NCBI RefSeq assembly: GCF_013409995.1
Contig: NZ_JACCBX010000003.1
Location: forward strand, 248,001 to 312,000
DNA: 64,000 bases
DNA from: Neobacillus driksii
GTDB taxonomy: Bacteria; Bacillota; Bacilli; Bacillales; Cytobacillaceae
Reading direction: 5' to 3'
Below, one piece after another: positions 1 to 64,000 of the stretch. Position numbers and translations under genes: made by a program. The notes under the pieces are model-generated. The model was not told the origin of the DNA and did not search any database. It saw only the letters and a list, made by a program, of their open reading frames with translations. The first letter of the stretch is position 1. Every line of letters starts with the position of its first letter.

Positions 1-965
1 ACGATTCCCGCACGAATATTATGTGCATTATCTGCTGTAATTTGATTTTCTATGGCAGCAGGTACGAGAATATCGCACTCGAGTTCGAGTAGTTCCTTAT
101 TCGAGATTGTGTTATTAAATAATTTTGTAACGGTACCAAAACTATCACGACGATCTAGAAGATAGTCAATATCGAGTCCATCCGGATCATATAAGGCACC
201 ATACGCATCGGAAATACCTACAACCTTTGCGCCTGCATCATGCATGAATTTTGATAAATAGCTTCCTGCATTACCAAAGCCTTGAATAACAACCCTTGCA
301 CCCTCAATTTCGATACCTTTTCTTTTAGCTGCCTCACGAATACAAATGGTCACGCCCTTAGCAGTAGCAGATTCACGACCGTGAGATCCTCCTAGAACCA
401 GCGGCTTACCAGTAATGAATCCCGGAGAGTTGAATTCATCTATACGACTATACTCGTCCATCATCCAAGCCATAATTTGGGAATTTGTAAACACATCCGG
501 TGCTGGAATATCTTTAGTAGGACCAACAATTTGACTAATCGCTCGTACATACCCACGACTTAATCTTTCAAGTTCTCTAAATGACATATCACGCGGGTCA
601 CAAATAATTCCGCCTTTTCCTCCGCCATATGGTAGGTCAACAATTCCACATTTTAAGCTCATCCAAATGGACAGGGCCTTAACTTCAGTCTCGGATACAT
701 TGGGATGAAACCTAATCCCACCCTTTGTTGGACCGACAGCATCATTGTGCTGCGCACGGTAGCCCGTAAATATTTTTATTGAACCGTCATCCATTCTTAT
801 TGGAATTTTAACTGTCATCATACGTAACGGCTCTTTTAAGAGCTCATATACTTCTTCAGGATAACCTAACTTTTCAAGAGCTTTATGTATAACAGTCTGT
901 GTTGAAGTTAATACATTATTTTCTTCCTCTTGATTAGTTTTTTCATTACTATTTTCGGCTACCAT
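1..965 (-). CDS. gudB: NAD-dependent glutamate dehydrogenase GudB (C-terminus cut by window start)
   Basis: Catabolic glutamate dehydrogenase, converting glutamate to 2-oxoglutarate and ammonium. The 321 visible residues run from the N-terminus into the Rossmann domain. The catalytic lysine lies in GGGKGG (115-120) and the nucleotide loop GFGNAG begins near residue 229. The ATG at 965 follows a strong AGGAGG. Residues 94-99 read EVKALS with a single VKA; laboratory B. subtilis 168 carries a 9-bp duplication here that inactivates GudB, so this copy looks like the active form. Its neighbour ypbH is as in B. subtilis. RocG would be the alternative name, but synteny favours GudB. Confidence 0.95.
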   Translation of the reverse strand, partial: MVAENSNEKTNQEEENNVLTSTQTVIHKALEKLGYPEEVYELLKEPLRMMTVKIPIRMDDGSIKIFTGYRAQHNDAVGPTKGGIRFHPNVSETEVKALSIWMSLKCGIVDLPYGGGKGGIICDPRDMSFRELERLSRGYVRAISQIVGPTKDIPAPDVFTNSQIMAWMMDEYSRIDEFNSPGFITGKPLVLGGSHGRESATAKGVTICIREAAKRKGIEIEGARVVIQGFGNAGSYLSKFMHDAGAKVVGISDAYGALYDPDGLDIDYLLDRRDSFGTVTKLFNNTISNKELLELECDILVPAAIENQITADNAHNIRAGI

Positions 966-1128
966 TTGTAAACCTCCTAAAAAATCACTTTAACAAATGT
1001 TGTCGCTTTCAGACACAAGTATACACGTTTAAATGATTTATGCAAGATGAAAAATTCACAATTCATTATTATTGAGCCATTTTTTGCAAGCGCTATCATC
1101 CCCGTGGAACTGGGGTTTTCACCAAAGC

Positions 1129-1153
1129 AAATAGGAGCGGCGGACTCCTATTT
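1129..1153 (-). terminator. Inverted repeat downstream of ypbH
   Basis: A perfect 9-bp inverted repeat (AAATAGGAG / CTCCTATTT, 7-nt loop) lies just after the ypbH stop codon in its direction of transcription. The 3' arm supplies only a short T-run, so this is a weak terminator candidate between ypbH and gudB. Confidence 0.5.
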
Positions 1154-1174
1154 AAGTTCCTCAAAGTATCAAAA

Positions 1175-1756
1175 TTATTTAAAATATTTTCGAATGGTTT
1201 CCACCGCTTTATCTTCAATAATTCGATTTCCATATTCTTCAAGTACATGTGTACTAAGAATAGATGGATTACCGTACTCAGATAAAAATGCTGCAATTTT
1301 TTCTACTACAGTACTATCAATAATATTCATATTTAAGTAATATCGATTGTTATAAGAATATAAACTGCCGCCATTTACGTTTAAGACAAACAGTCTGTGT
1401 GAGAGTGAAATAACATCTTCTATACTTTCGAATTGATATAGAAGGTTTTCACAGCCTTCAACTCTTACTTGCATCTCCACAAAGCCATCTAATAATATTT
1501 CTTCATCTTCAATATTATCGTCAACCGTTATGATCATAATCATTCCTTGAGCTTGCAAGGAGAAAATTTCAACTGCAACAGAACCCTGTATCTCAACATC
1601 AAATTCTTCACTTGCCTCCTCCAGCATGTCGTGGAAAAGTTGATGCCATTTTATAGAATCCTTCCATATATCATCTTTGGAAAGTCCCCTTTCCATTAAA
1701 TCATCAGAGGTTAAAAAAATTTTTATCTTATTGACTGTTAAGCGTTCTAAGCGCAT
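1175..1756 (-). CDS. ypbH: Adaptor protein, MecA paralog (YpbH / MecB)
   Basis: 193 residues of the MecA family. The N-terminus (MRLERLTVNKIKIFLTSDDL) is the typical substrate-binding domain start; the C-terminal half (about 105-193) is the domain that in MecA contacts the ClpC unfoldase. MecA-family proteins present substrates to ClpCP, and YpbH is the second copy next to gudB in B. subtilis. An acidic stretch (DDNIEDEEILLD) sits mid-protein as usual. A purine-rich AGGGGG precedes the ATG. The name rests on family likeness plus synteny; the substrate cannot be read from the sequence. Confidence 0.9.
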   Translation of the reverse strand: MRLERLTVNKIKIFLTSDDLMERGLSKDDIWKDSIKWHQLFHDMLEEASEEFDVEIQGSVAVEIFSLQAQGMIMIITVDDNIEDEEILLDGFVEMQVRVEGCENLLYQFESIEDVISLSHRLFVLNVNGGSLYSYNNRYYLNMNIIDSTVVEKIAAFLSEYGNPSILSTHVLEEYGNRIIEDKAVETIRKYFK

Positions 1757-1827
1757 GCTCTTTTGCCCCCTGCCATGACATAACTCTTAACCCTAGTGTA
1801 TGTCAATGGCTTTGGTTGGTGCTTTGT

Positions 1828-2739
1828 CTAAAAAACCATCCTCTCCAATAGCCACATTTCCCACTCATTAATGGTGTGTCCAAGAAGATTGGATGAATAT
1901 TGACTTTTATCAAATGGTTTCATTGCAGCTATTGACTTACCCCCAACTCCAACGATAAGATCCTTATAATTCACCGATAAGTGATCAACTAGCAAAAGTA
2001 CTTCTTTTAACTCGTCCTGGATTTCACAACAGATGATAACTAAATCAGGATGAATCAGATCCATTATTTGGTCATTCTCATCTTCTGAACTAACTTTACC
2101 TATATTTATTACTTGAATACCCCGTTTTCGTAAATAAAAAGTAAACATTAACAGTTCCGTATTATCCCTTTCATCCGACCAATTGATACAAACCGCTTTG
2201 TTCTGCTGTAAATTAATAGGACAGCTGTGAAGAATTAACGAGATCCTGTCTTTTATGAGCGATGAGGCAAAATACTTCTGTGCAGGTAATATATTCCCGT
2301 CTCTGAAATTATCCTCTATTTTCTTTAGAATCTGACTAAAGATATCAATGATTACTTTTTCCATAGTGAAGATACTAAACATTTTATTAATAATTTCATC
2401 TATTCTCTCATGCTCAAAGTGAATTAAGGCTTCATACAGTGAGTCTATCATACCGATTAGTGGATTATCCTGCTTTAGGTTTAAGGCTTCTGAATCCATC
2501 TGGGATTGATTGTGGCCCAGCAAGGAGATAGCCTGGCTAATGGTAAACCCCTGATTAACCTTCTTAATTAACCACTTTAATATTTTGATATGCTCTTCTG
2601 TATATAATCGATGACCTGCTTCATTTCTAACGGGAGCAATCATTTGATATCGTCTTTCCCATGCTCTTAACGTTCCTGGCTGAATCCCCAGCATTAACGC
2701 TGCTGCTTTAATATTATATTTACCCTCTTTGTCCGCCAT
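1828..2739 (-). CDS. MerR-family regulator with a degenerate B12-binding-like C-terminal domain
   Basis: 303 residues from the ATG at 2739, which has GGAGGA at ideal spacing; an in-frame ATG 30 bases upstream lacks one. Residues 5-75 form a MerR winged helix (IKAAALMLGIQPGTLRAWERRY is the recognition helix region). The middle is helical, and about 190-290 resembles the cobalamin-binding Rossmann domain of CarH/LitR-type regulators, including a GVGG loop. The cobalamin-ligating DxHxxG motif is absent: the equivalent stretch reads DERDNTELL, so B12 binding is doubtful. It sits between ypbG and ypbH and is not part of that block in B. subtilis. The target is unknown. Confidence 0.8.
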   Translation of the reverse strand: MADKEGKYNIKAAALMLGIQPGTLRAWERRYQMIAPVRNEAGHRLYTEEHIKILKWLIKKVNQGFTISQAISLLGHNQSQMDSEALNLKQDNPLIGMIDSLYEALIHFEHERIDEIINKMFSIFTMEKVIIDIFSQILKKIEDNFRDGNILPAQKYFASSLIKDRISLILHSCPINLQQNKAVCINWSDERDNTELLMFTFYLRKRGIQVINIGKVSSEDENDQIMDLIHPDLVIICCEIQDELKEVLLLVDHLSVNYKDLIVGVGGKSIAAMKPFDKSQYSSNLLGHTINEWEMWLLERMVF

Positions 2740-2784
2740 CCTAATTCCTCCGATAATTACCACAGCCATTCTTGAGAAAAATAA

Positions 2785-3552
2785 CTAACCCTTTTTAATG
2801 GTAATTAAATGACATTGTGCAGGTGCCCCTAGCCTTAACGGGACCCCTGTTGTGCCGTAGCCATTACTAATTAGTAAAGTAGTATTATCTAATTTTTCTA
2901 CTTTCCCTTTTTTAAATGGGCTGTACCCAAAAATATGTATTTGTCCGCCATGAGTATGCCCGCTCAGTACAAGACGTATATTATGTTCAGGTAATATTTT
3001 ATCTATGATGTCCGGGTAGTGACTAGCCAATATTTTAAAGCTTTTATCCTCCGCGTCTAACAACGCTAAATCTAATCTATCTCGCCCTTGACCTACTTCA
3101 TCAACACCAAGTAAAGATAATTTTTCACCGTTTTTAGATTCAAAAATTGCTGCAGTATTATCCAAAACTTTTATGCCAGAATCCAACAGAATGGCGTCCA
3201 ATTTACGAAAGTCGGTTTCATAATCATTATTACCCCAAACAAAATATACTGGACCTACCTGTTTTAATTTCTCAAGGTTTTGCTTAACCCTTTCGAAAGG
3301 AACCTTTTTCTCCGTTAAATCCCCGCCAATTAGGACAATATCAGATTTCCCTTTAACTGCATTGATAATTTCATCCGAAATAAGGCGCTTATGTATATCA
3401 GAGATAAAAAATATTGATACCGCACCAAACGACGCTGGAAAATCTTCAAAGGTCATTACATGCGTTACTACATGATTTAGGAACGCTTCTTTTACCATAT
3501 ATAAGATTAGAGCTATTCCCAGAATTATAAATAAACCAAGTATAATAATCAT
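2785..3552 (-). CDS. ypbG: Membrane-anchored metallophosphoesterase YpbG
   Basis: 255 residues. An N-terminal hydrophobic helix (about 2-20) is followed by a calcineurin-like phosphoesterase domain. All metal-binding blocks are present in order: SDIH near 52, GGDL near 77, GNND near 107 (GNND in place of the usual GNHD) and GHTHGG near 197. The family hydrolyses phosphomono- or diesters using two metal ions; YpbG's natural substrate is not known. The membrane anchor places the catalytic domain at the membrane. The next gene downstream, 46 bases away on the same strand, is the MerR-type regulator. Confidence 0.88.
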   Translation of the reverse strand: MIIILGLFIILGIALILYMVKEAFLNHVVTHVMTFEDFPASFGAVSIFFISDIHKRLISDEIINAVKGKSDIVLIGGDLTEKKVPFERVKQNLEKLKQVGPVYFVWGNNDYETDFRKLDAILLDSGIKVLDNTAAIFESKNGEKLSLLGVDEVGQGRDRLDLALLDAEDKSFKILASHYPDIIDKILPEHNIRLVLSGHTHGGQIHIFGYSPFKKGKVEKLDNTTLLISNGYGTTGVPLRLGAPAQCHLITIKKG

Positions 3553-3625
3553 CCATTTCCCCTTTTTCCATTCTAAAAATGTTCTATGGAAATCATACCA
3601 TAAAGAAAACTAAAACTAAAAAGGA

Positions 3626-3868
3626 CTAATGCTTACTCCGCCTTTTCTTTATTCCCTTTATCGTAAGTTGTAGGATTTCTTTGAATAGTTGTATACTAAT
3701 GACTACCCCTAAGAATAAAGCTAATGAGGCAGCAAAAAATTCCAACGGATAAATAATCGGTCCAACCAAGATATCAGAAAAATGAAATGGATCTGTAATT
3801 GGAAACCATTCATTAAATAAATATCCACACAAAATAATAAAAAATAACCGCCAGATTATCCTCAACAC
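3626..3868 (-). CDS. Small two-helix membrane protein of unknown function
   Basis: 80 residues from a GTG start at 3868. The GGGAGGG lies six bases upstream of this GTG, whereas it would be inside the coding region if the ATG at 3883 were used. Two hydrophobic segments (about 3-17 and 40-63) flank a proline-rich loop, and the C-terminus is very basic (IKKRRSKH), which suggests a cytoplasmic tail. I do not recognise a family. It lies between the CBS protein and ypbG on the same strand and may be co-transcribed. Confidence 0.7.
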   Translation of the reverse strand: MLRIIWRLFFIILCGYLFNEWFPITDPFHFSDILVGPIIYPLEFFAASLALFLGVVISIQLFKEILQLTIKGIKKRRSKH

Positions 3869-3925
3869 AAAAATCCCTCCCATACATTGTATGAGAAGGA
3901 TTCGATTTCTTTCCGGTACAATTTA

Positions 3926-4558
3926 CTAATCTTCCTGAATACTTAATATCCGGAAACCTTGCTCTTCTAGCTTCTTTGTAAACCGATCAATATTATCTTT
4001 CTTTTCAACTTTCATAACAATTCTTCGGACTAATTTATCAGTCTCATCAAACGTTACAAGTGAAATAATATGTTCATGGAAGTGATGGGCAATTTCAGAA
4101 AGACGGGCGATTCGACCTTCTGTTTCTACCGATGTAAAGGCAATCCTTACCCCAGGTCGATTTACACCGAAAGCGCTCTGAAAAGTGGAAAGTACATCTG
4201 AACGTGTCACAACCCCTAGAAATTTACGATTTATATCAACTACAGCCAATAAGGGAAAGTCTTTTAAATCAAGCAGTGTCTTTTCAAAAACTTCTTCGCC
4301 CAATAAGAACTTTTCTTGGTGGGTAGCAATTTCATTTACAGTGACACTGCTTAAATATTCATCCTTCTGCTTTCCAGATAAAAAGTAGCTTTCATAGATA
4401 TTGTATCGTGTAACTACTCCTAAATACTTTTCTCCTTGTAAGACTGGTACACCATCAATCTGATTCGTCTCTAATTGTTCTAATGCAGCACCCAATGTCG
4501 TATCTTCCTGTACTGTCACACAAGCATGATTTGGAATCATCATATTTTTTACAAACAC
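3926..4558 (-). CDS. CBS-pair plus ACT-like domain protein (AcuB-like)
   Basis: 210 residues. The first CBS motif spans about 1-60 (VKNMMIPN start, DGVPVL, GVVTRYNIYES) and the second about 75-130 (FPLLAVVD, GVVTRSDVLSTF). A C-terminal ACT-like domain (about 138-208) is of the kind found in AcuB-type proteins. CBS pairs usually bind adenine nucleotides and regulate partner activity; ligand and partner cannot be told here. It is divergent from cotJA. Confidence 0.8.
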   Translation of the reverse strand: MFVKNMMIPNHACVTVQEDTTLGAALEQLETNQIDGVPVLQGEKYLGVVTRYNIYESYFLSGKQKDEYLSSVTVNEIATHQEKFLLGEEVFEKTLLDLKDFPLLAVVDINRKFLGVVTRSDVLSTFQSAFGVNRPGVRIAFTSVETEGRIARLSEIAHHFHEHIISLVTFDETDKLVRRIVMKVEKKDNIDRFTKKLEEQGFRILSIQED

Positions 4559-4700
4559 TTTCCATCACCTCTAAGTAATATCCTACCCTCCTATTATATT
4601 TCAACAAAACATTGAATTATCCTTTTTATTTCACGTATTATGTCATGCCGTCTCAAAAATTTTCATATTTATTATTGATGTTTACTAAGGGAGGGAGACA

Positions 4701-4931
4701 ATGTTTACACATTATAAATCATACTGTCCCGTCGTCAGTCCGTTTGACCCCTGCAAACCAATACCTGAAAAAGTATATTCGACTCCGCCGAATCTTTATA
4801 TCGGTTTTCAACCTCCAAATCTTCCACAATTCACACCACTTGAGGCATTAAAAGCAGGGACACTATGGAAACCATTTTATGACCCTTACTTCAACCCTTT
4901 TGAGAAAGCGAAGGGGGGATTGCCACGATGA
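4701..4931 (+). CDS. cotJA: Spore coat associated protein CotJA
   Basis: 76 residues, proline- and aromatic-rich ([17 protein letters not shown] at the start), typical of CotJA. The cotJ operon is expressed in the mother cell under sigma-E in B. subtilis, and its products join the inner coat. GGGAGGG precedes the ATG. The stop codon overlaps the cotJB start by four bases (ATGA), implying translational coupling. Confidence 0.93.
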
Positions 4932-5188
4932 AACAAATTCCGGCCGAATATTATGAGATGCTAGAGCAGCTTCAAGCAGTAGACTTTGTTTTAGTTGAAT
5001 TACAATTGTATTTAGATACTCATCCGGACGATCTTGAAGCTATTAAGCAATTTAATCATTATGCAAAAGAAAGAAAATCGTTAAAAAAGGCTTTTGAAAG
5101 CCAATTTGGACCCCTTCAGCAGTTTGGTAACAGCTATTCCGGACACCCATGGAATTGGAACGATCCTCCATGGCCTTGGCAGGTTTAA
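4928..5188 (+). CDS. cotJB: Spore coat protein CotJB
   Basis: 86 residues. The helical N-terminal part includes [19 protein letters not shown], and the tryptophan/proline-rich tail ends [15 protein letters not shown], both characteristic of CotJB. It is required with CotJC for coat assembly in B. subtilis. The start overlaps cotJA. Downstream the operon is interrupted by a short dispersed repeat (5191-5226) before cotJC, giving an unusually wide gap. Confidence 0.93.
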
Positions 5189-5190
5189 AA

Positions 5191-5226
5191 AGCAGAAGTG
5201 TCTTGTCACTTGGCGCTGCAACTAGA
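5191..5226 (+). repeat. Short copy of the GGCGCT...CTAGA dispersed repeat
   Basis: Reads GCAGAAGTGTC...GGCGCTGCAACTAGA, closely matching the short copy at 35808-35839 (GCGGAAACGCC...GGCGCTGCAGTTAGACA). It is diverged and lies between cotJB and cotJC inside the operon. Confidence 0.6.
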
Positions 5227-5264
5227 TAATTAATCTAATTCGAAACAGGGAGGGAATGTTGTCC

Positions 5265-5834
5265 ATGTGGATATACGAAAAAAAGCTTCAATATCCAGTT
5301 CGTGTTAGTACTTGTAATCCAACATTAGCAAAATATTTAATTGAGCAATACGGGGGTGCAGATGGTGAACTATCGGCCGCTTTAAGATATTTAAACCAGC
5401 GATATTCCATACCTGATAAAGTAATTGGTTTATTAACAGATATAGGGACAGAGGAATTCGCACACCTCGAAATGATTGCTACTATGATATATAAGCTCAC
5501 CAAAGACGCTACTCCAGAAATGATGAAGGCTGCTGGTTTAGGTGACCATTATTCCAACCATGATAATGCATTATTTTACCATAATGCGGCAGGTGTCCCG
5601 TGGACAGCTTCCTATATACAAGCCAAAGGAGATCCGATTGCAGACCTTTACGAAGATATTGCGGCGGAAGAAAAAGCCAGGGCCACATATCAATGGATTA
5701 TTAATCTAAGCGATGACCCAGATCTTAATGATGGTCTTAGATTCCTGCGCGAACGTGAGATTGTTCATTCACAGCGTTTCCGTGAAGCAGTAGAAATATT
5801 AAAAGATGAACAAGGTAAAAAGAAGTTTTTTTAA
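5265..5834 (+). CDS. cotJC: Spore coat manganese catalase CotJC
   Basis: 189 residues starting MWIYEKKLQYPV. The ATG at 5265 is preferred over the one at 5256, which abuts the GGGAGGG. It is a member of the manganese catalase family: a four-helix ferritin-like fold with carboxylate and histidine ligands in GTEEFAHLE (61-69) and in the helices around DIAAEEKARATYQ and EREIVHSQRF. Likely role is hydrogen peroxide removal in the spore coat. It ends at a strong terminator shared with ypbF on the other strand. Confidence 0.94.
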   Translation: MWIYEKKLQYPVRVSTCNPTLAKYLIEQYGGADGELSAALRYLNQRYSIPDKVIGLLTDIGTEEFAHLEMIATMIYKLTKDATPEMMKAAGLGDHYSNHDNALFYHNAAGVPWTASYIQAKGDPIADLYEDIAAEEKARATYQWIINLSDDPDLNDGLRFLREREIVHSQRFREAVEILKDEQGKKKFF

Positions 5835-5844
5835 AAATAGCAGA

Positions 5845-5878
5845 AAGAAGCAGTTTGACGCTGCTTCTTATTTTTTTT
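5845..5878 (+). terminator. Terminator of cotJABC (bidirectional)
   Basis: AAGAAGCAG / CTGCTTCTT stem with a 7-nt loop followed by an eight-T run. The A-rich 5' flank means it could also serve the converging ypbF. Confidence 0.85.
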
Positions 5879-6323
5879 CGTGATAAAGATTAATGTCGTA
5901 GGTTTTTTTCATCACCTCAAAATCGAGATGGCGATTTTTCCAATGATCTTCTTTCTTCCAAAGATCCTTGCTGCGATTTACGATTTCGCACCTTAATTCC
6001 TGGTATTCTTTTTCCTTTTTATCTTTCTGCTGTCTTAAAACATTCATTGCTCCGTATAGAATTGCTGTAATGGCAAACAAACTAATATTTATGGCGTCAC
6101 TAACAGAGGCTGAAAACATCGCAAAGAAAGAATAAGAGTATTGTTTAGCAATCATAAAATAGAAATAACTAAAAAATAGGAATGCAAAAAGAAGCATAGA
6201 ATAGATCGTTAAATAATGCCATCTCTTGGCTGTATCAAACTTAATTTTCCTTTTGCGTACGTTTTCCAGCATTTGTTTTGTTGCCTCATCAGTATACTCC
6301 AGTGAACGGATTGCTTTATCCAT
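5868..6323 (-). CDS. ypbF: Two-TM membrane protein YpbF (DUF2663-like)
   Basis: 151 residues from the ATG at 6323, with GAGGTGG eight bases upstream; the in-frame GTG at 6335 overlaps that site. Two hydrophobic segments (about 40-60 and 75-95) are followed by a long charged, probably coiled, C-terminal region (RQQKDKKEKEYQELRCE). The function of YpbF is unknown. The assignment rests on layout and on the position next to ypbE. Confidence 0.85.
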   Translation of the reverse strand: MDKAIRSLEYTDEATKQMLENVRKRKIKFDTAKRWHYLTIYSMLLFAFLFFSYFYFMIAKQYSYSFFAMFSASVSDAINISLFAITAILYGAMNVLRQQKDKKEKEYQELRCEIVNRSKDLWKKEDHWKNRHLDFEVMKKTYDINLYHEKK

Positions 6324-6384
6324 ACTATCAACCACCTCAGTTAAATAAATATGAACTTGTCCGATAAAATATGAAAAATTACAT

Positions 6385-6412
6385 AAAAAAAACCGATCAA
6401 AAAATGATCGGC
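6385..6412 (-). terminator. Terminator after ypbE
   Basis: CCGATCA / TGATCGG stem directly after the ypbE stop codon, followed on the minus strand by eight T residues. Confidence 0.85.
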
Positions 6413-7059
6413 TACTTATTTAATGGAATTTTTAGAACTTGACCTAAATAAATTTCATTACCTTTCAAGTTATTCGCTTTTCGAATAATATCCTCTCCAG
6501 CTTTTGAATGGTAATATTTCAGAGAAATTCGATAAAGATTTTCTCCCGCTTTAACAGTATGATAAATGACTTGAGGTGCAGGTTCAACATTTTTATCAGT
6601 GCCCTGCCCGCTAATAGGAGCTGGTGCAGGAGCTGGACTCTCAATTGGAGTATCCTGGCTGATGGACTTTTGAACTTCGACAGCCTCTTGATTATCCTCC
6701 ACAGGAACATTTTCTTTTTCCTCTGCTTCGGTTTCAACGGTACTTTCAGTTTCAGATTTTTCAAAGTTAATGACTTCATATCCGGAAGAGTCGCCGGTGA
6801 CTTTCTCAGTCTTGCTGCCTTTTCCCTCCTCAAGATAGGAGTAAGCACTAAAAATAACGATAGGAAGAAGAATAAAAAATAGTACCAGGATACGAATTAC
6901 CGGATATTTTATCTTCAATTTCGTTTTCTTTCTTTTTTCCCTATGGATTTGTTCTCTAGGAGGTAATTGGTCACGAACCTCAGTTGTTTCTTCATTAATT
7001 TTTTCAATTCGCCGTTTTAGCCGTTCCGCCTGGCTTCTAAAAGGTTCTTCTTTATTCAT
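6412..7059 (-). CDS. ypbE: LysM-domain membrane protein YpbE
   Basis: 215 residues. The ATG at 7059 overlaps the end of ypbD (CTTAATGAATAA) and has AGGAGGGG in front. Order: basic cytoplasmic N-terminus, one transmembrane helix (about 54-74), a long acidic and Pro/Ala-rich linker, then a LysM domain (about 168-213, YHTVKAGENLYRISLKYY...). LysM binds peptidoglycan glycan strands, so the protein spans from the membrane into the wall. Exact function unknown. Confidence 0.9.
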   Translation of the reverse strand: MNKEEPFRSQAERLKRRIEKINEETTEVRDQLPPREQIHREKRKKTKLKIKYPVIRILVLFFILLPIVIFSAYSYLEEGKGSKTEKVTGDSSGYEVINFEKSETESTVETEAEEKENVPVEDNQEAVEVQKSISQDTPIESPAPAPAPISGQGTDKNVEPAPQVIYHTVKAGENLYRISLKYYHSKAGEDIIRKANNLKGNEIYLGQVLKIPLNK

Positions 7060-7660
7060 TAAGCAGCCCCTCCTGTTCATCGACATCTATGGTGTGTTTA
7101 TATTTAATATATAGCCCTAATAAAAAATCAATTGTAAAATGCATGATCATCGTAAGAGCTAAATTGTTACTCCATTCATAAACGGAGCCAATAAAAAAAC
7201 TAAGGATGACAATATTAGAAAATAAAAACCAATTAAAAAGGTATCGAAAATGTATGATTGCAAAAATAAGACTTGCAAGAATTAATCCAACCTTCGTTTG
7301 GATTACCCCACGAAAAAGCAGCTCTTCACTGAATGCAACTAATGCAGCAATCCACGCTATGTGGAGCACACTTCTATTCTTAAAAATTCTTTCGTTCAAA
7401 CCTCCATCGTCATAAAAAGACTTAGGGAGTAATTTCATTAATATAATATCTACAATGACTACAGCTGCACCTGCTGAAACGCCAATTAACAAAATTCTCA
7501 CATCAGAAAAATCAATACTTCGCAAATATGAAAAGTGATCAAATAATAGAATGCCTAAAATAAAAGTAATGCCAAGCAGTAAGATTTGGGTCAAATATAG
7601 ATGAGAGAGCAGTTCTTTATCAGTTAATCCTTTAATTAGTTCATTATATTTATTTTTCAT
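7052..7660 (-). CDS. ypbD: CPBP-family intramembrane metalloprotease YpbD
   Basis: 202 residues with several transmembrane helices. Motifs of the CPBP (Abi/CAAX) glutamic-type family are intact: EELLFRG at 112-118, H137 in HFRY, and H174 in MIMHF. The start overlaps the recS stop by four bases (ATGA) and the 3' end overlaps ypbE, so recS-ypbD-ypbE form a tight unit. The substrate is not known for YpbD. Confidence 0.9.
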
Positions 7661-9165
7661 TTACTCATCTCACCATTTAGTAGAATATTTGCTAGATAAT
7701 CCTTCCAAGTTTCATCCTTAACAGGATAGCTTTGAATGCCAGCTTGTGCGTGGTATTGTTCAAACTGAATTCCACAAACGTCGCAGCAATTCTGATTTCT
7801 TCTCTTAACTGGCTCTTCGTCAAAATAATCTAGAATTAATTCTCTTCTACACGATTCGGATTTAATCCACTTCTTTAAATAATGTATACTGCCCTTTTTA
7901 ACCTTTAATCTATCATTAACAAAATCCTTTAAGCCCTGTTTTAAATGTTCTAGAGAGTATATTTCTAGAGGCTTTTTTATAAAATCCTGAATTATACGCC
8001 ACTGAATCTCTGAGAACCCCCCATCTTCTCTTAAATGTTGATTCATTTCAAGAAAATGGTCAATCAGTTTTTCTTCCTTGGGAAAATATGAAAATAGCCA
8101 GTCAATTTGCTGCTCTGACGGCAATTCACTTTCCGCCAGCTGTACAGGAAGCTGTTCATCTCCTGGAGAATATAGTAAAATCGCAATACTTTCCTCACCA
8201 TCGCGTCCAGCTCTACCAATCTCCTGCAGGTAGGATTCCATTTGCATTGGCATATGGTAATGAATAACAAATCGAATATTTTCTTTATTAACTCCCATTC
8301 CAAAAGCACTTGTTGCGCAGATTACATCGAGTTGCCCATGAATAAATTGTTGTTGTATCAAGATTCTTTGTTCCTGGTCTAAGCCTCCATGGTAAGCCAT
8401 GGCTCTTGATATCCCCTTCTCCGCTAATAGCGAAGCCATTTGTTCAGCAATCTTCTTACTTGAAAAATAAATGATTCCTGGTTTCTGAAGTTGACACACT
8501 AATTCTATCAGACGTGATTGTTTATCATAATAGTTAGGTACTTCTTCAATATAAAAGGCGATATTAGGTCTGTCTATCGTTGATTCAATCTTGGTATAAT
8601 TCTGTAAGTCGAGAGATTGAATAATATCTTCTCTTACTTTTTTGGTCGCCGTTGCTGTTAAAGCGAGAGTTAGGGGATTCCCCAATTGATCCCGGTATTC
8701 TCCTAACTTCGAATATTCTGGTCGAAAGTCGAAGCCCCACTGTGAAATACAATGTGCCTCATCTACTACAAATAATGATACAGAAAGCGCCTGTAATCTT
8801 TTCATTATAATAGGTAAGCTTAACATCTCGGGCGAGACGAAAATATATTTGTATTTTGTTAAATTACGTAATACATAGCCTCGCTTCTCAGCGTCAAGGA
8901 AAGAATTCAATGCAATGACCCTTTTCTCTCCAAATTTCATTAATTGTTCCACCTGGTCCTGCATTAAGGATAACAGAGGGGAAATGATTATAATTTGACC
9001 ATCCAGACAATATCCAGGGAGTTGGTAGCATAAGGACTTACCAGTGCCTGTTGGGAGCATTGCAATCGTGTGGTTCCCTCCTAGCAGAGAAGAAATAACT
9101 TCCTTTTGCCCCGTTTTAAAGGTGTTGTATCCAAAATACTTATTCAGAAGATTTTCTAATTCCAT
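7657..9165 (-). CDS. recS: ATP-dependent DNA helicase RecS (RecQ family)
   Basis: 502 residues. Walker A is TGTGKS (39-44), DEAH lies near 135, and the second RecA domain carries GMGVNK and [11 protein letters not shown] cysteine cluster (CRREL...NCCDVC, about 442-465) is the RecQ zinc-binding site. It unwinds DNA 3'-5' in replication-fork repair and recombination. At about 500 residues and without an HRDC domain it is the short RecS type rather than long RecQ. The start overlaps the ypbB stop codon (TAATG). Confidence 0.93.
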
Positions 9166-10202
9166 TATCTATCACCATACTTTGCAAGAACGAGTCTGAT
9201 TTGAAAGTAGGAAACTGTTTTTAGTGTGTTCCTAATTACCTTTAACTGCCTAGTAGATTCTCGCTTTGAAATTTCTAGAATCTGATGCTGAATTTCTTCA
9301 TTTACATACGAGTTAATGGAAAAATCCTTAACATTCAAAGCAAACTCTACAAGATGGTCTTCAATCGTACTTATTTTTAAATTCCGAATGCTTGCGATTT
9401 CCTCCGCAGTAAATCCTTGATTGAGAAGTACAAGGGTTTTACGAGCCGAAAGTGTTAAAGAATCGTTTTGGTCTAAATTAGCAAGCAGCGATGATAATAC
9501 TTTAAATCGAGAAGGATCATTTTCAACAAAATGAAGTAAACAATGAATTGTATTAATAAATTCCAGATGAAAATGTAATGAATCGATATTTAATTTTTTC
9601 GCAATTTGAGAAGAGGTCAACCCAATCTGCTTGTATCCAGTTAATCGAAATATTAAAACCTTTGGATTTACATCTCTGGCAAGTTCAAGAATTTCAATCA
9701 ATTCCGAAAAAAGGGATCTTCCAAGCTCTTGCTTTGGTACAGAGGTAGACTTTAGAAACCCCTTTAACCAGTTATGAACATCAACATTTTTTTGAATTGG
9801 GATATATTTGGTTTCATGGAATGTAAAATTTGAAGTTACTTGTACTAACAGCGAGAGTCTTTCCCAAACTAATAAGGTAAAGGGTTGATATCGCCATCCA
9901 TTCACATAATATGGCTGTTCATTATTTAATAAATAATCTTCACCAGCTGGGGTAAGTAGAAATCTTTGTTCCCCACATGGTTCAACCAGTTTATTTTCAA
10001 GTAACTTGCTGAAAATCTCATCAAAGGATTCACGCGTTAACGGTTCAAGAATCCGAAAGTACCTTTTTAGTGAAAATAAATGTGCATCCTGAAGTGTTTG
10101 TGATGATTTTTTTCCATTTAACAGATGATAGATGGAATAAATTGTTCGTTCACCATTTAATTGTTTTAAACAATATAACAAAATGTTTTCAATTCTACAC
10201 AT
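9165..10202 (-). CDS. ypbB: Helix-turn-helix protein YpbB
   Basis: 345 residues from the ATG at 10202, which has GGTGGAAAG upstream; in-frame starts at 10226 and 10235 lack such a site. The N-terminus matches the YpbB pattern ([22 protein letters not shown]). A helix-turn-helix segment near residues 255-300 ([25 protein letters not shown]) is typical of the HTH at the end of RecQ-like helicases. Its pairing with recS suggests they act together, since the family partner helicases often contain this domain fused. DNA binding is inferred. Confidence 0.88.
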
Positions 10203-10410
10203 TTCTTTCCACCACTTTTTGTTCATAATCGACAAAATTACCTATTTTTCTATCCCTTATTCTATCATGAAACGGCGTATCGTGTTGCTAAAAATTGTGG
10301 AAGATTAGGGGAATCCATTTTCTATATAGCATTTTTCTATTGAAAAGTTACTCACAGAGTTTTACAATAGGAATGGGTAATGCGTTTCCATTATATATGG
10401 AAGGTAGTAA

Positions 10411-10686
<276 letters not shown>

Positions 10687-10718
10687 TATTTTGTCATTAA
10701 AATATTGTTAAGCTGCTG

Positions 10719-10748
10719 CCCCTGCCTAATGGCGGGGGTTATTTATTT
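10719..10748 (+). terminator. Terminator of fer
   Basis: CCCCTGCC-TAAT-GGCGGGG stem (one T-G wobble) followed by TTATTTATTTTTT. Confidence 0.8.
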
Positions 10749-10755
10749 TTTAAAA

Positions 10756-10787
10756 AATAAAAAAACCAGGCTGCACCTGGTTTCTTT
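10756..10787 (-). terminator. Terminator of ribU (bidirectional)
   Basis: AAACCAGG / CCTGGTTT stem. On the minus strand it is followed by TTTTATTTTTT after the ribU stop; on the plus strand by TCTTTTT. Confidence 0.85.
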
Positions 10788-10791
10788 TTAA

Positions 10792-11361
10792 TTAAGCACT
10801 CTTTACGATTGTTAATTTATTAATCCATGACTGCATCCGAAGGAATAACAGCATAAATATTGAAGACATAATTAAACCTTTTATGATATTAAATGGTAAG
10901 ATAGCTGGTACGACTAAATTACGCATGTCAGGGAACTGCAACAGCGAAGTATACGCCGGTAAAATAAACAAGTAATTTAAAACGCTCATCATTATCGCCA
11001 TAATAAGTGTTCCAACAATAAGTGCAAGCGTCATTCCTTTTCTGGTTTTCATTTTGTTGTAAACATAGAAAGTAGGCAACACAAACAAAATACCAGCTAA
11101 AAAATTGGCAATATGCCCAACCGGAATTCCAGTTGTACTTCCAGTAGCTACATAATTAAGCGCATTTTTGAAAAACTCGACTAAAATTCCTGCAACAGGT
11201 CCAAAAATTAAAGCTGCGATTAATGCTGGGATATCGCTAAAATCGATAAATAAGAAATTTGGGAATGGCGGGAGCGGGAAGTTTATCAGCATTAAAAGAT
11301 ATGCGATACTGCTCAGCATTCCGATTGATACAATTGCTTTGACACTCATTTTTTTCTTCAA
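10792..11361 (-). CDS. ribU: Riboflavin transporter RibU (ECF S component)
   Basis: 189 residues, about six transmembrane helices. The pattern FPNFLFIDFSDIPALIAALI near residue 35 is typical of the riboflavin-binding S component of ECF transporters (old names YpaA, FmnP). It would work with the shared EcfAA'T module encoded elsewhere. The start is TTG at 11361 with AGAGAGG five bases upstream; the next ATG is too far from that site. Expression is under an FMN riboswitch with its own terminator hairpin (separate entries), which independently supports the function. Confidence 0.95.
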   Translation of the reverse strand: MKKKMSVKAIVSIGMLSSIAYLLMLINFPLPPFPNFLFIDFSDIPALIAALIFGPVAGILVEFFKNALNYVATGSTTGIPVGHIANFLAGILFVLPTFYVYNKMKTRKGMTLALIVGTLIMAIMMSVLNYLFILPAYTSLLQFPDMRNLVVPAILPFNIIKGLIMSSIFMLLFLRMQSWINKLTIVKSA

Positions 11362-11434
11362 TTTTTCCTCTCTCCTTTTGATCCATCAAGTTAGGAAGAG
11401 AGGTTCAGCAGCTTTTAAGGTGTCCCAGTAAAAT

Positions 11435-11462
11435 AAAAAACCTCAAGAATATATCTTGAGGG
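11435..11462 (-). terminator. Regulatory terminator of the ribU leader
   Basis: CCTCAAGA / TCTTGAGG stem followed on the minus strand by TTTTTTATTTT, placed between the FMN aptamer and ribU. It is the expression platform expected for FMN-triggered transcription termination. Confidence 0.88.
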
Positions 11463-11518
11463 AGTTTACAAAGGCACTCTTAATAAACGTTCAATATACC
11501 AGCGTTTTTAGAACGTCG

Positions 11519-11653
11519 CAGAACCTCCATCTTCTCCCATCCAGACTATACTGTCGGCTTTGGAATCACACCAAATCCTGCCATAAAGGCTCGCGGGCTC
11601 AAGAGTTTTTACTCTAATACCGCCGATCGGGAATTTCACCCTGCCCCGAAGAT
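11519..11653 (-). promoter_or_regulatory. FMN riboswitch (RFN element) controlling ribU
   Basis: The minus strand carries the conserved RFN blocks in order: CTTCGGGGCAGGGTG, AATTCCCGATCGGCGGT, AGCCCGCGAGCC, CAGGATTTGGTGTGATTCC, AAAGCCGACAGT, and AGTCTGGATGGGAGAAG. These enclose the six-arm FMN aptamer. FMN binding favours the downstream terminator and lowers ribU expression. Confidence 0.97.
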
Positions 11654-11677
11654 AGATCGATATTTAATTTCTTGTTA

Positions 11678-11706
11678 ATTATACTAATAATAATTAATTT
11701 TGAAAA
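11678..11706 (-). promoter_or_regulatory. Sigma-A promoter of ribU leader
   Basis: A TATAAT -10 (11678-11683) lies 17 bases from a weak TTTTCA -35 (11701-11706), placing the start just upstream of the FMN aptamer. Confidence 0.6.
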
Positions 11707-11709
11707 GAA

Positions 11710-11741
11710 AAAAGCGCTAACCGATTGTGACGGTTAGCGCT
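11710..11741 (-). terminator. Terminator of the M23 peptidase gene
   Basis: AGCGCTAACCG / CGGTTAGCGCT, an 11-bp perfect stem followed by TTTTTTC on the minus strand. It borders directly on the ribU promoter. Confidence 0.9.
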
Positions 11742-11747
11742 AAATAT

Positions 11748-12470
11748 TTAGTTCTGGATTACTAAAACCTGTTCAGGCAAGATGAGGTCTGATTTTAACT
11801 GGTTGACTTCTTTTAGTTTTGCAACTGATAGGTTGCTTTTTAGAGCAATGGATGATAAGGTGTCTCCTGCTTGTACAATATAATGGGCACTGTGACCTTT
11901 CACGTTTGTACTGGCTGTTAGACTTTCAGAAGTTCCTTCCATTCCACCTTTAACTGCCACACCTACCTCAGCATTCCCAAGCAGTCTTTCAGGATCAATA
12001 GCATTTTTCTTATCATAAGTCCATTCAATTTGATGACTCTCAAAATGGAGATGAACACCAGTGGATTCACCCGTTCTCCCCATTGTTCCAACTCTATCAC
12101 CTTGTTTAATCTCTTGTCCCTCACTTACAAGTCGATTATTTAAGTGAGCATATACGGTAACAAAATTATTTGGGTGATTAATAAAGACCACATTCCCATA
12201 CGTTTTCGAATAATAGGATTTACCTACTACGCCATCCTCTACAGCAACTATAGGTGAGTTAAGACTCCCAGCTATGTCAATACCTTTATGTGTTCCATGC
12301 CTTGTCCCATATGTATCAGATACGACACCATCTGTGGGCCATATCCATCCAGCTTTTATTGCTTGTGAATCCTGCATACTCGCTTCCGTCTGTTTACCTC
12401 CTAAAAATAATAAACTGACACAAAGCGCCATAATTGCGGCGATTAAAAGCCGCCTTATGTAGTCTCGCAT
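11748..12470 (-). CDS. M23 peptidoglycan endopeptidase with C-terminal LysM
   Basis: 240 residues. A signal peptide or anchor (about 8-30) is followed by an M23 (LytM/lysostaphin) domain with complete zinc ligands: H61 and D65 in HKGID, and H142 in HLHFE; H109 (AHL) and H140 are also conserved. A LysM domain covers about 196-238. It should cut peptide cross-links in the wall. AGGAGGA precedes the ATG. The family includes spore-wall enzymes such as SpoIIQ-like proteins, but SpoIIQ has a degenerate site and this one does not. Specific role unknown. Confidence 0.87.
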   Translation of the reverse strand: MRDYIRRLLIAAIMALCVSLLFLGGKQTEASMQDSQAIKAGWIWPTDGVVSDTYGTRHGTHKGIDIAGSLNSPIVAVEDGVVGKSYYSKTYGNVVFINHPNNFVTVYAHLNNRLVSEGQEIKQGDRVGTMGRTGESTGVHLHFESHQIEWTYDKKNAIDPERLLGNAEVGVAVKGGMEGTSESLTASTNVKGHSAHYIVQAGDTLSSIALKSNLSVAKLKEVNQLKSDLILPEQVLVIQN

Positions 12471-12507
12471 TTAATTTTTTTCCTCCTTAATCTTGTCCTC
12501 TCCTCCA

Positions 12508-12550
12508 CAAACCATATGTTAAACTAATCAAGTTTAGAACATATAGTTTG
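12508..12550. promoter_or_regulatory. Imperfect palindrome upstream of the M23 peptidase gene
   Basis: CAAACCATATGTTAAACT faces AGTTTAGAACATATAGTTTG across a 5-base centre, about 40 bases before the ATG. Arms match apart from one mismatch and a two-base bulge. It could be an operator or an RNA hairpin in the leader; there is no T-run for a terminator. Confidence 0.4.
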
Positions 12551-12621
12551 AAGAGACGGTTGAACATACTTGTTATAATTTGGAGACAAATGGTTTTTTA
12601 TACACAAATAAATAGAAAAGT

Positions 12622-12797
12622 GGAAGGCGCCTGCCTATCGGCGACAAGCATAAGACGAGCCGGTAGGAAGGTTGCTCTTTAACCTTCTTGACGGATTGGC
12701 TGTAGACCAAAGAGCCGATGGCGCCTCCTTGTAAAAGCTAACGCTTTTCCTTCGTGCGAGGCGTCGCTTCCGAAGCTTACTCTTGTGGAACTAGACA
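12622..12797 (+). repeat. Long copy of dispersed palindromic repeat
   Basis: Core 12622-12726 begins GGAAGGCGCC and ends GATGGCGCC, with nested inverted arms (ATCGGC/GCCGAT, GAAGGTT/AACCTTC). It matches the copy at 32881-32984 almost base for base. A further 60-base segment containing AAAAGC/GCTTTT follows before the shared tail GGAACTAGACA at 12787-12797. It accounts for most of the 368-bp gap between the M23 gene and rsiX. Confidence 0.85.
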
Positions 12798-12828
12798 AAA
12801 AAAAGATTAACCATGTTATGGTCAATCT
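12797..12828 (-). terminator. Terminator of sigX-rsiX
   Basis: AGATTGACCAT / ATGGTTAATCT stem (one G-T pair, 3-nt loop) followed by TTTTTTT on the minus strand, just after the rsiX stop. Confidence 0.85.
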
Positions 12829-12838
12829 CTTTCTTTTT

Positions 12839-14008
12839 TTATTGGATTTGACGAAGATTTGGCGCTAGTGGAACTTTCATTTCTTTCGTTAAGTCAAATG
12901 GTCCCAAAAGCTGAATCGGAGCATTTACTATCGTTATTGTATCTATCCCAAACTCCTTAGCAGTTAGTAAAATAGCTTCATAGGAGTTCACGGTTTCCTG
13001 GCTATTCTCCATTGCTGCATTTTCATCCAGGGTGATGATTAACTTATTTTCTTTGGCTGTAACATCCTTAATCGGGAAGGATGGTATTAATGAGGCTTTT
13101 AGAGCTTGCTCTTGTTGATCGGTCTTCATTGCTTCCAAAGCAGCGTTAATATCTTGATACGTATCAGTCGAAGGGACGAGGTAGGTGGTATCCATCCCAT
13201 CAGGTTTATAAAAGAAATAGGCGTGTTTTCCTTCTGGTTTTACTTCTATCTCTTCCAATACCCCATAATTACCAAGTTCTACACCCGGCTGACCATCGGT
13301 TTTTAACATAATTTTATTAACGTTACTGTTTGAAGCTATATTATTCTTAAGAGTAGTGATAAAATTAATTTCAGCTGTAGAACCTTGCCCATAAGGATGA
13401 TTTTTAGGTACGTCAACTATGACTGTATTCTTAGTTTCATCCAATTCGAACTTGGCATTTAAAGGATAATAATCAGCAAGTCCCCATTCCTCTTCATTTA
13501 ATAATTCCATTGATTCTGTAAATATAGTTAACCAATTCTTATTATTATCTGGTGTAACAACAATGGATATAGGTACTAGATTTTGTGCCTGCGAATCAGG
13601 AATCCAATACGTGATTACAGTTCCATCACCCGCTTCATCATCGTATAAAGCGTTTTTATTGATTTCGGTTATCCGCATTTCAGGTTTAGAACCTGATTTA
13701 CTATCTTCTTTTTTCATCAAAAGCGATGAGTGATCATCAGACTGGCTCATTTTTGCTTCACTTGACGATTCTTCTTGTTTTGAACTATCAAAAGAATTTT
13801 GTGTTCCATTCAACATTTTAGGTACTAATAAGAAGAATAAGAGTAAGGCAGCTGCAGCTGCAAAACCTGGAATGAGCCACGCCGATCTTTTTCTCTTTTT
13901 TATAGAAAGATTTTGGTATATGTCACGAGGATTGCGATTGTCATGTATTTTGGGCATTTGCCTTAGTAATTCTTCGAGCTGCTTATCGCTCCACTCTGAC
14001 TTTTTCAC
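12839..14008 (-). CDS. rsiX: Anti-sigma factor RsiX
   Basis: 389 residues starting at GTG 14008, with AAAGGAGGG upstream inside sigX. The cytoplasmic N-terminus (KSEWSDKQLEELLRQMPK) is the sigma-binding part, one transmembrane helix spans about 43-62, and a large extracytoplasmic domain follows with a GerM-like repeat, as in B. subtilis RsiX. It should hold SigX inactive at the membrane. It overlaps sigX by 26 bases, so the pair is translationally coupled. Confidence 0.93.
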   Translation of the reverse strand: MKKSEWSDKQLEELLRQMPKIHDNRNPRDIYQNLSIKKRKRSAWLIPGFAAAAALLLFFLLVPKMLNGTQNSFDSSKQEESSSEAKMSQSDDHSSLLMKKEDSKSGSKPEMRITEINKNALYDDEAGDGTVITYWIPDSQAQNLVPISIVVTPDNNKNWLTIFTESMELLNEEEWGLADYYPLNAKFELDETKNTVIVDVPKNHPYGQGSTAEINFITTLKNNIASNSNVNKIMLKTDGQPGVELGNYGVLEEIEVKPEGKHAYFFYKPDGMDTTYLVPSTDTYQDINAALEAMKTDQQEQALKASLIPSFPIKDVTAKENKLIITLDENAAMENSQETVNSYEAILLTAKEFGIDTITIVNAPIQLLGPFDLTKEMKVPLAPNLRQIQ

Positions 14009-14534
14009 TTTCTAATCCCTCCTTTTCATTAAACATTTCCATATACTTCTTTAAAACCTTTAATGCGCGGTGTTGTGTCGTTTTCACTTTACTCTCTGTC
14101 CACCCCAAGGTTTCGGCAGTTTCGGTAATCGATAAATCATTTAAGAAACGTAATACGACAACAGAACGTTGATCTACTGTACAATGCTCTAGACACTGAT
14201 AAATCCATTTGACTTCTTCTTTATGGACCATAATTTCGTCTGGAATTGGGTATTCATCTTTTACTTGGCTGGAAGTCCAATCAAACTTTTCAAGCAGTCT
14301 TCCCTTCCATCCCTTTTGCTTTCGAAATGAATCGATTGCGACATTCCGTGCGATAGAAAAAAGCCACGTTTTCTCGCTGCTCTTTCCTTGAAAACGATGA
14401 TAGGATTTAAACACCCTGATATATACTTCTTGTACTAAATCCTCTGCCTGTTCCTTGTTCCTTACCATATAAAATAAAAATTGAAAAACGTCATGATGAT
14501 ATTTTTGATATAGTTCATCGAAAACGGAGTCCAT
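13983..14534 (-). CDS. sigX: ECF RNA polymerase sigma factor SigX
   Basis: 183 residues from the ATG at 14534 (GGGAGGGG seven bases before); an upstream in-frame ATG at 14555 has no site. Region 2 includes EQAEDLVQEVYIRVFKS, and region 4 includes LSITETAETLGWTESKVKTTQHRAL. In B. subtilis SigX controls cell-surface charge and lipid genes that protect against cationic peptides. It is followed by its anti-sigma rsiX and preceded by a matching promoter. Confidence 0.94.
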   Translation of the reverse strand: MDSVFDELYQKYHHDVFQFLFYMVRNKEQAEDLVQEVYIRVFKSYHRFQGKSSEKTWLFSIARNVAIDSFRKQKGWKGRLLEKFDWTSSQVKDEYPIPDEIMVHKEEVKWIYQCLEHCTVDQRSVVVLRFLNDLSITETAETLGWTESKVKTTQHRALKVLKKYMEMFNEKEGLESEKVRVER

Positions 14535-14562
14535 TCCATTCCCCTCCCCGTTCATTGAATTA

Positions 14563-14589
14563 GTCGATACTTATGTCCAAAAAGTTACA
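14563..14589 (-). promoter_or_regulatory. Autoregulatory ECF (SigX-type) promoter
   Basis: On the minus strand TGTAAC (14584-14589) is followed after 17 bases by CGAC (14563-14566), the B. subtilis SigX consensus, about 30 bases upstream of the sigX start. Confidence 0.8.
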
Positions 14590-14654
14590 TATTTTAAATA
14601 TAGACTTTTTAAGTCAAAAAGTGAAGGCATGTTACAGAAACGATAAAAAAACAA

Positions 14655-14681
14655 AAAACTCATCAGTAAAAGATGAGTTTT
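14655..14681 (-). terminator. Terminator of resDE
   Basis: AAAACTCATC / GATGAGTTTT stem with 7-nt loop and a T-rich tail on the minus strand, after the resE stop. Confidence 0.85.
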
Positions 14682-14721
14682 AATTGTTTCCCGTGAATCA
14701 AGAGAAATCGCCATTTTTTTC

Positions 14722-16503
14722 TTATTTTCGTGGAAGTAAAAAGGTAAATGTCGTTCCTTGTCCTATTTTACTTTGTACGGAGATATGCCCTCGGTGTGCA
14801 TCAATAATATTTTTTGCTATAGCAAGTCCCAGCCCAGTACCAGCTCTTCCTCTAGTACGTGCTTTATCTGCTTTATAAAAACGTTCAAAAACGAATGGTA
14901 AATCTTCTTCCGGTATTCCTGAACCTGAGTCTGACACTTCTACTTTTATGCCAAAATCATCCTTTTTTACAAGTAATCTAACTGATCCGCCCTGAGGAGT
15001 ATGTCTGATAGCATTATCAATTAAATTGGTCAGCACTTGTTCAATACGATCAGGGTCAAATAATATATTTGGTATATCATGTTCTAGGTCAGCACTTAAA
15101 TGGATATCATTATCTCTAGCAAGCCCTTGAAATTTATGAACAATTCTATTCATAAACGAATGAAGGTTAACCTCATCAAGTGTTAATTGAATATGCCCTG
15201 CTTCCATTCTAGCGAGGTCAAGCAACTCATTAACAAGTCTGCCCATCCTTAATGATTCATCATAGATGACTTTAGCCATCTCTTTTTTCTCTTCCTGAGA
15301 TTCCGCAATGTCATCCACAATCGCTTCACTATAGCCCTGTAACATCGAAATTGGTGTTCGAAGCTCGTGAGAAACATTTGCAATGAAGTCTTTTCTCATT
15401 TTTTCTAGTACCCGTTCCTCTGTCATATCTCTAAGTACAGCCACTGCTCCCCGAATAAATCGGTTACTATAAAGAGGGCTGACCAGAATGACCCAATGGC
15501 GGCCTTGAAGAGAAATTTCCCCTACTTGTTCTTTCTCTGTATCAACAGCTCGTTGAAAAAGTTCCATTGCCTCAGTTGGTATTTCCCCAGAGGTGTTTCC
15601 AGGACCACCATTTTCATAGTACCAATATTGCAAAAAGCGGTCTGCTGGAGGATTGGTTATCAAGATCGTTCCATCACGGTTAAAGGTTATTACACCGTCT
15701 GCCATACTACTTAGGATACTAGCAAGCTGCTCTTTTTCTTGGCTAAGGGCATTCATATTGAACTTTAATTGCCGTCCCATTTGGTTAAAAGCTGTAGCAA
15801 GCTCACCAATTTCATCATGCGTTAGGATCGGTACTTTGGTATCAAATTTACCTCTTGCTACTTCGAATGCTGCTTCTCTCATTTTCCTAAGTGGTGCTGT
15901 AATCCTTGTAGACAAAAAGAATGCAAAAATAGTTGTGAGGATAATTGCAACACCCGCAACAAGTAGTATAAAATTAGTTGTTGAATGAGTAGTTTCTTCC
16001 ACTACCTCCAAGGATTGATAAATAAAAACAGCACCATTTTGTCCATCATCTATGTGCAGCGGAACACCAATGATCGAATATTTTGCACTGTCTTGGTTTA
16101 ATTCATTAGAAGTAAGCCTTGAGACTTTTTCAACCGTCCTGTTTTCCTTAAATACTTTCGACAATTCCACATCATTTCGGATGTCTGGAACCGATAACTT
16201 TACTGATTTCTCCGAGTTTGGAGAGATAAAGACTTCCTGGTCATTTTTAATGATAACCACATTTGTAACTTCATCAATAATTTCCCAAGAGATTTCTAAC
16301 CCTAAAGGTAATTGCTCATCAGGATGATTTTCCAATACTTTAGCGATTTTCTCAGCCTGATGAGTTAAATCATTTTTGGTTTCCATAATGGTGTTATTCT
16401 CAAAAAACTCCAGGAGCATTACAGTTAAGATGAAAAGGATAAAAGCCACCAAAAATATGATGGTAAACCAGAGTTTACCAACTACACTTCGTAAAAAGGT
16501 CAT
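14722..16503 (-). CDS. resE: Sensor histidine kinase ResE
   Basis: 593 residues. TM1 about 12-31, extracellular sensor loop, TM2 about 177-198, HAMP about 199-251, PAS about 257-365, HisKA with phospho-acceptor H379 in NVSHELRTP, then the HATPase domain (N box [10 protein letters not shown] boxes [11 protein letters not shown] and [10 protein letters not shown]). It partners with ResD to control respiration genes under oxygen limitation and nitric oxide. The start overlaps the resD stop (ATGA). Confidence 0.95.
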
Positions 16504-17216
16504 TCATTAACTACCTCAAATTTGTAACCAACTCCCCAAACAGTAAGAATCATTCTTGCTGCCTGCTCAGAGACTTTATTTAACTTTTCACGAAGACGCT
16601 TAACATGTGTGTCAACCGTTCTCAAATCACCAAAAAATTCGTAATGCCAGACTTCTTTCAGTAATTGCTCGCGGTCAAAAACCTTATCAGGTGATTTAGC
16701 AAGGAAATAAAGTAATTCATATTCTTTTGGAGTTAAACTTACTTCTTTACCATCAGCAAGAACACGATGGGCATCATTGTCAATCGTTAAATGTGGGAAC
16801 ACAATAACATCCTTTGTTGTTGTATCTGTTTGCAGATAACTAGTTTGAGATGACCTTCTTAATAGTGCCTTTACTCGTAGTACTACTTCTCTAGGGCTGA
16901 ATGGTTTAACAATATAGTCGTCTGTTCCTACCTCAAAGCCCTGGACACGATTAACCTCTTCACCTTTTGCAGTTAACATGATAACAGGCGTAGCCTTCTT
17001 TTCCCTTAATTCTCGGCACACCTCTAAACCATCTTTACCAGGCATCATTAAGTCTAAAAGGATTACATCATAATCATTCGCAATCGCTTTCGTTAAGGCT
17101 TCATTCCCGTCCTCTGCTTCATCAATCAAATATTCTTCACGCTCTAAATACATTTTTAATAAACGGCGAATTCTTTCCTCGTCATCTACCACTAAAATTT
17201 TTACGTCTTTATCCAT
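16500..17216 (-). CDS. resD: Response regulator ResD
   Basis: 238 residues, OmpR/PhoB class. The receiver has the acidic pair D11-D12, phosphorylation site D55 in LLDLMMPG, T82 area MLTAKG, and the conserved lysine in VKPFSP. A winged-helix domain follows ([16 protein letters not shown]). The ATG at 17216 has GGAGGG seven bases upstream; an earlier start at 17231 does not. Separated from resC by a terminator, so resDE probably have their own promoter too. Confidence 0.95.
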
Positions 17217-17347
17217 TAATAATCCCTCCATGCAGTTATTTTACAAAATGTGACTATTTTAATCTATAACTAAACGTAATTGTCTCTTCAAATAGTGACG
17301 ATTTTTTGACAAACCAATTAATTTTTATCTTATTATTTAAAAAATAA

Positions 17348-17370
17348 CCTTTACTTGGAAAAAGTAAAGG
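17348..17370 (-). terminator. Terminator between resABC and resDE
   Basis: CCTTTACTT / AAGTAAAGG stem with TTATTTTTTAAA on the minus strand, after resC. Confidence 0.8.
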
Positions 17371-17389
17371 CTATACAAATAATTTTTTA

Positions 17390-18574
17390 TTATCCAGCAT
17401 AACTATGGAGTCCAGCGATAACTAGGTTTACTGCCACCAAGTTAAACATGATAATGACAAAACCGATTACGGCAAGCCATGCTGATTTTTCCCCATGCCA
17501 TCCTTTTGAAAGACGGAGGTGTAAAAAGGCTGCGTAGAATAACCACGTGATTAACGCCCATACCTCTTTAGGATCCCAGCCCCAGAATCTAGTCCAAGCA
17601 ATTTGCGCCCAGATCATAGCGAAAATTAATGCCCCTAAAGTAAATACAGGGAAACCAATTAGTACTGAACGATAGCTAATTTCATCAACAAAATCCAGGT
17701 TAATATTTTTAACTAAAGGTTGAAGTGCAGCAGAGATACGTTTTCTTAGTATTAATCTTATTAACCCATAGAGAATAAATCCTCCAATAAATGACCAAAT
17801 AACAGAATTCATTTTTTTCGCATTTATTAATGCAGGCATTTCAACTAGAGGTTCAAATTTCCCTTTTGTTAGGAGTTCTCCTTCATGAGGACCCGTAATG
17901 GCTGGCATGGTATATTCCATTGTCACTGCTTGGTCATTCTTATCAACCCAATTAAATTCTGCTTTGTAATCCAAGCTAGAGAATAATGTGGAAACAAGAA
18001 CAAACCCTAGTGTAGTTACTAACGCAAACATCACCGTTTCGAGCCAAAAAGTTCTTTTGCTCGCTTTCGATTGATCAATTACTTTTACTAGATAAATCAA
18101 TCCGGCCGCAAAGCTAATTGCTAAAATCGCTTCACCTAAGGCTGCGGTTGTAACATGGATATGGAGCCAGTCACTTTGCAACGCTGGTATTAATGGCGAA
18201 ATATCTCTAGGAAACATGCTTGCATAAGCAATAACAAGTATTGCAACCGGCATAGTAAACAACCCAAGGAGCGGTGTCCGATAAATATAATAAATGACTA
18301 TGAATGCACCAACGAGACACATTCCGAAAAAGGTTGTAAACTCAAATAGATTACTTACAGGTGCATGTCCTGCAGCAATCCATCTTGTAATAAAATATCC
18401 CACCTGAGAAATAAAGCCTATAATTGTTAAAAAAACGGCAATTTTTCCCCAGCGATTTGTACCTTTTTTTCCTTCTATATCTTTTTTAGCCTTGATGGCT
18501 CCACCAAAGAAGAGGGTCGCAACTAAATAAAGAACAAATGCAATATAAAGTAAATTACTACTTATTGTTACCAA
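17390..18574 (-). CDS. resC: Cytochrome c biogenesis protein ResC (CcsA)
   Basis: 394 residues, eight or more transmembrane helices. The haem-handling tryptophan-rich motif [14 protein letters not shown] (about 324-337) identifies the CcsA/CcmC/CcmF superfamily. With ResB it forms the system II haem export and ligation complex that attaches haem to apocytochrome c outside the membrane. It follows resB directly, the resB stop and resC start being adjacent. Confidence 0.94.
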
Positions 18575-20206
18575 CTAGATTCCCTCCTTATCCACTTTTT
18601 CATTTTGAATCTGATCAGCAGGTATATTAATCTTCGTTTCAGATAGTACACTTTCAATTTCTCTTTTAAGACCATACCAATTTTTATTGGTATGTGCAGC
18701 AACCCAGATTTCACCATTTTTGTTTTGTACCCAAATTCTGCGATGGTTCCAATAAGCGCCTTGTATAACACCAATCATAAAGATAATACCGCCTAAAATA
18801 ATGATCCAAAGCGTTAGGTCTTTTCGAACTGTTAAGGCTGTGACATTTTTGGTTTCGATTCCTTTGAACGCCATTTTATATTGATTATCACCTAATGGCT
18901 CAATGGTTTGTTGAATCGCAACAAAGCTTGTTTCCCCATCTGGTACTTCCGGTGACGTCATTTTGAACACAAAGGCAGGATTATTAGGTATCCTAGATTT
19001 TGTTGTTGGCTCGCCGTTTTTTGCAAATTCAAAGTCTGGGAAAAAACTCAAAACTTCCACATGATATCCATTTCCTAGATCATATTTCGGCTTTGGATCG
19101 TAAAGATTTATTTTTATGTCTCCAAAGGTTTCACCGCTGGCTTTGTTCGTTAAAGAAAATGACATTGTATTTAGTTCATCGAGTTTGTAGTCTACTTGAT
19201 ATAAAGCAAACTTTTCAAATTTCAATGGCTGATTGACTTTGATTTTGTGTTCTTTAACTTTTTCTAACTCTGGCTTTTCCCCTGGAATAGCAGGTCCTAC
19301 TCTTTTATAAAGCACTGCGTTTGTCTGATAATTTTTAACTACCATACCTGCACGATCAATCGCTGCTTCAAAGGTTTTGTCCTTATCTTTATCATAATTC
19401 TCCAGTATAAACTTTTCATTTGTTACATAGTATTGTCCATCTGTTTCAGGGACAACCTTGGTTTCACCTTCACGAAGCCATAAGACTTTATCGATGTACA
19501 TGCCAGGAACGAATCGCAGCATGCCTCCGATTAAGAAAATAATTAATCCCACATGGTTCACATATGGACCCCAACGAGAAAAACGACCCTTTTCAGCAAG
19601 CAAGTCACCGTTTTCTTCTCGTACGTGATAGCGTTTTGTTTTTAATCGTTGTTTAACCGTTGCAATGTCTTGTACATCAACGTTCCCGCTTGTTCCAAAC
19701 AGTCGCTGGCGCTTTAAAAAGCCCTCATGCCTTGTTACTCTTTGCGCTTTTAGTGCCTTATACAAAGGCACCACCCTGTCTAGACTACAAATGACCAGAG
19801 AAATACCTATCATTGCGATTAATACTAAATACCACCATGAGCTATACAAATTATTAAAGCCTAACTCATAGTATAATTTCCCAAACCAACCGTACTGATC
19901 TTCATAATATTCTTCTGCCGGCATAGTAGGTGGTATGTACATTTCCTGCGGTAGAATCGTCCCTGCCGCAGAAGCAATTAAGGTGACGATGATGAGCCAC
20001 ACACCTACCTTAACGGAAGAAAAAAAGTTCCATATCTTATCAACAATGGTTTTATTATATGTTTGTGAACGGCGAGCACTGCCTTCATAACGCATATCCA
20101 GAAGAGATTTATCTTTTGATTGTTCATCAAAAACCTTTCCGCATGCCTCACACAATACGGTTCCATGTGGATTTACATGTCCGCATTCACATTTAACATC
20201 TTTCAT
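18575..20206 (-). CDS. resB: Cytochrome c biogenesis protein ResB (Ccs1)
   Basis: 543 residues. An N-terminal zinc-ribbon-like stretch (CECGH near 5-9, CEACGK near 18-23) is followed by the Ccs1/ResB membrane domain: helices near 70-90, 130-150 and 218-238, a large extracytoplasmic domain, and a final helix near 465-485. It carries haem together with ResC. Order resA-resB-resC is as in B. subtilis. Confidence 0.94.
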   Translation of the reverse strand: MKDVKCECGHVNPHGTVLCEACGKVFDEQSKDKSLLDMRYEGSARRSQTYNKTIVDKIWNFFSSVKVGVWLIIVTLIASAAGTILPQEMYIPPTMPAEEYYEDQYGWFGKLYYELGFNNLYSSWWYLVLIAMIGISLVICSLDRVVPLYKALKAQRVTRHEGFLKRQRLFGTSGNVDVQDIATVKQRLKTKRYHVREENGDLLAEKGRFSRWGPYVNHVGLIIFLIGGMLRFVPGMYIDKVLWLREGETKVVPETDGQYYVTNEKFILENYDKDKDKTFEAAIDRAGMVVKNYQTNAVLYKRVGPAIPGEKPELEKVKEHKIKVNQPLKFEKFALYQVDYKLDELNTMSFSLTNKASGETFGDIKINLYDPKPKYDLGNGYHVEVLSFFPDFEFAKNGEPTTKSRIPNNPAFVFKMTSPEVPDGETSFVAIQQTIEPLGDNQYKMAFKGIETKNVTALTVRKDLTLWIIILGGIIFMIGVIQGAYWNHRRIWVQNKNGEIWVAAHTNKNWYGLKREIESVLSETKINIPADQIQNEKVDKEGI

Positions 20207-20229
20207 TGCAAAAAACTCCCTACAAACCC

Positions 20230-20754
20230 TTAAGGTTTAATTTTCTCCATAAACTCCCTTACTGTTGACTCCGTTAATGTTCCTGTATGATATTTAACCA
20301 CTTTCCCATCCTTGTCAATCAAGAATGTTGCAGGAAGAGGGTCAATTCCATATGCAGCCTGAACCTGAGAGTCTGTATCGATTACAATAGGAAAGTCTAG
20401 CCCTTTTCGTTCTGCAAATCGATTTACGGCTAATTCAGACTCACTGACATTAACTGCCAGCACTTGAACACCTTTGTCTTTATAATGATTATATTGATTA
20501 TTAATATAAGGCATTTCCGCTTCACATGGCTTACACCATGTTCCCCAAAAATTCAAAAATACTCCCTGTCCTTTATAATCGGAAAGTTTATGTTTTTCAC
20601 CTTCCATATCAACCAATACAAAATCAGGAGCTTTTTTACCAACCTCTACTTTCATTCTATTATCCTTTGTTAAGTTGGCATACAGCGTATAGGCAACGGC
20701 CGCAGCCAGAATAACGAGGATTGTTGTCCTCATGACTAATCGCCGTTTTTTCAT
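20230..20754 (-). CDS. resA: Thiol-disulfide oxidoreductase ResA
   Basis: 174 residues from the ATG at 20754, after GGGGGGAGAAAG. A membrane anchor (about 9-27) is followed by a thioredoxin fold with the redox pair C74 and C77 in WCKPCE and the cis-proline in LPATF. It reduces the disulfide of apocytochrome c on the outer face so haem can be attached. First gene of the res operon. Confidence 0.94.
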   Translation of the reverse strand: MKKRRLVMRTTILVILAAAVAYTLYANLTKDNRMKVEVGKKAPDFVLVDMEGEKHKLSDYKGQGVFLNFWGTWCKPCEAEMPYINNQYNHYKDKGVQVLAVNVSESELAVNRFAERKGLDFPIVIDTDSQVQAAYGIDPLPATFLIDKDGKVVKYHTGTLTESTVREFMEKIKP

Positions 20755-20857
20755 CTTTCTCCCCCCTGAAAGTTTCAATTTCTAAACACAATTGTCTAAA
20801 TTATATCACTTTACACTATATCTATAGTAAATACATTCAAATGCAATTGTGACAGCT

Positions 20858-21595
20858 TTATGAATTTTTTTTAGTAGACTCCAATGATAGTCCTCTTAAT
20901 AGCTTCACCTCATGGTGTGTCAATTCTCTAGCATCCCCTGCAGATAGTCCATGCAATGTTAAAAAACCATATTTTTCTCGTTTCAGTTTCAAAACTTCAT
21001 GCCCAATCGCTTCAAACATTCTTCGAACCTGACGATTCCGCCCTTCATGAATGATGATTTCGATAATTGCGGTTTGTTTTTGTTTATCAACCGAAAGCAT
21101 TTTGACTTTAGCAGGAGCCGTTTTCCCGTCCTCGAGACGAATTCCTCTTTCCAATTTTCTTAAGTTCTCCTTTGAAGGAATTCCTTTCGTTTTAGCTACA
21201 TACGTTTTTTCTATCTCATTCCGAGGGTGCATAAGCAAATTGGCAAACTCCCCATCATTTGTTAGCAGCAATAATCCAGAAGTATCATAATCTAGCCGTC
21301 CCACCGGGAAAATTCTTTCTTGTTGATAGGGAAAGAAATCAGTTACTACCTTTCTTCCTTTATCATCACTTACACTCGAAATGACACCGCGTGGTTTATA
21401 GAGTAGAAAATAAACAGGCTCCTCTTTCTCAATTTGAATTCCATTCACTTCAACCCGGTCAGATGATGTAACTTTCACGCCAAGCTCAGTAACTATTTTG
21501 CCATTGACTTTTACCTTACCTTCTTTAATTAACTCTTCTGATTTTCTTCTTGAAGCTACTCCAGCTCGTGCTATTACCTTTTGCAATCTTTCCAT
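20858..21595 (-). CDS. rluB: 23S rRNA pseudouridine synthase RluB
   Basis: 245 residues from the ATG at 21595 (AGGTGG upstream). An N-terminal S4 RNA-binding domain (ERLQKVIARAGVASRRKSEELI) is followed by the RsuA-type catalytic domain with GRLDYDTSGLLLLTNDG, whose aspartate is the nucleophile. In the RluB/YpuL group it modifies 23S rRNA. It lies upstream of resA on the same strand, as in B. subtilis. Confidence 0.92.
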   Translation of the reverse strand: MERLQKVIARAGVASRRKSEELIKEGKVKVNGKIVTELGVKVTSSDRVEVNGIQIEKEEPVYFLLYKPRGVISSVSDDKGRKVVTDFFPYQQERIFPVGRLDYDTSGLLLLTNDGEFANLLMHPRNEIEKTYVAKTKGIPSKENLRKLERGIRLEDGKTAPAKVKMLSVDKQKQTAIIEIIIHEGRNRQVRRMFEAIGHEVLKLKREKYGFLTLHGLSAGDARELTHHEVKLLRGLSLESTKKNS

Positions 21596-21745
21596 TATGA
21601 TCCACCTCAGCTGTTTACCTTTTATTTTGAATACTATGTGCTGCACCACAGTTTATTAGGAAAACAATAGTTATTCTTTCCTAATGAATTATGACACAAA
21701 ATCGCCTTTTTTCAAAGCACGGTTATCTTATTGTAGAAAAATAAA

Positions 21746-21793
21746 AAGCAGACCCCCTTTAGTAAATCTCTCCCAAGGAATCTGCCTTTTCTT
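21746..21793 (-). terminator. Terminator of dacB-spmA-spmB
   Basis: GGCAGATTCCTT / AAGGGGGTCTGC long stem with one bulge and G-T pairs, followed by TTTTTATTTTT on the minus strand after spmB. Confidence 0.75.
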
Positions 21794-21803
21794 AATAGTT
21801 TTT

Positions 21804-22340
21804 TTATTTTGCTCCGAATACTAATAGTACTACCACAATAGCTGCTATAATACCCACTACATCCGCAAGTAATCCAACCTTTAAGGCGTCCCCCATTTTT
21901 TTGATCCCAACTGCGCCAAAATAAACAGTCAACACGTAAAAGGTAGTATCTGTACTGCCCTGCAAAACAGATGCCAGCCTCCCAATAAAAGAATCAGGAC
22001 CATAGACAGCAATTAAATCGCTCGTCATACCAAGTGCTGCTGTTCCAGAAATGGGTCTAATTAAGATGAGAGGGACAATTTCAGCCGGAACACCGATGGC
22101 TTCCATCACTGGTCTTATCCAGTTCATTAATGCTTCTAAGGCACCTGAAGCACGGAAGACTGTAATCGCAACTAACATTCCTACTAGAAATGGAATGATG
22201 GAAAAGGCAATTTTGATGCCTTCTTTTCCGCCTTCAACAAAACTCTCATAGGTCGGAACTTGTTTAAAGGTTCCATAAAGGAGGATAATTCCTATTAAAA
22301 CAGGGATAAAACCTAGGGATATCTGAGAGAGAAATTCCAT
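21804..22340 (-). CDS. spmB: Spore maturation protein SpmB
   Basis: 178 residues from the ATG at 22340; an ATG at 22349 directly abuts the only purine-rich site (AAAGG), so the later one is preferred, though not certain. It is a nucleoside-recognition/gate-type membrane protein with about five helices. With SpmA it is needed for spore core dehydration and heat resistance. It overlaps the end of spmA. Confidence 0.92.
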   Translation of the reverse strand: MEFLSQISLGFIPVLIGIILLYGTFKQVPTYESFVEGGKEGIKIAFSIIPFLVGMLVAITVFRASGALEALMNWIRPVMEAIGVPAEIVPLILIRPISGTAALGMTSDLIAVYGPDSFIGRLASVLQGSTDTTFYVLTVYFGAVGIKKMGDALKVGLLADVVGIIAAIVVVLLVFGAK

Positions 22341-22345
22341 TCCAT

Positions 22346-22933
22346 TCATCCTTTACGACTTCGTCGATTATAAAAATAACGATCTATCATAACTGCTCCT
22401 AGCATTGAAATGATGGTTGCAATTAACGTTGGTACAACTATTTCTGTTGGGGATGCAGAATTATAGTTCATTCGAATTGCTATGACTGTAGTCGGTATGA
22501 TGGTAATGCTAGCTGTATTTATCGCCAGGAACGTAACCATTGAACGACTGGCTGAATTCTTGCCGCCATTCAATAGTTTTAATTCCTCCATAGCCTTAAT
22601 TCCAAGCGGCGTGGCGGCATTACCCAAACCAAACATATTCGCAATCATATTAGATAATATATACCCCATTGCAGGATGATTCGTTGGCACATCGGGAAAT
22701 AACTTTCGTACAAGCGGGCGAAATAACTTTGATAATACTTCAAGTAACCCTGATTCCTGGGCAATTCTCATCATACCCAGCCAAAATACAAGAATGCTGA
22801 TCAATCCAATACACAGAGTCACAGCCTCCTTTGCCCCATCAAATATCGCTTTGTTAACTTCCGCCATTGTTCCATTAATCATCGCAAAAATAAAACCAAC
22901 TATTGTCATAAAGACCCAAATATAATTAACCAT
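22346..22933 (-). CDS. spmA: Spore maturation protein SpmA
   Basis: 195 residues, membrane protein of the same gate family as SpmB; the segment GLGNAATPLGIKAMEEL (about 102-118) is the family signature. It starts within the 3' end of dacB (8-base overlap), giving the conserved sporulation operon dacB-spmA-spmB. Confidence 0.93.
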   Translation of the reverse strand: MVNYIWVFMTIVGFIFAMINGTMAEVNKAIFDGAKEAVTLCIGLISILVFWLGMMRIAQESGLLEVLSKLFRPLVRKLFPDVPTNHPAMGYILSNMIANMFGLGNAATPLGIKAMEELKLLNGGKNSASRSMVTFLAINTASITIIPTTVIAIRMNYNSASPTEIVVPTLIATIISMLGAVMIDRYFYNRRSRKG

Positions 22934-24071
22934 ATAATCTCACGCCAATAACAGAAAGAAATATATTTTTTATTGATTCAAATAGTCCCTTTTTCTTCTC
23001 AGGACCTCCTTGATAATAAATAGGTGTTTCTCTAACAACTTTTCCATCCAGAAAAACCTGTGCTCTACCTACGGCTTCTCCGTTACGGTTTGATTCCTCC
23101 CAATCTTCACCGGGCTTATTTAGTTTATATTTGATAGAGAACAAGTCCATTTCCTCATTAGTGGCAGGGTAAACAATAGTGTTTTTTATATATAAATGTT
23201 CTTGATAAACCTTATTTGTTTTAATATCTATCTTTCCTTTTGACAACACTTCCGCCATATCATAGGTTTTAAAACCATTTTCATACATTGCAATGTGATC
23301 ATTCCAGTCATCCGAAGCATTCAATGTAACCGCAATTAAACTCATATCCCCTTTGGTTGCTGTTGACACAAGGGTTCTTTTTGCACGTTTGGTATACCCA
23401 GTTTTACCGCCAGTTGTATATTTGTATTTTGTTAGTAATCGGTTTTTATTTTTCCATTGACGGTCCCAATTTTCAGTAGGGTTTGGCGCTTTATAAGTCT
23501 TGGTTCCAGCAATTTTTTGATATGTTTCATTTTGCATAGCATACCGAGTTAATAGAGCCATATCATAGGCAGTTGAATAATGGTCTTCATGGTCGTCTAA
23601 ACCATGTGGATTGGAAAAATGGGTATTCAACATACCAATCTCTCTAGCTTTTTGGTTCATTAAATAGACGAACCCATCCAAACTTCCCCCAACATGTTCA
23701 GCAATTGCCACGGCCGTGTCATTGCCAGACCTAAGCATTAAACCATATACTAAATGCTCCAGCTTAATCTTTTCCCCGGGCTTTAAATAGACAGACGACC
23801 CTTCCGCACGGGTAGCTTGTTCGCTTACTTTCACTATTTCATCCATTTCTCCCGATTCGATCGCAAGAATTGCCGTCATGATCTTTGTAATACTAGCAAT
23901 CCTTCGTTTTGTGTGGGCATCTTTCTCAAATAGGACACGCCCTGATTCTTGCTCCATTAGAACTGCACCACGTGCACTTACGGAAACGGAAGCATCCACC
24001 TTTTGAGGAATGTTTGCAATGAATAGTGAGACCATGAGGGCAAAAATGACTAGCTTCCAAATCATTCTCAT
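22926..24071 (-). CDS. dacB: D-alanyl-D-alanine carboxypeptidase DacB (PBP5*)
   Basis: 381 residues. Signal peptide about 1-27; penicillin-binding transpeptidase motifs SITK (60-63), SGN in LRSGNDTAVAI, and KTG in GGKTGYT. The low-molecular-weight PBP regulates cross-linking of the spore cortex from the mother-cell side, with sigma-E control in B. subtilis. First gene of the spm operon. GAGGTAA precedes the ATG. Confidence 0.93.
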   Translation of the reverse strand: MRMIWKLVIFALMVSLFIANIPQKVDASVSVSARGAVLMEQESGRVLFEKDAHTKRRIASITKIMTAILAIESGEMDEIVKVSEQATRAEGSSVYLKPGEKIKLEHLVYGLMLRSGNDTAVAIAEHVGGSLDGFVYLMNQKAREIGMLNTHFSNPHGLDDHEDHYSTAYDMALLTRYAMQNETYQKIAGTKTYKAPNPTENWDRQWKNKNRLLTKYKYTTGGKTGYTKRAKRTLVSTATKGDMSLIAVTLNASDDWNDHIAMYENGFKTYDMAEVLSKGKIDIKTNKVYQEHLYIKNTIVYPATNEEMDLFSIKYKLNKPGEDWEESNRNGEAVGRAQVFLDGKVVRETPIYYQGGPEKKKGLFESIKNIFLSVIGVRLYG

Positions 24072-24185
24072 AAGTTTACCTCGTCCCCTTCGTTAACATT
24101 TCTAGCAGCAATATTTTACTGCCTAGCTTTCTAAAATTTTATGCAGGACAAGGCTTGATATGACTATTTGTCCTAAAAATTGAAA

Positions 24186-24211
24186 AGGCAATCGACTTTT
24201 GCCGACTGCCT
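24186..24211 (-). terminator. Terminator of sodF
   Basis: AGGCAGTCG / CGATTGCCT imperfect stem followed by TTTTCAATTTTT on the minus strand. Confidence 0.75.
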
Positions 24212-24217
24212 AACCAT

Positions 24218-25108
24218 TTAGAATGCTGGCCACTTAATCTCAAATGCTTTATCAAACCTCATTTCAACATCATTCCAGTTTACAAGATTCCACCAATTGT
24301 CAACGTAGCCAGATCTATTGTTCTTATACTGTAGATAATATGCGTGTTCCCAAACATCTAAAACTAATAGAGGTATGGTGTCCCATTGTGTTAACAGCAT
24401 ATGTCTTTCTGATTGTAATATTTCAAGGTGCCTGGCACGAGGAGACCATACGAGGATCGCCCACCCTACACCTTCGACCTGTTTTGCTGCTTCAGAGAAC
24501 TGTTTTTTAAATTTTTCAAAACTGCCAAAATAATTTTCTATTTCTTTTTTTAGAAGTCCTTGAGGGCTTCCTCCTCCTTTCGGGATCATGTTTTTCCAAA
24601 AAATTGTATGCAAGTAATGCCCTGAACCATGAAAGGCCAATTCTCTTGACCAATGTTTGACAAGGGAAAAATCATTGTTATCTCTAGCCTTCTTTAAATT
24701 TACCTCCGCTTTGTTTAAACCATCTACATAGGAGCGGTGGTGCTTATCATGATGAAGTCTCATGATTTCCTCCGAGATATAGGGTTCTAAAGCATTATAG
24801 GCATATGGTAGCTCTGGGAGTGTATGACCGCCAGGCAGGACGGTCTTTTTTTCAACCCAAATCGTTCCAACCCCTTGTTTACGAGAAAAATAACTCTCCA
24901 GTTGCTCATGGATTTCTTCTGCTTTTGATTGTAGACTTAGCATGTCATGATCAGATAATGATCCACTCGTATTCTCAATCAAATCGGTGAAATGTTCGAG
25001 CTGCTCCCATAACTCTAAATTATCTTTGACATCATCTGTTTCTAGGAACTCCTTCATTTGCTCATTCCATTCAAATAACTCGTGGACATATTGACTAAAT
25101 CGATTCAT
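24218..25108 (-). CDS. sodF: Fe/Mn superoxide dismutase with N-terminal extension (SodF-like)
   Basis: 296 residues, long for a SOD of about 200. Residues 1-90 form a helical, charged extension without a recognised fold; 92-296 are the SOD domain, with ligand regions LHHDKHHRSYV (first His), HGSGHYLHTIFW (second), and DVWEHAYYLQYKNNR (Asp and His). B. subtilis SodF has the same extended layout. It probably removes superoxide in or near the developing spore, but its role is less clear than SodA's. Confidence 0.88.
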   Translation of the reverse strand: MNRFSQYVHELFEWNEQMKEFLETDDVKDNLELWEQLEHFTDLIENTSGSLSDHDMLSLQSKAEEIHEQLESYFSRKQGVGTIWVEKKTVLPGGHTLPELPYAYNALEPYISEEIMRLHHDKHHRSYVDGLNKAEVNLKKARDNNDFSLVKHWSRELAFHGSGHYLHTIFWKNMIPKGGGSPQGLLKKEIENYFGSFEKFKKQFSEAAKQVEGVGWAILVWSPRARHLEILQSERHMLLTQWDTIPLLVLDVWEHAYYLQYKNNRSGYVDNWWNLVNWNDVEMRFDKAFEIKWPAF

Positions 25109-25177
25109 ACGATCCCACCCTTTTATTTTGAATCTCCCCTAAAAGGTATGAAAAATATGATGGATTATGAACAAAAA

Positions 25178-25205
25178 AAAACTGCCCTAAGTAAGGACAG
25201 TTTTT
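25178..25205 (-). terminator. Terminator of ypuI
   Basis: AAAACTGTCCT / AGGGCAGTTTT stem with a nine-T run on the minus strand after ypuI. Confidence 0.85.
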
Positions 25206-25211
25206 AATCAT

Positions 25212-25700
25212 TTATTTTGATTGAATCATTTTTGTACGGTAATCTGTTTCATAGTATTCCAGTTCTTCTCTTACCCTTTGAAATTCTCCCTCAAGACCTT
25301 TCACTAACTTTTGTACACTTTCAGGTACAGTTTTATAAAACTTTATTGAATTTCGTCCTGTATAGGCAGAACGGCTATCCTCAAACCAAGCGTCATTTTT
25401 AGGAGAGAAAAATTCCTCAATACACTGATGAAAAATACGATAAAGAGTTTTCTCAGCTGTGGGCTTTTGAAAAGGTTCACTTTGCAAGATCACTGAACAA
25501 GCATCTAGGCTTTCTTCACAATAAACAAGCAATTTTCTCAAATTGGATAGAATTAATTTATAATAACTTGAATCTCCTGTTAATTCTTGTTCCATCTGTG
25601 AAACGGTCGTTTCATTTAAATAATTTTCTAATGTTCCGATTGTTGAGGTTAAAAATCCTCCAACATCATTTAGCTGCGTCTTAACTAATGAATTTCCCAT
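25212..25700 (-). CDS. ypuI: YpuI family protein (DUF3907)
   Basis: 162 residues, no signal or membrane segment. The pattern matches B. subtilis YpuI: a helical N-terminal half (QLNDVGGFLTSTIGTLENYLN) and a central YRIFHQCIEEFFSPKND block. YpuI is conserved in spore formers; its biochemical function is unknown. It lies downstream of scpB as in B. subtilis, but an extra gene (25734-26153) intervenes. Confidence 0.85.
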   Translation of the reverse strand: MGNSLVKTQLNDVGGFLTSTIGTLENYLNETTVSQMEQELTGDSSYYKLILSNLRKLLVYCEESLDACSVILQSEPFQKPTAEKTLYRIFHQCIEEFFSPKNDAWFEDSRSAYTGRNSIKFYKTVPESVQKLVKGLEGEFQRVREELEYYETDYRTKMIQSK

Positions 25701-25733
25701 CCAAACACTCCTTTGTATTCTTTTATACCCTTC

Positions 25734-26153
25734 CTACCTCGGTTGTTTAATGTAGTCCAGTGGAGAACGGAGTTCAAATTTATGGTTTTGCTTAACAGCA
25801 AGTACTATTTCAGGTAATTTTTCAAAATCAATATCTTGAAAATATGAAGCAAATTCCTGTTTAGAATTAATGTATAACCGTTTGCGATTACGCAAACCCG
25901 GATTTTTGATTAAACATACTAATGCCACAATATCCTTGAAGGTTACTTCAATATTGTCTTTTGTTAGAATTGGGTTTTGTTGAAAAGGAGTGAATTCTTG
26001 AAACAACTCATCAAAGTATCTAACATACAATACGTGAAATGTTTTTTCTTCAGAACCATCAATAAAAGTTACTTCACTTCTATTAAAGAAATCCTCTGAA
26101 GTGTTTGATTTTTCCTTTTCCAATTCATATCCGGTGCATTCTTTAATCAGCAA
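25734..26153 (-). CDS. Hypothetical protein, TTG start
   Basis: 139 residues with no internal methionine, so the TTG at 26153 (AAAGGGG ten bases upstream) is the only sensible start. It is soluble and rich in Phe, Glu and Asn; no motif is recognised. It lies between scpB and ypuI, where B. subtilis has no gene. Reading-frame length and ribosome site support a real gene. Confidence 0.65.
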   Translation of the reverse strand: MLIKECTGYELEKEKSNTSEDFFNRSEVTFIDGSEEKTFHVLYVRYFDELFQEFTPFQQNPILTKDNIEVTFKDIVALVCLIKNPGLRNRKRLYINSKQEFASYFQDIDFEKLPEIVLAVKQNHKFELRSPLDYIKQPR

Positions 26154-26254
26154 TTAAATCAATCCCCTTTAGCCAGTAACAAATAAGTAGAAGTTTCGGA
26201 AATCTTCGAAATCATACTTCTATTTTATCACATCTTAATGAAATTGTTTTACTT

Positions 26255-26842
26255 TTAAGAATTTAAACTCTCCTGAAACTTTTCGAAGAAAAGGTCGGCT
26301 TCTTCTTGTACAAATTCTTCTTCGACTCTATCAGGAAGCTTGGGCAATTCTTGAATGTTTTTCAAACCGAAGTAGTCAAGAAATTCTTTTGTGGTTCCAT
26401 ACAGGTATGCTCTTCCCGTACCTTCAGCCCTTCCCACTTCCTTAATAAGTGCCTTTGTCATTAGAGTATGAAGTGGTCTCTCCGTTTTTACTCCCCGGAT
26501 TTCCTCTATTTCTGCACGTGTGATCGGCTGTTTATAAGCAATAATAGCCAATGTTTCTAAAGCAGCCTGAGACAAAGCAGAGGTATTTGGTGAGTCGACA
26601 AGTCTCTTAAGATAGGCTGCATTCTCTTTTTTGGTTGCAAGCTGATAGGTACCAGCGAGTTGAACAATCATAATTCCGCGATGGGTATCTTTTTCATATA
26701 CTTGTCTTAACTCTTCTATTATCTCGCCAGCCTTCAATTCCTCTACGTCCAGGACCTCAGCCACATGCTTTAAAGTGAGTCCTTCATCACCGGCAGCGAA
26801 TAAAAGACTTTCTAAAATACTTTGCCATTTAACTATTTCCAA
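26255..26842 (-). CDS. scpB: Segregation and condensation protein ScpB
   Basis: 195 residues from TTG at 26842 ([21 protein letters not shown]), matching the family N-terminus, with AAGGAG inside scpA. A longer frame starting at 26905 would add residues not found in ScpB. Two winged-helix domains ([27 protein letters not shown] is the conserved core). ScpB dimers join ScpA and SMC in the bacterial condensin. Overlaps scpA by 14 bases. Confidence 0.93.
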
Positions 26843-27602
26843 GCCCTTCTGCTCCTTCCTTAACTGCATGAACAAATATATCCCCAAAGTTTTCATGTTG
26901 TTCAACGTCTATTTCTTTTCTTTTGATAAGCTCCAATACCGCCAAAAATGTCACAACGATATGTTCCTTTGCAGCAACAGGAAATAAATCGTTAAAGTTT
27001 TTCCTGCCTTTTATGAGCTTTAATTCATTCATAATTTCTGTCATTCTTGCTTCAATTGATATTTCTTGTCTGGCTATCTTTGTTGCCATTGGACGTTGCA
27101 GCTTTTTCCTGCGCAATAGCTTTTGAAAAGCGGCCAGCATGTCGTATAGAGTTACATTTAGTTCAGTTTTTTCCGGTTGTTTGTCTTTTGCAAAATCTGA
27201 TAGGTCACTCGGTGGTTTCGTATACATGAGTCCCCGTTCTTCCTCAAGCGACTTTAAATCATGAGCAGCCTCTTTGTATTTCCGATATTCAATCAGCCTT
27301 TCGACTAACTCGTCCCTTGGGTCTTCTTCGTAATTTATTTCGGAATCTAAATCATCCAATTCCTCTTCATGCTTTGGTAGTAACATTTTACTTTTGATCG
27401 CTAATAAGGTTGCAGCCATCACAAGAAATTCACTGGCTATATCCAATTTAAGTTCAGACATTGTTTTTATATAGATTAAATATTGTTCAGTAATTTGAGC
27501 AACAGGAATATCATATATATCAATTTCAAGCCGATTTATTAAATGGAGCAATAAATCCAATGGACCTTCAAACGCATCAATTTTTACATTATAGTGTATC
27601 AT
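26829..27602 (-). CDS. scpA: Segregation and condensation protein ScpA
   Basis: 257 residues, kleisin subunit. The N-terminus ([19 protein letters not shown]) is the ScpA signature that contacts the SMC neck; the C-terminal winged helix binds the SMC cap. An acidic linker follows residue 75. Overlaps scpB, so the two are coupled. The ATG at 27602 follows GGTGAAAG with little spacing. Confidence 0.93.
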
Positions 27603-27799
27603 CTTTCACCAGAATCCTTGATGTAATTTTCATATTCATGACTCTTATTAGTATAGAGGAATCAAATAGGTTATCCAATAGAAATTTATTGGCTTTAGTA
27701 TTTATTGAAAAAATGATGTTTGCCCATAACACTGGACAACGACGGTACATATGATGAGAGGGAAAAGAATAACAAAACAACTATAGGAGGGTTTTACAC

Positions 27800-27889
27800 A
27801 TGGCTGATGGTTACGGTTTCGGAGGCGGTTTCGCTTTAATCGTGGTTCTATTCATTCTGTTGATTATTGTTGGTGCTTCTTGGTTCTAA
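27800..27889 (+). CDS. Small YjcZ-family sporulation-type membrane peptide
   Basis: 29 residues, too short for routine calling. AGGAGGG sits nine bases before the ATG and a strong terminator follows. The sequence has a glycine/aromatic N-terminus (MADGYGFGGGFA) and then a single hydrophobic helix (LIVVLFILLIIVGASWF), the hallmark of the YjcZ/SscA-like peptides common in spore formers. Family members are expressed during sporulation; function of this one is unknown. Confidence 0.88.
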   Translation: MADGYGFGGGFALIVVLFILLIIVGASWF

Positions 27890-27911
27890 GTTAGAGGTTG
27901 CATTGGAAGCG

Positions 27912-27939
27912 AGCCCGCCTTTTTTAGGCGGGCTTTTTC
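27912..27939 (+). terminator. Terminator of the YjcZ-like gene
   Basis: AGCCCGCC / GGCGGGCT, an 8-bp perfect GC-rich stem followed by TTTTTCT. Confidence 0.92.
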
Positions 27940-28013
27940 TCTATGGCAAAACCCTGAAGAATCGTTCATTATATGCTACACTGTACATATCTTATCAATG
28001 AGAGGGTGATTTT

Positions 28014-28535
28014 TTGTACCCAGCGCAGTATATTGAATTTTTAGCCCATTTTAATGGAGATAGGGATTATTTTGAATGCCACGAGATACTTGAAGAGTAC
28101 TGGAAAGAATTTAGCGACAGAAGTAAAGATTCTATTTGGGTAGGCTTCATCCTTTTAGCGGTTTCGAGGTATCATCATCGGAGGAAGAACTTTAATGGTG
28201 CTAAACGAACATTAGAAAAGGCAATAAAAATCTTCTCCTTACATGAACGTGAGCTTTTCCAAATGGGGTTAGATATGGATATTTTTTTTCCTATGCTTTC
28301 AAAACTTTTGGCGCATGCGGATAAAGAAGAAAGATACGCAAGCGTTACTTTGCCGATATCTGACCCCGCACTTTTAGAAGCTTGTATTAAGGAATGTCAA
28401 AATAAAGGCTTTAACTGGGGTAAGGAAAGTAATTTAGAAGATGTTTCTATTATCAATAGACATAAGTTACGAGACCGTACAAACGTAATTGAAGAACGAA
28501 TGGAAGCACTGAAAAATAAAAAAGGCAGCGAATAA
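28014..28535 (+). CDS. ypuF: DUF309 family protein YpuF
   Basis: 173 residues starting at TTG 28014 (AGAGGGTGAT upstream; product begins YPAQYIEF, matching YpuF). The DUF309 motif RDYFECHEILEEYWK (about 17-31) and HHRRKNFNGAKRTLEKA are clear. The biochemical function of the family is unknown. Divergent from scpA, as in B. subtilis; convergent with ribT. Confidence 0.88.
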   Translation: MYPAQYIEFLAHFNGDRDYFECHEILEEYWKEFSDRSKDSIWVGFILLAVSRYHHRRKNFNGAKRTLEKAIKIFSLHERELFQMGLDMDIFFPMLSKLLAHADKEERYASVTLPISDPALLEACIKECQNKGFNWGKESNLEDVSIINRHKLRDRTNVIEERMEALKNKKGSE

Positions 28536-28555
28536 AAATTTCGCTGCCTTTCTAT
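28521..28555. terminator. Bidirectional terminator between ypuF and ribT
   Basis: AAAGGCAGCGAA / TTCGCTGCCTTT, a 12-bp perfect stem overlapping the ypuF stop codon, with T-rich flank CTATTTT on the plus strand and an A-rich 5' flank serving the minus strand. Confidence 0.85.
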
Positions 28556-28562
28556 TTTAGGG

Positions 28563-28931
<369 letters not shown>

Positions 28932-29089
28932 TTAAATAAAACCCAGTTTAGCGGATAGTATATTTGTTCACACAATTTTCAAATAACGGTTTTCGTTTTC
29001 TCTATAATATGTAGTCCGAATTGGTAAAGTGTTTCATTATTGTCAATCATACATAATAATTGTTTATCTATCAATCCCAATTATAATTA

Positions 29090-29182
29090 TTATCTTGGTA
29101 CAATAAAAACCCAATAAATAATCCCCCATATAAGTGCCAGTCCTACAAGGATACTAAAAACCATCCAATTACTTTTCTTCAT
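29090..29182 (-). CDS. Candidate 30-residue single-pass membrane peptide
   Basis: An open frame of 30 codons from an ATG at 29182, with TTGGAGGA six bases upstream. After a short basic start (MKKSNW) the rest is one hydrophobic helix ending FIVPR. The ribosome site and clean membrane-peptide layout argue that it is translated. No known family; it occupies part of the 423-bp gap between lysA and ribT. Confidence 0.6.
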   Translation of the reverse strand: MKKSNWMVFSILVGLALIWGIIYWVFIVPR

Positions 29183-29270
29183 TTAAATCCTCCAAATGCA
29201 ATTTGAAGATAGCGTACATGTTGTCATTCTACACTATATCTAAAAAATAATCCATTTTACAAACAAAAAA

Positions 29271-29299
29271 GCGGTAGCGCCTAGGCGCTCGGAGCTAGA
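29271..29299 (+). repeat. Short copy of dispersed repeat
   Basis: GCGGTAGCGCC-TA-GGCGCTCGGAGCTAGA: the outer GCGCC/GGCGC arms and tail of the long copies with the internal part missing. Located beside the lysA terminator. Confidence 0.7.
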
Positions 29300-29301
29300 A
29301 T

Positions 29302-29331
29302 AAAAATAAGAAAACTGCCGCATTGCGGCAG
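29302..29331 (-). terminator. Terminator of lysA
   Basis: CTGCCGC-ATT-GCGGCAG stem followed by TTTTCTTATTTTT on the minus strand. Confidence 0.85.
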
Positions 29332-29336
29332 CTTGC

Positions 29337-30641
29337 TTATTTTAAGGGAAGGTCTAACCGAAGAAGATCTTCATACGTTTCTCTTTTAACAACAAGAGCC
29401 GCCTTGCCATTTTCTACAAATACCACTGCTGGGCGTGGTATACGATTGTAATTGTTCGCCATTGAATAACCATAAGCACCGGTACAGAATACTGCCAGAA
29501 GGTCATCGTCTTCAGTCTCTGGTAGTGGTAAGTCCCAAATCAGCATATCACCTGATTCACAGCATTTACCTGCTATAGAAACTTTTTCTGTAGCTTCTGC
29601 TAAAGGTTTATTTGCTAAAACAGCTTCATACTTAGCCTGGTAGAGAGCCGGTCTAATATTGTCACTCATTCCACCGTCAACAGCCAAATATTTTCTAACT
29701 CCCGGAACTTCTTTTGATGAACCAATGTGGTAAAGGGTTGTACCTGCATCACCTACCAGTGAGCGTCCAGGCTCTATCCAAATCTCAGGCATTTCCATGG
29801 AGTATTGCTGAATTAATCTCTTAACTTCTTTAATAATTTCACTAACATATTGTGAAGGCAACAGTGGTTCATCTTCATTTGTATAGCGTATTCCAAAACC
29901 GCCGCCTAAATTTAGTACCTTAGCTTCAAAATTAAGAGTATTTTTCCATTGGTTCATTTTGCCAACAATTTTTTCAGCAGCAAGCAAGAACCCAGTTGTT
30001 TCGAAAATTTGTGACCCTATGTGACAATGCAGACCTAAAACATCGAAATGCTTAATTCGCAGCGCGGTCATTAACGCCTCTTCTGCTTGTCCATTTTGCA
30101 AATCAAATCCAAACTTAGAATCTTCCTGCCCTGTTAAGATGTAATCATGGGTATGTGCTTCAATTCCAGGAGTAACCCTAAGCAGAATGCTTATTGTTTC
30201 ATTTTTTTCAAGGCAAATGGTTTTTAAAAGTTCTAATTCGTAAAAATTATCCACCACAATACAGCCAATTTTGTGTTCTAGCGCCATTTCTAGTTCTTCT
30301 CTACTTTTATTGTTTCCATGAAAGTGAATTCTGTCTGATGGAAACCCGGCCGCGATGGCGGTATATAACTCTCCACCCGATACAACATCAAGCGATAACC
30401 CTTCTTCTTCCGCCAGCTGTAACATGGCAATCGTTGAAAATGCCTTACTTGCATATGCAACCTGGGCTTTGACGTTTTGTTCTTCAAACGTCTTTTTAAA
30501 ACCTCTAGCCCTTTCCCTCATTAATGAAACGTCATAAACATAGAGAGGAGTTCCAAATTGCTCGGCCAACTCTACTGCATCTACTCCGCCTATTTCCAAA
30601 TTACCCTTGCCGTTTACGCCTGTTGTCCCGTAAAAATACAT
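29337..30641 (-). CDS. lysA: Diaminopimelate decarboxylase LysA
   Basis: 434 residues, PLP-dependent fold III decarboxylase. K66 in YASKAF binds PLP; HIGSQI and GGGFG loops hold the phosphate; C-terminal CCESGD supplies the active-site cysteine from the second subunit. It makes L-lysine from meso-DAP, the last step of the pathway. It follows spoVAF, as in B. subtilis, with a terminator between them. Confidence 0.96.
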   Translation of the reverse strand: MYFYGTTGVNGKGNLEIGGVDAVELAEQFGTPLYVYDVSLMRERARGFKKTFEEQNVKAQVAYASKAFSTIAMLQLAEEEGLSLDVVSGGELYTAIAAGFPSDRIHFHGNNKSREELEMALEHKIGCIVVDNFYELELLKTICLEKNETISILLRVTPGIEAHTHDYILTGQEDSKFGFDLQNGQAEEALMTALRIKHFDVLGLHCHIGSQIFETTGFLLAAEKIVGKMNQWKNTLNFEAKVLNLGGGFGIRYTNEDEPLLPSQYVSEIIKEVKRLIQQYSMEMPEIWIEPGRSLVGDAGTTLYHIGSSKEVPGVRKYLAVDGGMSDNIRPALYQAKYEAVLANKPLAEATEKVSIAGKCCESGDMLIWDLPLPETEDDDLLAVFCTGAYGYSMANNYNRIPRPAVVFVENGKAALVVKRETYEDLLRLDLPLK

Positions 30642-30694
30642 TTCCTTCCCTCTCTCCGTAAAGACTCTTTATTAGTGTATGGTGCGTGCTTTAA

Positions 30695-30741
30695 AAAAGT
30701 AATAATAAATAGACAGAATCCAGAAAGGATACTGCCTATTT
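30695..30741 (-). terminator. Terminator of the spoVA operon
   Basis: AAATAGGCAGTATCC / GGATTCTGTCTATTT, 15-bp stem with two mismatches, followed by ATTATTACTTTTTT on the minus strand. Confidence 0.8.
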
Positions 30742-30805
30742 TAGCTTCCTATCCTTTTATACAATTAAAAATACTTTAGCATAACCTTTCGCATTCCGCA
30801 ATAAG

Positions 30806-32290
30806 TTATTGTTCCCCCGGCGGCTGACGGTATCGATTCCTAGGATGTACGATACTAGGACGAAATATCGCTCCTGGTACAGCACGGCGAAAAATAATTT
30901 GCAAGAATCCCTTAGGTTCGAAAGGGAGAAAGGGCCAAAAATAGGGAGTATTAAGTGCTCGTGTTGTTACTAGATGAATAAACAGCAGTGTAGAACCAAT
31001 CACAAAGCCCGGAGTATGGAAGATTGCCACGAGTATTACCAGGATCATTCTGGCTATTTTATTGGCTACACTTAATTCATAGCTTGGTGTCGTAAAGGAA
31101 CCAATACCAGCAACAGCAACATAAAGAATCACTTCTGGAACAAATAAGCCAACATCAATGGCAATCTGGCCGATTAACACTGCAGCAATTAACCCCATTG
31201 CTGTTGAAAGAGGAGTAGGCGTATGTATTGCTGCGATTTTTAAAAATTCCAGCCCGAAATCTGCTAATAGTATCTGTAATACAATTGGAATATTGGTATG
31301 CTCGTTTGGTCCAATAAACGAAAGCCTTTCTGGAAGCAAAGATGGTTCTAACACGAATAACATCCATAATGGAAGTAAAAAGATTGATGTTAAAATACCT
31401 AAAAATCGAGACCAACGGACAAATGTCCCCATAACAGGAGCTTCACGGAACTCCTCAGCATGTTGGACATGATGAAAATAAGTGGTTGGTGCAATAATGA
31501 CACTCGGAGAGGTATCAACATATATAACGACATGACCCTCTAATAGATGTGCGGCGGCGACATCAGCACGTTCTGTATACCTAACTAATGGATATGGATT
31601 TAATCCTTGTTTTAAAAGAAACTCTTCAATGGTTTTATCTGCCATTGGGATTCCATCCACTTTAATGGCTTTAAGTTCTTTTCGAATAATATTTACTAGG
31701 TTAGGATCGGCAATGTCATTTATGTAACCAATTGCTATATCAGTTTTTGAACGTTCACCTACCTTAAGAATTTCAAAACGCAGCCGTTCATCTCGTATTC
31801 GTCTTCTTGTTAATGCAGTATTCAGCACTATATTTTCAACAAAACCATCACGAGAACCTCTAACTACTTTTTCCGTGTCAGGTTCCATAGGTGTTCTACC
31901 CGGATAGCTCCTTACATCAACGGCAAGTGCAGTATTTGCACCCTCGACTACAACAACTATTAATCCAGATAATACCTGTGTAACCATTTCATCCAGTGTT
32001 TTTATTGGCTGTACAGATTGATTTACCAGCCTGTTTTCAACTATTTTAAAAAGGTCAGAAGATAATTTTTCATGATCATTAATTTGAACTAGTTCTTCAA
32101 CTGTTTCTATAATAAAACCAGTATCACATAAACCAGTTATCCAATAGAAGTGTACATCCTTTTTAAGAATTTTTAACTTCCGTACCCCAAAGTCAAAACT
32201 CACACCTAAACCGACCCGCTGTTTCATGTAATGTTCTATTTCTAGCAGTGACTCAGGAATCGGCCATGTTTGTTCGTTCTCTCTCGTCAC
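30806..32290 (-). CDS. spoVAF: Stage V sporulation protein AF (GerA-like)
   Basis: 494 residues from GTG at 32290: AAAGGAG lies eight bases upstream, whereas the GTG at 32299 overlaps it. It resembles germinant-receptor A subunits: N-terminal soluble domain, then five or more membrane helices (about 290-450). In B. subtilis it joins germinant receptors and the SpoVA channel and modulates germination. The 5' end overlaps spoVAEA. Confidence 0.93.
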
Positions 32291-32852
32291 GAAATCCACT
32301 CCTTTCGAGTATTAACTCTACCGCCTTTTTCGTAATAGGCGCTCCGCGTTCATAGTGATCACGCCGCGCCATTTTCCCCACATCTCCGATTCCTACGATA
32401 ATTGGAACATCAAGTTCGTCAAGGCAGTAAACCGTATCTCCATTTAATCTTCCAATCTCTAGCTCTGGTATACCGTGTTTATCGACGCCATAAGGTGTTA
32501 GTTCACCATCTCGATCGATACTCACATCAATTCTTGTCCACTCTGCCTGATGGGTTTTTGCAGCTACAGCAATAATTCCCAAAACTTCAATATCCTTATG
32601 GGTGGCGACATATTTTAATGCCCGTTCGCCTGCACCTTCTCCAACAAGTCCACTATCATCAAACATTACTAATACTGGGTCATTAGCTGCTTTTTTTATT
32701 AACTTCACAAGTTCTTCCCCTGTTAAAACGGAGGGGTTTCCATGTGACATAGTGATACATCGCCCGCCAACTTCGCGTGCGACATGCTCAACTGCCCTTT
32801 TTGCATACTCATCACCATCAGTAATTAATATAACCCGCCTTCGAATGCTCAT
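32253..32852 (-). CDS. spoVAEA: Stage V sporulation protein AEA
   Basis: 199 residues, soluble. The start [19 protein letters not shown] and internal SHGNPS and GIGDVGK blocks are the SpoVAEA signature. AAAGGA precedes the ATG. It should follow spoVAC, spoVAD and spoVAEB; here it follows spoVAB directly, separated only by a dispersed repeat. It overlaps spoVAF by 38 bases. Confidence 0.93.
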
Positions 32853-32880
32853 ACTTGTTGTCCTTTCTAGTTAGAAATGC

Positions 32881-32995
32881 GGAAGGCGCCCGCTCATCGG
32901 CGACAAGCAAAAGACGAGCCGGCATGAAGGTTGCCCTTTAACCTTCTTGCCGGATTGGCTTTTGACCTCGAGCCGATGGCGCCTGAAGCTAGACA
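32881..32995 (+). repeat. Long copy of dispersed palindromic repeat, inside the spoVA operon
   Basis: GGAAGGCGCC...GATGGCGCCTGAAGCTAGACA. Nested inverted arms GGCGCC/GGCGCC, ATCGGC/GCCGAT, GCCGG/CCGG and GAAGGTT/AACCTTC could fold the whole element into one long hairpin. It matches 12622-12726 with few differences and lies between spoVAB and spoVAEA where three genes are expected. Confidence 0.9.
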
Positions 32996-33004
32996 AGCCC
33001 CGGA

Positions 33005-33427
33005 TTAATGATGCACAAAATAGACCCATTGAAAAATTGACCCAGCAATTTTCCCTAGAACAATCGCCATTATAAGAATGATAATTTTCCCATCTATCCC
33101 CATCCTTTTGGCAAGGACAGGGAATACATTTAATGCTTCTGTGAGCCCTGCGGCTAACATCCCAACAAAGACCCCTCCAGCCAATCCAAGAGGCACCATA
33201 AAATAAGGAGAGATTCCTAAGATTGGGTCTCTTAAACTCCCTGCTATCCCTGTTAGTGCCCCCATAACAACGGCCCATTCGTAATACCGAATCATTTTCA
33301 TTGTCTTTGTCAGCTGTGTAAGTCTCGGGATAATACCAAGTACTGTCAGAAAAGCTACAAAACCTGAACCAACTGCTAATCCACCTGCAAGGCCAATAAA
33401 CATAACCGCAATTACTTTAATCGTCAT
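33005..33427 (-). CDS. spoVAB: Stage V sporulation protein AB
   Basis: 140 residues, about four membrane helices. Conserved segments GLAGGLAVGSGFVAFLTVLG and VFVGMLAAGLTEALNV match SpoVAB. It overlaps spoVAA by 11 bases. In B. subtilis it takes part, in an uncertain way, in dipicolinate movement by the SpoVA complex. The usual following genes AC, AD and AEB are absent. Confidence 0.94.
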   Translation of the reverse strand: MTIKVIAVMFIGLAGGLAVGSGFVAFLTVLGIIPRLTQLTKTMKMIRYYEWAVVMGALTGIAGSLRDPILGISPYFMVPLGLAGGVFVGMLAAGLTEALNVFPVLAKRMGIDGKIIILIMAIVLGKIAGSIFQWVYFVHH

Positions 33428-34037
33428 TTGTTCGTTTCATACTTTCTTTATTTTCATGAATGATGACATAATTATCTAAGTCCATTTGATAATTAAACAT
33501 CTCGACTTCCAGGGGACTTGGTTCTTCGTTGATCCTTTTTTGAAATACATGATTAAAGAATAAAATCATCCCTAAGCCTAACCCAATTGAATAGGGAATT
33601 TGAAATATCCACGGCTTGGTATCCTCCACACCCGTAATGATTTTGTATAGCTTTTCCTGAACACTTCGCATACTGACATCGTCATGAAAGTTCATAATCG
33701 CCATCGCAGAACCAAAAAATAACAAAAACCATATTAAGATAAAGAAAGGTAACGACATTTGTTTTTTCTTTAGTATGACTTCTACAATCGTTTGCGCCGG
33801 TCCGATGGTTTGGACATCTGCATTTTCGATAAGATTTGAAATCAATCTAATAACCTTCATAACATCAATGATGACGATATTTCTGTCATGAACGGATATT
33901 TGATGGACTTTTAGTTTTTTTAATTTAGGGATTATGGTTTCTGGAGCAATGATTTGAGCTATGTCGTCTAAATAGATACTTTCTTCGGGCTTAGCCAGAA
34001 CACGATTCCGCATGCGGATGTAGATTGTTTTTTCCAA
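33417..34037 (-). CDS. spoVAA: Stage V sporulation protein AA
   Basis: 206 residues from TTG at 34037, giving the family N-terminus EKTIYIRMRNRVLA, with GGGGAG eight bases upstream; an ATG at 34055 overlaps that region. N-terminal soluble domain and two membrane helices near 95-115 and 150-172. First gene of the spoVA operon and preceded by a sigma-G-like -10. Confidence 0.92.
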   Translation of the reverse strand: MEKTIYIRMRNRVLAKPEESIYLDDIAQIIAPETIIPKLKKLKVHQISVHDRNIVIIDVMKVIRLISNLIENADVQTIGPAQTIVEVILKKKQMSLPFFILIWFLLFFGSAMAIMNFHDDVSMRSVQEKLYKIITGVEDTKPWIFQIPYSIGLGLGMILFFNHVFQKRINEEPSPLEVEMFNYQMDLDNYVIIHENKESMKRTNDD

Positions 34038-34074
34038 AACATTCACTCCCCACACATTGATTTCCTTGTATAAC

Positions 34075-34081
34075 TAGTATG
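34075..34081 (-). promoter_or_regulatory. Sigma-G-like -10 (CATACTA) upstream of spoVAA
   Basis: CATACTA on the minus strand, the forespore sigma-G -10 consensus, about 40 bases before the spoVAA start. The -35 region (TTAGTA at about 17 bases) is poor. spoVA is sigma-G dependent in B. subtilis. Confidence 0.5.
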
Positions 34082-34102
34082 AGCAAAAAATTAATCTTTA
34101 CT

Positions 34103-34145
34103 AAAAAAAAGACCGAATGGATCATCAGAGATCCATTCGGTCTTT
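34103..34145 (-). terminator. Terminator of the spoIIA operon, overlapping the end of sigF
   Basis: AAAGACCGAATGGAT / ATCCATTCGGTCTTT, a 15-bp perfect stem followed by TTTTT on the minus strand. The sigF stop codon lies in the loop, so the last codons form the 5' arm. Confidence 0.9.
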
Positions 34146-34889
34146 CATTTGCTGCAATATCTTCTTCTCAAGTCTTGAAACCTGCACCTGGGAAATACCC
34201 AGTCTGACTGCAACTTCTGATTGGGTTTGGTCTTTATAATACCGTAAATAAACGATTAGCCGCTCACGTTCATCCAATTCCCGTATTGCTTCTTTTAAGG
34301 CAATTTTATCGAACCATTTACCTTCATTTCCGTCATCTATCTGATCTAATAAGGTAATAGGATCTCCGTCATTCTCATATACCGTTTCATGAATAGAAGA
34401 TGGCGTCCGACTTGCCTCCTGGGCAAGAATAACATCCTCCGGCGACAGCTGAAGATGCTCTGAAATTTCGTTAACAGTTGGAATTCTTCCGTATGTCTTC
34501 GATAATTCATCCTTCGCCTTTCGAATTCGGTTTCCCATTTCCTTTAATGAACGGCTAACCTTAACCGTTCCATCATCACGAATAAACCTTTGGATTTCAC
34601 CAATAATCATTGGAACCGCATAGGTAGAAAATTTCACATCATAGGAAAGATCAAACTTATCCACTGATTTCAGCAATCCGATACATCCTATTTGGAAAAG
34701 ATCATCAGGATCATATCCCCTATTTAGAAACCGCTGGACAACGGACCAAACAAGACGCATATTTTTTTCAGCAATTAGGTCTCTTGCTGCTTGGTCTCCG
34801 TCTTGGCTTTTTTTAATCAATTCCTTTACTTCATGGTCCTTTAAATACGTTTGCGCTTTATCTTTTTTGACCTCCACATCCATTGGCAA
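34125..34889 (-). CDS. sigF: RNA polymerase sigma-F factor
   Basis: 254 residues. Region 2 (DLFQIGCIGLLKSVDKFDLSYDVKFSTYA), region 3 and region 4 helix-turn-helix (TQSEVAVRLGISQVQVSRLEKKI) place it in the sporulation sigma group. It is the first forespore-specific sigma factor, held by SpoIIAB until release by SpoIIAA. Third gene of spoIIAA-spoIIAB-sigF. Confidence 0.96.
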   Translation of the reverse strand: MPMDVEVKKDKAQTYLKDHEVKELIKKSQDGDQAARDLIAEKNMRLVWSVVQRFLNRGYDPDDLFQIGCIGLLKSVDKFDLSYDVKFSTYAVPMIIGEIQRFIRDDGTVKVSRSLKEMGNRIRKAKDELSKTYGRIPTVNEISEHLQLSPEDVILAQEASRTPSSIHETVYENDGDPITLLDQIDDGNEGKWFDKIALKEAIRELDERERLIVYLRYYKDQTQSEVAVRLGISQVQVSRLEKKILQQMKDRMDL

Positions 34890-34895
34890 GTCTCC

Positions 34896-35336
34896 TTAAT
34901 TGCATAGCATTTTGCTTGTGTGTAAATGCTTTTTTAGTCTTACTTCGGTTCCTTTACCTGGCTGTGTGAGAACCTCAACCTCATCCATGAAATTTTCCAT
35001 GATAGTGAATCCCATACCAGACCTTTCTAAATCTGGCTTCGTTGTAAATAATGGCTGTCGAGCTTCCTCCACATCTACAATTCCTAATCCGACATCTTTA
35101 ATGGAAATATCCACTAAATTGTCCTCAATTGTTACCTGGATATAAACAATTCCATCTGGGTCATTTTCATAACCATGGATAATGGAGTTGGTTACTGCTT
35201 CAGATACAACGGTTTTAATTTCAGTCAGTTCATCCATCGTAGGGTCAAGCTGTGCAATAAAAGCAGCAACCGTGACACGAGCAAATGATTCATTTTGACT
35301 TAATGCACTGAATTGAAGATTCATCTGATTCTTCAT
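34896..35336 (-). CDS. spoIIAB: Anti-sigma-F factor SpoIIAB
   Basis: 146 residues starting [12 protein letters not shown] at 35336, just after the spoIIAA stop, with GGGGGTGG upstream; a longer frame to 35366 lies inside spoIIAA. GHKL kinase fold: N box [14 protein letters not shown]1 DVGLGI, G2 [10 protein letters not shown]. It binds sigma-F and phosphorylates SpoIIAA. Confidence 0.95.
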
Positions 35337-35337
35337 C

Positions 35338-35688
35338 TCAGGCCACCCCCAATCTTTGCAATGCAAACTCTTCAGTCGGTTCTAGCTTGATAATCTTAAA
35401 CATCCCCGACATATCGAATAATCGTTGTATTGCAGGGGAAATTGCACAAACGACCATTTCACCATGCACCTGCTTTATTTGCTTGTACCGCCCTAAAATG
35501 ACTCCTAATCCAGAGCTATCCATAAAAGAAAGCTGTTCTAGATTTAAAACTATATGACGGATATTATTCTTTTCTATTGCATTAGCTGCCTGTTCTCGTA
35601 ATTCGTCGGCTGTATGATGATCTAGTTCACCACTTAAACGCAGCAATAAAACGTCATGTTTTATTTCCATTTCAATGTTAAGACTCAC
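35338..35688 (-). CDS. spoIIAA: Anti-anti-sigma factor SpoIIAA
   Basis: 116 residues, STAS fold. The phosphorylated serine S58 lies in [13 protein letters not shown], as in B. subtilis. Unphosphorylated SpoIIAA displaces sigma-F from SpoIIAB in the forespore. First gene of the operon after a sigma-H-type promoter; dacF is upstream on the same strand. Confidence 0.96.
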
Positions 35689-35723
35689 TATTCCTAGCCT
35701 CCTTCATCTGGTATAGTGAGTCA

Positions 35724-35751
35724 ATTCGTTACCGTTAGAGCAATCTCCTTC
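35724..35751 (-). promoter_or_regulatory. Sigma-H-type promoter of the spoIIA operon
   Basis: On the minus strand AAGGAGAT (-35 like AGGAWWW) and, after 12 bases, AACGAAT (-10 RNNGAAT), about 37 bases upstream of spoIIAA. B. subtilis spoIIA is transcribed by sigma-H with Spo0A. Confidence 0.6.
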
Positions 35752-35807
35752 TCTCAAGACAAAACTAGTTGATATTTGCTAAAAAAAGTTGGAATTCGAC
35801 ACGAAAA

Positions 35808-35839
35808 GCGGAAACGCCCCTAGGCGCTGCAGTTAGACA
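35808..35839 (+). repeat. Short copy of dispersed repeat
   Basis: GCGGAAACGCCCCTAGGCGCTGCAGTTAGACA: outer arms and tail only, in the dacF-spoIIAA gap. Confidence 0.7.
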
Positions 35840-35851
35840 CAAAACCATTTG

Positions 35852-37021
35852 TTACTTGCCTGCTTTTGTGAACATTCCAAATGAACGTTTATAGAGAGTC
35901 CACCAAGTGGCTTCTTTTACGTCGTTTTTGGCAACCAATTCACTTTCAAGGACCACTTTCCCTTCCTTTACAAACTGGATGGTTCCAACCTTATCTCCTT
36001 TATTAATAGGGGCGTTAAGGTTTTTATCTAGTTTCACTTTACGTGTTACATCCTCAGTCTTCTCGCCTTTTTTAGTAAGTAAAGAAAGTGGTTCGCTTGT
36101 TACTGCCTCAACTTTTTTGTCTTTCCCCTTATTAACATGAGCATCACCAATCACTTGGTTTCTCTTAAACATCGGGTGTGTTTGATACTGGGCAAACGCA
36201 TAATTTAGCATTTTTGTAACTTGAGCATTTCTCTCCTTCGAAGTCGGTGCCCCAAAGACAACAGCAATGACACGCATACCATCCTTTTGTGCCGTTGCAG
36301 TTAAGCAATACTTTGCTTCACCAGTAAAACCTGTTTTTAGACCGTCTACACCTGGGTAAAAACGAACGAGTTTATTGGTATTAACAAGCCAAAACTTTTT
36401 ATCTGTATTTTCACGAAGATAAGCTTCATACATTCCCGTAAACTTTGTGATGTCCTCATATTTTAATAGTTCTTTGGCCATAACTGCCATATCGTGTGCG
36501 GAACTATAATGACCACTTCCTGGAAGGCCAGTAGTATTTTTAAAAACGGTATTCTTTAAACCAAGTTCTTTTACTTTGTTATTCATCATGTCAACAAATG
36601 CCTCTTCTGATCCGGCAATTTTCTCCGCCATCGCAACAGAAGCATCATTTCCCGAACCAATTGCAATGCCTTGAAGCATTTGTTTTACGGTCATTTCTTC
36701 ACCTGGTTCAAGGAAAATTTGCGAGCCGCCCATTGACGCAGCATACTCACTTGTTCGGACACTTTCATCCCATTTGAGTTTTCCTTGGTCAATTGCTTCC
36801 ATAATAAGCAGCATGGTCATGATTTTCGTCATACTCGCAGGTGGAAGCTCCTCATTACTATTTTTTTCATAAAGAATCTGACCAGTATCACGCTCAATTA
36901 AAATCGCAGATCTTACATTTTCTGTGATATCAGTACTCGCTTTTTCTTCTGCAGATACGGATGGTATCCATAAACTTGTTAGTAACAAGACTATTACCAG
37001 TAAAGAGATATATCGTTTCAT
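35852..37021 (-). CDS. dacF: D-alanyl-D-alanine carboxypeptidase DacF
   Basis: 389 residues from ATG at 37021 (GGAGGG eight bases upstream; the ATG at 37027 is too near). Signal peptide about 1-24 ending VSA; catalytic SMTK at 63-66, SGN in GSGNDASVAM, KTG in LKTGFT. Forespore low-molecular-weight PBP that tunes cortex cross-linking with DacB. Precedes spoIIA as in B. subtilis, where read-through from dacF also occurs. Confidence 0.94.
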   Translation of the reverse strand: MKRYISLLVIVLLLTSLWIPSVSAEEKASTDITENVRSAILIERDTGQILYEKNSNEELPPASMTKIMTMLLIMEAIDQGKLKWDESVRTSEYAASMGGSQIFLEPGEEMTVKQMLQGIAIGSGNDASVAMAEKIAGSEEAFVDMMNNKVKELGLKNTVFKNTTGLPGSGHYSSAHDMAVMAKELLKYEDITKFTGMYEAYLRENTDKKFWLVNTNKLVRFYPGVDGLKTGFTGEAKYCLTATAQKDGMRVIAVVFGAPTSKERNAQVTKMLNYAFAQYQTHPMFKRNQVIGDAHVNKGKDKKVEAVTSEPLSLLTKKGEKTEDVTRKVKLDKNLNAPINKGDKVGTIQFVKEGKVVLESELVAKNDVKEATWWTLYKRSFGMFTKAGK

Positions 37022-37099
37022 TCGCATAACCCTCCATTCTTTATATAGATTCCATTTTTTCCAATTCCAACAACTTTATACAGTATTTTCCTGTTAATA

Positions 37100-37135
37100 A
37101 AATAAAAAAAGTCCAGGATTTTTTCCTGAACTTTT
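37100..37135 (-). terminator. Terminator of drm-punA-pdp
   Basis: AAAAGTTCAGGA / TCCTGGACTTTT stem followed by a T-run on the minus strand, after pdp. Confidence 0.85.
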
Positions 37136-37146
37136 ACTAATTCGTT

Positions 37147-38451
37147 TTATTCTGTTATTTCTTCATGAATGAGTATTGGTGCCTCTACTTTTTCTGAAGA
37201 AACGATGATATTTTCATAAAGCATTTCTTTTACTTCACTTACATCTTCAAAATTACTATAAATGGTTACTAACGATTCACCTTTTTTCACTTGATCGCCA
37301 ATTTTCTTTCTTAAAACAAGTCCTACAGCTAAATCAATTACAGACTCTTTTGTCGCTCTTCCAGCTCCTAATTTCATTGCAGCTGTTCCCACTTCATCCG
37401 CAACAATTTCTGAGACATATCCATCTTGCTTTGCTTCTAACTCGAATGTAAATTGTGCTTGCGGAAGTTTAGCTGGGTCATCTACAATGGACGCGTCTCC
37501 ACCTTGTGAGCTTAGGAAGACCTTAAACTTTTCAAGTGCAGAGCCATCTTTAATAACATTTTCAAGCATAGTGCGTGCTTCGGCCAATGAACTTGCCTTT
37601 TCAGCTAAGTAAACCATGTGACTGCCAAGAGTTAAACAAAGTTCGGTCAAGTCCTCTGGACCTTCACCCTTTAAGGTATCAATCGCTTCCTTCACTTCAA
37701 GTGCATTTCCGATCGCAAACCCGAGCGGCTGACTCATGTCAGAGATAACAGCCATCGTTCTTCTACCAACATTATTTCCGATACTCACCATTGCCTTCGC
37801 AAGTTCTCTTGAGTCATCAATTGTCTTCATGAATGCACCTGCACCCGTTTTTACATCTAGAACGATGGCATCAGCACCTGCAGCAATCTTTTTGCTCATG
37901 ATTGAACCTGCGATTAGCGGGATACTATTAACGGTTGCTGTTACATCTCTTAACGCATATAACTTTTTATCAGCAGGAGTTAAGTTGCCACTTTGCCCAA
38001 TGACAGCAATCTTGTTTTTATTCACCAGTTCAATAAATTCCTGGTTCTCAATTTCAACGTGGAATCCTTTTACTGCCTCTAATTTGTCGATGGTTCCGCC
38101 AGTATGTCCTAGACCTCGTCCTGACATTTTCGCAACTGGAACCCCCAATGCGGCAACGAGCGGTCCAAGAACTAATGTTGTTGTATCTCCAACCCCGCCG
38201 GTTGAATGCTTATCCACTTTTATTCCTTCGATTTGTGATAAATCAATTTGATCGCCTGATTCAACCATAGCCATGGTTAAATCTGCTCTTTCTTTTTCTG
38301 TCATCCCTTGGAAAAAGATTGCCATCGTTAAGGCACTAACCTGATAATCTGGTATGGAACCATCTGTGTATCCATTTATAATAAACTTTATTTCTTCAGC
38401 AGTTAGTTCTTCCCCGTCTCTCTTCTTCTCAATTAAGTCAACCATTCTCAT
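37147..38451 (-). CDS. pdp: Pyrimidine-nucleoside phosphorylase
   Basis: 434 residues from ATG at 38451; an in-frame GTG at 38463 overlaps the ribosome site. Signature [19 protein letters not shown] (about 107-125) with the phosphate loop KHSTGGVGD. It splits uridine, deoxyuridine and thymidine to base and (deoxy)ribose-1-phosphate, feeding Drm. Third gene of the drm-punA-pdp nucleoside salvage operon. Confidence 0.95.
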
Positions 38452-38473
38452 ACTAATCACCACTTTTACAAGA

Positions 38474-39295
38474 TTATTTAGCTATACTTTTAACAATTTC
38501 TTTTATATATAATAGAAAATTGGCTTTTACTCTTTCTGTTGTTTCAATAACTTCCTCATGTGATAATGGCTGGTCTAGGATACCTGCAGCCATATTCGTA
38601 ATACAAGAAATTCCAAGGACCTTCATCCCTCCATGTCGTGCCACGATCACTTCAGGGACTGTTGACATACCAACAGCGTCTCCACCTAATGTTCTGACCA
38701 TTCTAATTTCTGCCGGGGTTTCATAAACTGGTCCAGAAAATCCGAAGTATACGCCTTCTTTAACTTTTATATTTAAGCGGGCTGCAACCTCTTTCGCTGC
38801 ACCCCTCAATTCTTTTGTATAGGCTTCCGACATATCGGGGAAACGAGGACCAAATTTTGAATCATTTGGACCTATTAAAGGATTCGTGCCTGTAAAATTA
38901 ATATGATCATTAATAATCATTAAATCTCCTGCTTGAAAGCTTTCATTAACCCCGCCAGCTGCATTCGTTACAATTAACATGTCCACACCTAGTTCCTTCA
39001 TCACACGTACAGGGAAGGTTACTTTGTCCATACCATAACCTTCATAAAAATGGAAACGACCTTGCATTGCAACGACTTCGACACCCTCTAAAATACCAAA
39101 CACAAGCTGCCCAGCATGACCTTCAACAGTCGAAATCGGGAAATCAGGTATCTCGTTGTATGGTATCTTAACAGGACCCTCAATTTCATCAGCTAGAACA
39201 CCAAGACCAGAGCCTAAGATAAGTCCGATTTTTGGTGTATTTGAATATTTTTCTTTTAAAAAGCCTGCTGCATTTTGAATCTTTTCGATATTCAT
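38474..39295 (-). CDS. punA: Purine-nucleoside phosphorylase PunA (PupG)
   Basis: 273 residues from ATG at 39295 (AAAGGGG seven bases upstream; an ATG six bases earlier is too close). Trimeric PNP type: phosphate loop [26 protein letters not shown], and VTNAAGG, with SNXXAAG-like base site CITNMAAGI. Cleaves inosine and guanosine to base and ribose-1-phosphate. Confidence 0.94.
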
Positions 39296-39308
39296 ATTCA
39301 TACCCCTT

Positions 39309-40493
39309 TTAATTTAGTTCATTTAAAAAACTTTTACCGAAGTTAGGCATTTTGACTTTAAAGTTTTCTGCAACAGTTGCCCCAATGTCAGCAAACGTTT
39401 CTCTTATTGGAAGTTCTTTGCCTTCTGACATCATTTTAGAGTAGACAATTAATGGGACATATTCACGTGTATGATCCGTTCCAGGAGCTGTCGGGTCATT
39501 ACCGTGGTCGGCTGTAATAATTAACAAATCATCCTCTTTTAATTTTGCAAACACTTCAGGTAAGCGGGCATCGTATTCTTCTAGTGCTTTCCCGTAGCCT
39601 CCTGGATCACGGCGATGTCCATAAAGGGCATCAAAGTCAACTAAATTCAAGAAACTCATCCCTGTGAAATCCATATCCAATGTCTGTACAAGCTTATCCA
39701 TACCGTCCATATTTGAGATTGTCCTTAGAGATTGGGTAACTCCTTCTCCATCATAAATATCAGAGATTTTACCAATAGCAATGACATCTAATCCAGCATC
39801 TTTCATCTCATTCATGACCGTTCTATCAAACGGTTTTAATGCATAGTCATGACGATTAGCTGTCCGCTTAAAATTACCCGGTTCACCCAAGAATGGACGA
39901 GCAATCACGCGGCCAACCATGTATTTTTCATCAAGCGTTAACTCACGAGCAATTTTACATATTTTATATTGCTCTTCAATTGGAATAATTTCTTCATGTG
40001 CAGCAATTTGAAGTACTGAGTCTGCGGAAGTGTAGACAATCAATGCTCCTGTTTTCATATGTTCTTCCCCAAGCTCATCGAGAATTTCTGTTCCACTAGC
40101 AGGTTTATTACCGATTATTTTTCTTCCCGTACGTTGTACTAATTCAGAAAGAAGTTCATCTGGAAATCCATCTGGGAAAACACGGAAAGGTGTTTGAATA
40201 TTCAACCCCATAATTTCCCAATGACCTGTCATCGTGTCTTTTCCATTCGAAGCTTCCATCATTTTTGTATAATATGCTACCGGTTTATCAGCCTTATTGA
40301 TCCCTTTTATTTCACGGATATTGCTTAAACCTAACCTGCCCATGTTAGGCATGTTTAGACCGTTCATTTTTTCCGCAATATGCCCAAGGGTATCTGCCCC
40401 TTTATCTCCAAACTTCTCTGCGTCAGGTGATTCACCAATTCCAACAGAGTCCATTACAATTAAAAAAATACGCTTATATGTATTTCGAGTCAT
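39309..40493 (-). CDS. drm: Phosphopentomutase Drm (DeoB)
   Basis: 394 residues, alkaline-phosphatase superfamily. Metal ligands in [22 protein letters not shown] (phosphothreonine site), [12 protein letters not shown] and [19 protein letters not shown]. Interconverts ribose-1- and ribose-5-phosphate, channelling the products of PunA and Pdp. AGGAGGA precedes the ATG. Confidence 0.95.
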
Positions 40494-40640
40494 TCAAGTC
40501 TTCCTCCTTTTTCTATACCATGAAAACGTTTGTAATTAATAAAAATAGATTACCCTTATTAAAATAGGATTATTAACCAATTTTAAAAATGTAATGTCAG
40601 AAGTCTGACCTCTTTATTTTACTAAACAATAATAAAATTA

Positions 40641-40674
40641 CAAGAAAAAGCTGCCAATAATTTAGGCAGCTTTT
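40641..40674 (-). terminator. Terminator of yqzK-xerD
   Basis: AAAAGCTGCC / GGCAGCTTTT, 10-bp stem with 9-nt loop and TTTTTC tail on the minus strand. Confidence 0.85.
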
Positions 40675-40709
40675 CGACACTTTTAAATATTTATGTATCT
40701 AGTATCCTA

Positions 40710-41636
40710 TTAAGCTCTAGGATGGAATTTGCTATATACATCCATTAACCTTGTCTTCGTTAGGTGTGTATATATCTGCGTCGTAGAGATATCAGCATGT
40801 CCTAGCAGCTCTTGAACAGCTTTTAGGTCGGCACCATTTTCCAATAGATGCGTCGCAAACGAATGTCGAAGTGTATTCGGAGTTAATTCACTCTCAATAC
40901 CAGCCTCTTTAGCTAGCTTTTTTAGGATTTTCCAAAATCCTTGACGAGTCAATCTCTTTCCTTGATGGTTTAAAAACAATGCACGATCAGAGTGATTTTC
41001 CTGTAGAAAATTCACAGAGCTCTTTCCATGTTTTGAAATAAAATTTGTTCTGCCCTTATCAATGTAATTCTTTAGTGCTCCTGCCGCCGTTTTCCCAATT
41101 GGTATGATTCGTTCTTTATTACTATTACCGCTGACGGTGACAAACCCCATCGTTATATTTACATGCTCTACATCGATTTGAATAAGTTCACTGACACGAA
41201 TACCAGTAGCATAAAGCAGCTCTAACATTGCTTTGTCCCTTAAACCAAAATGCCCTTGCCCAGTGGGGAAATCTAAAAGTTTTTCAACTTCTTTAAAGCT
41301 TAAAACCTTTGGAATTGACCTCTCTAATTTAGGGGTTTCGATTAGAACAGAAGGATCGTGACTCGCTGCCTGTTCCCTTAATAGAAACTGATGAAAAGCT
41401 CGGATTGAAGCAACGTGTCTAGCCAATGTCTTTGTGGATTTACCTTGCTCCTTTAAAAAGGAAAGAAAATGTAAAATGTGCGGCCGTTGGACTTGACTAA
41501 ATGCTGCAACAGCTTCTACATTTTTTAAATAGTGAAGATACGTTTTTAAATCCCGTTCATATGATAGCAGCGTATTCTGGGCCACTCTCTTCTCGACGAG
41601 CAAAAACTGCATAAATTTTTTTAAATAATCATCCAT
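40710..41636 (-). CDS. xerD: Site-specific tyrosine recombinase XerD
   Basis: 308 residues starting [13 protein letters not shown] at 41636, with GGGGAG eight bases upstream, overlapping the yqzK stop. N-terminal SAM-like core-binding domain; catalytic Arg in [19 protein letters not shown] (His-x-x-Arg), and [13 protein letters not shown] (His/Tyr). With XerC it resolves chromosome dimers at dif. Old B. subtilis name RipX. Confidence 0.94.
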
Positions 41637-41641
41637 TGATA

Positions 41642-41869
41642 CTACTCCCCATTTAAGTAAAACAAAATCAGCCGGTCCAGCCAAATCGGATTCTCATCTT
41701 TATTTAATGTTGAAACCTTTAAGGCGGATCCTTCCGGTGAATCATAACGGTGATAATTTTGGTACTCCTCATTTACCCACATAATACCATAGTAAAAGAG
41801 TATCGTACATCCAGTGAATATGATAAAAACCTTTAAGGTTTGTAGTACTACTTTAATAAAAGAGAACAT
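41642..41869 (-). CDS. yqzK: Small membrane protein YqzK (DUF4227)
   Basis: 75 residues with one N-terminal transmembrane helix (about 10-30) and a soluble C-terminal part ([23 protein letters not shown]). Position between fur and xerD and overall pattern match B. subtilis YqzK. Function unknown. Confidence 0.88.
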
Positions 41870-41982
41870 TTACCTTCCCCCAAACAGTTTAGCCTAGTAA
41901 AAGATATGCCAATTTGTCCAACTTTTATACCTAGAGTTACTATTTTGGAGAAATTTAATTATATTAGAGTTTGTTAGACAGA

Positions 41983-42013
41983 AAAAAAGTCCTTTAACAT
42001 TAAAGGACTTTTG
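41983..42013 (-). terminator. Terminator of fur
   Basis: AAAAGTCCTTTAA / TTAAAGGACTTTT, a 13-bp stem with a short loop and seven T residues on the minus strand. Confidence 0.88.
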
Positions 42014-42017
42014 GCTA

Positions 42018-42482
42018 TTATTCTGCAGTTTCTTCAGCTTTAACCTTATCTTGGCAGCGATAGCAGATACCATGAAACGTAAGGCGGTGGTCTTTTATTT
42101 TAAAATTCCATCTTCGTTCAACGACGGCTTCGACATCTTCAAGAAGATCTTCTTGGATTTCATCCACCGCTCCGCATTCAATGCAAACTAGGTGATGATG
42201 AAAATGTGCTGCCCCTTCTTGGCGAAGGTCATAACGCGAAACTCCATCACCAAAGTTAATTTTATCAACAATTTTTAATTCAGTTAGTAATTCAAGTGTA
42301 CGATATACAGTTGCCAATCCGATTTCAGGCGACTTTTCCTTAACGAGGAGGTATACATCTTCTGCACTTAAATGATCCTCTTCATGCTCTAACAATACTC
42401 GAACGGTTGCTTCACGTTGAGGTGTTAGCTTATAGCTCGATGAATGCAACTGCTTTTTAATTCTCTCAATCCTAGTCTCCAT
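42018..42482 (-). CDS. fur: Ferric uptake regulator Fur
   Basis: 154 residues. Winged helix (YKLTPQREATVRVLLEHEEDHLSAEDVY), HHHH-type metal site AAHFHHHLVCIECG, and structural zinc cysteines in CIECG and CYRC. Represses iron uptake genes when Fe2+ is sufficient. GGGAGGGA precedes the ATG; a good sigma-A promoter and a PerR-box-like sequence lie upstream. The Fur/PerR/Zur choice is made by synteny with yqzK, xerD and spoIIM. Confidence 0.94.
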   Translation of the reverse strand: METRIERIKKQLHSSSYKLTPQREATVRVLLEHEEDHLSAEDVYLLVKEKSPEIGLATVYRTLELLTELKIVDKINFGDGVSRYDLRQEGAAHFHHHLVCIECGAVDEIQEDLLEDVEAVVERRWNFKIKDHRLTFHGICYRCQDKVKAEETAE

Positions 42483-42514
42483 CCCGAAGTCCCTCCCTCG
42501 CCGCTGCTATTCTC

Positions 42515-42542
42515 ATTATAACAGATGAGAAAGAGGTGTCAA
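42515..42542 (-). promoter_or_regulatory. Sigma-A promoter of fur
   Basis: Consensus TTGACA (42537-42542) and TATAAT (42515-42520) with a 16-base spacer, about 35 bases upstream of the start. Confidence 0.85.
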
Positions 42543-42543
42543 A

Positions 42544-42558
42544 ATAAAATTATTATAA
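42544..42558. promoter_or_regulatory. Candidate PerR box at the fur promoter
   Basis: ATAAAATTATTATAA matches the PerR box TTATAATnATTATAA at 12 of 14 defined positions and directly borders the -35. fur is in the PerR regulon in B. subtilis. Confidence 0.55.
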
Positions 42559-42592
42559 ACAAGAGATGATATTTAATGTTATATGATAATTA

Positions 42593-43237
42593 CTATAAAT
42601 TCAGCGATCCCATCATTGACTTCATCAGCAATGGTGAAACGTAAGCCTCTACACCAGAAGCCGCAGAAATAAGTATAACAGCTACTACAAAGGTTATGAT
42701 GTAGTTTTTAAAAAATGGCAATATTGGCTGACCATAGGTTTTAAAGAATTGTTTTTTTATCATTCTCAATGAGAATATAACGGATAAAGCAGCCATCAAA
42801 ATGAAAACGGGAATGATAATCAAATTTTGTGGCAGAATGGACACAAATGCAAGTAAAAATCCTTTAATGCCCAATTGACTAACTAAGAAACCAACCGTAA
42901 AGCCTACCACTAAACCTTTTATAAATAATAGAATAAGAATTACCGGAAGTCCGATGATTGAGATTCCTAAAATCCATATTAACCCAATGAACTTGCTATT
43001 ATGAAGAAAGCTTTGTGCAAATAAATCATTGTTCTCAGCCACTTTTCCATTTAATATTTGACCAAAGAATTGTGATAGATAGTAAAACAAATCTTCTTTT
43101 TGGGTGATACTCATACTATTTACGACAATGGCTCCAAAGATGACACCCATTAAAAATAAAATAACAATAAATAAAAAAATTGAGGAATGCTCACGGAAAT
43201 AACTGGCGGCATCGTTCTGGTACAATCGTTTCTTCAT
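42593..43237 (-). CDS. spoIIM: Stage II sporulation protein M
   Basis: 214 residues, five membrane helices with a basic N-terminus. Part of the SpoIIDMP peptidoglycan-degrading engulfment machine, anchoring SpoIIP and SpoIID in the mother-cell membrane. Conserved segment FGQILNGKVAENNDLFAQSF and position upstream of fur support the name. AGGAGGGA precedes the ATG. Confidence 0.93.
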   Translation of the reverse strand: MKKRLYQNDAASYFREHSSIFLFIVILFLMGVIFGAIVVNSMSITQKEDLFYYLSQFFGQILNGKVAENNDLFAQSFLHNSKFIGLIWILGISIIGLPVILILLFIKGLVVGFTVGFLVSQLGIKGFLLAFVSILPQNLIIIPVFILMAALSVIFSLRMIKKQFFKTYGQPILPFFKNYIITFVVAVILISAASGVEAYVSPLLMKSMMGSLNL

Positions 43238-43328
43238 CTGCAGTCCCTCCTACTTCTCCTAATCAGTTATTACATTTTATGCCTCTCTAGTATTTCTATG
43301 ACCATAATTTAATAGAATTACTATAAAA

Positions 43329-43362
43329 AGAAAAACCCGACTTTTTATTTGTCGGGTTTGTT
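43329..43362 (-). terminator. Terminator of nudF-endoQ
   Basis: AAACCCGAC / GTCGGGTTT stem followed by TTCTTTTT on the minus strand, right after the nuclease gene. Confidence 0.85.
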
Positions 43363-43364
43363 CA

Positions 43365-44528
43365 TTACTCTGAAATTTTTCCGTATTTTCCGCCTCCGCC
43401 GGCTGCCAAAGTCACTTTTCCTTCTCTAGCTTTCATTATCAGATCAGCAATTTTGGACGGGACGACTTCGTTCAAAGCTTGAAAGGGAACTTCATGCAGA
43501 ATTGCCATTTCTGAACCAAAATGATTGACGAGCTTTTCTAGTAGCTTTGGTCCCAATCCCGGTATATATTCTAGTGGAATTTGATGGACATAAGGAGGAC
43601 GCCCTTCAGGACTTTGATCTGCTGTCTTCAACTCAAGAATTCGGTCTGCTACCCCTTTTATAATCTTATTTTTTCCGCAAAGGGTGCAAATTTGGTCTTC
43701 CTCGCCTGCTGGATGAGAACATTCTGCACAGACGGTTTTATGATACTTACCTAGTAGCGGGTCTAATCCATAGTTGGCTATGATACGTCTTCCTTCAACA
43801 TTCCGTAATGCCATTCCCAATTCTTTAAAAGAGGGTTCTTTCATTGATACAACCTGATACTCACGGGCAATTTTTGCTAAGGAATGGGCATCTGAATTAG
43901 TCAAAAAGGGATATTCGTGTAGTTCTTTGATCTGGTCTGCCATCATTGTGTCAGAACTTAAACCAAGCTCAATTCCATCAATGAATGCTGGGTCAAATAC
44001 TTCAGTTAACGATTTATTGACTCCTTTACCATATAGGCTTTTAAAGGGCGTAAACACATGGGCCGGAATAAATAAGCCGCCTAGTTCTTTTGCTTTTCTT
44101 TGCAATTGGAGACCTGATACATAAATCCGCTGCGAACTTAATTGGACATTTTTTAAATGACCAGACAGCCAAATAGAGAACTTCCTCATGATCGCAATCG
44201 TAGGAAAAAACACAAGCACATGTATCGGACCATTACATTGTTTATCATAAATTTCTAATTCCGAACCTGGAATTACTGTTAAATCACCGTATACTAAGCC
44301 GCCATCACGATGTTCAATCATATCCCCACTTGAAACGAGGCTTTCCATTTCAAGGATTACTTCTGGTGAGTGGCTGTCAATAATACCAATCATATTCAGC
44401 CCTTTTTCATGCCGGGCATGCTCAATGATATTGGTAAACGTTAATGATTTAGCACCTGTTATTTTTACAGGCTTGCCTGTCCAGGTTCTTCCGATATGAA
44501 TATGTAAATCTACATAATAGCGTTTCAT
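43365..44528 (-). CDS. Endonuclease Q-like DNA repair nuclease (PHP domain)
   Basis: 387 residues. N-terminal PHP metal-dependent domain (VDLHIHIG at 6-13, IIDSHS, PAHVFTPF, TNSDAH); a CxxC...CxxC zinc finger near 268-285 (CAECSH...CTLCGK); and a C-terminal helix-hairpin-helix (YIPGLGPKLLEKLVNHFG). This is the EndoQ architecture; EndoQ cuts 5' of deaminated bases (uracil, hypoxanthine, xanthine) and abasic sites, known mainly from Thermococcales with some Bacillus homologs. The start overlaps nudF by four bases, so both house-cleaning functions are co-translated. Confidence 0.88.
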   Translation of the reverse strand: MKRYYVDLHIHIGRTWTGKPVKITGAKSLTFTNIIEHARHEKGLNMIGIIDSHSPEVILEMESLVSSGDMIEHRDGGLVYGDLTVIPGSELEIYDKQCNGPIHVLVFFPTIAIMRKFSIWLSGHLKNVQLSSQRIYVSGLQLQRKAKELGGLFIPAHVFTPFKSLYGKGVNKSLTEVFDPAFIDGIELGLSSDTMMADQIKELHEYPFLTNSDAHSLAKIAREYQVVSMKEPSFKELGMALRNVEGRRIIANYGLDPLLGKYHKTVCAECSHPAGEEDQICTLCGKNKIIKGVADRILELKTADQSPEGRPPYVHQIPLEYIPGLGPKLLEKLVNHFGSEMAILHEVPFQALNEVVPSKIADLIMKAREGKVTLAAGGGGKYGKISE

Positions 44529-45079
44529 TTATTACCTAATGCCTCTTGTAGCTGAAGGTATTGAACGGCATAGGTGGTTTTTGCATCATAAATTTTTTGT
44601 TCCTTTATATATTTAATCGCTTCATCAAGTGTTATTTCCTCAACGTTCACAAACTCATCTTCATCAAGTGCCGCGGCATTTTCTTTCTTGGTTAGTCCTT
44701 TTGCCACAAATAGATGTACGATTTCATCTGCAAATCCTGGAGAAGTATAAAAAGAGACAAGCAGCTCCAAACTTTCACATTCATATCCTGTCTCTTCCTC
44801 TAACTCCCTTCGTGCACAGAGAGCTGGCTCTTCGTCCTTTTCTAACTTTCCTGCAGGTATCTCAACGATTGTCCGTTCAAGTGCTTTACGAAATTGCTCA
44901 ACCATAACAATTTTTTTATCATCAGTAATTGCCAAAATAGCAACGGCACCTGGGTGTTTAATGATTTCTCTTTTTGACTGTTTTCCATTCGGCAGCTCAA
45001 CATCCTGAAGATGAAGGCTAATAATTTTTCCTGAAAATATTTCTTCGCTATGTATCGTTTTTTCAATTAGATTAGTCAC
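44525..45079 (-). CDS. nudF: ADP-ribose pyrophosphatase NudF
   Basis: 184 residues from GTG at 45079 (AGGAG eight bases upstream; the GTG at 45088 overlaps it). Nudix box GKLEKDEEP...RRELEEETGY is complete. The family cleaves ADP-ribose to AMP and ribose-5-phosphate; a C-terminal Ala/Gly-rich mutT-like core is as expected. Coupled to the EndoQ gene; divergent from mciZ. Confidence 0.93.
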   Translation of the reverse strand: MTNLIEKTIHSEEIFSGKIISLHLQDVELPNGKQSKREIIKHPGAVAILAITDDKKIVMVEQFRKALERTIVEIPAGKLEKDEEPALCARRELEEETGYECESLELLVSFYTSPGFADEIVHLFVAKGLTKKENAAALDEDEFVNVEEITLDEAIKYIKEQKIYDAKTTYAVQYLQLQEALGNK

Positions 45080-45094
45080 CTGTGTCACTCCTGT

Positions 45095-45123
45095 TCTAAT
45101 TCGCTATGTGCTGCTCATACATT
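45095..45123 (+). promoter_or_regulatory. Sigma-E-like promoter of mciZ
   Basis: TCTAATT (45095-45101), 14-base spacer, CATACATT (45116-45123), a perfect sigma-E -10 with a fair -35. A second CATACATT at 45128-45135 is too close to the ribosome site to be the -10. Confidence 0.6.
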
Positions 45124-45151
45124 TTACCATACATTATTTGGAGGGGTATGG

Positions 45152-45283
45152 ATGAAGGTATACGTGCATACTAAGGGAATTATTCTCGTTGGCAAGGGCT
45201 GGGAGATTCTCCAAAAGCTAAAAGAATACAATAAGGAACATTCCACCGTTGCTGAATGGGTAGAAAAAGTCGCTCCAAAATAA
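45152..45283 (+). CDS. mciZ: Mother-cell FtsZ inhibitor MciZ
   Basis: 43 residues, below common cutoffs. It begins MKVYVHTKGIILVGKGWEIL and continues QKLKEY, closely following B. subtilis MciZ (MKVHRMPKGVVLVGKAWEI), a peptide that caps FtsZ filaments and blocks Z-ring formation in the mother cell during sporulation. GGAGGGG precedes the ATG and a sigma-E-like promoter lies upstream, fitting its known control. Location between nudF and yqkF is also as in B. subtilis. Confidence 0.92.
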   Translation: MKVYVHTKGIILVGKGWEILQKLKEYNKEHSTVAEWVEKVAPK

Positions 45284-45346
45284 TCTTTCCGTTTGTAGTC
45301 TTCCCCGGACTTTCGTAAAATTATAGTAAAGGACGGGGTGATTGTA

Positions 45347-46258
45347 TTGAAAAAAAGAAAACTAGGAAATTCTAGCTTATGGGTTACTGAATTAGGCTTG
45401 GGCTGCATGTCGATTGGCACAGAGGAAAAAAGAGCGCGAGAGATTATTGAGACTGCCTTGGACGAGGGAATCAATTATTTTGATACTGCTGATTTGTATG
45501 ATTTTGGAGAGAACGAAAAAATCGTTGGGACTGCTCTAAAGGATGTACGTGAAAAAGTCATTATTGCAACAAAGGTTGGAAACCGCTGGAATCCTGATAA
45601 AACAGGATGGGCTTGGGATCCGTCCAAATCGTACATAAAGGAAGCAGTCAAACAAAGTTTGAAACGACTTGGGACAGACTATATCGATTTATACCAGCTT
45701 CATGGCGGCACAATCGAAGATAAGATTGATGAGACAATAGAAGCTTTTGACGAATTAAAGTCGGAGGGCTTTATCCGCTATTATGGAATTTCATCGATTC
45801 GTCCAAATGTCATCCGTGAGTATGTAAAGAAATCCCATATTGTTTCTGTCATGATGCAATATAGTATTTTAGATAGACGACCGGAAGAAGAGGCATTGCC
45901 ATATCTGTATGAGCATGGAATCAGTGTAGTAACCCGTGGTCCTTTAGCAAAAGGGCTGTTAAGTGATAAAATGCTAGAAAAAATTTCTCCAAAAGGGTAT
46001 CCAGACTATAGTCAGGAAGAGCTGCTTAAAGCGTTACCCTCATTGAAGGAAAAACTGGCTGCACAACGCTCTTTTACAGAAATTGCTCTTCAATATAATT
46101 TGGCGCACCCTGCCGTGGCCACAGTAGCCGCGGGAGCCAGCAGTCCGGAACAAGTCAGAAGCAATGCCAGTGCGGTGAGAAGCCAAGAGCTGACCGAAGA
46201 AGAAGTTACATTGATTAAAGAGATTTCAAAAGCCGGGCAATTTAAAGAACATCGTTAA
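45347..46258 (+). CDS. yqkF: Aldo/keto reductase YqkF
   Basis: 303 residues from TTG at 45347 (GGGGTG six bases upstream), giving KKRKLGNSSLWVTELGLGC, as in YqkF. Catalytic tetrad: D in YFDTADLY, Y in the same block, K in IATKVG, H in QLHGG. NADPH-dependent carbonyl reduction; the physiological substrate is unknown. Convergent with yqkE over a shared terminator. Confidence 0.9.
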   Translation: MKKRKLGNSSLWVTELGLGCMSIGTEEKRAREIIETALDEGINYFDTADLYDFGENEKIVGTALKDVREKVIIATKVGNRWNPDKTGWAWDPSKSYIKEAVKQSLKRLGTDYIDLYQLHGGTIEDKIDETIEAFDELKSEGFIRYYGISSIRPNVIREYVKKSHIVSVMMQYSILDRRPEEEALPYLYEHGISVVTRGPLAKGLLSDKMLEKISPKGYPDYSQEELLKALPSLKEKLAAQRSFTEIALQYNLAHPAVATVAAGASSPEQVRSNASAVRSQELTEEEVTLIKEISKAGQFKEHR

Positions 46259-46259
46259 A

Positions 46260-46282
46260 AAGGAGAGCCGCTTGGCTCTCCT
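46260..46282. terminator. Terminator between yqkF and yqkE
   Basis: AGGAGAGCC-GCTT-GGCTCTCCT, 9-bp perfect stem; TTTTTAA follows on the minus strand (yqkE), while the plus side is only moderately T-rich. Confidence 0.8.
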
Positions 46283-46535
46283 ATTTAAATTCCTTCCAGT
46301 TCATGCCGCTTTCGTTTAGCAGCTCCTCAAACGATTTATTCTTATCTTTTAAACGGCGTTCCTCGCGTTTACGTTGTTCTTCTTCTGCTCGTTTACGCTC
46401 CTCTTTGGCCTTTAACTGCTCCTGTTGTTCTTTTAATTGCTTTATTAATTCCGGATTAATCATATCTTTAAGCGTAACTGACACTTCTTCTTTTTTTGGT
46501 TTAGATTGATTTTTTTGTTTCGATTTCTTTTTCAT
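46281..46535 (-). CDS. yqkE: YqkE family protein (DUF3886)
   Basis: 84 residues from ATG at 46535 (GGGGGAG six bases upstream). Highly charged: a lysine-rich start (KKKSKQKNQSKPKKEE) then a long Lys/Glu/Arg helix, probably coiled, and the conserved tail SFEELLNESGMNWKEFK. Function unknown. Order mciZ-yqkF-yqkE matches B. subtilis. Confidence 0.88.
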   Translation of the reverse strand: MKKKSKQKNQSKPKKEEVSVTLKDMINPELIKQLKEQQEQLKAKEERKRAEEEQRKREERRLKDKNKSFEELLNESGMNWKEFK

Positions 46536-46586
46536 CCTAAACTCCCCCAAAAATCTTTATTTCATATGTATTATAGCATTATTTTT

Positions 46587-46841
46587 AATAGAAGGCTGTG
46601 TTAACCTAGGCTGTTGATTTGCGCTCCACTAAGGAAAGCTTCTTTGAATAATCACCGCAGTGACAGGCGGTCTTTGCCTGTCACGAGGCGCTATGCTTTC
46701 CGCGGGCTCGCCCGTGAGCCTCCTCGGTCGTTCCGACCTGCGGGGTCTCACTCAGCTCGTTCATCCCGCAGGAGTCAAGCGCCTTCCCCTCCAATCAACA
46801 GGTTCTTAAATCAACATTATCCTTTAACACAGCCAATAGAA
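46587..46841. mobile_element. MITE-like element (241 bp) with 11-bp TIRs and 7-bp target duplication
   Basis: Element 46594-46834. Perfect 11-bp terminal inverted repeats GGCTGTGTTAA / TTAACACAGCC; inner second pair CTGTTGATT (46611-46619) / AATCAACAG (46793-46801). Both ends are bordered by AATAGAA (46587-46593 and 46835-46841), a perfect direct repeat typical of transposition. The interior (GCTTTCCGCGGGC, GAGCCTCCTCGG, CCTGCGGGGTCTC, CCCGCAGGAGTC) is GC-rich unlike its surroundings and resembles a widespread Bacillaceae intergenic repeat. No transposase lies inside. A spurious reading frame crosses it. Confidence 0.85.
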
Positions 46842-46878
46842 AAAGCAGGCTGTTATGCTACTCAGCCCGCCATACTTT

Positions 46879-47535
46879 TTAATAAGCTTCTAGAACCACG
46901 TTTTCGTCCACTGCTAGTGTTGCCTCTGTTGAGTTAACTACATCTTCGACTGTAAACCCTTTTGCAACCTCAACCAATTTTAAACCGCTGTCCGTTACAT
47001 CCATCACTGCACGTTCAGTAATAATTCGGTTAACCACACCTTTTCCGGTTAAAGGAAGGGTGCATTCTTTTAAGATTTTTGATTCACCGCGCTTGTTCAC
47101 ATGCTCCATGATGACAATGATTTTTTGCGCTCCATGGACAAGATCCATGGCACCGCCCATTCCTTTTATCATTTTACCTGGTATCATCCAGTTCGCAAGG
47201 TCTCCTTTCTCAGAAACCTCCATTCCGCCAAGGATAGCAATGTTGATGTGACCGCCGCGTATCATGGCGAATGATTCTGCACTATCAAAGTAAGAAGCAC
47301 CACTAATTGCAGTAACCGTCTCTTTTCCTGCATTGATTAAATCCGGGTCTACTTCTTCCTCCGTTGGATATGGACCAATACCCAGCAGTCCATTTTCCGA
47401 TTGCAGAACCACCTGCTTATTATCTGATATATAATTCGCAACCAGCGTCGGCATCCCGATTCCTAAATTCACATAATAACCGTTTTCGATTTCTTTCTCT
47501 GCCCTTATTGCAATTCTTTCTCTAACAGAGACCAT
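46879..47535 (-). CDS. scoB: 3-oxoacid CoA-transferase subunit B
   Basis: 218 residues from ATG at 47535 after GGAGGGGGAGA; a GTG six bases earlier is possible. Family I CoA-transferase beta subunit with catalytic Glu47 in QSENGLLG and the GMGGAMDLV motif. Transfers CoA from succinyl-CoA to acetoacetate together with ScoA. The terminal gene of thiolase-scoA-scoB. Confidence 0.93.
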
Positions 47536-47556
47536 CGGCACTCTCCCCCTCCACCT

Positions 47557-48246
47557 CTATTTTCTAACTGTCAATCTTTCAATTCTTTTTTCCTGCTTAC
47601 CTTCAATAATCATTTGAACATAAACGCTAGGAGTATGGATAAAATTCGGGTCGAGTTCTCCAATTTCACAGAGTGTCTCCACTTCGGCAATTGTTACTTT
47701 TCCTGCTGCCGCTATCATCGGATTAAAGTTTCGTGCTGTTTTATGGTAAACAAGATTCCCCATCTTGTCTCCCTTCCATGCGCGAACAAAACTAAAATCA
47801 GTAGTCAATGCTTCCTCTAGCAGATACTCTCTGCCATTAAAAACTTTTGTTTCCTTGCCATCAGCAATCGGCGTTCCCACCCCTGCAGGAGTGTAAAAGG
47901 CCGGTATACCAGCTCCGCCTGCTCTTATCTTTTCAGCTAATGTACCTTGTGGTGTCAGCTCTACTTCAAGTTCCCCTGCTAAAACCTGTCTTTCAAACTC
48001 TTTATTCTCTCCCACATAGGATCCTATCATTTTTTTAATTTGTTTATTTTTTAAAAGTGGACCCAGTCCCCAATCATCGATTCCACAGTTATTAGAGATA
48101 ACCGTTAAATCCTTTACGCCCTTATCAACCAGTGCTTGAATTAGATTTTCAGGTATTCCGCACAAACCGAAACCACCGACCATCAACGTCGCTCCATCTT
48201 GAATATCTGCGACTGCTTCCTGGAAGGATGTACCAATCTTCTTCAT
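47557..48246 (-). CDS. scoA: 3-oxoacid CoA-transferase subunit A
   Basis: 229 residues. Alpha-subunit signature [14 protein letters not shown] near residues 23-36, and [17 protein letters not shown]. Forms the heterodimer with ScoB. GGGGAGAAA precedes the ATG. B. subtilis carries scoAB elsewhere, so this position next to a MITE-like element is lineage-specific. Confidence 0.93.
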
Positions 48247-48273
48247 CGTGCTCTTTCTCCCCTCATTGTAGGC

Positions 48274-49461
48274 TTAAGCTAGCTCAACGACTGTTGCTAC
48301 CCCTTGTCCGCCGCCAATACAAAGTGTTGCGAGTCCCTTCTTTGCATTCCGTCTTTTCATTTCATGAATTAGCGTAACGAGAATCCTTGCACCGCTTGCA
48401 CCGATTGGATGACCGAGTGCAATCGCCCCGCCATTTACATTTAAAATTTCTTTATTAAAATGAAGTTCACGATCAACAGCCAGGGACTGTGCCGCAAATG
48501 CCTCATTTGCTTCTATTAATTCTAGCTCTTCCATCGAAATGGACGTTTTTTCGAGAACCTTTTTTACTGCAGGAACCGGTCCGATTCCCATAATGCTAGG
48601 ATCAACACCTGCACTGGCATTCCCTTTAATCGTTACTAAAGGCTTAATTCCCAATTCTTCTGCTTTTTTCCTGCTCATTACGACCACCACTGCTGCACCA
48701 TCATTAATACCAGATGCATTTCCAGCTGTTACACTGCCGTCTTTTTTGAATGCTGGACGTAATCCTCCGAGCTTTTCAGCTGTTGTTCCTTTTTTCGGAT
48801 ACTCATCTGTATCAAAAACAATCGGATCTCCTTTACGCTGCTTCAGTACGACAGGGACGATTTCATCTTTAAATTTACCTGCTTCAATTGCCTTAACCGC
48901 CTTCTCCTGACTCCATGCTGAAAACTGGTCCTGTTCTTCTCTCGTAATGGAATATTTATCAGCTAAGTTTTCAGCTGTAACTCCCATATGATAGTGGTTA
49001 AAAATGCAGGTAAGTCCGTCACTTGTTAAAGTATCGATTAATTTTTGATCACCCATTTTAAATCCTTCACGGGCATTTTTTAATAGATAAGGTGCCTGGC
49101 TCATATTCTCCATTCCACCAGCAACAACAATCTCAGCATCTCCTGCTAGAATTGCCTGTGTTGCTAGGTGAACCGCCTTTAAACCAGAACCGCATACCTT
49201 ATTGATTGTCATTGAGGAAACGCTATCAGGAATGCCTGCTCCAATTGCGGCCTGTCTAGCTGGATTCTGACCAAGTCCTGCTTGAAGTACATTTCCTAAA
49301 ATAACTTCGTCTACTTGCTCCGGCTTTACGCCAGCTTGTTCAAGCGCTCCTTTGATGACCATGGCGCCTAATTCAGGTGCGGATACATTTTTTAAGCTTC
49401 CGTTAAAATTACCTAGTGCTGTACGAACTGCACTTACAATTACTACATCTGTTTGATTCAT
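48274..49461 (-). CDS. Acetyl-CoA C-acetyltransferase (thiolase)
   Basis: 395 residues. Catalytic nucleophile C90 in INKVCGSG, His in [11 protein letters not shown], second Cys in LCIGGGQG. Condenses two acetyl-CoA, or cleaves acetoacetyl-CoA; its pairing with ScoAB suggests ketone-body (acetoacetate) use: ScoAB makes acetoacetyl-CoA, thiolase splits it. B. subtilis homologs are MmgA and YhfS. Start of the operon. Confidence 0.92.
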
Positions 49462-49651
49462 TTTTTTCCTCTCCTTTTAGCACTTTTACCTTTACTACTT
49501 CGAGTGCGAAGACAGAAAACCCTCTTATTTTGTCAAAATTTCTATTATTCTTGAATTTTAAATTTAGCACCTCTACAATAAAGATATGAATAAACAGACT
49601 CCTATATAAGCACTTTATTAAATGAATCCATTCGAAGGGAGTCTAACGATT

Positions 49652-49792
49652 ATGAGTCAAAAACGTGATAAGGGTTACAGCCAAAAAGGTAAGGATTATG
49701 CAGAATCCGCCGGTACAGGTAAACGAATGATTGCTGCTGAAGAAATAGAAAAAGCAACTCATCCTACGAAAAGACAAAATGCTGAGCAATAA
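49652..49792 (+). CDS. Small hydrophilic protein, possibly SASP-like
   Basis: 46 residues with AAGGGAG upstream and a terminator downstream. Charged and small-residue-rich (MSQKRDKGYSQKGKDYAESAGTG start), no hydrophobic segment, reminiscent of minor small acid-soluble spore proteins by size and composition only. A weak forespore-like promoter (TGAATA, 17-18 bases, CACTTTA) can be seen at 49587-49617. No family recognised with certainty. Confidence 0.7.
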   Translation: MSQKRDKGYSQKGKDYAESAGTGKRMIAAEEIEKATHPTKRQNAEQ

Positions 49793-49798
49793 GAAATG

Positions 49799-49831
49799 CA
49801 GAAGCGCCTTACCCAAAGGCGACAGGCATAA
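49799..49831 (+). repeat. Truncated copy of dispersed repeat
   Basis: GAAGCGCCTTACCCAAAGGCGACAGGCATAA matches the 5' third of the long copies (GGAAGGCGCC...GGCGACAAGCATAA); the remainder is missing. Confidence 0.6.
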
Positions 49832-49842
49832 ATAAATTTATT

Positions 49843-49871
49843 AAGCCGCTAAATGGAGTTAGCGGCTTTTC
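49843..49871 (+). terminator. Terminator after the 46-residue gene
   Basis: AAGCCGCTAA / TTAGCGGCTT, 10-bp perfect stem followed by TTCC; short T-run. Confidence 0.7.
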
Positions 49872-49940
49872 CTATGTTAGAATAAAAGCCAACATTAATT
49901 ACCAAATAATTACTACTATTGAACCTTTGGAGGTGTACTT

Positions 49941-50852
49941 GTGCGAAAGGCGTTGCGAGCTCTTCTAATTTCATTCTTGATTACATTTTCTTTAGGTTTT
50001 TACTTTACAAATAGGCTTATATATATGAAAAAGAAAGATGAACAATTTATCCTAAAGCGGGAAAAGGAAGCGGGCAGATTCAATCCCGAGCATTTCGAAT
50101 CACTGCCTAAGCGAGAGGTAATCATTGATTCACCTTTTGGCTATCCCATTAAAGCTCTACTGGTAGAACCACACGATTCCAATCGCTATGTCATTATTTC
50201 CCATGGAGTAACGGAAACAAAAATTAATTCGATAAAATATATGAATCTTTTCTTAGAGCGTGGATTTAATGCGATGATTTATGACCATCGCAGACACGGT
50301 GAATCAGGTGGAAAGACAACCAGCTTCGGTCATTATGAAAAATTCGATCTAAAGGCAATTATTGATTGGTTAAAAAAAGAGAAGGGAACGACACTTACGC
50401 TCGGTATTCATGGGGAATCGATGGGAGCGGCTACAATGCTGCTCTATGCTGGAATGCTTGAAGATGGTGCTGATTTTTATATAGCAGACTGTCCGTTCTC
50501 TGACTTGAAAGAGCAAGTATCGTATCAACTAAAAAAAGAATTAAAGAATGTCTCAACCATTTTAATACCCATAGCTGATTTAATTTTGCGCCTTCGTGAA
50601 AAATATTCGATTCGTCACGTCTCGCCCATATCGGTTATTGAAAATATCAAACATCCCATTTTATTTATTCACAGCGAAAACGATGATTTTATTCTTCCTG
50701 CCATGACAAAGGAATTATATGAAAAAAAACGAGGTCCGAAAATGCTTTATGTTGCTACAAACGGCCGTCATGCTCAGTCATTTAATGAGAATCCTGAAGA
50801 ATATCGAACTGTCATAGACAAATTTTTGCAAAAATATGTTGAGAAAGCTTAA
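49941..50852 (+). CDS. yqkD: Alpha/beta hydrolase YqkD
   Basis: 303 residues from GTG at 49941 (GGAGGTG upstream). N-terminal signal anchor (about 7-23), then an alpha/beta hydrolase core: oxyanion ISHGVTE, nucleophile elbow GESMGAA, acid in HSENDDFI, His in NGRHAQSF. A secreted or membrane-tethered esterase-type enzyme of unknown substrate, conserved next to yqkE-F in B. subtilis. Confidence 0.9.
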   Translation: MRKALRALLISFLITFSLGFYFTNRLIYMKKKDEQFILKREKEAGRFNPEHFESLPKREVIIDSPFGYPIKALLVEPHDSNRYVIISHGVTETKINSIKYMNLFLERGFNAMIYDHRRHGESGGKTTSFGHYEKFDLKAIIDWLKKEKGTTLTLGIHGESMGAATMLLYAGMLEDGADFYIADCPFSDLKEQVSYQLKKELKNVSTILIPIADLILRLREKYSIRHVSPISVIENIKHPILFIHSENDDFILPAMTKELYEKKRGPKMLYVATNGRHAQSFNENPEEYRTVIDKFLQKYVEKA

Positions 50853-51012
50853 TCGAAGTAATTTTTGGGTATATATTACCTAAATATGATAATATATCTA
50901 TCTGCTTTTCATAAAACAGACTATCCAAATGGGCCAGTCTCCATTTGAGAACATTCGCTTTTTTCTTTTGTTCACTATATTCTGAAAAATATACTTAAAA
51001 GGAGTGTCAGGG

Positions 51013-51219
51013 ATGTCAAAAGTACAAATTAAAGTAAATGATAATGGTTCACTGCGGATTACTGGTGAGGTAGAATTGCTAGATGGTGCGGGCAATGTCA
51101 TGGAAACGAAGCCGGCTTTTTCTCTTTGCCGCTGCGGGCTTTCCAACAACAAACCTTTTTGTGATGGTTCTCATAAAGGGAAATTTGACTCTCAAGTGCG
51201 AGTTGCAAAAGAAGAGTAG
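51013..51219 (+). CDS. CDGSH iron-sulfur domain protein
   Basis: 68 residues from ATG at 51013 (AAAAGGAG upstream). The CDGSH cluster motif is complete: CRCG...KPFCDGSHKG, three Cys and one His binding a [2Fe-2S] cluster (mitoNEET type). Redox or cluster-transfer role; partner unknown. It lies just upstream of the gentisate cluster, but in the opposite direction to the DinB gene. Confidence 0.9.
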   Translation: MSKVQIKVNDNGSLRITGEVELLDGAGNVMETKPAFSLCRCGLSNNKPFCDGSHKGKFDSQVRVAKEE

Positions 51220-51231
51220 TATATTCTATAG

Positions 51232-51262
51232 AAAAAGGACTCCCGGTAATGGAGTCCTTTTT
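51232..51262. terminator. Bidirectional terminator, CDGSH gene / DinB gene
   Basis: AAAAAGGACTCC / GGAGTCCTTTTT, a 12-bp perfect stem with 7-nt loop; T-runs on both sides. Confidence 0.9.
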
Positions 51263-51270
51263 CTGATCAA

Positions 51271-51765
51271 TTATTGAATTTTTTCTAAATGTCGTACAAG
51301 CTGTCCGTAATGACCAGTTACATGCTTAACGATTAAATGGTCGACTAAGAATGATAACGGTTTTCCGTCAAAGTTTGGATTATAACTTGGAGCGGTTTTT
51401 ACCAAGTCCTCCTCAGTAACCTTTACAAGTGCCGCCTCTACCTTCGGAACTAAGTTTTGTAGTTTTGTTATCACATCATCTTTGTTAAGAAGAGATACAA
51501 CGGTTTCATCCACTGCAGCCAAACGGCGCACATGTTCATGATTACGTCCCCATTTTGCACCTGGAACCACTAACAATGCTTCTAAATCAGCAACCCAAAA
51601 CTCTACAGCTTCTAAAACATGAGAAACAATTTGCATTGCGGACCATTCTGCTTCAGAGGGTTTAACATAAAGTGCAGCCTCATCGGTTTTTTTCAATACC
51701 GCTGCAATATCATCTATACTCTTTTTAAATAATTCTAATTTTTCATTCAGTAATGCCGTTGCCAT
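51271..51765 (-). CDS. DinB-family metalloprotein, candidate maleylpyruvate isomerase
   Basis: 164 residues of the DinB/YfiT four-helix bundle. The three expected metal-binding histidines are present: H49, and H148 and H152 in VKHVTGHYGQL. DinB relatives act as thiol-dependent transferases and isomerases, including the mycothiol-dependent maleylpyruvate isomerase of Actinobacteria. Next to a gentisate dioxygenase and a fumarylpyruvate hydrolase this gene fills the missing isomerase, probably using bacillithiol. That function is inferred from context. A terminator separates it from the monooxygenase. Confidence 0.85.
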   Translation of the reverse strand: MATALLNEKLELFKKSIDDIAAVLKKTDEAALYVKPSEAEWSAMQIVSHVLEAVEFWVADLEALLVVPGAKWGRNHEHVRRLAAVDETVVSLLNKDDVITKLQNLVPKVEAALVKVTEEDLVKTAPSYNPNFDGKPLSFLVDHLIVKHVTGHYGQLVRHLEKIQ

Positions 51766-51804
51766 CTTTTACGTCCTCCTTCAATTCACTTCATACATAA
51801 ATTT

Positions 51805-51840
51805 AAAAAATGCGTTAGAGCCAGCTCTAACGCGTTTTTT
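51805..51840 (-). terminator. Terminator after the flavin monooxygenase gene
   Basis: GCGTTAGAG / CTCTAACGC stem with A- and T-rich flanks (AAAAAACGCG...CGCATTTTTT), directly after the stop. Confidence 0.85.
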
Positions 51841-51842
51841 AA

Positions 51843-53042
51843 TTAGCAATTTACACGTTCATAATTTTTCTTGAAATAGCCATATAGGAAATCAACAACA
51901 TTGTAATCAGTTGGTTTGTGATGTTCGAAAATAAAGTTGCGAAGTGCAAGAGCAGTTGGATCCTCTGCATGAATAATTTCGCCCCATCTGCGTGCTGATC
52001 CTTGTACCATTGCAGAGCGTGGGATTCGAATTTCCTGGTATACTTTAAATGCTTCCTCGTAGGATTTATGTTCTTTTAATTTCTCACCTAATACAAATGC
52101 ATCTTCGAGGGCTTGAACGCCGCCTTGTGCTAAATATTGAAGCATGGCATGACCAGAATCTCCTAATAGCGTAATGTTGCCATTTGTCCAATTGTCGATT
52201 GGTTCACGGTCATACATTTGCCAGCGGAATTGACGGTTAATGTAAGTTAAAGCGTTTTCAACCCTTGGATGACAATTCTCAAAACGACGTGCCATTTCTT
52301 CTGGTGTTCCCCAGTCTTCTACAGTCGCATCATATGATTTAAATACGACTACTTGGTTGTAAAGCTCTCCGCGGCGAACTGGGTATTGTACCATGTGCAG
52401 GTTTGGTCCAATCCACATGATGACATCGTCTAAGTCTAAGTTTGCTGTAGTAGCAACTTCTTCAATTGGAATCGTTCCACGGTAAGCTACATACGCAGAG
52501 TTTACTGGCTTATCATCAACTAGCTGCTTACGCATGTTTGATTTTACCCCATCGGCACCAACAACTGCTTCTGCAGTAAACGTTTCACCATTTTGGTTAA
52601 CAATTGTTACAGTATCTCCATTTTGTTCTGCAGTTTGAATACATTGGTTGGTAAAGAATTTGATATTACTGCGTTTTTGACATGCTTCATAAAGTACTCT
52701 GTGCAGGTCGGAGCGATGTAATACGATGTATGGCTGGCCGAATTCTTTTTGGAACCCTTCTCCTAAATCAAGAGTTGCTAATTCTTTTGCAGTATAAACA
52801 TCTTTTAGGACAAGGCGTTTTGGTACTACCGCATGTTTTAAGATTTCTTCCTTTACACCTAAACGATCTAAAACCTCTAATGCATTTGGTGCTAACTGAA
52901 TACCTGCACCTACTTCTCCAAATTCAGGTGCCTGCTCAAAAACCGCTACTGATTTACCCGTTCCTTGGATTGATAGTGCTGCCGCTAAACCACCAATTCC
53001 TCCACCTACTATAATGATGTCGCTTACATTAGTCATTGACAT
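51843..53042 (-). CDS. FAD-dependent aromatic monooxygenase (3-hydroxybenzoate 6-hydroxylase-like)
   Basis: 399 residues, class A flavin hydroxylase. GXGXXG in VGGGIGGLAAAL, the DG motif in VVGADGVKS, and the GD motif in TLLGDSGHAMLQYLAQG all stand in order. These enzymes hydroxylate salicylate-type acids with NAD(P)H and oxygen; beside gentisate dioxygenase the likely product is gentisate, from 3-hydroxybenzoate (or salicylate). The substrate is inferred. Divergent from the other two pathway genes. Confidence 0.88.
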   Translation of the reverse strand: MSMTNVSDIIIVGGGIGGLAAALSIQGTGKSVAVFEQAPEFGEVGAGIQLAPNALEVLDRLGVKEEILKHAVVPKRLVLKDVYTAKELATLDLGEGFQKEFGQPYIVLHRSDLHRVLYEACQKRSNIKFFTNQCIQTAEQNGDTVTIVNQNGETFTAEAVVGADGVKSNMRKQLVDDKPVNSAYVAYRGTIPIEEVATTANLDLDDVIMWIGPNLHMVQYPVRRGELYNQVVVFKSYDATVEDWGTPEEMARRFENCHPRVENALTYINRQFRWQMYDREPIDNWTNGNITLLGDSGHAMLQYLAQGGVQALEDAFVLGEKLKEHKSYEEAFKVYQEIRIPRSAMVQGSARRWGEIIHAEDPTALALRNFIFEHHKPTDYNVVDFLYGYFKKNYERVNC

Positions 53043-53247
53043 TTTCCCTCCAACTGGATTTTTTCCACAAATAGAGAACCCTGTTACCTATATTAAAACT
53101 CTAAATCATTTTTCACCAATTCGTCAACAAAAACTTTTAAAATTTAGAATATTTCTAGTAATCATTTTTTCTACTACTATCCAAAACCAACCAAAAATGG
53201 GGTCAAGTACTTCGATTTGCAAAATAAAATTCTGAAAACAAATAATA

Positions 53248-53276
53248 TTGACAATCATTTCGAAATATTTTAATAT
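53248..53276 (+). promoter_or_regulatory. Sigma-A promoter of the gentisate genes
   Basis: TTGACA (53248-53253) with a 17-base spacer and TAATAT (53271-53276). Upstream of the FAH/dioxygenase operon. Confidence 0.75.
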
Positions 53277-53288
53277 TTTTATAAATAG

Positions 53289-53313
53289 TGAACTAGTTTC
53301 ATAATTAGTGAAA
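53289..53313. promoter_or_regulatory. Candidate operator in the gentisate promoter region
   Basis: Palindrome TGAACTAGTTTCA (53289-53301) and direct copies of TAGTGAA on either side, lying just downstream of the -10, where a repressor could act. No regulator gene is nearby. Confidence 0.4.
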
Positions 53314-53330
53314 AAATAAGGAGGCAAACC

Positions 53331-54281
53331 ATGAAACTTATTAATTTTACTGTCGCTGGGCATACACGTGCAGGGGCAATCGTTGATAACAAAGTAGTCG
53401 ACTTAAACTATGCTTACCAAGCACAGTTAAAGGCAGAAGGAAAATACCGATATGAGGCAATCGCAAAAGCGTATGTGCCGGATAATACCGACGAATTATA
53501 CCAAGGTGGCAAAGAATCACTGAGTCTCGCTCAAAATGCAATCGATTTCATTCTCGCTAATCCTGAAAGCTTTGATAAAAAAGTGATTTACACTATTGAG
53601 GAAGTTAAAGTAGAAGCTCCAGTTCAGCGTCCAGGCAAAATTATTTGTGTTGGTCACAACTATCGTGAGCACATTTTAGAAATGGGGCGTGAAATCCCAT
53701 CGAACCCAGTTATTTTCGCTAAATTCGCTAATACGATTTTAGGGCCAGAGGACGATATTCCACATTTCCCGATTTCTGATCAACTTGACTATGAGGCAGA
53801 ATTTACGTTTGTTGTAGGTAAACAAGCTCGTAATGTTGCAAAAGAAGATGCATTAGATTATGTAGCAGGTTACACCATTACAAATGACGTAACCTATCGC
53901 GACATTCAACGACGCACGCTTCAATGGCTGCAAGGAAAAACAGTAGATGGCAGCGCACCAATGGGACCATATTTGGTAACCTCCGATGAACTGCAAAATC
54001 CATCTGGCTTAGATGTTGTCCTAAAAGTAAATGGTGAAGTACGTCAAAAAACGAATACTGCTAATCTAGTATTCTCTGTTCAAAAATTAGTAGCTTTCTT
54101 ATCCAATTTAATGACGTTAGAGCCTGGAGATGTTGTCTTAACAGGTACTCCTGGAGGCGTTGGAGTGGCGATGAATCCTCCGCAATTCTTAAAAGATGGA
54201 GATGTCGTTCGCATTGAAATCGACCAAATTGGTGCACTTGAAAATAAAGTAAAGGCAACGGAAGCGGTAGTCACTGTTTAA
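53331..54281 (+). CDS. Fumarylacetoacetate hydrolase family protein (fumarylpyruvate hydrolase)
   Basis: 316 residues. The C-terminal FAH fold (about 98-316) has metal ligands E155 and E157 in DYEAEF and D186 in TNDVTYRD; H114 in NYREH is the general catalytic region. Together with the dioxygenase it should convert fumarylpyruvate to fumarate and pyruvate. An N-terminal lid domain precedes the fold. AGGAGG precedes the ATG. Confidence 0.9.
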   Translation: MKLINFTVAGHTRAGAIVDNKVVDLNYAYQAQLKAEGKYRYEAIAKAYVPDNTDELYQGGKESLSLAQNAIDFILANPESFDKKVIYTIEEVKVEAPVQRPGKIICVGHNYREHILEMGREIPSNPVIFAKFANTILGPEDDIPHFPISDQLDYEAEFTFVVGKQARNVAKEDALDYVAGYTITNDVTYRDIQRRTLQWLQGKTVDGSAPMGPYLVTSDELQNPSGLDVVLKVNGEVRQKTNTANLVFSVQKLVAFLSNLMTLEPGDVVLTGTPGGVGVAMNPPQFLKDGDVVRIEIDQIGALENKVKATEAVVTV

Positions 54282-54362
54282 TTAGACATTGCAAGGGGTC
54301 AAGCAGCAAATAGGCTGTTCCCCTTTTCTCTATAAAATTTGAAGGGCAAAGGAGAATGTAAA

Positions 54363-55487
54363 ATGGCTGAAGTAAATCCAGAAGTTCAAGAGTTTATGAA
54401 AAGTTCAGTTGTAACCGATTACACAAAAGATATTCAACAATACAACTTAGGACCTCTGTGGGAAGCAATTCCTACAATCATGCATAAAACGCCAAAGCCT
54501 CAAGCACAAGCTTATCTTTGGAGCGATGAATTAATCAAAAAGAAAATGGCTGAAGCAGCTCAAATCTTCACACCAGAACGAGGTGGAGAACGTCGTGCAA
54601 TCTATTTCCAAAATCCTGGCTTAACCTATCGGGAACCTTGGGGATGGGGATCGACTACTCAAACGATTTATGCAGCGGTGCAAATGTTATTGCCTGGTGA
54701 AAAAGCACCATCTCACCGGCACTCACAAAGTGCACTACGCTTCATTTCTGAAGGGTCAGGAGCATATACAATTGTTCAAGGTGAGCGTATTTTCATGGAA
54801 GAAGGCGACTTTTTAATTACTCCAAAGAATTTATGGCATGGTCACGCCCATTTAGGGACAGAGCCTATGTATTGGATGGATGCCCTAGATATTCCTACTA
54901 TTTACGCAATCGGCGGTACATTCTTTGAACCTTATGAGGATGGTTTACAGCAGCCAGATATTCCTGATAATTTTTCAGAAAGACGTTATCGCGGCGGCAT
55001 GGTTCGTCCTGTTGGTGATGATAAATTCACCGTTGCTCCACTTGCTAATTATAAATGGGACCGTACGGTAGAAGGAATTAAAGGCTTGATGGAATTCGAT
55101 CCAGACCCACATCATGGATATGCTGTAGAGTACATTAACCCATCTACAGGTAAATCTGCTAACCCGACACTCGGTACTAGAATGCAGCATTTACCACATG
55201 GTTTTAAAACAAAGGCATTACGCCATACACACTCAACTGTTTACCAGGTACACAAAGGTGCAGGTCACACAGTCATTAATGGCATTCGTTTCGATTGGAA
55301 AAAGGGTGACTACTTCGTTGTTCCAAACTGGGCTTGGTATGAACACTCTGCTTCAGAAGACTCTTATCTATTCTCGGTAAACGATTTACCTATTATGAAC
55401 CGTTTCGATTTAGAACAAGAGCAATCGTTAGATGAAAATAACGGTCACCAAAAAGTTACTGGTGAATTTAAAGCAGATTTCAGATAA
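54363..55487 (+). CDS. Gentisate 1,2-dioxygenase
   Basis: 374 residues from ATG at 54363 (AAAGGAG eight bases before); an in-frame start at 54339 is unlikely. Bicupin fold: first cupin iron ligands H118 and H120 in PSHRHSQ and H159 (with H161) in WHGH; second cupin near 275-330 (LRHTHSTVYQ). Ring cleavage of gentisate between C1 and C2 to maleylpyruvate. It follows the FAH gene after an 81-base gap. Confidence 0.93.
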   Translation: MAEVNPEVQEFMKSSVVTDYTKDIQQYNLGPLWEAIPTIMHKTPKPQAQAYLWSDELIKKKMAEAAQIFTPERGGERRAIYFQNPGLTYREPWGWGSTTQTIYAAVQMLLPGEKAPSHRHSQSALRFISEGSGAYTIVQGERIFMEEGDFLITPKNLWHGHAHLGTEPMYWMDALDIPTIYAIGGTFFEPYEDGLQQPDIPDNFSERRYRGGMVRPVGDDKFTVAPLANYKWDRTVEGIKGLMEFDPDPHHGYAVEYINPSTGKSANPTLGTRMQHLPHGFKTKALRHTHSTVYQVHKGAGHTVINGIRFDWKKGDYFVVPNWAWYEHSASEDSYLFSVNDLPIMNRFDLEQEQSLDENNGHQKVTGEFKADFR

Positions 55488-55530
55488 GGAAAGTTCACAT
55501 CACTGCTGCTGTTTTCAACAATGGATTTAA

Positions 55531-55561
55531 AAAAAACGGCCTCCGATGTGAGGCCGCTTTT
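55531..55561. terminator. Terminator of the gentisate operon / yolD-like gene
   Basis: CGGCCTC / GAGGCCG stem with CTTTTCT on the plus strand and TTTTTTTT on the minus strand; bidirectional. Confidence 0.88.
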
Positions 55562-55891
55562 CTATGTCAATCGGATATCCGCAATGGATGAAATCGGGAT
55601 GCGATGTACGTCTTCAAAGTGATCGACAATATGAAGCCTCCCAGTTATTTGGTCCCAACGGTGAATTTTTCCAATGACGATTTCATAATTTCGATTTCGA
55701 TAATGAGTGATGGTAACCAATTGATCGAATTCAATTGCTTCAGATAAGGTCATATTCATAAGTTCGAGCTGCTGCTCATCGATTTGTTTCTGCTCTTCAT
55801 ACTGATCTTCCTTCACCCAGTCTCTAAGCAATTTAATATGCTCAGGAAGCATCATTGAAACCCATTTGATTCTTCCTCGGTCGCGAATCAT
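55562..55891 (-). CDS. yqjX: YolD-like protein (YqjX)
   Basis: 109 residues, YolD family: RGRIKWVSMMLPEH at the N-terminus and IEFDQLVTITHYRNRNYEIVIGKIHR in the middle. YolD-like proteins are encoded next to UvrX/PolY-type polymerases in Bacillus and are thought to be their partners. AGGAGGA precedes the ATG. It is 26 bases downstream of the polymerase gene, a two-gene operon. Confidence 0.88.
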   Translation of the reverse strand: MIRDRGRIKWVSMMLPEHIKLLRDWVKEDQYEEQKQIDEQQLELMNMTLSEAIEFDQLVTITHYRNRNYEIVIGKIHRWDQITGRLHIVDHFEDVHRIPISSIADIRLT

Positions 55892-55917
55892 TTCATTCTC
55901 CTCCTTACTCTTACTTC

Positions 55918-57177
55918 TTATCTTTTATGTCCCCCAACCAGCGTAGCTCGATGTTTTGCTGTTCCAGCAGCTGTATAGGAAACAGCCCGCAGCAGCGAAC
56001 CTGAACCAAAGCGTCTGCGGATAGAATCAACTACGTAGCCAAGCTCCCGCCGCTTTACCGCACCCATGTCAAACAGGTCGAGCTGAAACTCATGATCATC
56101 GACGATATTTCCAATACTAATAGCAATTTGCCTTACGGTCTTTCCTGTATAATGTTCGTGGAATAATTCGAGACAGACTCGGTAAAGATCCATCGTTACA
56201 TTCGTTGGCTGCTTGATGGTTCTTGAGCGGTGAAAGCCGCCGCCGAGTTCATCCTGGCTATAGCCAATGCTAAGGCTGATTGTTCTCCCAGCCTTATGGC
56301 GAGATCTCGCTCTTCGGGCTACTTCTTCACACATTTCTAAAATTACATGCTTTATCTCTTCTTCTTCCTTATAATCTCTTAAAAGAATTTGGCTTTTTCC
56401 GAAGCTGATTTGCCCCTCAACCAGGGGTGCTCCTAAGTCTGAAAGGTCTACTCCCCAAGCATGATGATAAAGCTGATTGCCCATGATTCCGAATTTCTTT
56501 TCCAGTGCTTCTAAATCATAGCGAGCCAGCTGGCCAACCGTAAAAATGCCCATCCCATTTAGGGTTTTTTCAACGCGCCTGCCGATTCCCCACATTTCTC
56601 TTAGCGGTGAAACCTTCCAAAGCTTATTCTGGACGTCCTCGTACTTCCATTCCGCAATTCCATGCTTCTTTGCTTCAAGATCGAGGCAAAGCTTTGACAG
56701 TAACATATTCGGGCCTATTCCGACCGCACAGGGAAGCTGGAACTCACGTTCAATATCATTCTTAATTTTCTCTGCAATCGTAAAGGCGTCCCCCCATAAA
56801 TGAAGTGCCCCATCCACCTTGATAAAACTTTCATCAACGCTATACGTGTGAATGGCTTCCTTTGGTACATAACGATTAAATACGCGGGTGATTTCAGTAG
56901 AAATACGCAAATAAGTTGCCATTTTGGGCTCGACTACTTGAATGCGGGGATCATCGGGAATCTCAAATAGTCTGGAACCTGTTTTAATTCCAAATTCTTT
57001 CTTCAAACGTGGTGATGCCGCTAGCACAACACTTCCATTCCGTTCTTTGTTACCGGCCACAGCTAGATAGCAAGTTAAGGGATCAAGACCATGCATGACA
57101 GCGGAACAGCTGGCGTAAAAGCTCTTCATGTCGACGCATAATATATGATTGTGTGGTAACGTGCTGTAATCGACCAT
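55918..57177 (-). CDS. yqjW: Y-family DNA polymerase (PolY2, YqjW / UvrX-type)
   Basis: 419 residues starting MVDYSTLPHNHILCVDMKSF at 57177 (GGAGGG eight bases upstream); a longer frame to 57255 adds an unlikely N-terminus. Catalytic acidic residue D16 in DMKSFYASC, and SVDESFIKVDG. Translesion polymerase active in SOS mutagenesis. Two LexA-type boxes lie upstream. Confidence 0.93.
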   Translation of the reverse strand: MVDYSTLPHNHILCVDMKSFYASCSAVMHGLDPLTCYLAVAGNKERNGSVVLAASPRLKKEFGIKTGSRLFEIPDDPRIQVVEPKMATYLRISTEITRVFNRYVPKEAIHTYSVDESFIKVDGALHLWGDAFTIAEKIKNDIEREFQLPCAVGIGPNMLLSKLCLDLEAKKHGIAEWKYEDVQNKLWKVSPLREMWGIGRRVEKTLNGMGIFTVGQLARYDLEALEKKFGIMGNQLYHHAWGVDLSDLGAPLVEGQISFGKSQILLRDYKEEEEIKHVILEMCEEVARRARSRHKAGRTISLSIGYSQDELGGGFHRSRTIKQPTNVTMDLYRVCLELFHEHYTGKTVRQIAISIGNIVDDHEFQLDLFDMGAVKRRELGYVVDSIRRRFGSGSLLRAVSYTAAGTAKHRATLVGGHKR

Positions 57178-57201
57178 GACTTTTTCCCTCCATTTAAACA
57201 T

Positions 57202-57215
57202 CGAACATCTGTTCC
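57202..57215. promoter_or_regulatory. LexA (DinR) box 1 upstream of yqjW
   Basis: CGAACATCTGTTCC, one mismatch from the Bacillus box CGAACRNRYGTTYC, 25 bases before the polymerase start. Confidence 0.75.
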
Positions 57216-57238
57216 TTATATTATATACATATATTACG

Positions 57239-57252
57239 CGAATATGCGTTCG
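57239..57252. promoter_or_regulatory. LexA (DinR) box 2 upstream of yqjW
   Basis: CGAATATGCGTTCG: inverted halves CGAAT / GTTCG with four bases between, one deviation from the half-site CGAAC. 23 bases beyond box 1, in the same promoter region. Confidence 0.6.
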
Positions 57253-57342
57253 CATTCAATGGGAATTTTTTGACATATTTCATGGTTTTGGTTATTTTTC
57301 TTGAGGAAAAAACGATATAATTTGTGAGTGAGGTGTACATAC

Positions 57343-57537
57343 ATGGAGAAAAAGTTAATTCTTAAAATGATAAAAAATTGCTTCAAACAATATTATTCTG
57401 AGATAGATTCACTGCCAATGAGCAGCAGCGATTTAGAGGCGCTTGCGGAGCGGATTATTCAAATAAAAGTAGAACAACCCGCGGTTGATTTATACGAGGC
57501 TGTGAATGATACTGTATACGAATTTTTAACAGGATGA
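57343..57537 (+). CDS. yqzH: YqzH family protein
   Basis: 64 residues from ATG at 57343 (GAGGTG upstream). N-terminus EKKLILKMIKNCFKQYY matches the YqzH pattern; helical, soluble. Function unknown. Divergent from yqjW, convergent with yqjQ. Confidence 0.82.
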   Translation: MEKKLILKMIKNCFKQYYSEIDSLPMSSSDLEALAERIIQIKVEQPAVDLYEAVNDTVYEFLTG

Positions 57538-57561
57538 ATGCAAAAAACCGCTGTCGCGGTT

Positions 57562-58359
57562 TTATTTTTTGTTAAATGCCTTTTTGCCAATACGTTCAAA
57601 CAGTCTTGGAAAGAGAACATAAGCAACGCTGCCCATGTTCATCCAGCGAGGCAGATTGATTTCTCTCGTTTTCGTCAGCATGCTGTCAACAACTTTCCGA
57701 GCGACATATTCGGGCTGAAGCATAAACTTTTGAACATTTTTAACATACGTGCCTTTTTCATCAGCAATGTTAAAAAAGTTCGTTTCAATAGGCCCTGGAT
57801 TCACAGATGTTACGAAAACATTGTAATCACTAAGCTCCATTCTAAGCGAATTCGTGTAGCCAAGAACCGCATGCTTAGTAGCCGAATATACACTGGATTT
57901 TGGCGTTGCGATTTTTCCTGCTTGGGAGGCGATATTAATGATATGGCCGAAACGGCGTTCACGCATCTCCGGAAGCACCATGCTTGTGCACGCCATTAGT
58001 CCGACAACATTAACATTGAACATTCCTTTAATTTCATCCATTGTTGCAGCATGCGCTTCACGGAACACACCGAACCCCGCATTATTAACTAGGATATCTA
58101 CCTCACCAATCGTCGCAAAAATAGCTGTAAAAACTTCCTTCACTTTTTCCGTTTCAGAGACATCTAATTGATAGACCTCTACCCTTACTTGATGCTTTTG
58201 CTGCAATTCCATTTGCAGCTGTTTCAATTTTTCCATACTTCTTGCGATTAGGACAAGGTTGGCACCACTTTCCGCACAAAGCTTGGCGATTTCAGCACCT
58301 ATCCCCCCGGATGCACCGGTAATGACTATATTTTTACCCTTAAGTTGTTCCCTAACCAT
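57562..58359 (-). CDS. yqjQ: Short-chain dehydrogenase YqjQ
   Basis: 265 residues from ATG at 58359 (GAGGTG upstream). SDR fold: TGASGGIG (about 17-24), NNAG, catalytic S and YxxxK in VYSATKHAV. NAD(P)-dependent; substrate unknown. Located after yqjP as in B. subtilis. Confidence 0.9.
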   Translation of the reverse strand: MVREQLKGKNIVITGASGGIGAEIAKLCAESGANLVLIARSMEKLKQLQMELQQKHQVRVEVYQLDVSETEKVKEVFTAIFATIGEVDILVNNAGFGVFREAHAATMDEIKGMFNVNVVGLMACTSMVLPEMRERRFGHIINIASQAGKIATPKSSVYSATKHAVLGYTNSLRMELSDYNVFVTSVNPGPIETNFFNIADEKGTYVKNVQKFMLQPEYVARKVVDSMLTKTREINLPRWMNMGSVAYVLFPRLFERIGKKAFNKK

Positions 58360-58378
58360 ATTCACACCTCATCTAGCT

Positions 58379-59332
58379 TCATAGAGGACTGGTTGACCAT
58401 CCCTCACTACTACTAATCTCGCCGATTGAGGCTAAATAGTCAAGCTGGCCGACGGTTTCCGATAATGTTAATATCAATTCCCGCTTATACGCTGTAGGAA
58501 AAAGCCGCTTGCAAAGTTCAAATACGGTATGCTGCTCCTCTTTTAGCCAATTATTAACCTTCATAGCACGGTCATGCTGGTGAATTAGTCTTTTTTCAAT
58601 TAGCTCTTTTAATTGGGAAACTTCCTCGCCATGGCCTGTGTAAACGAACTGAATTGGATAGGATAACAACTTTTTCATCGAATCATTATGCTGCAGCTGC
58701 GGCTTCGGTCTCTCTACTTCGCCTGGTGCCGGCATCTCTAGTAATGGATTTGGTGAGATATGTGCAAGAATCAAATCCCCTCCTATAAGAATTCCATCAC
58801 TTTCTCGAAATAGAGCAATTTGACTTTGGGCATGTCCAGGTGTCTCTATGACTTTCCATCCACTTAACCCCGGTGGGATCATCCCTTCAACCAGTTCTCC
58901 CGTCAAGGAGCGATTACAGGAGTACCTGAATGTTTGTTTTAAATCTAAGATAGATGAAAAGTATTCTGAGGGGATTCCAAAGTCAATAAATTGTCTTCGA
59001 AAAAAAGCCTCTTGGTCGTGAAAAAAAGACTCCGTTGGTTTAATCCAGCGTTCATTCAGCGGGTGCCCATAGACCTCTGTCTGATCTGATAAAAAATCAA
59101 GCATACCAACATGATCAGCGTGATGATGGGTAATTATCACCTGTTCAATATCATCCGGGCTTAATTGTAATTGAGACAGCTGGGCCTTAAAAGCAATCCA
59201 CGACTCCTTCGTTTTGACACCACAATCGACAAGTGTCAACCGCTCACCTTTAATCAAGTAAACATTAACGTCCCCGACTGCATAAGGAGTCGGCAAAATT
59301 ATTTTTGCGATACCGTCTTTCCATTCTGCCAT
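58379..59332 (-). CDS. yqjP: Metallo-beta-lactamase fold hydrolase YqjP
   Basis: 317 residues. MBL metal motif THHHADHVG (about 68-76), with GHAQSQ and GGDLILA following. Hydrolase of unknown substrate. GGAG lies before the ATG. It ends 19 bases from yqjQ, so the pair is probably co-transcribed. Confidence 0.88.
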   Translation of the reverse strand: MAEWKDGIAKIILPTPYAVGDVNVYLIKGERLTLVDCGVKTKESWIAFKAQLSQLQLSPDDIEQVIITHHHADHVGMLDFLSDQTEVYGHPLNERWIKPTESFFHDQEAFFRRQFIDFGIPSEYFSSILDLKQTFRYSCNRSLTGELVEGMIPPGLSGWKVIETPGHAQSQIALFRESDGILIGGDLILAHISPNPLLEMPAPGEVERPKPQLQHNDSMKKLLSYPIQFVYTGHGEEVSQLKELIEKRLIHQHDRAMKVNNWLKEEQHTVFELCKRLFPTAYKRELILTLSETVGQLDYLASIGEISSSEGWSTSPL

Positions 59333-59362
59333 TCAAAAAACTCCTAACGTTATTTTTAAATA

Positions 59363-59459
59363 AGGCTCTTTTCTTAACCTTCGTTGCTTTTTGGAACGAG
59401 GATTTTGATTGTGCGAAGTTTCAGCAGGAAATAGCAAAACTGTAATAAGAAAAGAGCCT
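59363..59459. repeat. 97-bp element with 14-bp inverted ends
   Basis: AGGCTCTTTTCTTA (59363-59376) and TAAGAAAAGAGCCT (59446-59459) form a perfect 14-bp inverted repeat around 69 bases. It lies in the divergent yqjP/proI gap, not after a gene, so a terminator is unlikely. No clear target duplication. Confidence 0.55.
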
Positions 59460-59734
59460 GCAAACTAAATTCTAAAGTGCAAAATACCTATTTTCACGTT
59501 AAAATCGGCTTTAAGATTTTAACAACAATATTTACGAAAATAGCCTTAAATAGAATGTGAACATTTTTTGACAATTATTTATATGGTAAGTGTAACGAAT
59601 TTCCCTTTCGATTGTCATTATTTTTGCATAATATATTTAAAATAAATAAAAAATTCAGATTTTATCACTTGACAGAAGGGCCATTATCTTGGATAATCAC
59701 TATTAAAATTTGATTCGAACATTCGCGATGATTA

Positions 59735-59955
59735 AGACCAGTAAATGAAAAATGGCAAAAGAGAGTGAAGTCCATCGGCTGAAAGTCTTCACAGCCCTCT
59801 TTATCATTGAACCTAGCTTATGAGCACTTAGGAAAACCTAACGTAATCCGGCGTTATCGGAGTCGAGTGAACCCTATTATGTATTTAGTTTGGGTAAATG
59901 AAGGTGGTACCACGGAAGCTAGACCTTTCGTCCTTTTCGGATGAGAGGTCTTTTT
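59735..59955 (+). promoter_or_regulatory. Proline T-box riboswitch upstream of proI
   Basis: The T-box sequence AAGGTGGTACCACG (59901-59914) pairs with the uncharged tRNA 3' end. The specifier in stem I reads CCT (59812-59814, in GAACCTAGC), a proline codon. The usual AGTA and GAGAG motifs precede it. Low charged tRNA-Pro should relieve termination. Confidence 0.93.
59921..59955 (+). terminator. T-box regulated terminator
   Basis: AGACCTTTCGTCC / GGATGAGAGGTCT stem with G-T pairs and TTTTTG tail, directly after the T-box sequence. Confidence 0.9.
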
Positions 59956-59989
59956 GTTTTTAAAAACAAAGTAAAAGGGGGAAAAATGC

Positions 59990-60835
59990 ATGAAAAAAAT
60001 AGCATTCATCGGTGCCGGTTCAATGGCTGAGGCATTTATTTCAGGGATTCTTGAAAATAGTTTGATTGATAAAAAGAATGTATGGGTTACAAATAATTCA
60101 AATGAAGGGCGGTTGAAGAGGCTAAGTGATACGTATGGCGTCCGTACCACTTACGATTTAAAGGAATTGTTTGCAGGAGCTGACATCGTCATCTTATCGA
60201 TGAAGCCAAAGGATGCCGCAACCGCTATCCAATATATTCGTGAATATTTAACCGAAAAAATGCTGGTAGTTTCTGTGTTAGCAGGGGTGTCGATGAGTAC
60301 CATTGAGACAATAGCAAGATTACCGATTGCCGTTGTGAGAGCCATGCCAAATACATCAGCAGCAGTTGGTAAATCTGCCACTGCCGTTGCCGTAAATGAA
60401 CGAGTTACCCCTAAGCAAATTGAATTAATGAAGGATCTATTTGGAACCGTCGGCTTGACAACTTTTGTAGAAGAGGAACAGCTGGATGCTGTTACAGGAC
60501 TCTCCGGCAGCGGACCTGCGTATATTTATTACCTTATAGAAGCAATGGAAAAAAGTGCTGTTGAGGTTGGTCTCGATAAGGAGATGGCTAGTGAATTAAT
60601 CGTACAAACCTTAATTGGAGCAGCTGAGATGGTGAAAAACTCCACAAAATCATCTGAACAGTTACGAAGAGATGTAACAAGCCCAGGCGGTACAACAGAG
60701 GCAGGGGTAAAAGTACTCGAAGAACATCAAGTCCAGCATGCGTTCATTTCTTGTATTAAGGCTGCAACCGAACAATCGAAAAAAATGGGAGCGGCATTAC
60801 GTGAACAGCTGGAAGTTACCGAACCAACTTCCTAA
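59990..60835 (+). CDS. proI: Pyrroline-5-carboxylate reductase ProI
   Basis: 281 residues. N-terminal NADP-binding FIGAGSMAEAF, MPNTSAAVG in the linker, and the C-terminal catalytic block LSGSGPAYIYYLIEAM with DVTSPGGTTEAGV. Last step of proline synthesis. The proline T-box in front agrees. AAGGGGG precedes the ATG; another ATG four bases upstream is out of frame. Confidence 0.95.
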   Translation: MKKIAFIGAGSMAEAFISGILENSLIDKKNVWVTNNSNEGRLKRLSDTYGVRTTYDLKELFAGADIVILSMKPKDAATAIQYIREYLTEKMLVVSVLAGVSMSTIETIARLPIAVVRAMPNTSAAVGKSATAVAVNERVTPKQIELMKDLFGTVGLTTFVEEEQLDAVTGLSGSGPAYIYYLIEAMEKSAVEVGLDKEMASELIVQTLIGAAEMVKNSTKSSEQLRRDVTSPGGTTEAGVKVLEEHQVQHAFISCIKAATEQSKKMGAALREQLEVTEPTS

Positions 60836-60887
60836 TTTGTGTCTATTGATTTAAACTAGGGTAAAAAAGACTAGGAAGTGTAAAAAA

Positions 60888-62027
60888 ATGCTGACGGTAT
60901 TATTTTCAATGGGTATCCTGGTCTGGATTGTTTTTCTCATAGACGGGCTAATCGGTTTACGGAAAATAGACGCTTTAGAAGATGCGGATAAGTTAGAAAA
61001 TGGACCTCTTTTATCGGTCATTGTAGCGGCACGCAATGAAGAAAATCAAATAAGAGCTAGTATCCTCAGTCAGTTGGCGCAAACTTATAGAAACGTTGAA
61101 TGGATTCTCGTTAATGACAGGTCAACGGATTCTACTGGACTTATGATGGAAGAATTAAAAAAGGAAGATCAGCGAATTTCTGTTCTTCACATAGAAGGAT
61201 TGCCTAAAGGGTGGCTTGGAAAAAATAATGCCTTATATCAAGGCTTCCTTAAAGCGTCTGGAAAATGGCTATTGTTCACCGATGCGGATGTAAAGTTTGA
61301 AAAAGAGGCATTTGCAAAGGCACTTCATTATTTTGAGAAACATAAGCTTGACCATTTAACTGTCGCACCAAACCTGAGCGCGAAAACGTTTTGGTTAAAA
61401 TCATTTGTCGCCTTTTTTCTATTCGGTTTTTCATATTTTAAAAGACCATGGGCGGCAAATAACCCCAAATCAAAAGTTGGGACTGGAATTGGCGCGTTTA
61501 ATCTTGTTTCCAAAGAAGCGTATAGCAGCTTTGGAACACATGAAATGGTGAAAATGCGGCCAGATGATGACTTGCAGCTTGGAATGAGAATGAAACAAGC
61601 AGGATATGCTCAGAGGATTGTCACCGCACTCACGCTGGTTGAGGTAGAATGGTATGGAAGTTTACAGGAAGCATTTATCGGACTCGAAAAAAATACATTT
61701 GCAGGATTACATTATCGGGTTAGTATGGTGTTTTTTGCAATATTCGGCGTTTTTATTACCAATGTCCTCCCATTTATTACCCTATTTTCTTCTGATAAAA
61801 TAATTGTCCTCTTAAGCTTAGGGATTATTTTGCTAAGCGGGATTCATTACGTTATGGTCATCAAAAAAATGACCATCTTCTCCCCTGTTATGTTTCTCGT
61901 ATTGCCTGTGACGGCTCTCCTGTTTATCTATTCCATCATCCGTGCCAGTTATCTAACGTACAAACGCGGCGGAATCATGTGGAGAGGCACCTTATATAAA
62001 TTAAGAGAATTAAGGGACAAAGAGTGA
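60888..62027 (+). CDS. Membrane-bound glycosyltransferase family 2
   Basis: 379 residues. One helix at 3-20, then a GT-A domain with VIVAARNEENQI, NDRSTDSTG and the metal-binding DAD in LLFTDADVKF (about 130-136), a PDDDLQLGMRMKQ block, and three or more C-terminal helices (280-360). Resembles the HpnB/CrtQ-like family. Acceptor unknown; possibly lipid or carotenoid sugar transfer. No partner gene next to it. Confidence 0.85.
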   Translation: MLTVLFSMGILVWIVFLIDGLIGLRKIDALEDADKLENGPLLSVIVAARNEENQIRASILSQLAQTYRNVEWILVNDRSTDSTGLMMEELKKEDQRISVLHIEGLPKGWLGKNNALYQGFLKASGKWLLFTDADVKFEKEAFAKALHYFEKHKLDHLTVAPNLSAKTFWLKSFVAFFLFGFSYFKRPWAANNPKSKVGTGIGAFNLVSKEAYSSFGTHEMVKMRPDDDLQLGMRMKQAGYAQRIVTALTLVEVEWYGSLQEAFIGLEKNTFAGLHYRVSMVFFAIFGVFITNVLPFITLFSSDKIIVLLSLGIILLSGIHYVMVIKKMTIFSPVMFLVLPVTALLFIYSIIRASYLTYKRGGIMWRGTLYKLRELRDKE

Positions 62028-62114
62028 ATTTATACAAAAGAGAGCCTTTTGCTATACTAAAATGCACTTTAGTGGTATAGTGACCGAAAAAATTATTTAT
62101 GTAGGAGGTTCATA

Positions 62115-63137
62115 ATGTCTGCAAAGTTATTTTCTCCTTATACGATTAAGGATGTTACGCTGAAAAATCGAATTGTAATGGCGCCGATGTGCATGTATTC
62201 CAGTCATAACGAAGATGGTCATATACAGAACTGGCACCGCACTCATTATACTAGCCGGGCAGTTGGACAAGTAGGCCTTATTATTGTTGAAGCAACTGCA
62301 GTAACGAAGCAGGGCAGGATTTCACCTAGGGATTTAGGTATTTGGAGTGATGACCACATTGAAGGGTTCACAGAACTTGTAAACTTGATGAAGGAACATG
62401 GGTCTAAAACGGGTATCCAACTTGCACATGCGGGTAGAAAGGCAGTCCTAGAAGGTGAAATCATCGCCCCTTCGGCGATTTCATTTAATGAACAAATGAA
62501 GACTCCTAAAGAAATGACCAAAGAAGATATTACCGCGACTGTTGAGGCGTTTAAAAAGGGTGCTGAGCGTGCAGCAAAAGCTGGCTTTGATGTCATAGAA
62601 ATACATGGTGCCCACGGCTATCTAATCAATGAGTTCCTCTCCCCATTATCGAATAAAAGAACCGATGAATATGGAGGGTCGGCTGAAAACCGTTACCGTT
62701 TCCTTCGTGAGGTCATCGAAGCGATTAAAACTGTATGGGATGGTGTCCTGTTTGTGCGTGTTTCGGCTCATGACTATCACGAAGAGGGGTTAACACCGCT
62801 GGATTACGTATTTTTCAGTCAATGGATGAAGGAACAAGGTGTTGATTTAATTGATGTCAGCTCAGGGGCAGTGGTACCTGCAAAGATAACAGATTATCCC
62901 GGCTATCAAGTTCCATTCTCAGAAACAATTAGAAGTGGTGCCGAAATTGCTACAGGAGCAGTCGGATTAATTACAACTGGTATCCAAGCGGAGGAAATCC
63001 TTCAAAACGACCGTGCAGATTTAGTATTTTTGGCACGAGAATTATTGCGTGATCCTTACTGGCCTAGAACAGCTGCTAAAGAGTTAGGAGTAAGTATTGA
63101 GAGACCAAAACAATACGAGCGTGGATGGATGTTTTAA
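62115..63137 (+). CDS. namA: NADPH dehydrogenase NamA (old yellow enzyme YqjM)
   Basis: 340 residues, TIM barrel with FMN. YqjM-type features: C26 and Y28 in [41 protein letters not shown], and the C-terminal RGWMF whose Arg enters the neighbour's active site. Reduces activated C=C bonds and electrophiles; induced by stress in B. subtilis. AGGAGG precedes the ATG. Confidence 0.94.
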
Positions 63138-63144
63138 ATAAAAT

Positions 63145-63171
63145 AAGACGGCTTTTAGACCGTCTTTTCAT
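63145..63171. terminator. Terminator between namA and rnz
   Basis: AAGACGG / CCGTCTT stem followed by TTCATTTTG on the plus strand; A-rich on the other side, so usable in both directions. Confidence 0.8.
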
Positions 63172-64000
63172 TTTGAAGCTATGTTTATTTCTTTAAAGTC
63201 TTCAGCAATATCTGTATTCGCAAAGACTTCCTGTGCTTCCGCAGCTAGTTCAGCCCAGGCTTGTCGATCATAGCGTGAGCTGATGTGGGTCAAACAAAGC
63301 TTCTTACTTCCGGATTGTTTCGCAACTTCTGCAGCCTGATGGGTGGTTGAGTGGAAATAATCATAGGCAAGCTTCTCTTCCCCTTTGGAAAAGGTTGCTT
63401 CATGTATTAATAAATCTGCGTCCTTAGCTAAAAGTATTGCGTTCTCACAGTGTCTTGTATCTCCAAGAATTGTGACAATCCGGCCCTTTATATCCGGACC
63501 GAGAAAATCTGCTGGTACGATAATGGTGCCATCATCCAGTGTAACGGTTTCACCTTCTTTAATTTTCCGGAAAATTGGTCCTGGCTGTACTCCCGCCTCG
63601 ACAAGTCTTTCCGCTAATAGGGTCCCTGGTTTATCCTTCTCGATAATCCGATACCCGTATGAAGGAATACCGTGATCTAAAAGTCGAGCTTCGACAGTAA
63701 ACTGATCATCTTCAAAAATGATCCCTTCGTCGATTTCGACTATTTTTAGCGGATATTTTAAATAGGTTTGGCTGACGGAAAGGCTTATCGTGATGTATTC
63801 TTTTAGTCCTTTTGGTCCATAGACAATCACTTCTGATTCTCCACCTTGAAAAGAACGGCTGGCTAATAGGCCAGGCAGCCCATAGATGTGATCGCCGTGA
63901 AGGTGGGTAATAAAAATTTTCTCGATCCTGCGAGGTCTGATCGAAGTATGTAAAATTTGATGCTGAGTCGCTTCACCTGCATCAAACAACCAGATGGCTC
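63168..64000 (-). CDS. rnz: Ribonuclease Z (N-terminus cut by window end)
   Basis: About 277 residues visible; the reading frame continues past the window, where the text reads [19 protein letters not shown]-fold motif THLHGDH is complete, as are further ligands GDTRHCE and HEATF and the C-terminal TH of LTHISSRY. tRNase Z cuts tRNA 3' trailers. An internal TTG near 63989 is not the start. Confidence 0.95.

What the first reader, a model, noticed from the sequence alone, without database searches (positions are those of the whole stretch)
32253..34037. spoVA operon without spoVAC, spoVAD and spoVAEB
The order here is spoVAA, spoVAB, then directly spoVAEA and spoVAF. In B. subtilis three genes (AC, AD, AEB), which form the essential DPA channel part, lie in between. 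Only a 115-bp repeat is found. The genes must be elsewhere in the genome, or spores would lack DPA uptake.
Basis: partly seen in the sequence, partly recalled or inferred. Interest (0 to 1): 0.75.

Follow-up and report, generated by a model that had tools for sequence, protein, structure and literature searches.

The report
Spore operon without its channel genes
In these soil bacteria the three genes for the channel that loads spores with dipicolinic acid have been lost from their usual operon and a second, distantly related set elsewhere in the genome remains, while the neighbouring germination genes are kept intact, so the two halves of a classic spore operon can be separated.

Summary
The order is sigF-spoVAA-spoVAB-spoVAEA-spoVAF-lysA with no spoVAC, spoVAD or spoVAEB. 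It is not an assembly fault: 80 of 80 named related loci (best 80 of 161; Neobacillus, Mesobacillus, Cytobacillus, Rossellomorea and others) show it. The window genome has one core set, on another contig: lipoprotein gene-spoVAC-spoVAD-spoVAEB of the spoVA2 (5A2) type. In a SpoVAD tree all 58 non-operon rows form one clade, and all 26 operon rows fall outside. The loss is old and repeated: one 41-row clade lacks the core, and a SigF+LysA+SpoVAF tree needs at least 6 changes; one single loss is rejected. The retained genes are under strong purifying selection (median dN/dS 0.03-0.06) and keep most columns conserved in intact operons. Best reading: 5A2 transports DPA, while spoVAA/AB/AEA/AF stay for germination signalling with FigP. 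Published B. anthracis genetics predicts the SpoVAF part; for AA, AB and AEA it is inference. The 115-bp repeat is a dispersed palindromic element, not the deletion scar. New variant of a known kind; not found in the papers I searched.

The parts
33417..34055 (-). spoVAA
   Evidence: PF12164 79.5 bits, cut-off 25
33005..33427 (-). spoVAB
   Evidence: PF13782 115.4 bits, cut-off 25
32871..32995 (.). dispersed palindromic repeat inserted in the spoVAB-spoVAEA junction
   Evidence: second copy at 12613-12726, 87% over 114 bp; predicted hairpin -57 kcal/mol; absent from the same junction in several close relatives
32253..32852 (-). spoVAEA
   Evidence: PF14097 279.4 bits; NCBIfam NF052647 349.9 bits, cut-off 200
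30806..32299 (-). spoVAF (GerA-family ion channel subunit)
   Evidence: PF03323 503.9 bits; position after spoVAEA and before lysA as in the intact operons fetched. NCBIfam has no SpoVAF match; best is GerXA far below its cut-off (214 of 850)
34075..34081 (-). CATACTA motif ahead of spoVAA, like the -10 element of sigma-G promoters (consensus recalled)
   Evidence: also present ahead of spoVAA in 13 of 14 relatives printed, core-less and intact
34125..34889 (-). sigF, upstream neighbour
   Evidence: Pfam sigma-70 regions 2, 3, 4; same neighbour in relatives
29337..30641 (-). lysA, downstream neighbour
   Evidence: PF02784 and PF00278; same neighbour in relatives

Best explanation
An ancestor of this clade had two sets of the DPA-channel core: one inside the spoVA operon (5A1) and one in a separate cluster with a YhcN/YlaJ-type lipoprotein (5A2). 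The 5A1 core genes spoVAC-spoVAD-spoVAEB were deleted from the operon; [quoted passage not shown] The rest of the operon was kept because it does another job: SpoVAF with FigP forms the ion channel that amplifies the germinant signal, and SpoVAA, SpoVAB and (less strictly) SpoVAEA serve germination control rather than being parts of the 5A1 channel. Shown here: the arrangement, its age and repetition, the 5A2 identity of the remaining core, and continued purifying selection on the four genes. Taken from published genetics: 5A2 suffices for DPA import, and SpoVAF/FigP but not D1/Eb1 matter for germination, in B. anthracis. Inferred: that the same division of labour holds in Neobacillus, and the roles of SpoVAA, SpoVAB and SpoVAEA.
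For: Own genome has only one C/Eb pair, with SpoVAD between and the lipoprotein gene ahead. Its SpoVAD scores 596 bits with PRK12404 and 456 with PRK08304; of ten more SpoVAD tested, five in-operon ones prefer PRK08304 and five non-operon ones prefer PRK12404. SpoVAD tree: 58 of 58 non-operon rows in one clade (SH-aLRT 100, branch 0.77), 26 of 26 operon rows outside (f1 rows are 30 of the 59 fetched). Core-less junction in 80 of 80 named loci, 20 of 20 further genera of the window's family and 14 of 40 loci from 38 other families, those 14 keeping AA, AB, AEA and AF. Minimum 6 changes on the tree; one 41-row core-less clade at SH-aLRT 99; single origin rejected, p-AU 3e-42. Median dN/dS in Neobacillus: AA 0.063, AB 0.056, AEA 0.039, AF 0.034, beside lysA 0.034 and sigF 0.003. 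No column with a switched conserved residue and none losing conservation in AA, AB or AEA. 16 of 16 family genomes that lack spoVAEA still keep AA-AB-AF. FigP (YqhR) found in 101 of 101 family genomes. PMC13059800 sections 6, 8 and 12.
Against: No experiment exists in this clade. SpoVAA/SpoVAB could be kept because they act on the 5A2 core. SpoVAB evolves slightly faster in core-less lineages (2.80 against 2.46 times SigF) and keeps 46 of 54 columns conserved in intact operons, fewer than AA (55 of 57) or AEA (61 of 65). In B. anthracis insertions in 5A1 were neutral through sporulation, heat, germination and outgrowth (PMC13059800 section 5), so the genes' value there is not large in that test. 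Two core-damaged lineages also lost AA and AB (f36, f46). FigP matches have stops inside in 2 of 101 genomes (G083, G090), and FigP also stays where spoVAEA is gone.
Confidence: 0.72

Rival explanations
1. SpoVAA, SpoVAB and SpoVAEA were kept because they now serve the 5A2 channel directly (as partners or regulators of C2/D2/Eb2), so the operon is split in place but still one machine.
For: 5A1 and 5A2 cores are homologous, so an interface could carry over; the columns conserved in AA and AB are mostly the same in core-less and intact lineages, as expected if the partner surface is shared.
Against: The B. cereus 5A2 locus replaces the whole native 5A operon for DPA import in B. subtilis, where AA and AB are then absent (PMC13059800 section 12). 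The review passage read says loss of AA or AB causes premature germination that gerA deletion suppresses, with normal DPA (PMC11841064).
Confidence: 0.22
2. Assembly artefact: the core genes are collapsed or lost in a gap at the repeat.
For: A repeat does sit exactly at the junction.
Against: 80 of 80 named loci and six complete chromosomes show the same junction, most without a full repeat; the core is found once elsewhere.
Confidence: 0.01
3. The core was moved, not replaced: the set on contig C4 is the operon's own core translocated.
For: Exactly one core set remains in the genome.
Against: Its SpoVAD belongs to the 5A2-type clade and subfamily, it carries the lipoprotein gene, and intact relatives hold both sets.
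Confidence: 0.02
4. The four leftover genes are decaying remnants without function.
For: spoVAEA is lost in 15 of 101 family genomes sampled and AA/AB are lost in lineages f36 and f46.
Against: dN/dS 0.03-0.06, rates relative to SigF close to those in intact operons, no loss of conserved columns in AA, AB or AEA, AA-AB-AF kept even where AEA went, across ten families.
Confidence: 0.03

Closest known systems
spoVA operon of Bacillus subtilis / spoVA1 of the B. cereus group
   Same: Position between sigF and lysA in intact relatives fetched here, order of AA, AB, AEA, AF, CATACTA motif ahead of AA
   Different: spoVAC, spoVAD and spoVAEB are absent
spoVA2 (5A2) locus of B. anthracis / B. cereus (PMC13059800)
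   Same: Lipoprotein (YhcN/YlaJ family) gene followed by spoVAC, spoVAD, spoVAEB; SpoVAD of the 5A2-type subfamily
   Different: Only four genes recognised; the flanking genes tested are DUF1360, CotZ, CotO, FabI-like and SpoVIF, not DUF1657 or DUF421. In B. anthracis it exists beside a complete 5A1 operon; here it is the only core
spoVA2mob on Tn1546 (PMC5133452, passages)
   Same: Same core gene set
   Different: The window genome's set lies among spore coat genes, not in a transposon context that I could see, and follows the species grouping in the SpoVAD tree; mobile-like copies of other family genomes form a separate group there
SpoVAF/FigP germination ion channel (PMC11841064, PMC13059800)
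   Same: Both genes present in the window genome
   Different: Here SpoVAF is encoded in an operon that no longer encodes any DPA channel

Membership tests
spoVA1-type operon | spoVAA, spoVAB, spoVAEA, spoVAF in order between sigF and lysA | tested here: met
spoVA1-type operon | spoVAC-spoVAD-spoVAEB between spoVAB and spoVAEA | tested here: not met
spoVA2 (5A2) cluster | spoVAC, spoVAD, spoVAEB in a row at a separate locus | tested here: met
spoVA2 (5A2) cluster | YhcN/YlaJ-family lipoprotein gene (NJ2) next to the core | tested here: met
   PF09580 27.5 bits against cut-off 26.3, so only just; position ahead of spoVAC
spoVA2 (5A2) cluster | SpoVAD groups with 5A2-type rather than operon-type SpoVAD | tested here: met
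   the label 5A2 rests on the PRK12404 split and on genomes holding both sets, no B. anthracis sequence was fetched
spoVA2 (5A2) cluster | flanking DUF1657 and DUF421/DUF1657 genes (seven-gene form) | tested here: not met
   neighbours tested are other families; not every small ORF was scanned
functional DPA importer | DPA accumulation depends on the locus | not testable with these tools
   needs mutants and DPA assay
SpoVAF/FigP channel | both proteins encoded in the genome | tested here: met
   (FigP at G000:C3:400851-401306, outside the window)

The most novel reading that the evidence does not exclude
The classic seven-gene spoVA operon is two separable machines. SpoVAA, SpoVAB, SpoVAEA and SpoVAF, with FigP, form a germination-control unit that does not need the operon's own DPA channel; whole families of spore-formers have run on this unit plus 5A2 since their common ancestor, and at least five other lineages reached the same state independently whenever a 5A2 set was at hand.
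Probability: 0.5. Interest if true: 0.65.

Novelty: new variant of a known kind. Interest (0 to 1): 0.5.

Why it matters
In B. subtilis it is hard to separate the roles of the spoVA genes because spores without the core are not viable. Here evolution has removed the core and kept the rest, repeatedly, so SpoVAA, SpoVAB, SpoVAEA and SpoVAF can be studied apart from their own channel in culturable, harmless soil species. It also shows that the 5A2 set can be the only DPA channel over long evolutionary times, and it warns that gene-order or presence tables based on B. subtilis will misread these genera.

Tried and rejected
Homology of SpoVAB or SpoVAA to the channel proteins, which would let them stand in for the core: profile-profile comparison found none (AB with C or Eb under 1% probability; C with Eb 100% as control).

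The repeat as the scar of the deletion: rejected, because relatives with the same core-less junction lack it or carry shortened remnants.

A remnant of the spoVAEB 3' end as ribosome-binding site of spoVAEA: GAAAGGA precedes spoVAEA in 71 of 115 core-less and 8 of 24 intact loci, but also spoVAF in 98 of 115, so it is not specific; left out of the argument.

Faster decay of 5A1 SpoVAD wherever 5A2 is present: two such rows have very long branches (f5 1.31, f26 1.86), but the other two-set genomes do not stand out by eye; not claimed.

Limits: the species tree is a quick search with 25 of 67 inner branches under 80; one locus per family outside the window's family except three; family f17, which has spoVAEA, was not fetched (its coordinates look intact). 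f5 (core present but much diverged) and f46 (only spoVAD left) were scored as intact in the count of changes. The SpoVAD place list was cut off by the tool. For the family and genus searches I compared SpoVAD and SpoVAEA coordinates by eye only: none adjacent in 86 and 59 genomes, but many are drafts with the two on different contigs.

Full report
Observation. On the minus strand of the window the genes run sigF (34889-34125), spoVAA (34055-33417), spoVAB (33427-33005), spoVAEA (32852-32253), spoVAF (32299-30806), lysA (30641-29337). Between spoVAB and spoVAEA there are 152 bp, mostly a palindromic repeat. There is no spoVAC, spoVAD or spoVAEB.

Where the core is. In the window genome (6.5 Mb, 31 contigs) the SpoVAC/SpoVAEB family has exactly two matches, both on contig C4. 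The region (L003) reads, in gene direction, a YhcN/YlaJ-family lipoprotein gene, spoVAC, spoVAD, spoVAEB. Neighbours are DUF1360, CotZ, CotO and an enoyl-ACP reductase on one side and SpoVIF on the other. The lipoprotein match is just over its cut-off. This is the layout of the 5A2 complex described in B. anthracis: C2, D2, Eb2 and the lipoprotein NJ2 (PMC13059800; abstract and sections 3, 5, 6, 8, 12 and 13 read).

How wide. In the window's genus 61 of 61 genomes have the SpoVAC/SpoVAEB family (56 of them exactly two matches) and 59 of 61 have spoVAEA. A scan of public genomes with SpoVAEA kept the best 80 of 161 relatives; 80 of 80 have no core gene in the fetched stretch and 79 of 80 have all of AA, AB, AEA, AF (one stretch starts inside the operon). 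Two of the 80 come from one strain, and a few are metagenome bins. Names include Neobacillus, Mesobacillus, Cytobacillus, Rossellomorea and Pseudoneobacillus.

I then fetched one locus from each of 20 further genera of the window's family (f1) and 40 loci from 38 other families of the order. All 20 f1 loci lack the core. Of the 40 others, 14 lack the core but keep AA, AB, AEA and AF (f9, f19, f24, f25, f27, f28, f30 twice, f31, f33, f35, f38, f39, f42), 23 hold the core in place, one (f36) lacks AA, AB and core, one (f46) keeps only spoVAD of AA-AB-C-D-Eb, and one (f5) has all three core genes in place but very diverged. Five of these 60 loci repeat loci of the named set. The gap between spoVAB and spoVAEA is bimodal.

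Family genomes without spoVAEA. Fifteen of 101 sampled f1 genomes lack a spoVAEA match. For 14 f1-sample genomes from outside the genus and two of the genus, 16 in all, I fetched the stretch after sigF: 16 of 16 keep AA, AB and AF and none has the core. FigP (YqhR family) is found in 101 of 101 f1 genomes, in two of them with stop codons inside the match.

Age and number of losses. A tree of SigF, LysA and SpoVAF (72 rows, quick search) holds one clade of 41 rows that are all core-less, SH-aLRT 99, and needs at least 6 changes of state over the whole tree. Forcing all 46 core-less rows into one clade is rejected (p-AU 3e-42). Many inner branches are weak, so the exact number is open.

Which core remains. 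A SpoVAD tree with 84 rows puts all 58 rows taken from outside spoVA operons in one clade (SH-aLRT 100, branch length 0.77) and all 26 in-operon rows outside it. The 58 are 19 from order-level genomes with a missing or damaged operon core, 8 second copies of intact genomes, 30 of the 59 f1 loci, and the window genome. NCBIfam gives the same split on the 11 proteins tested. The lipoprotein gene is detected beside spoVAD in 15 of 19 order-level loci and 58 of 59 f1 loci. So in this sample every genome that lost the operon core has a 5A2-type core.

What happened to the four genes. Against ten near relatives the median dN/dS is 0.063 (AA), 0.056 (AB), 0.039 (AEA) and 0.034 (AF), with lysA 0.034 and sigF 0.003; saturated pairs dropped out, leaving 9 or 10 each. 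Distances relative to SigF, at SigF distance 0.10-0.25, are close in core-less and intact lineages: AA 3.34 and 3.49, AB 2.80 and 2.46, AEA 2.40 and 2.47, AF 2.37 and 2.44 (pairs are not independent). Of columns conserved in intact operons, the core-less clade also conserves 55 of 57 in AA, 46 of 54 in AB, 61 of 65 in AEA, 162 of 183 in AF, beside 156 of 162 in SigF and 191 of 201 in LysA; no conserved column switched residue in any of the six. A CATACTA motif, like a sigma-G -10 element (recalled), stands ahead of spoVAA in the window and 13 of 14 relatives printed.

Mechanism. In B. anthracis, deletion of the whole 5A1 operon leaves sporulation and DPA at wild-type level, but slows germination; insertions in F1 or figP copy that defect, insertions in D1 or Eb1 do not (PMC13059800 sections 6, 8). 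That is just the pattern found here: the operon's channel genes were expendable where 5A2 existed, and spoVAF was not. For B. subtilis the review passages read say that loss of SpoVAA or SpoVAB causes premature germination that gerA deletion suppresses with normal DPA, and that SpoVAEA and SpoVAF affect germination only (PMC11841064). So I read AA, AB, AEA, AF and FigP as germination control that is kept for itself. Whether AA and AB instead act on 5A2 is not settled by sequence. AB and AA are not detectably related to the channel proteins.

The repeat. The element at 32871-32995 has a second copy at 12613-12726 (87%) and a strong hairpin. At the same junction some near relatives have a full or shortened element and others none. 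It came or moved after the core was lost, or was removed cleanly in some lines; either way it is not needed for the core-less state.

Literature. Searches of the held library showed no paper describing this split; the library lacks most subscription journals, and the SpoVAF/FigP paper itself was not held. PMC3533761 and PMC5133452 were seen in passages only. PMC3533761 lists spoVAC, spoVAD and spoVAEB among genes of all spore-formers, without reference to which set is meant in the passages seen.

Verdict. It is a new variant of a known operon with a clear reading: loss of one of two DPA channel sets, with retention of the germination genes.

Noticed in passing
window 32871-32995 and 12613-12726: Dispersed palindromic element of about 115-125 bp; shortened and tandem forms in related loci (two copies in L195, three in L223). 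Copy number in the whole genome not searched.
   Followed up: partly
L202 (f5, G155), 6335-8189: In-place 5A1 core with open frames but extreme divergence (SpoVAD branch 1.31) in a genome that also has 5A2: perhaps a core on its way out or with a changed role.
   Followed up: partly
L236 (f46, G196) and L228 (f36, G186): Other ways the operon broke: f46 keeps only spoVAD ahead of spoVAEA-spoVAF; f36 lost spoVAA, spoVAB and core but keeps spoVAEA-spoVAF.
   Followed up: no
L283-L298: spoVAEA alone was lost in 16 genomes fetched (seven genera of f1) while AA, AB and AF stayed, so SpoVAEA is the most dispensable of the four here.
   Followed up: partly
G033:C242, G014:C146: Extra SpoVAC/SpoVAEB or SpoVAD matches with stop codons inside, possible broken additional copies.
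   Followed up: no
window 11525-11657 (-) and 59719-59938 (+): FMN riboswitch and T-box leader at Rfam gathering score.
   Followed up: no
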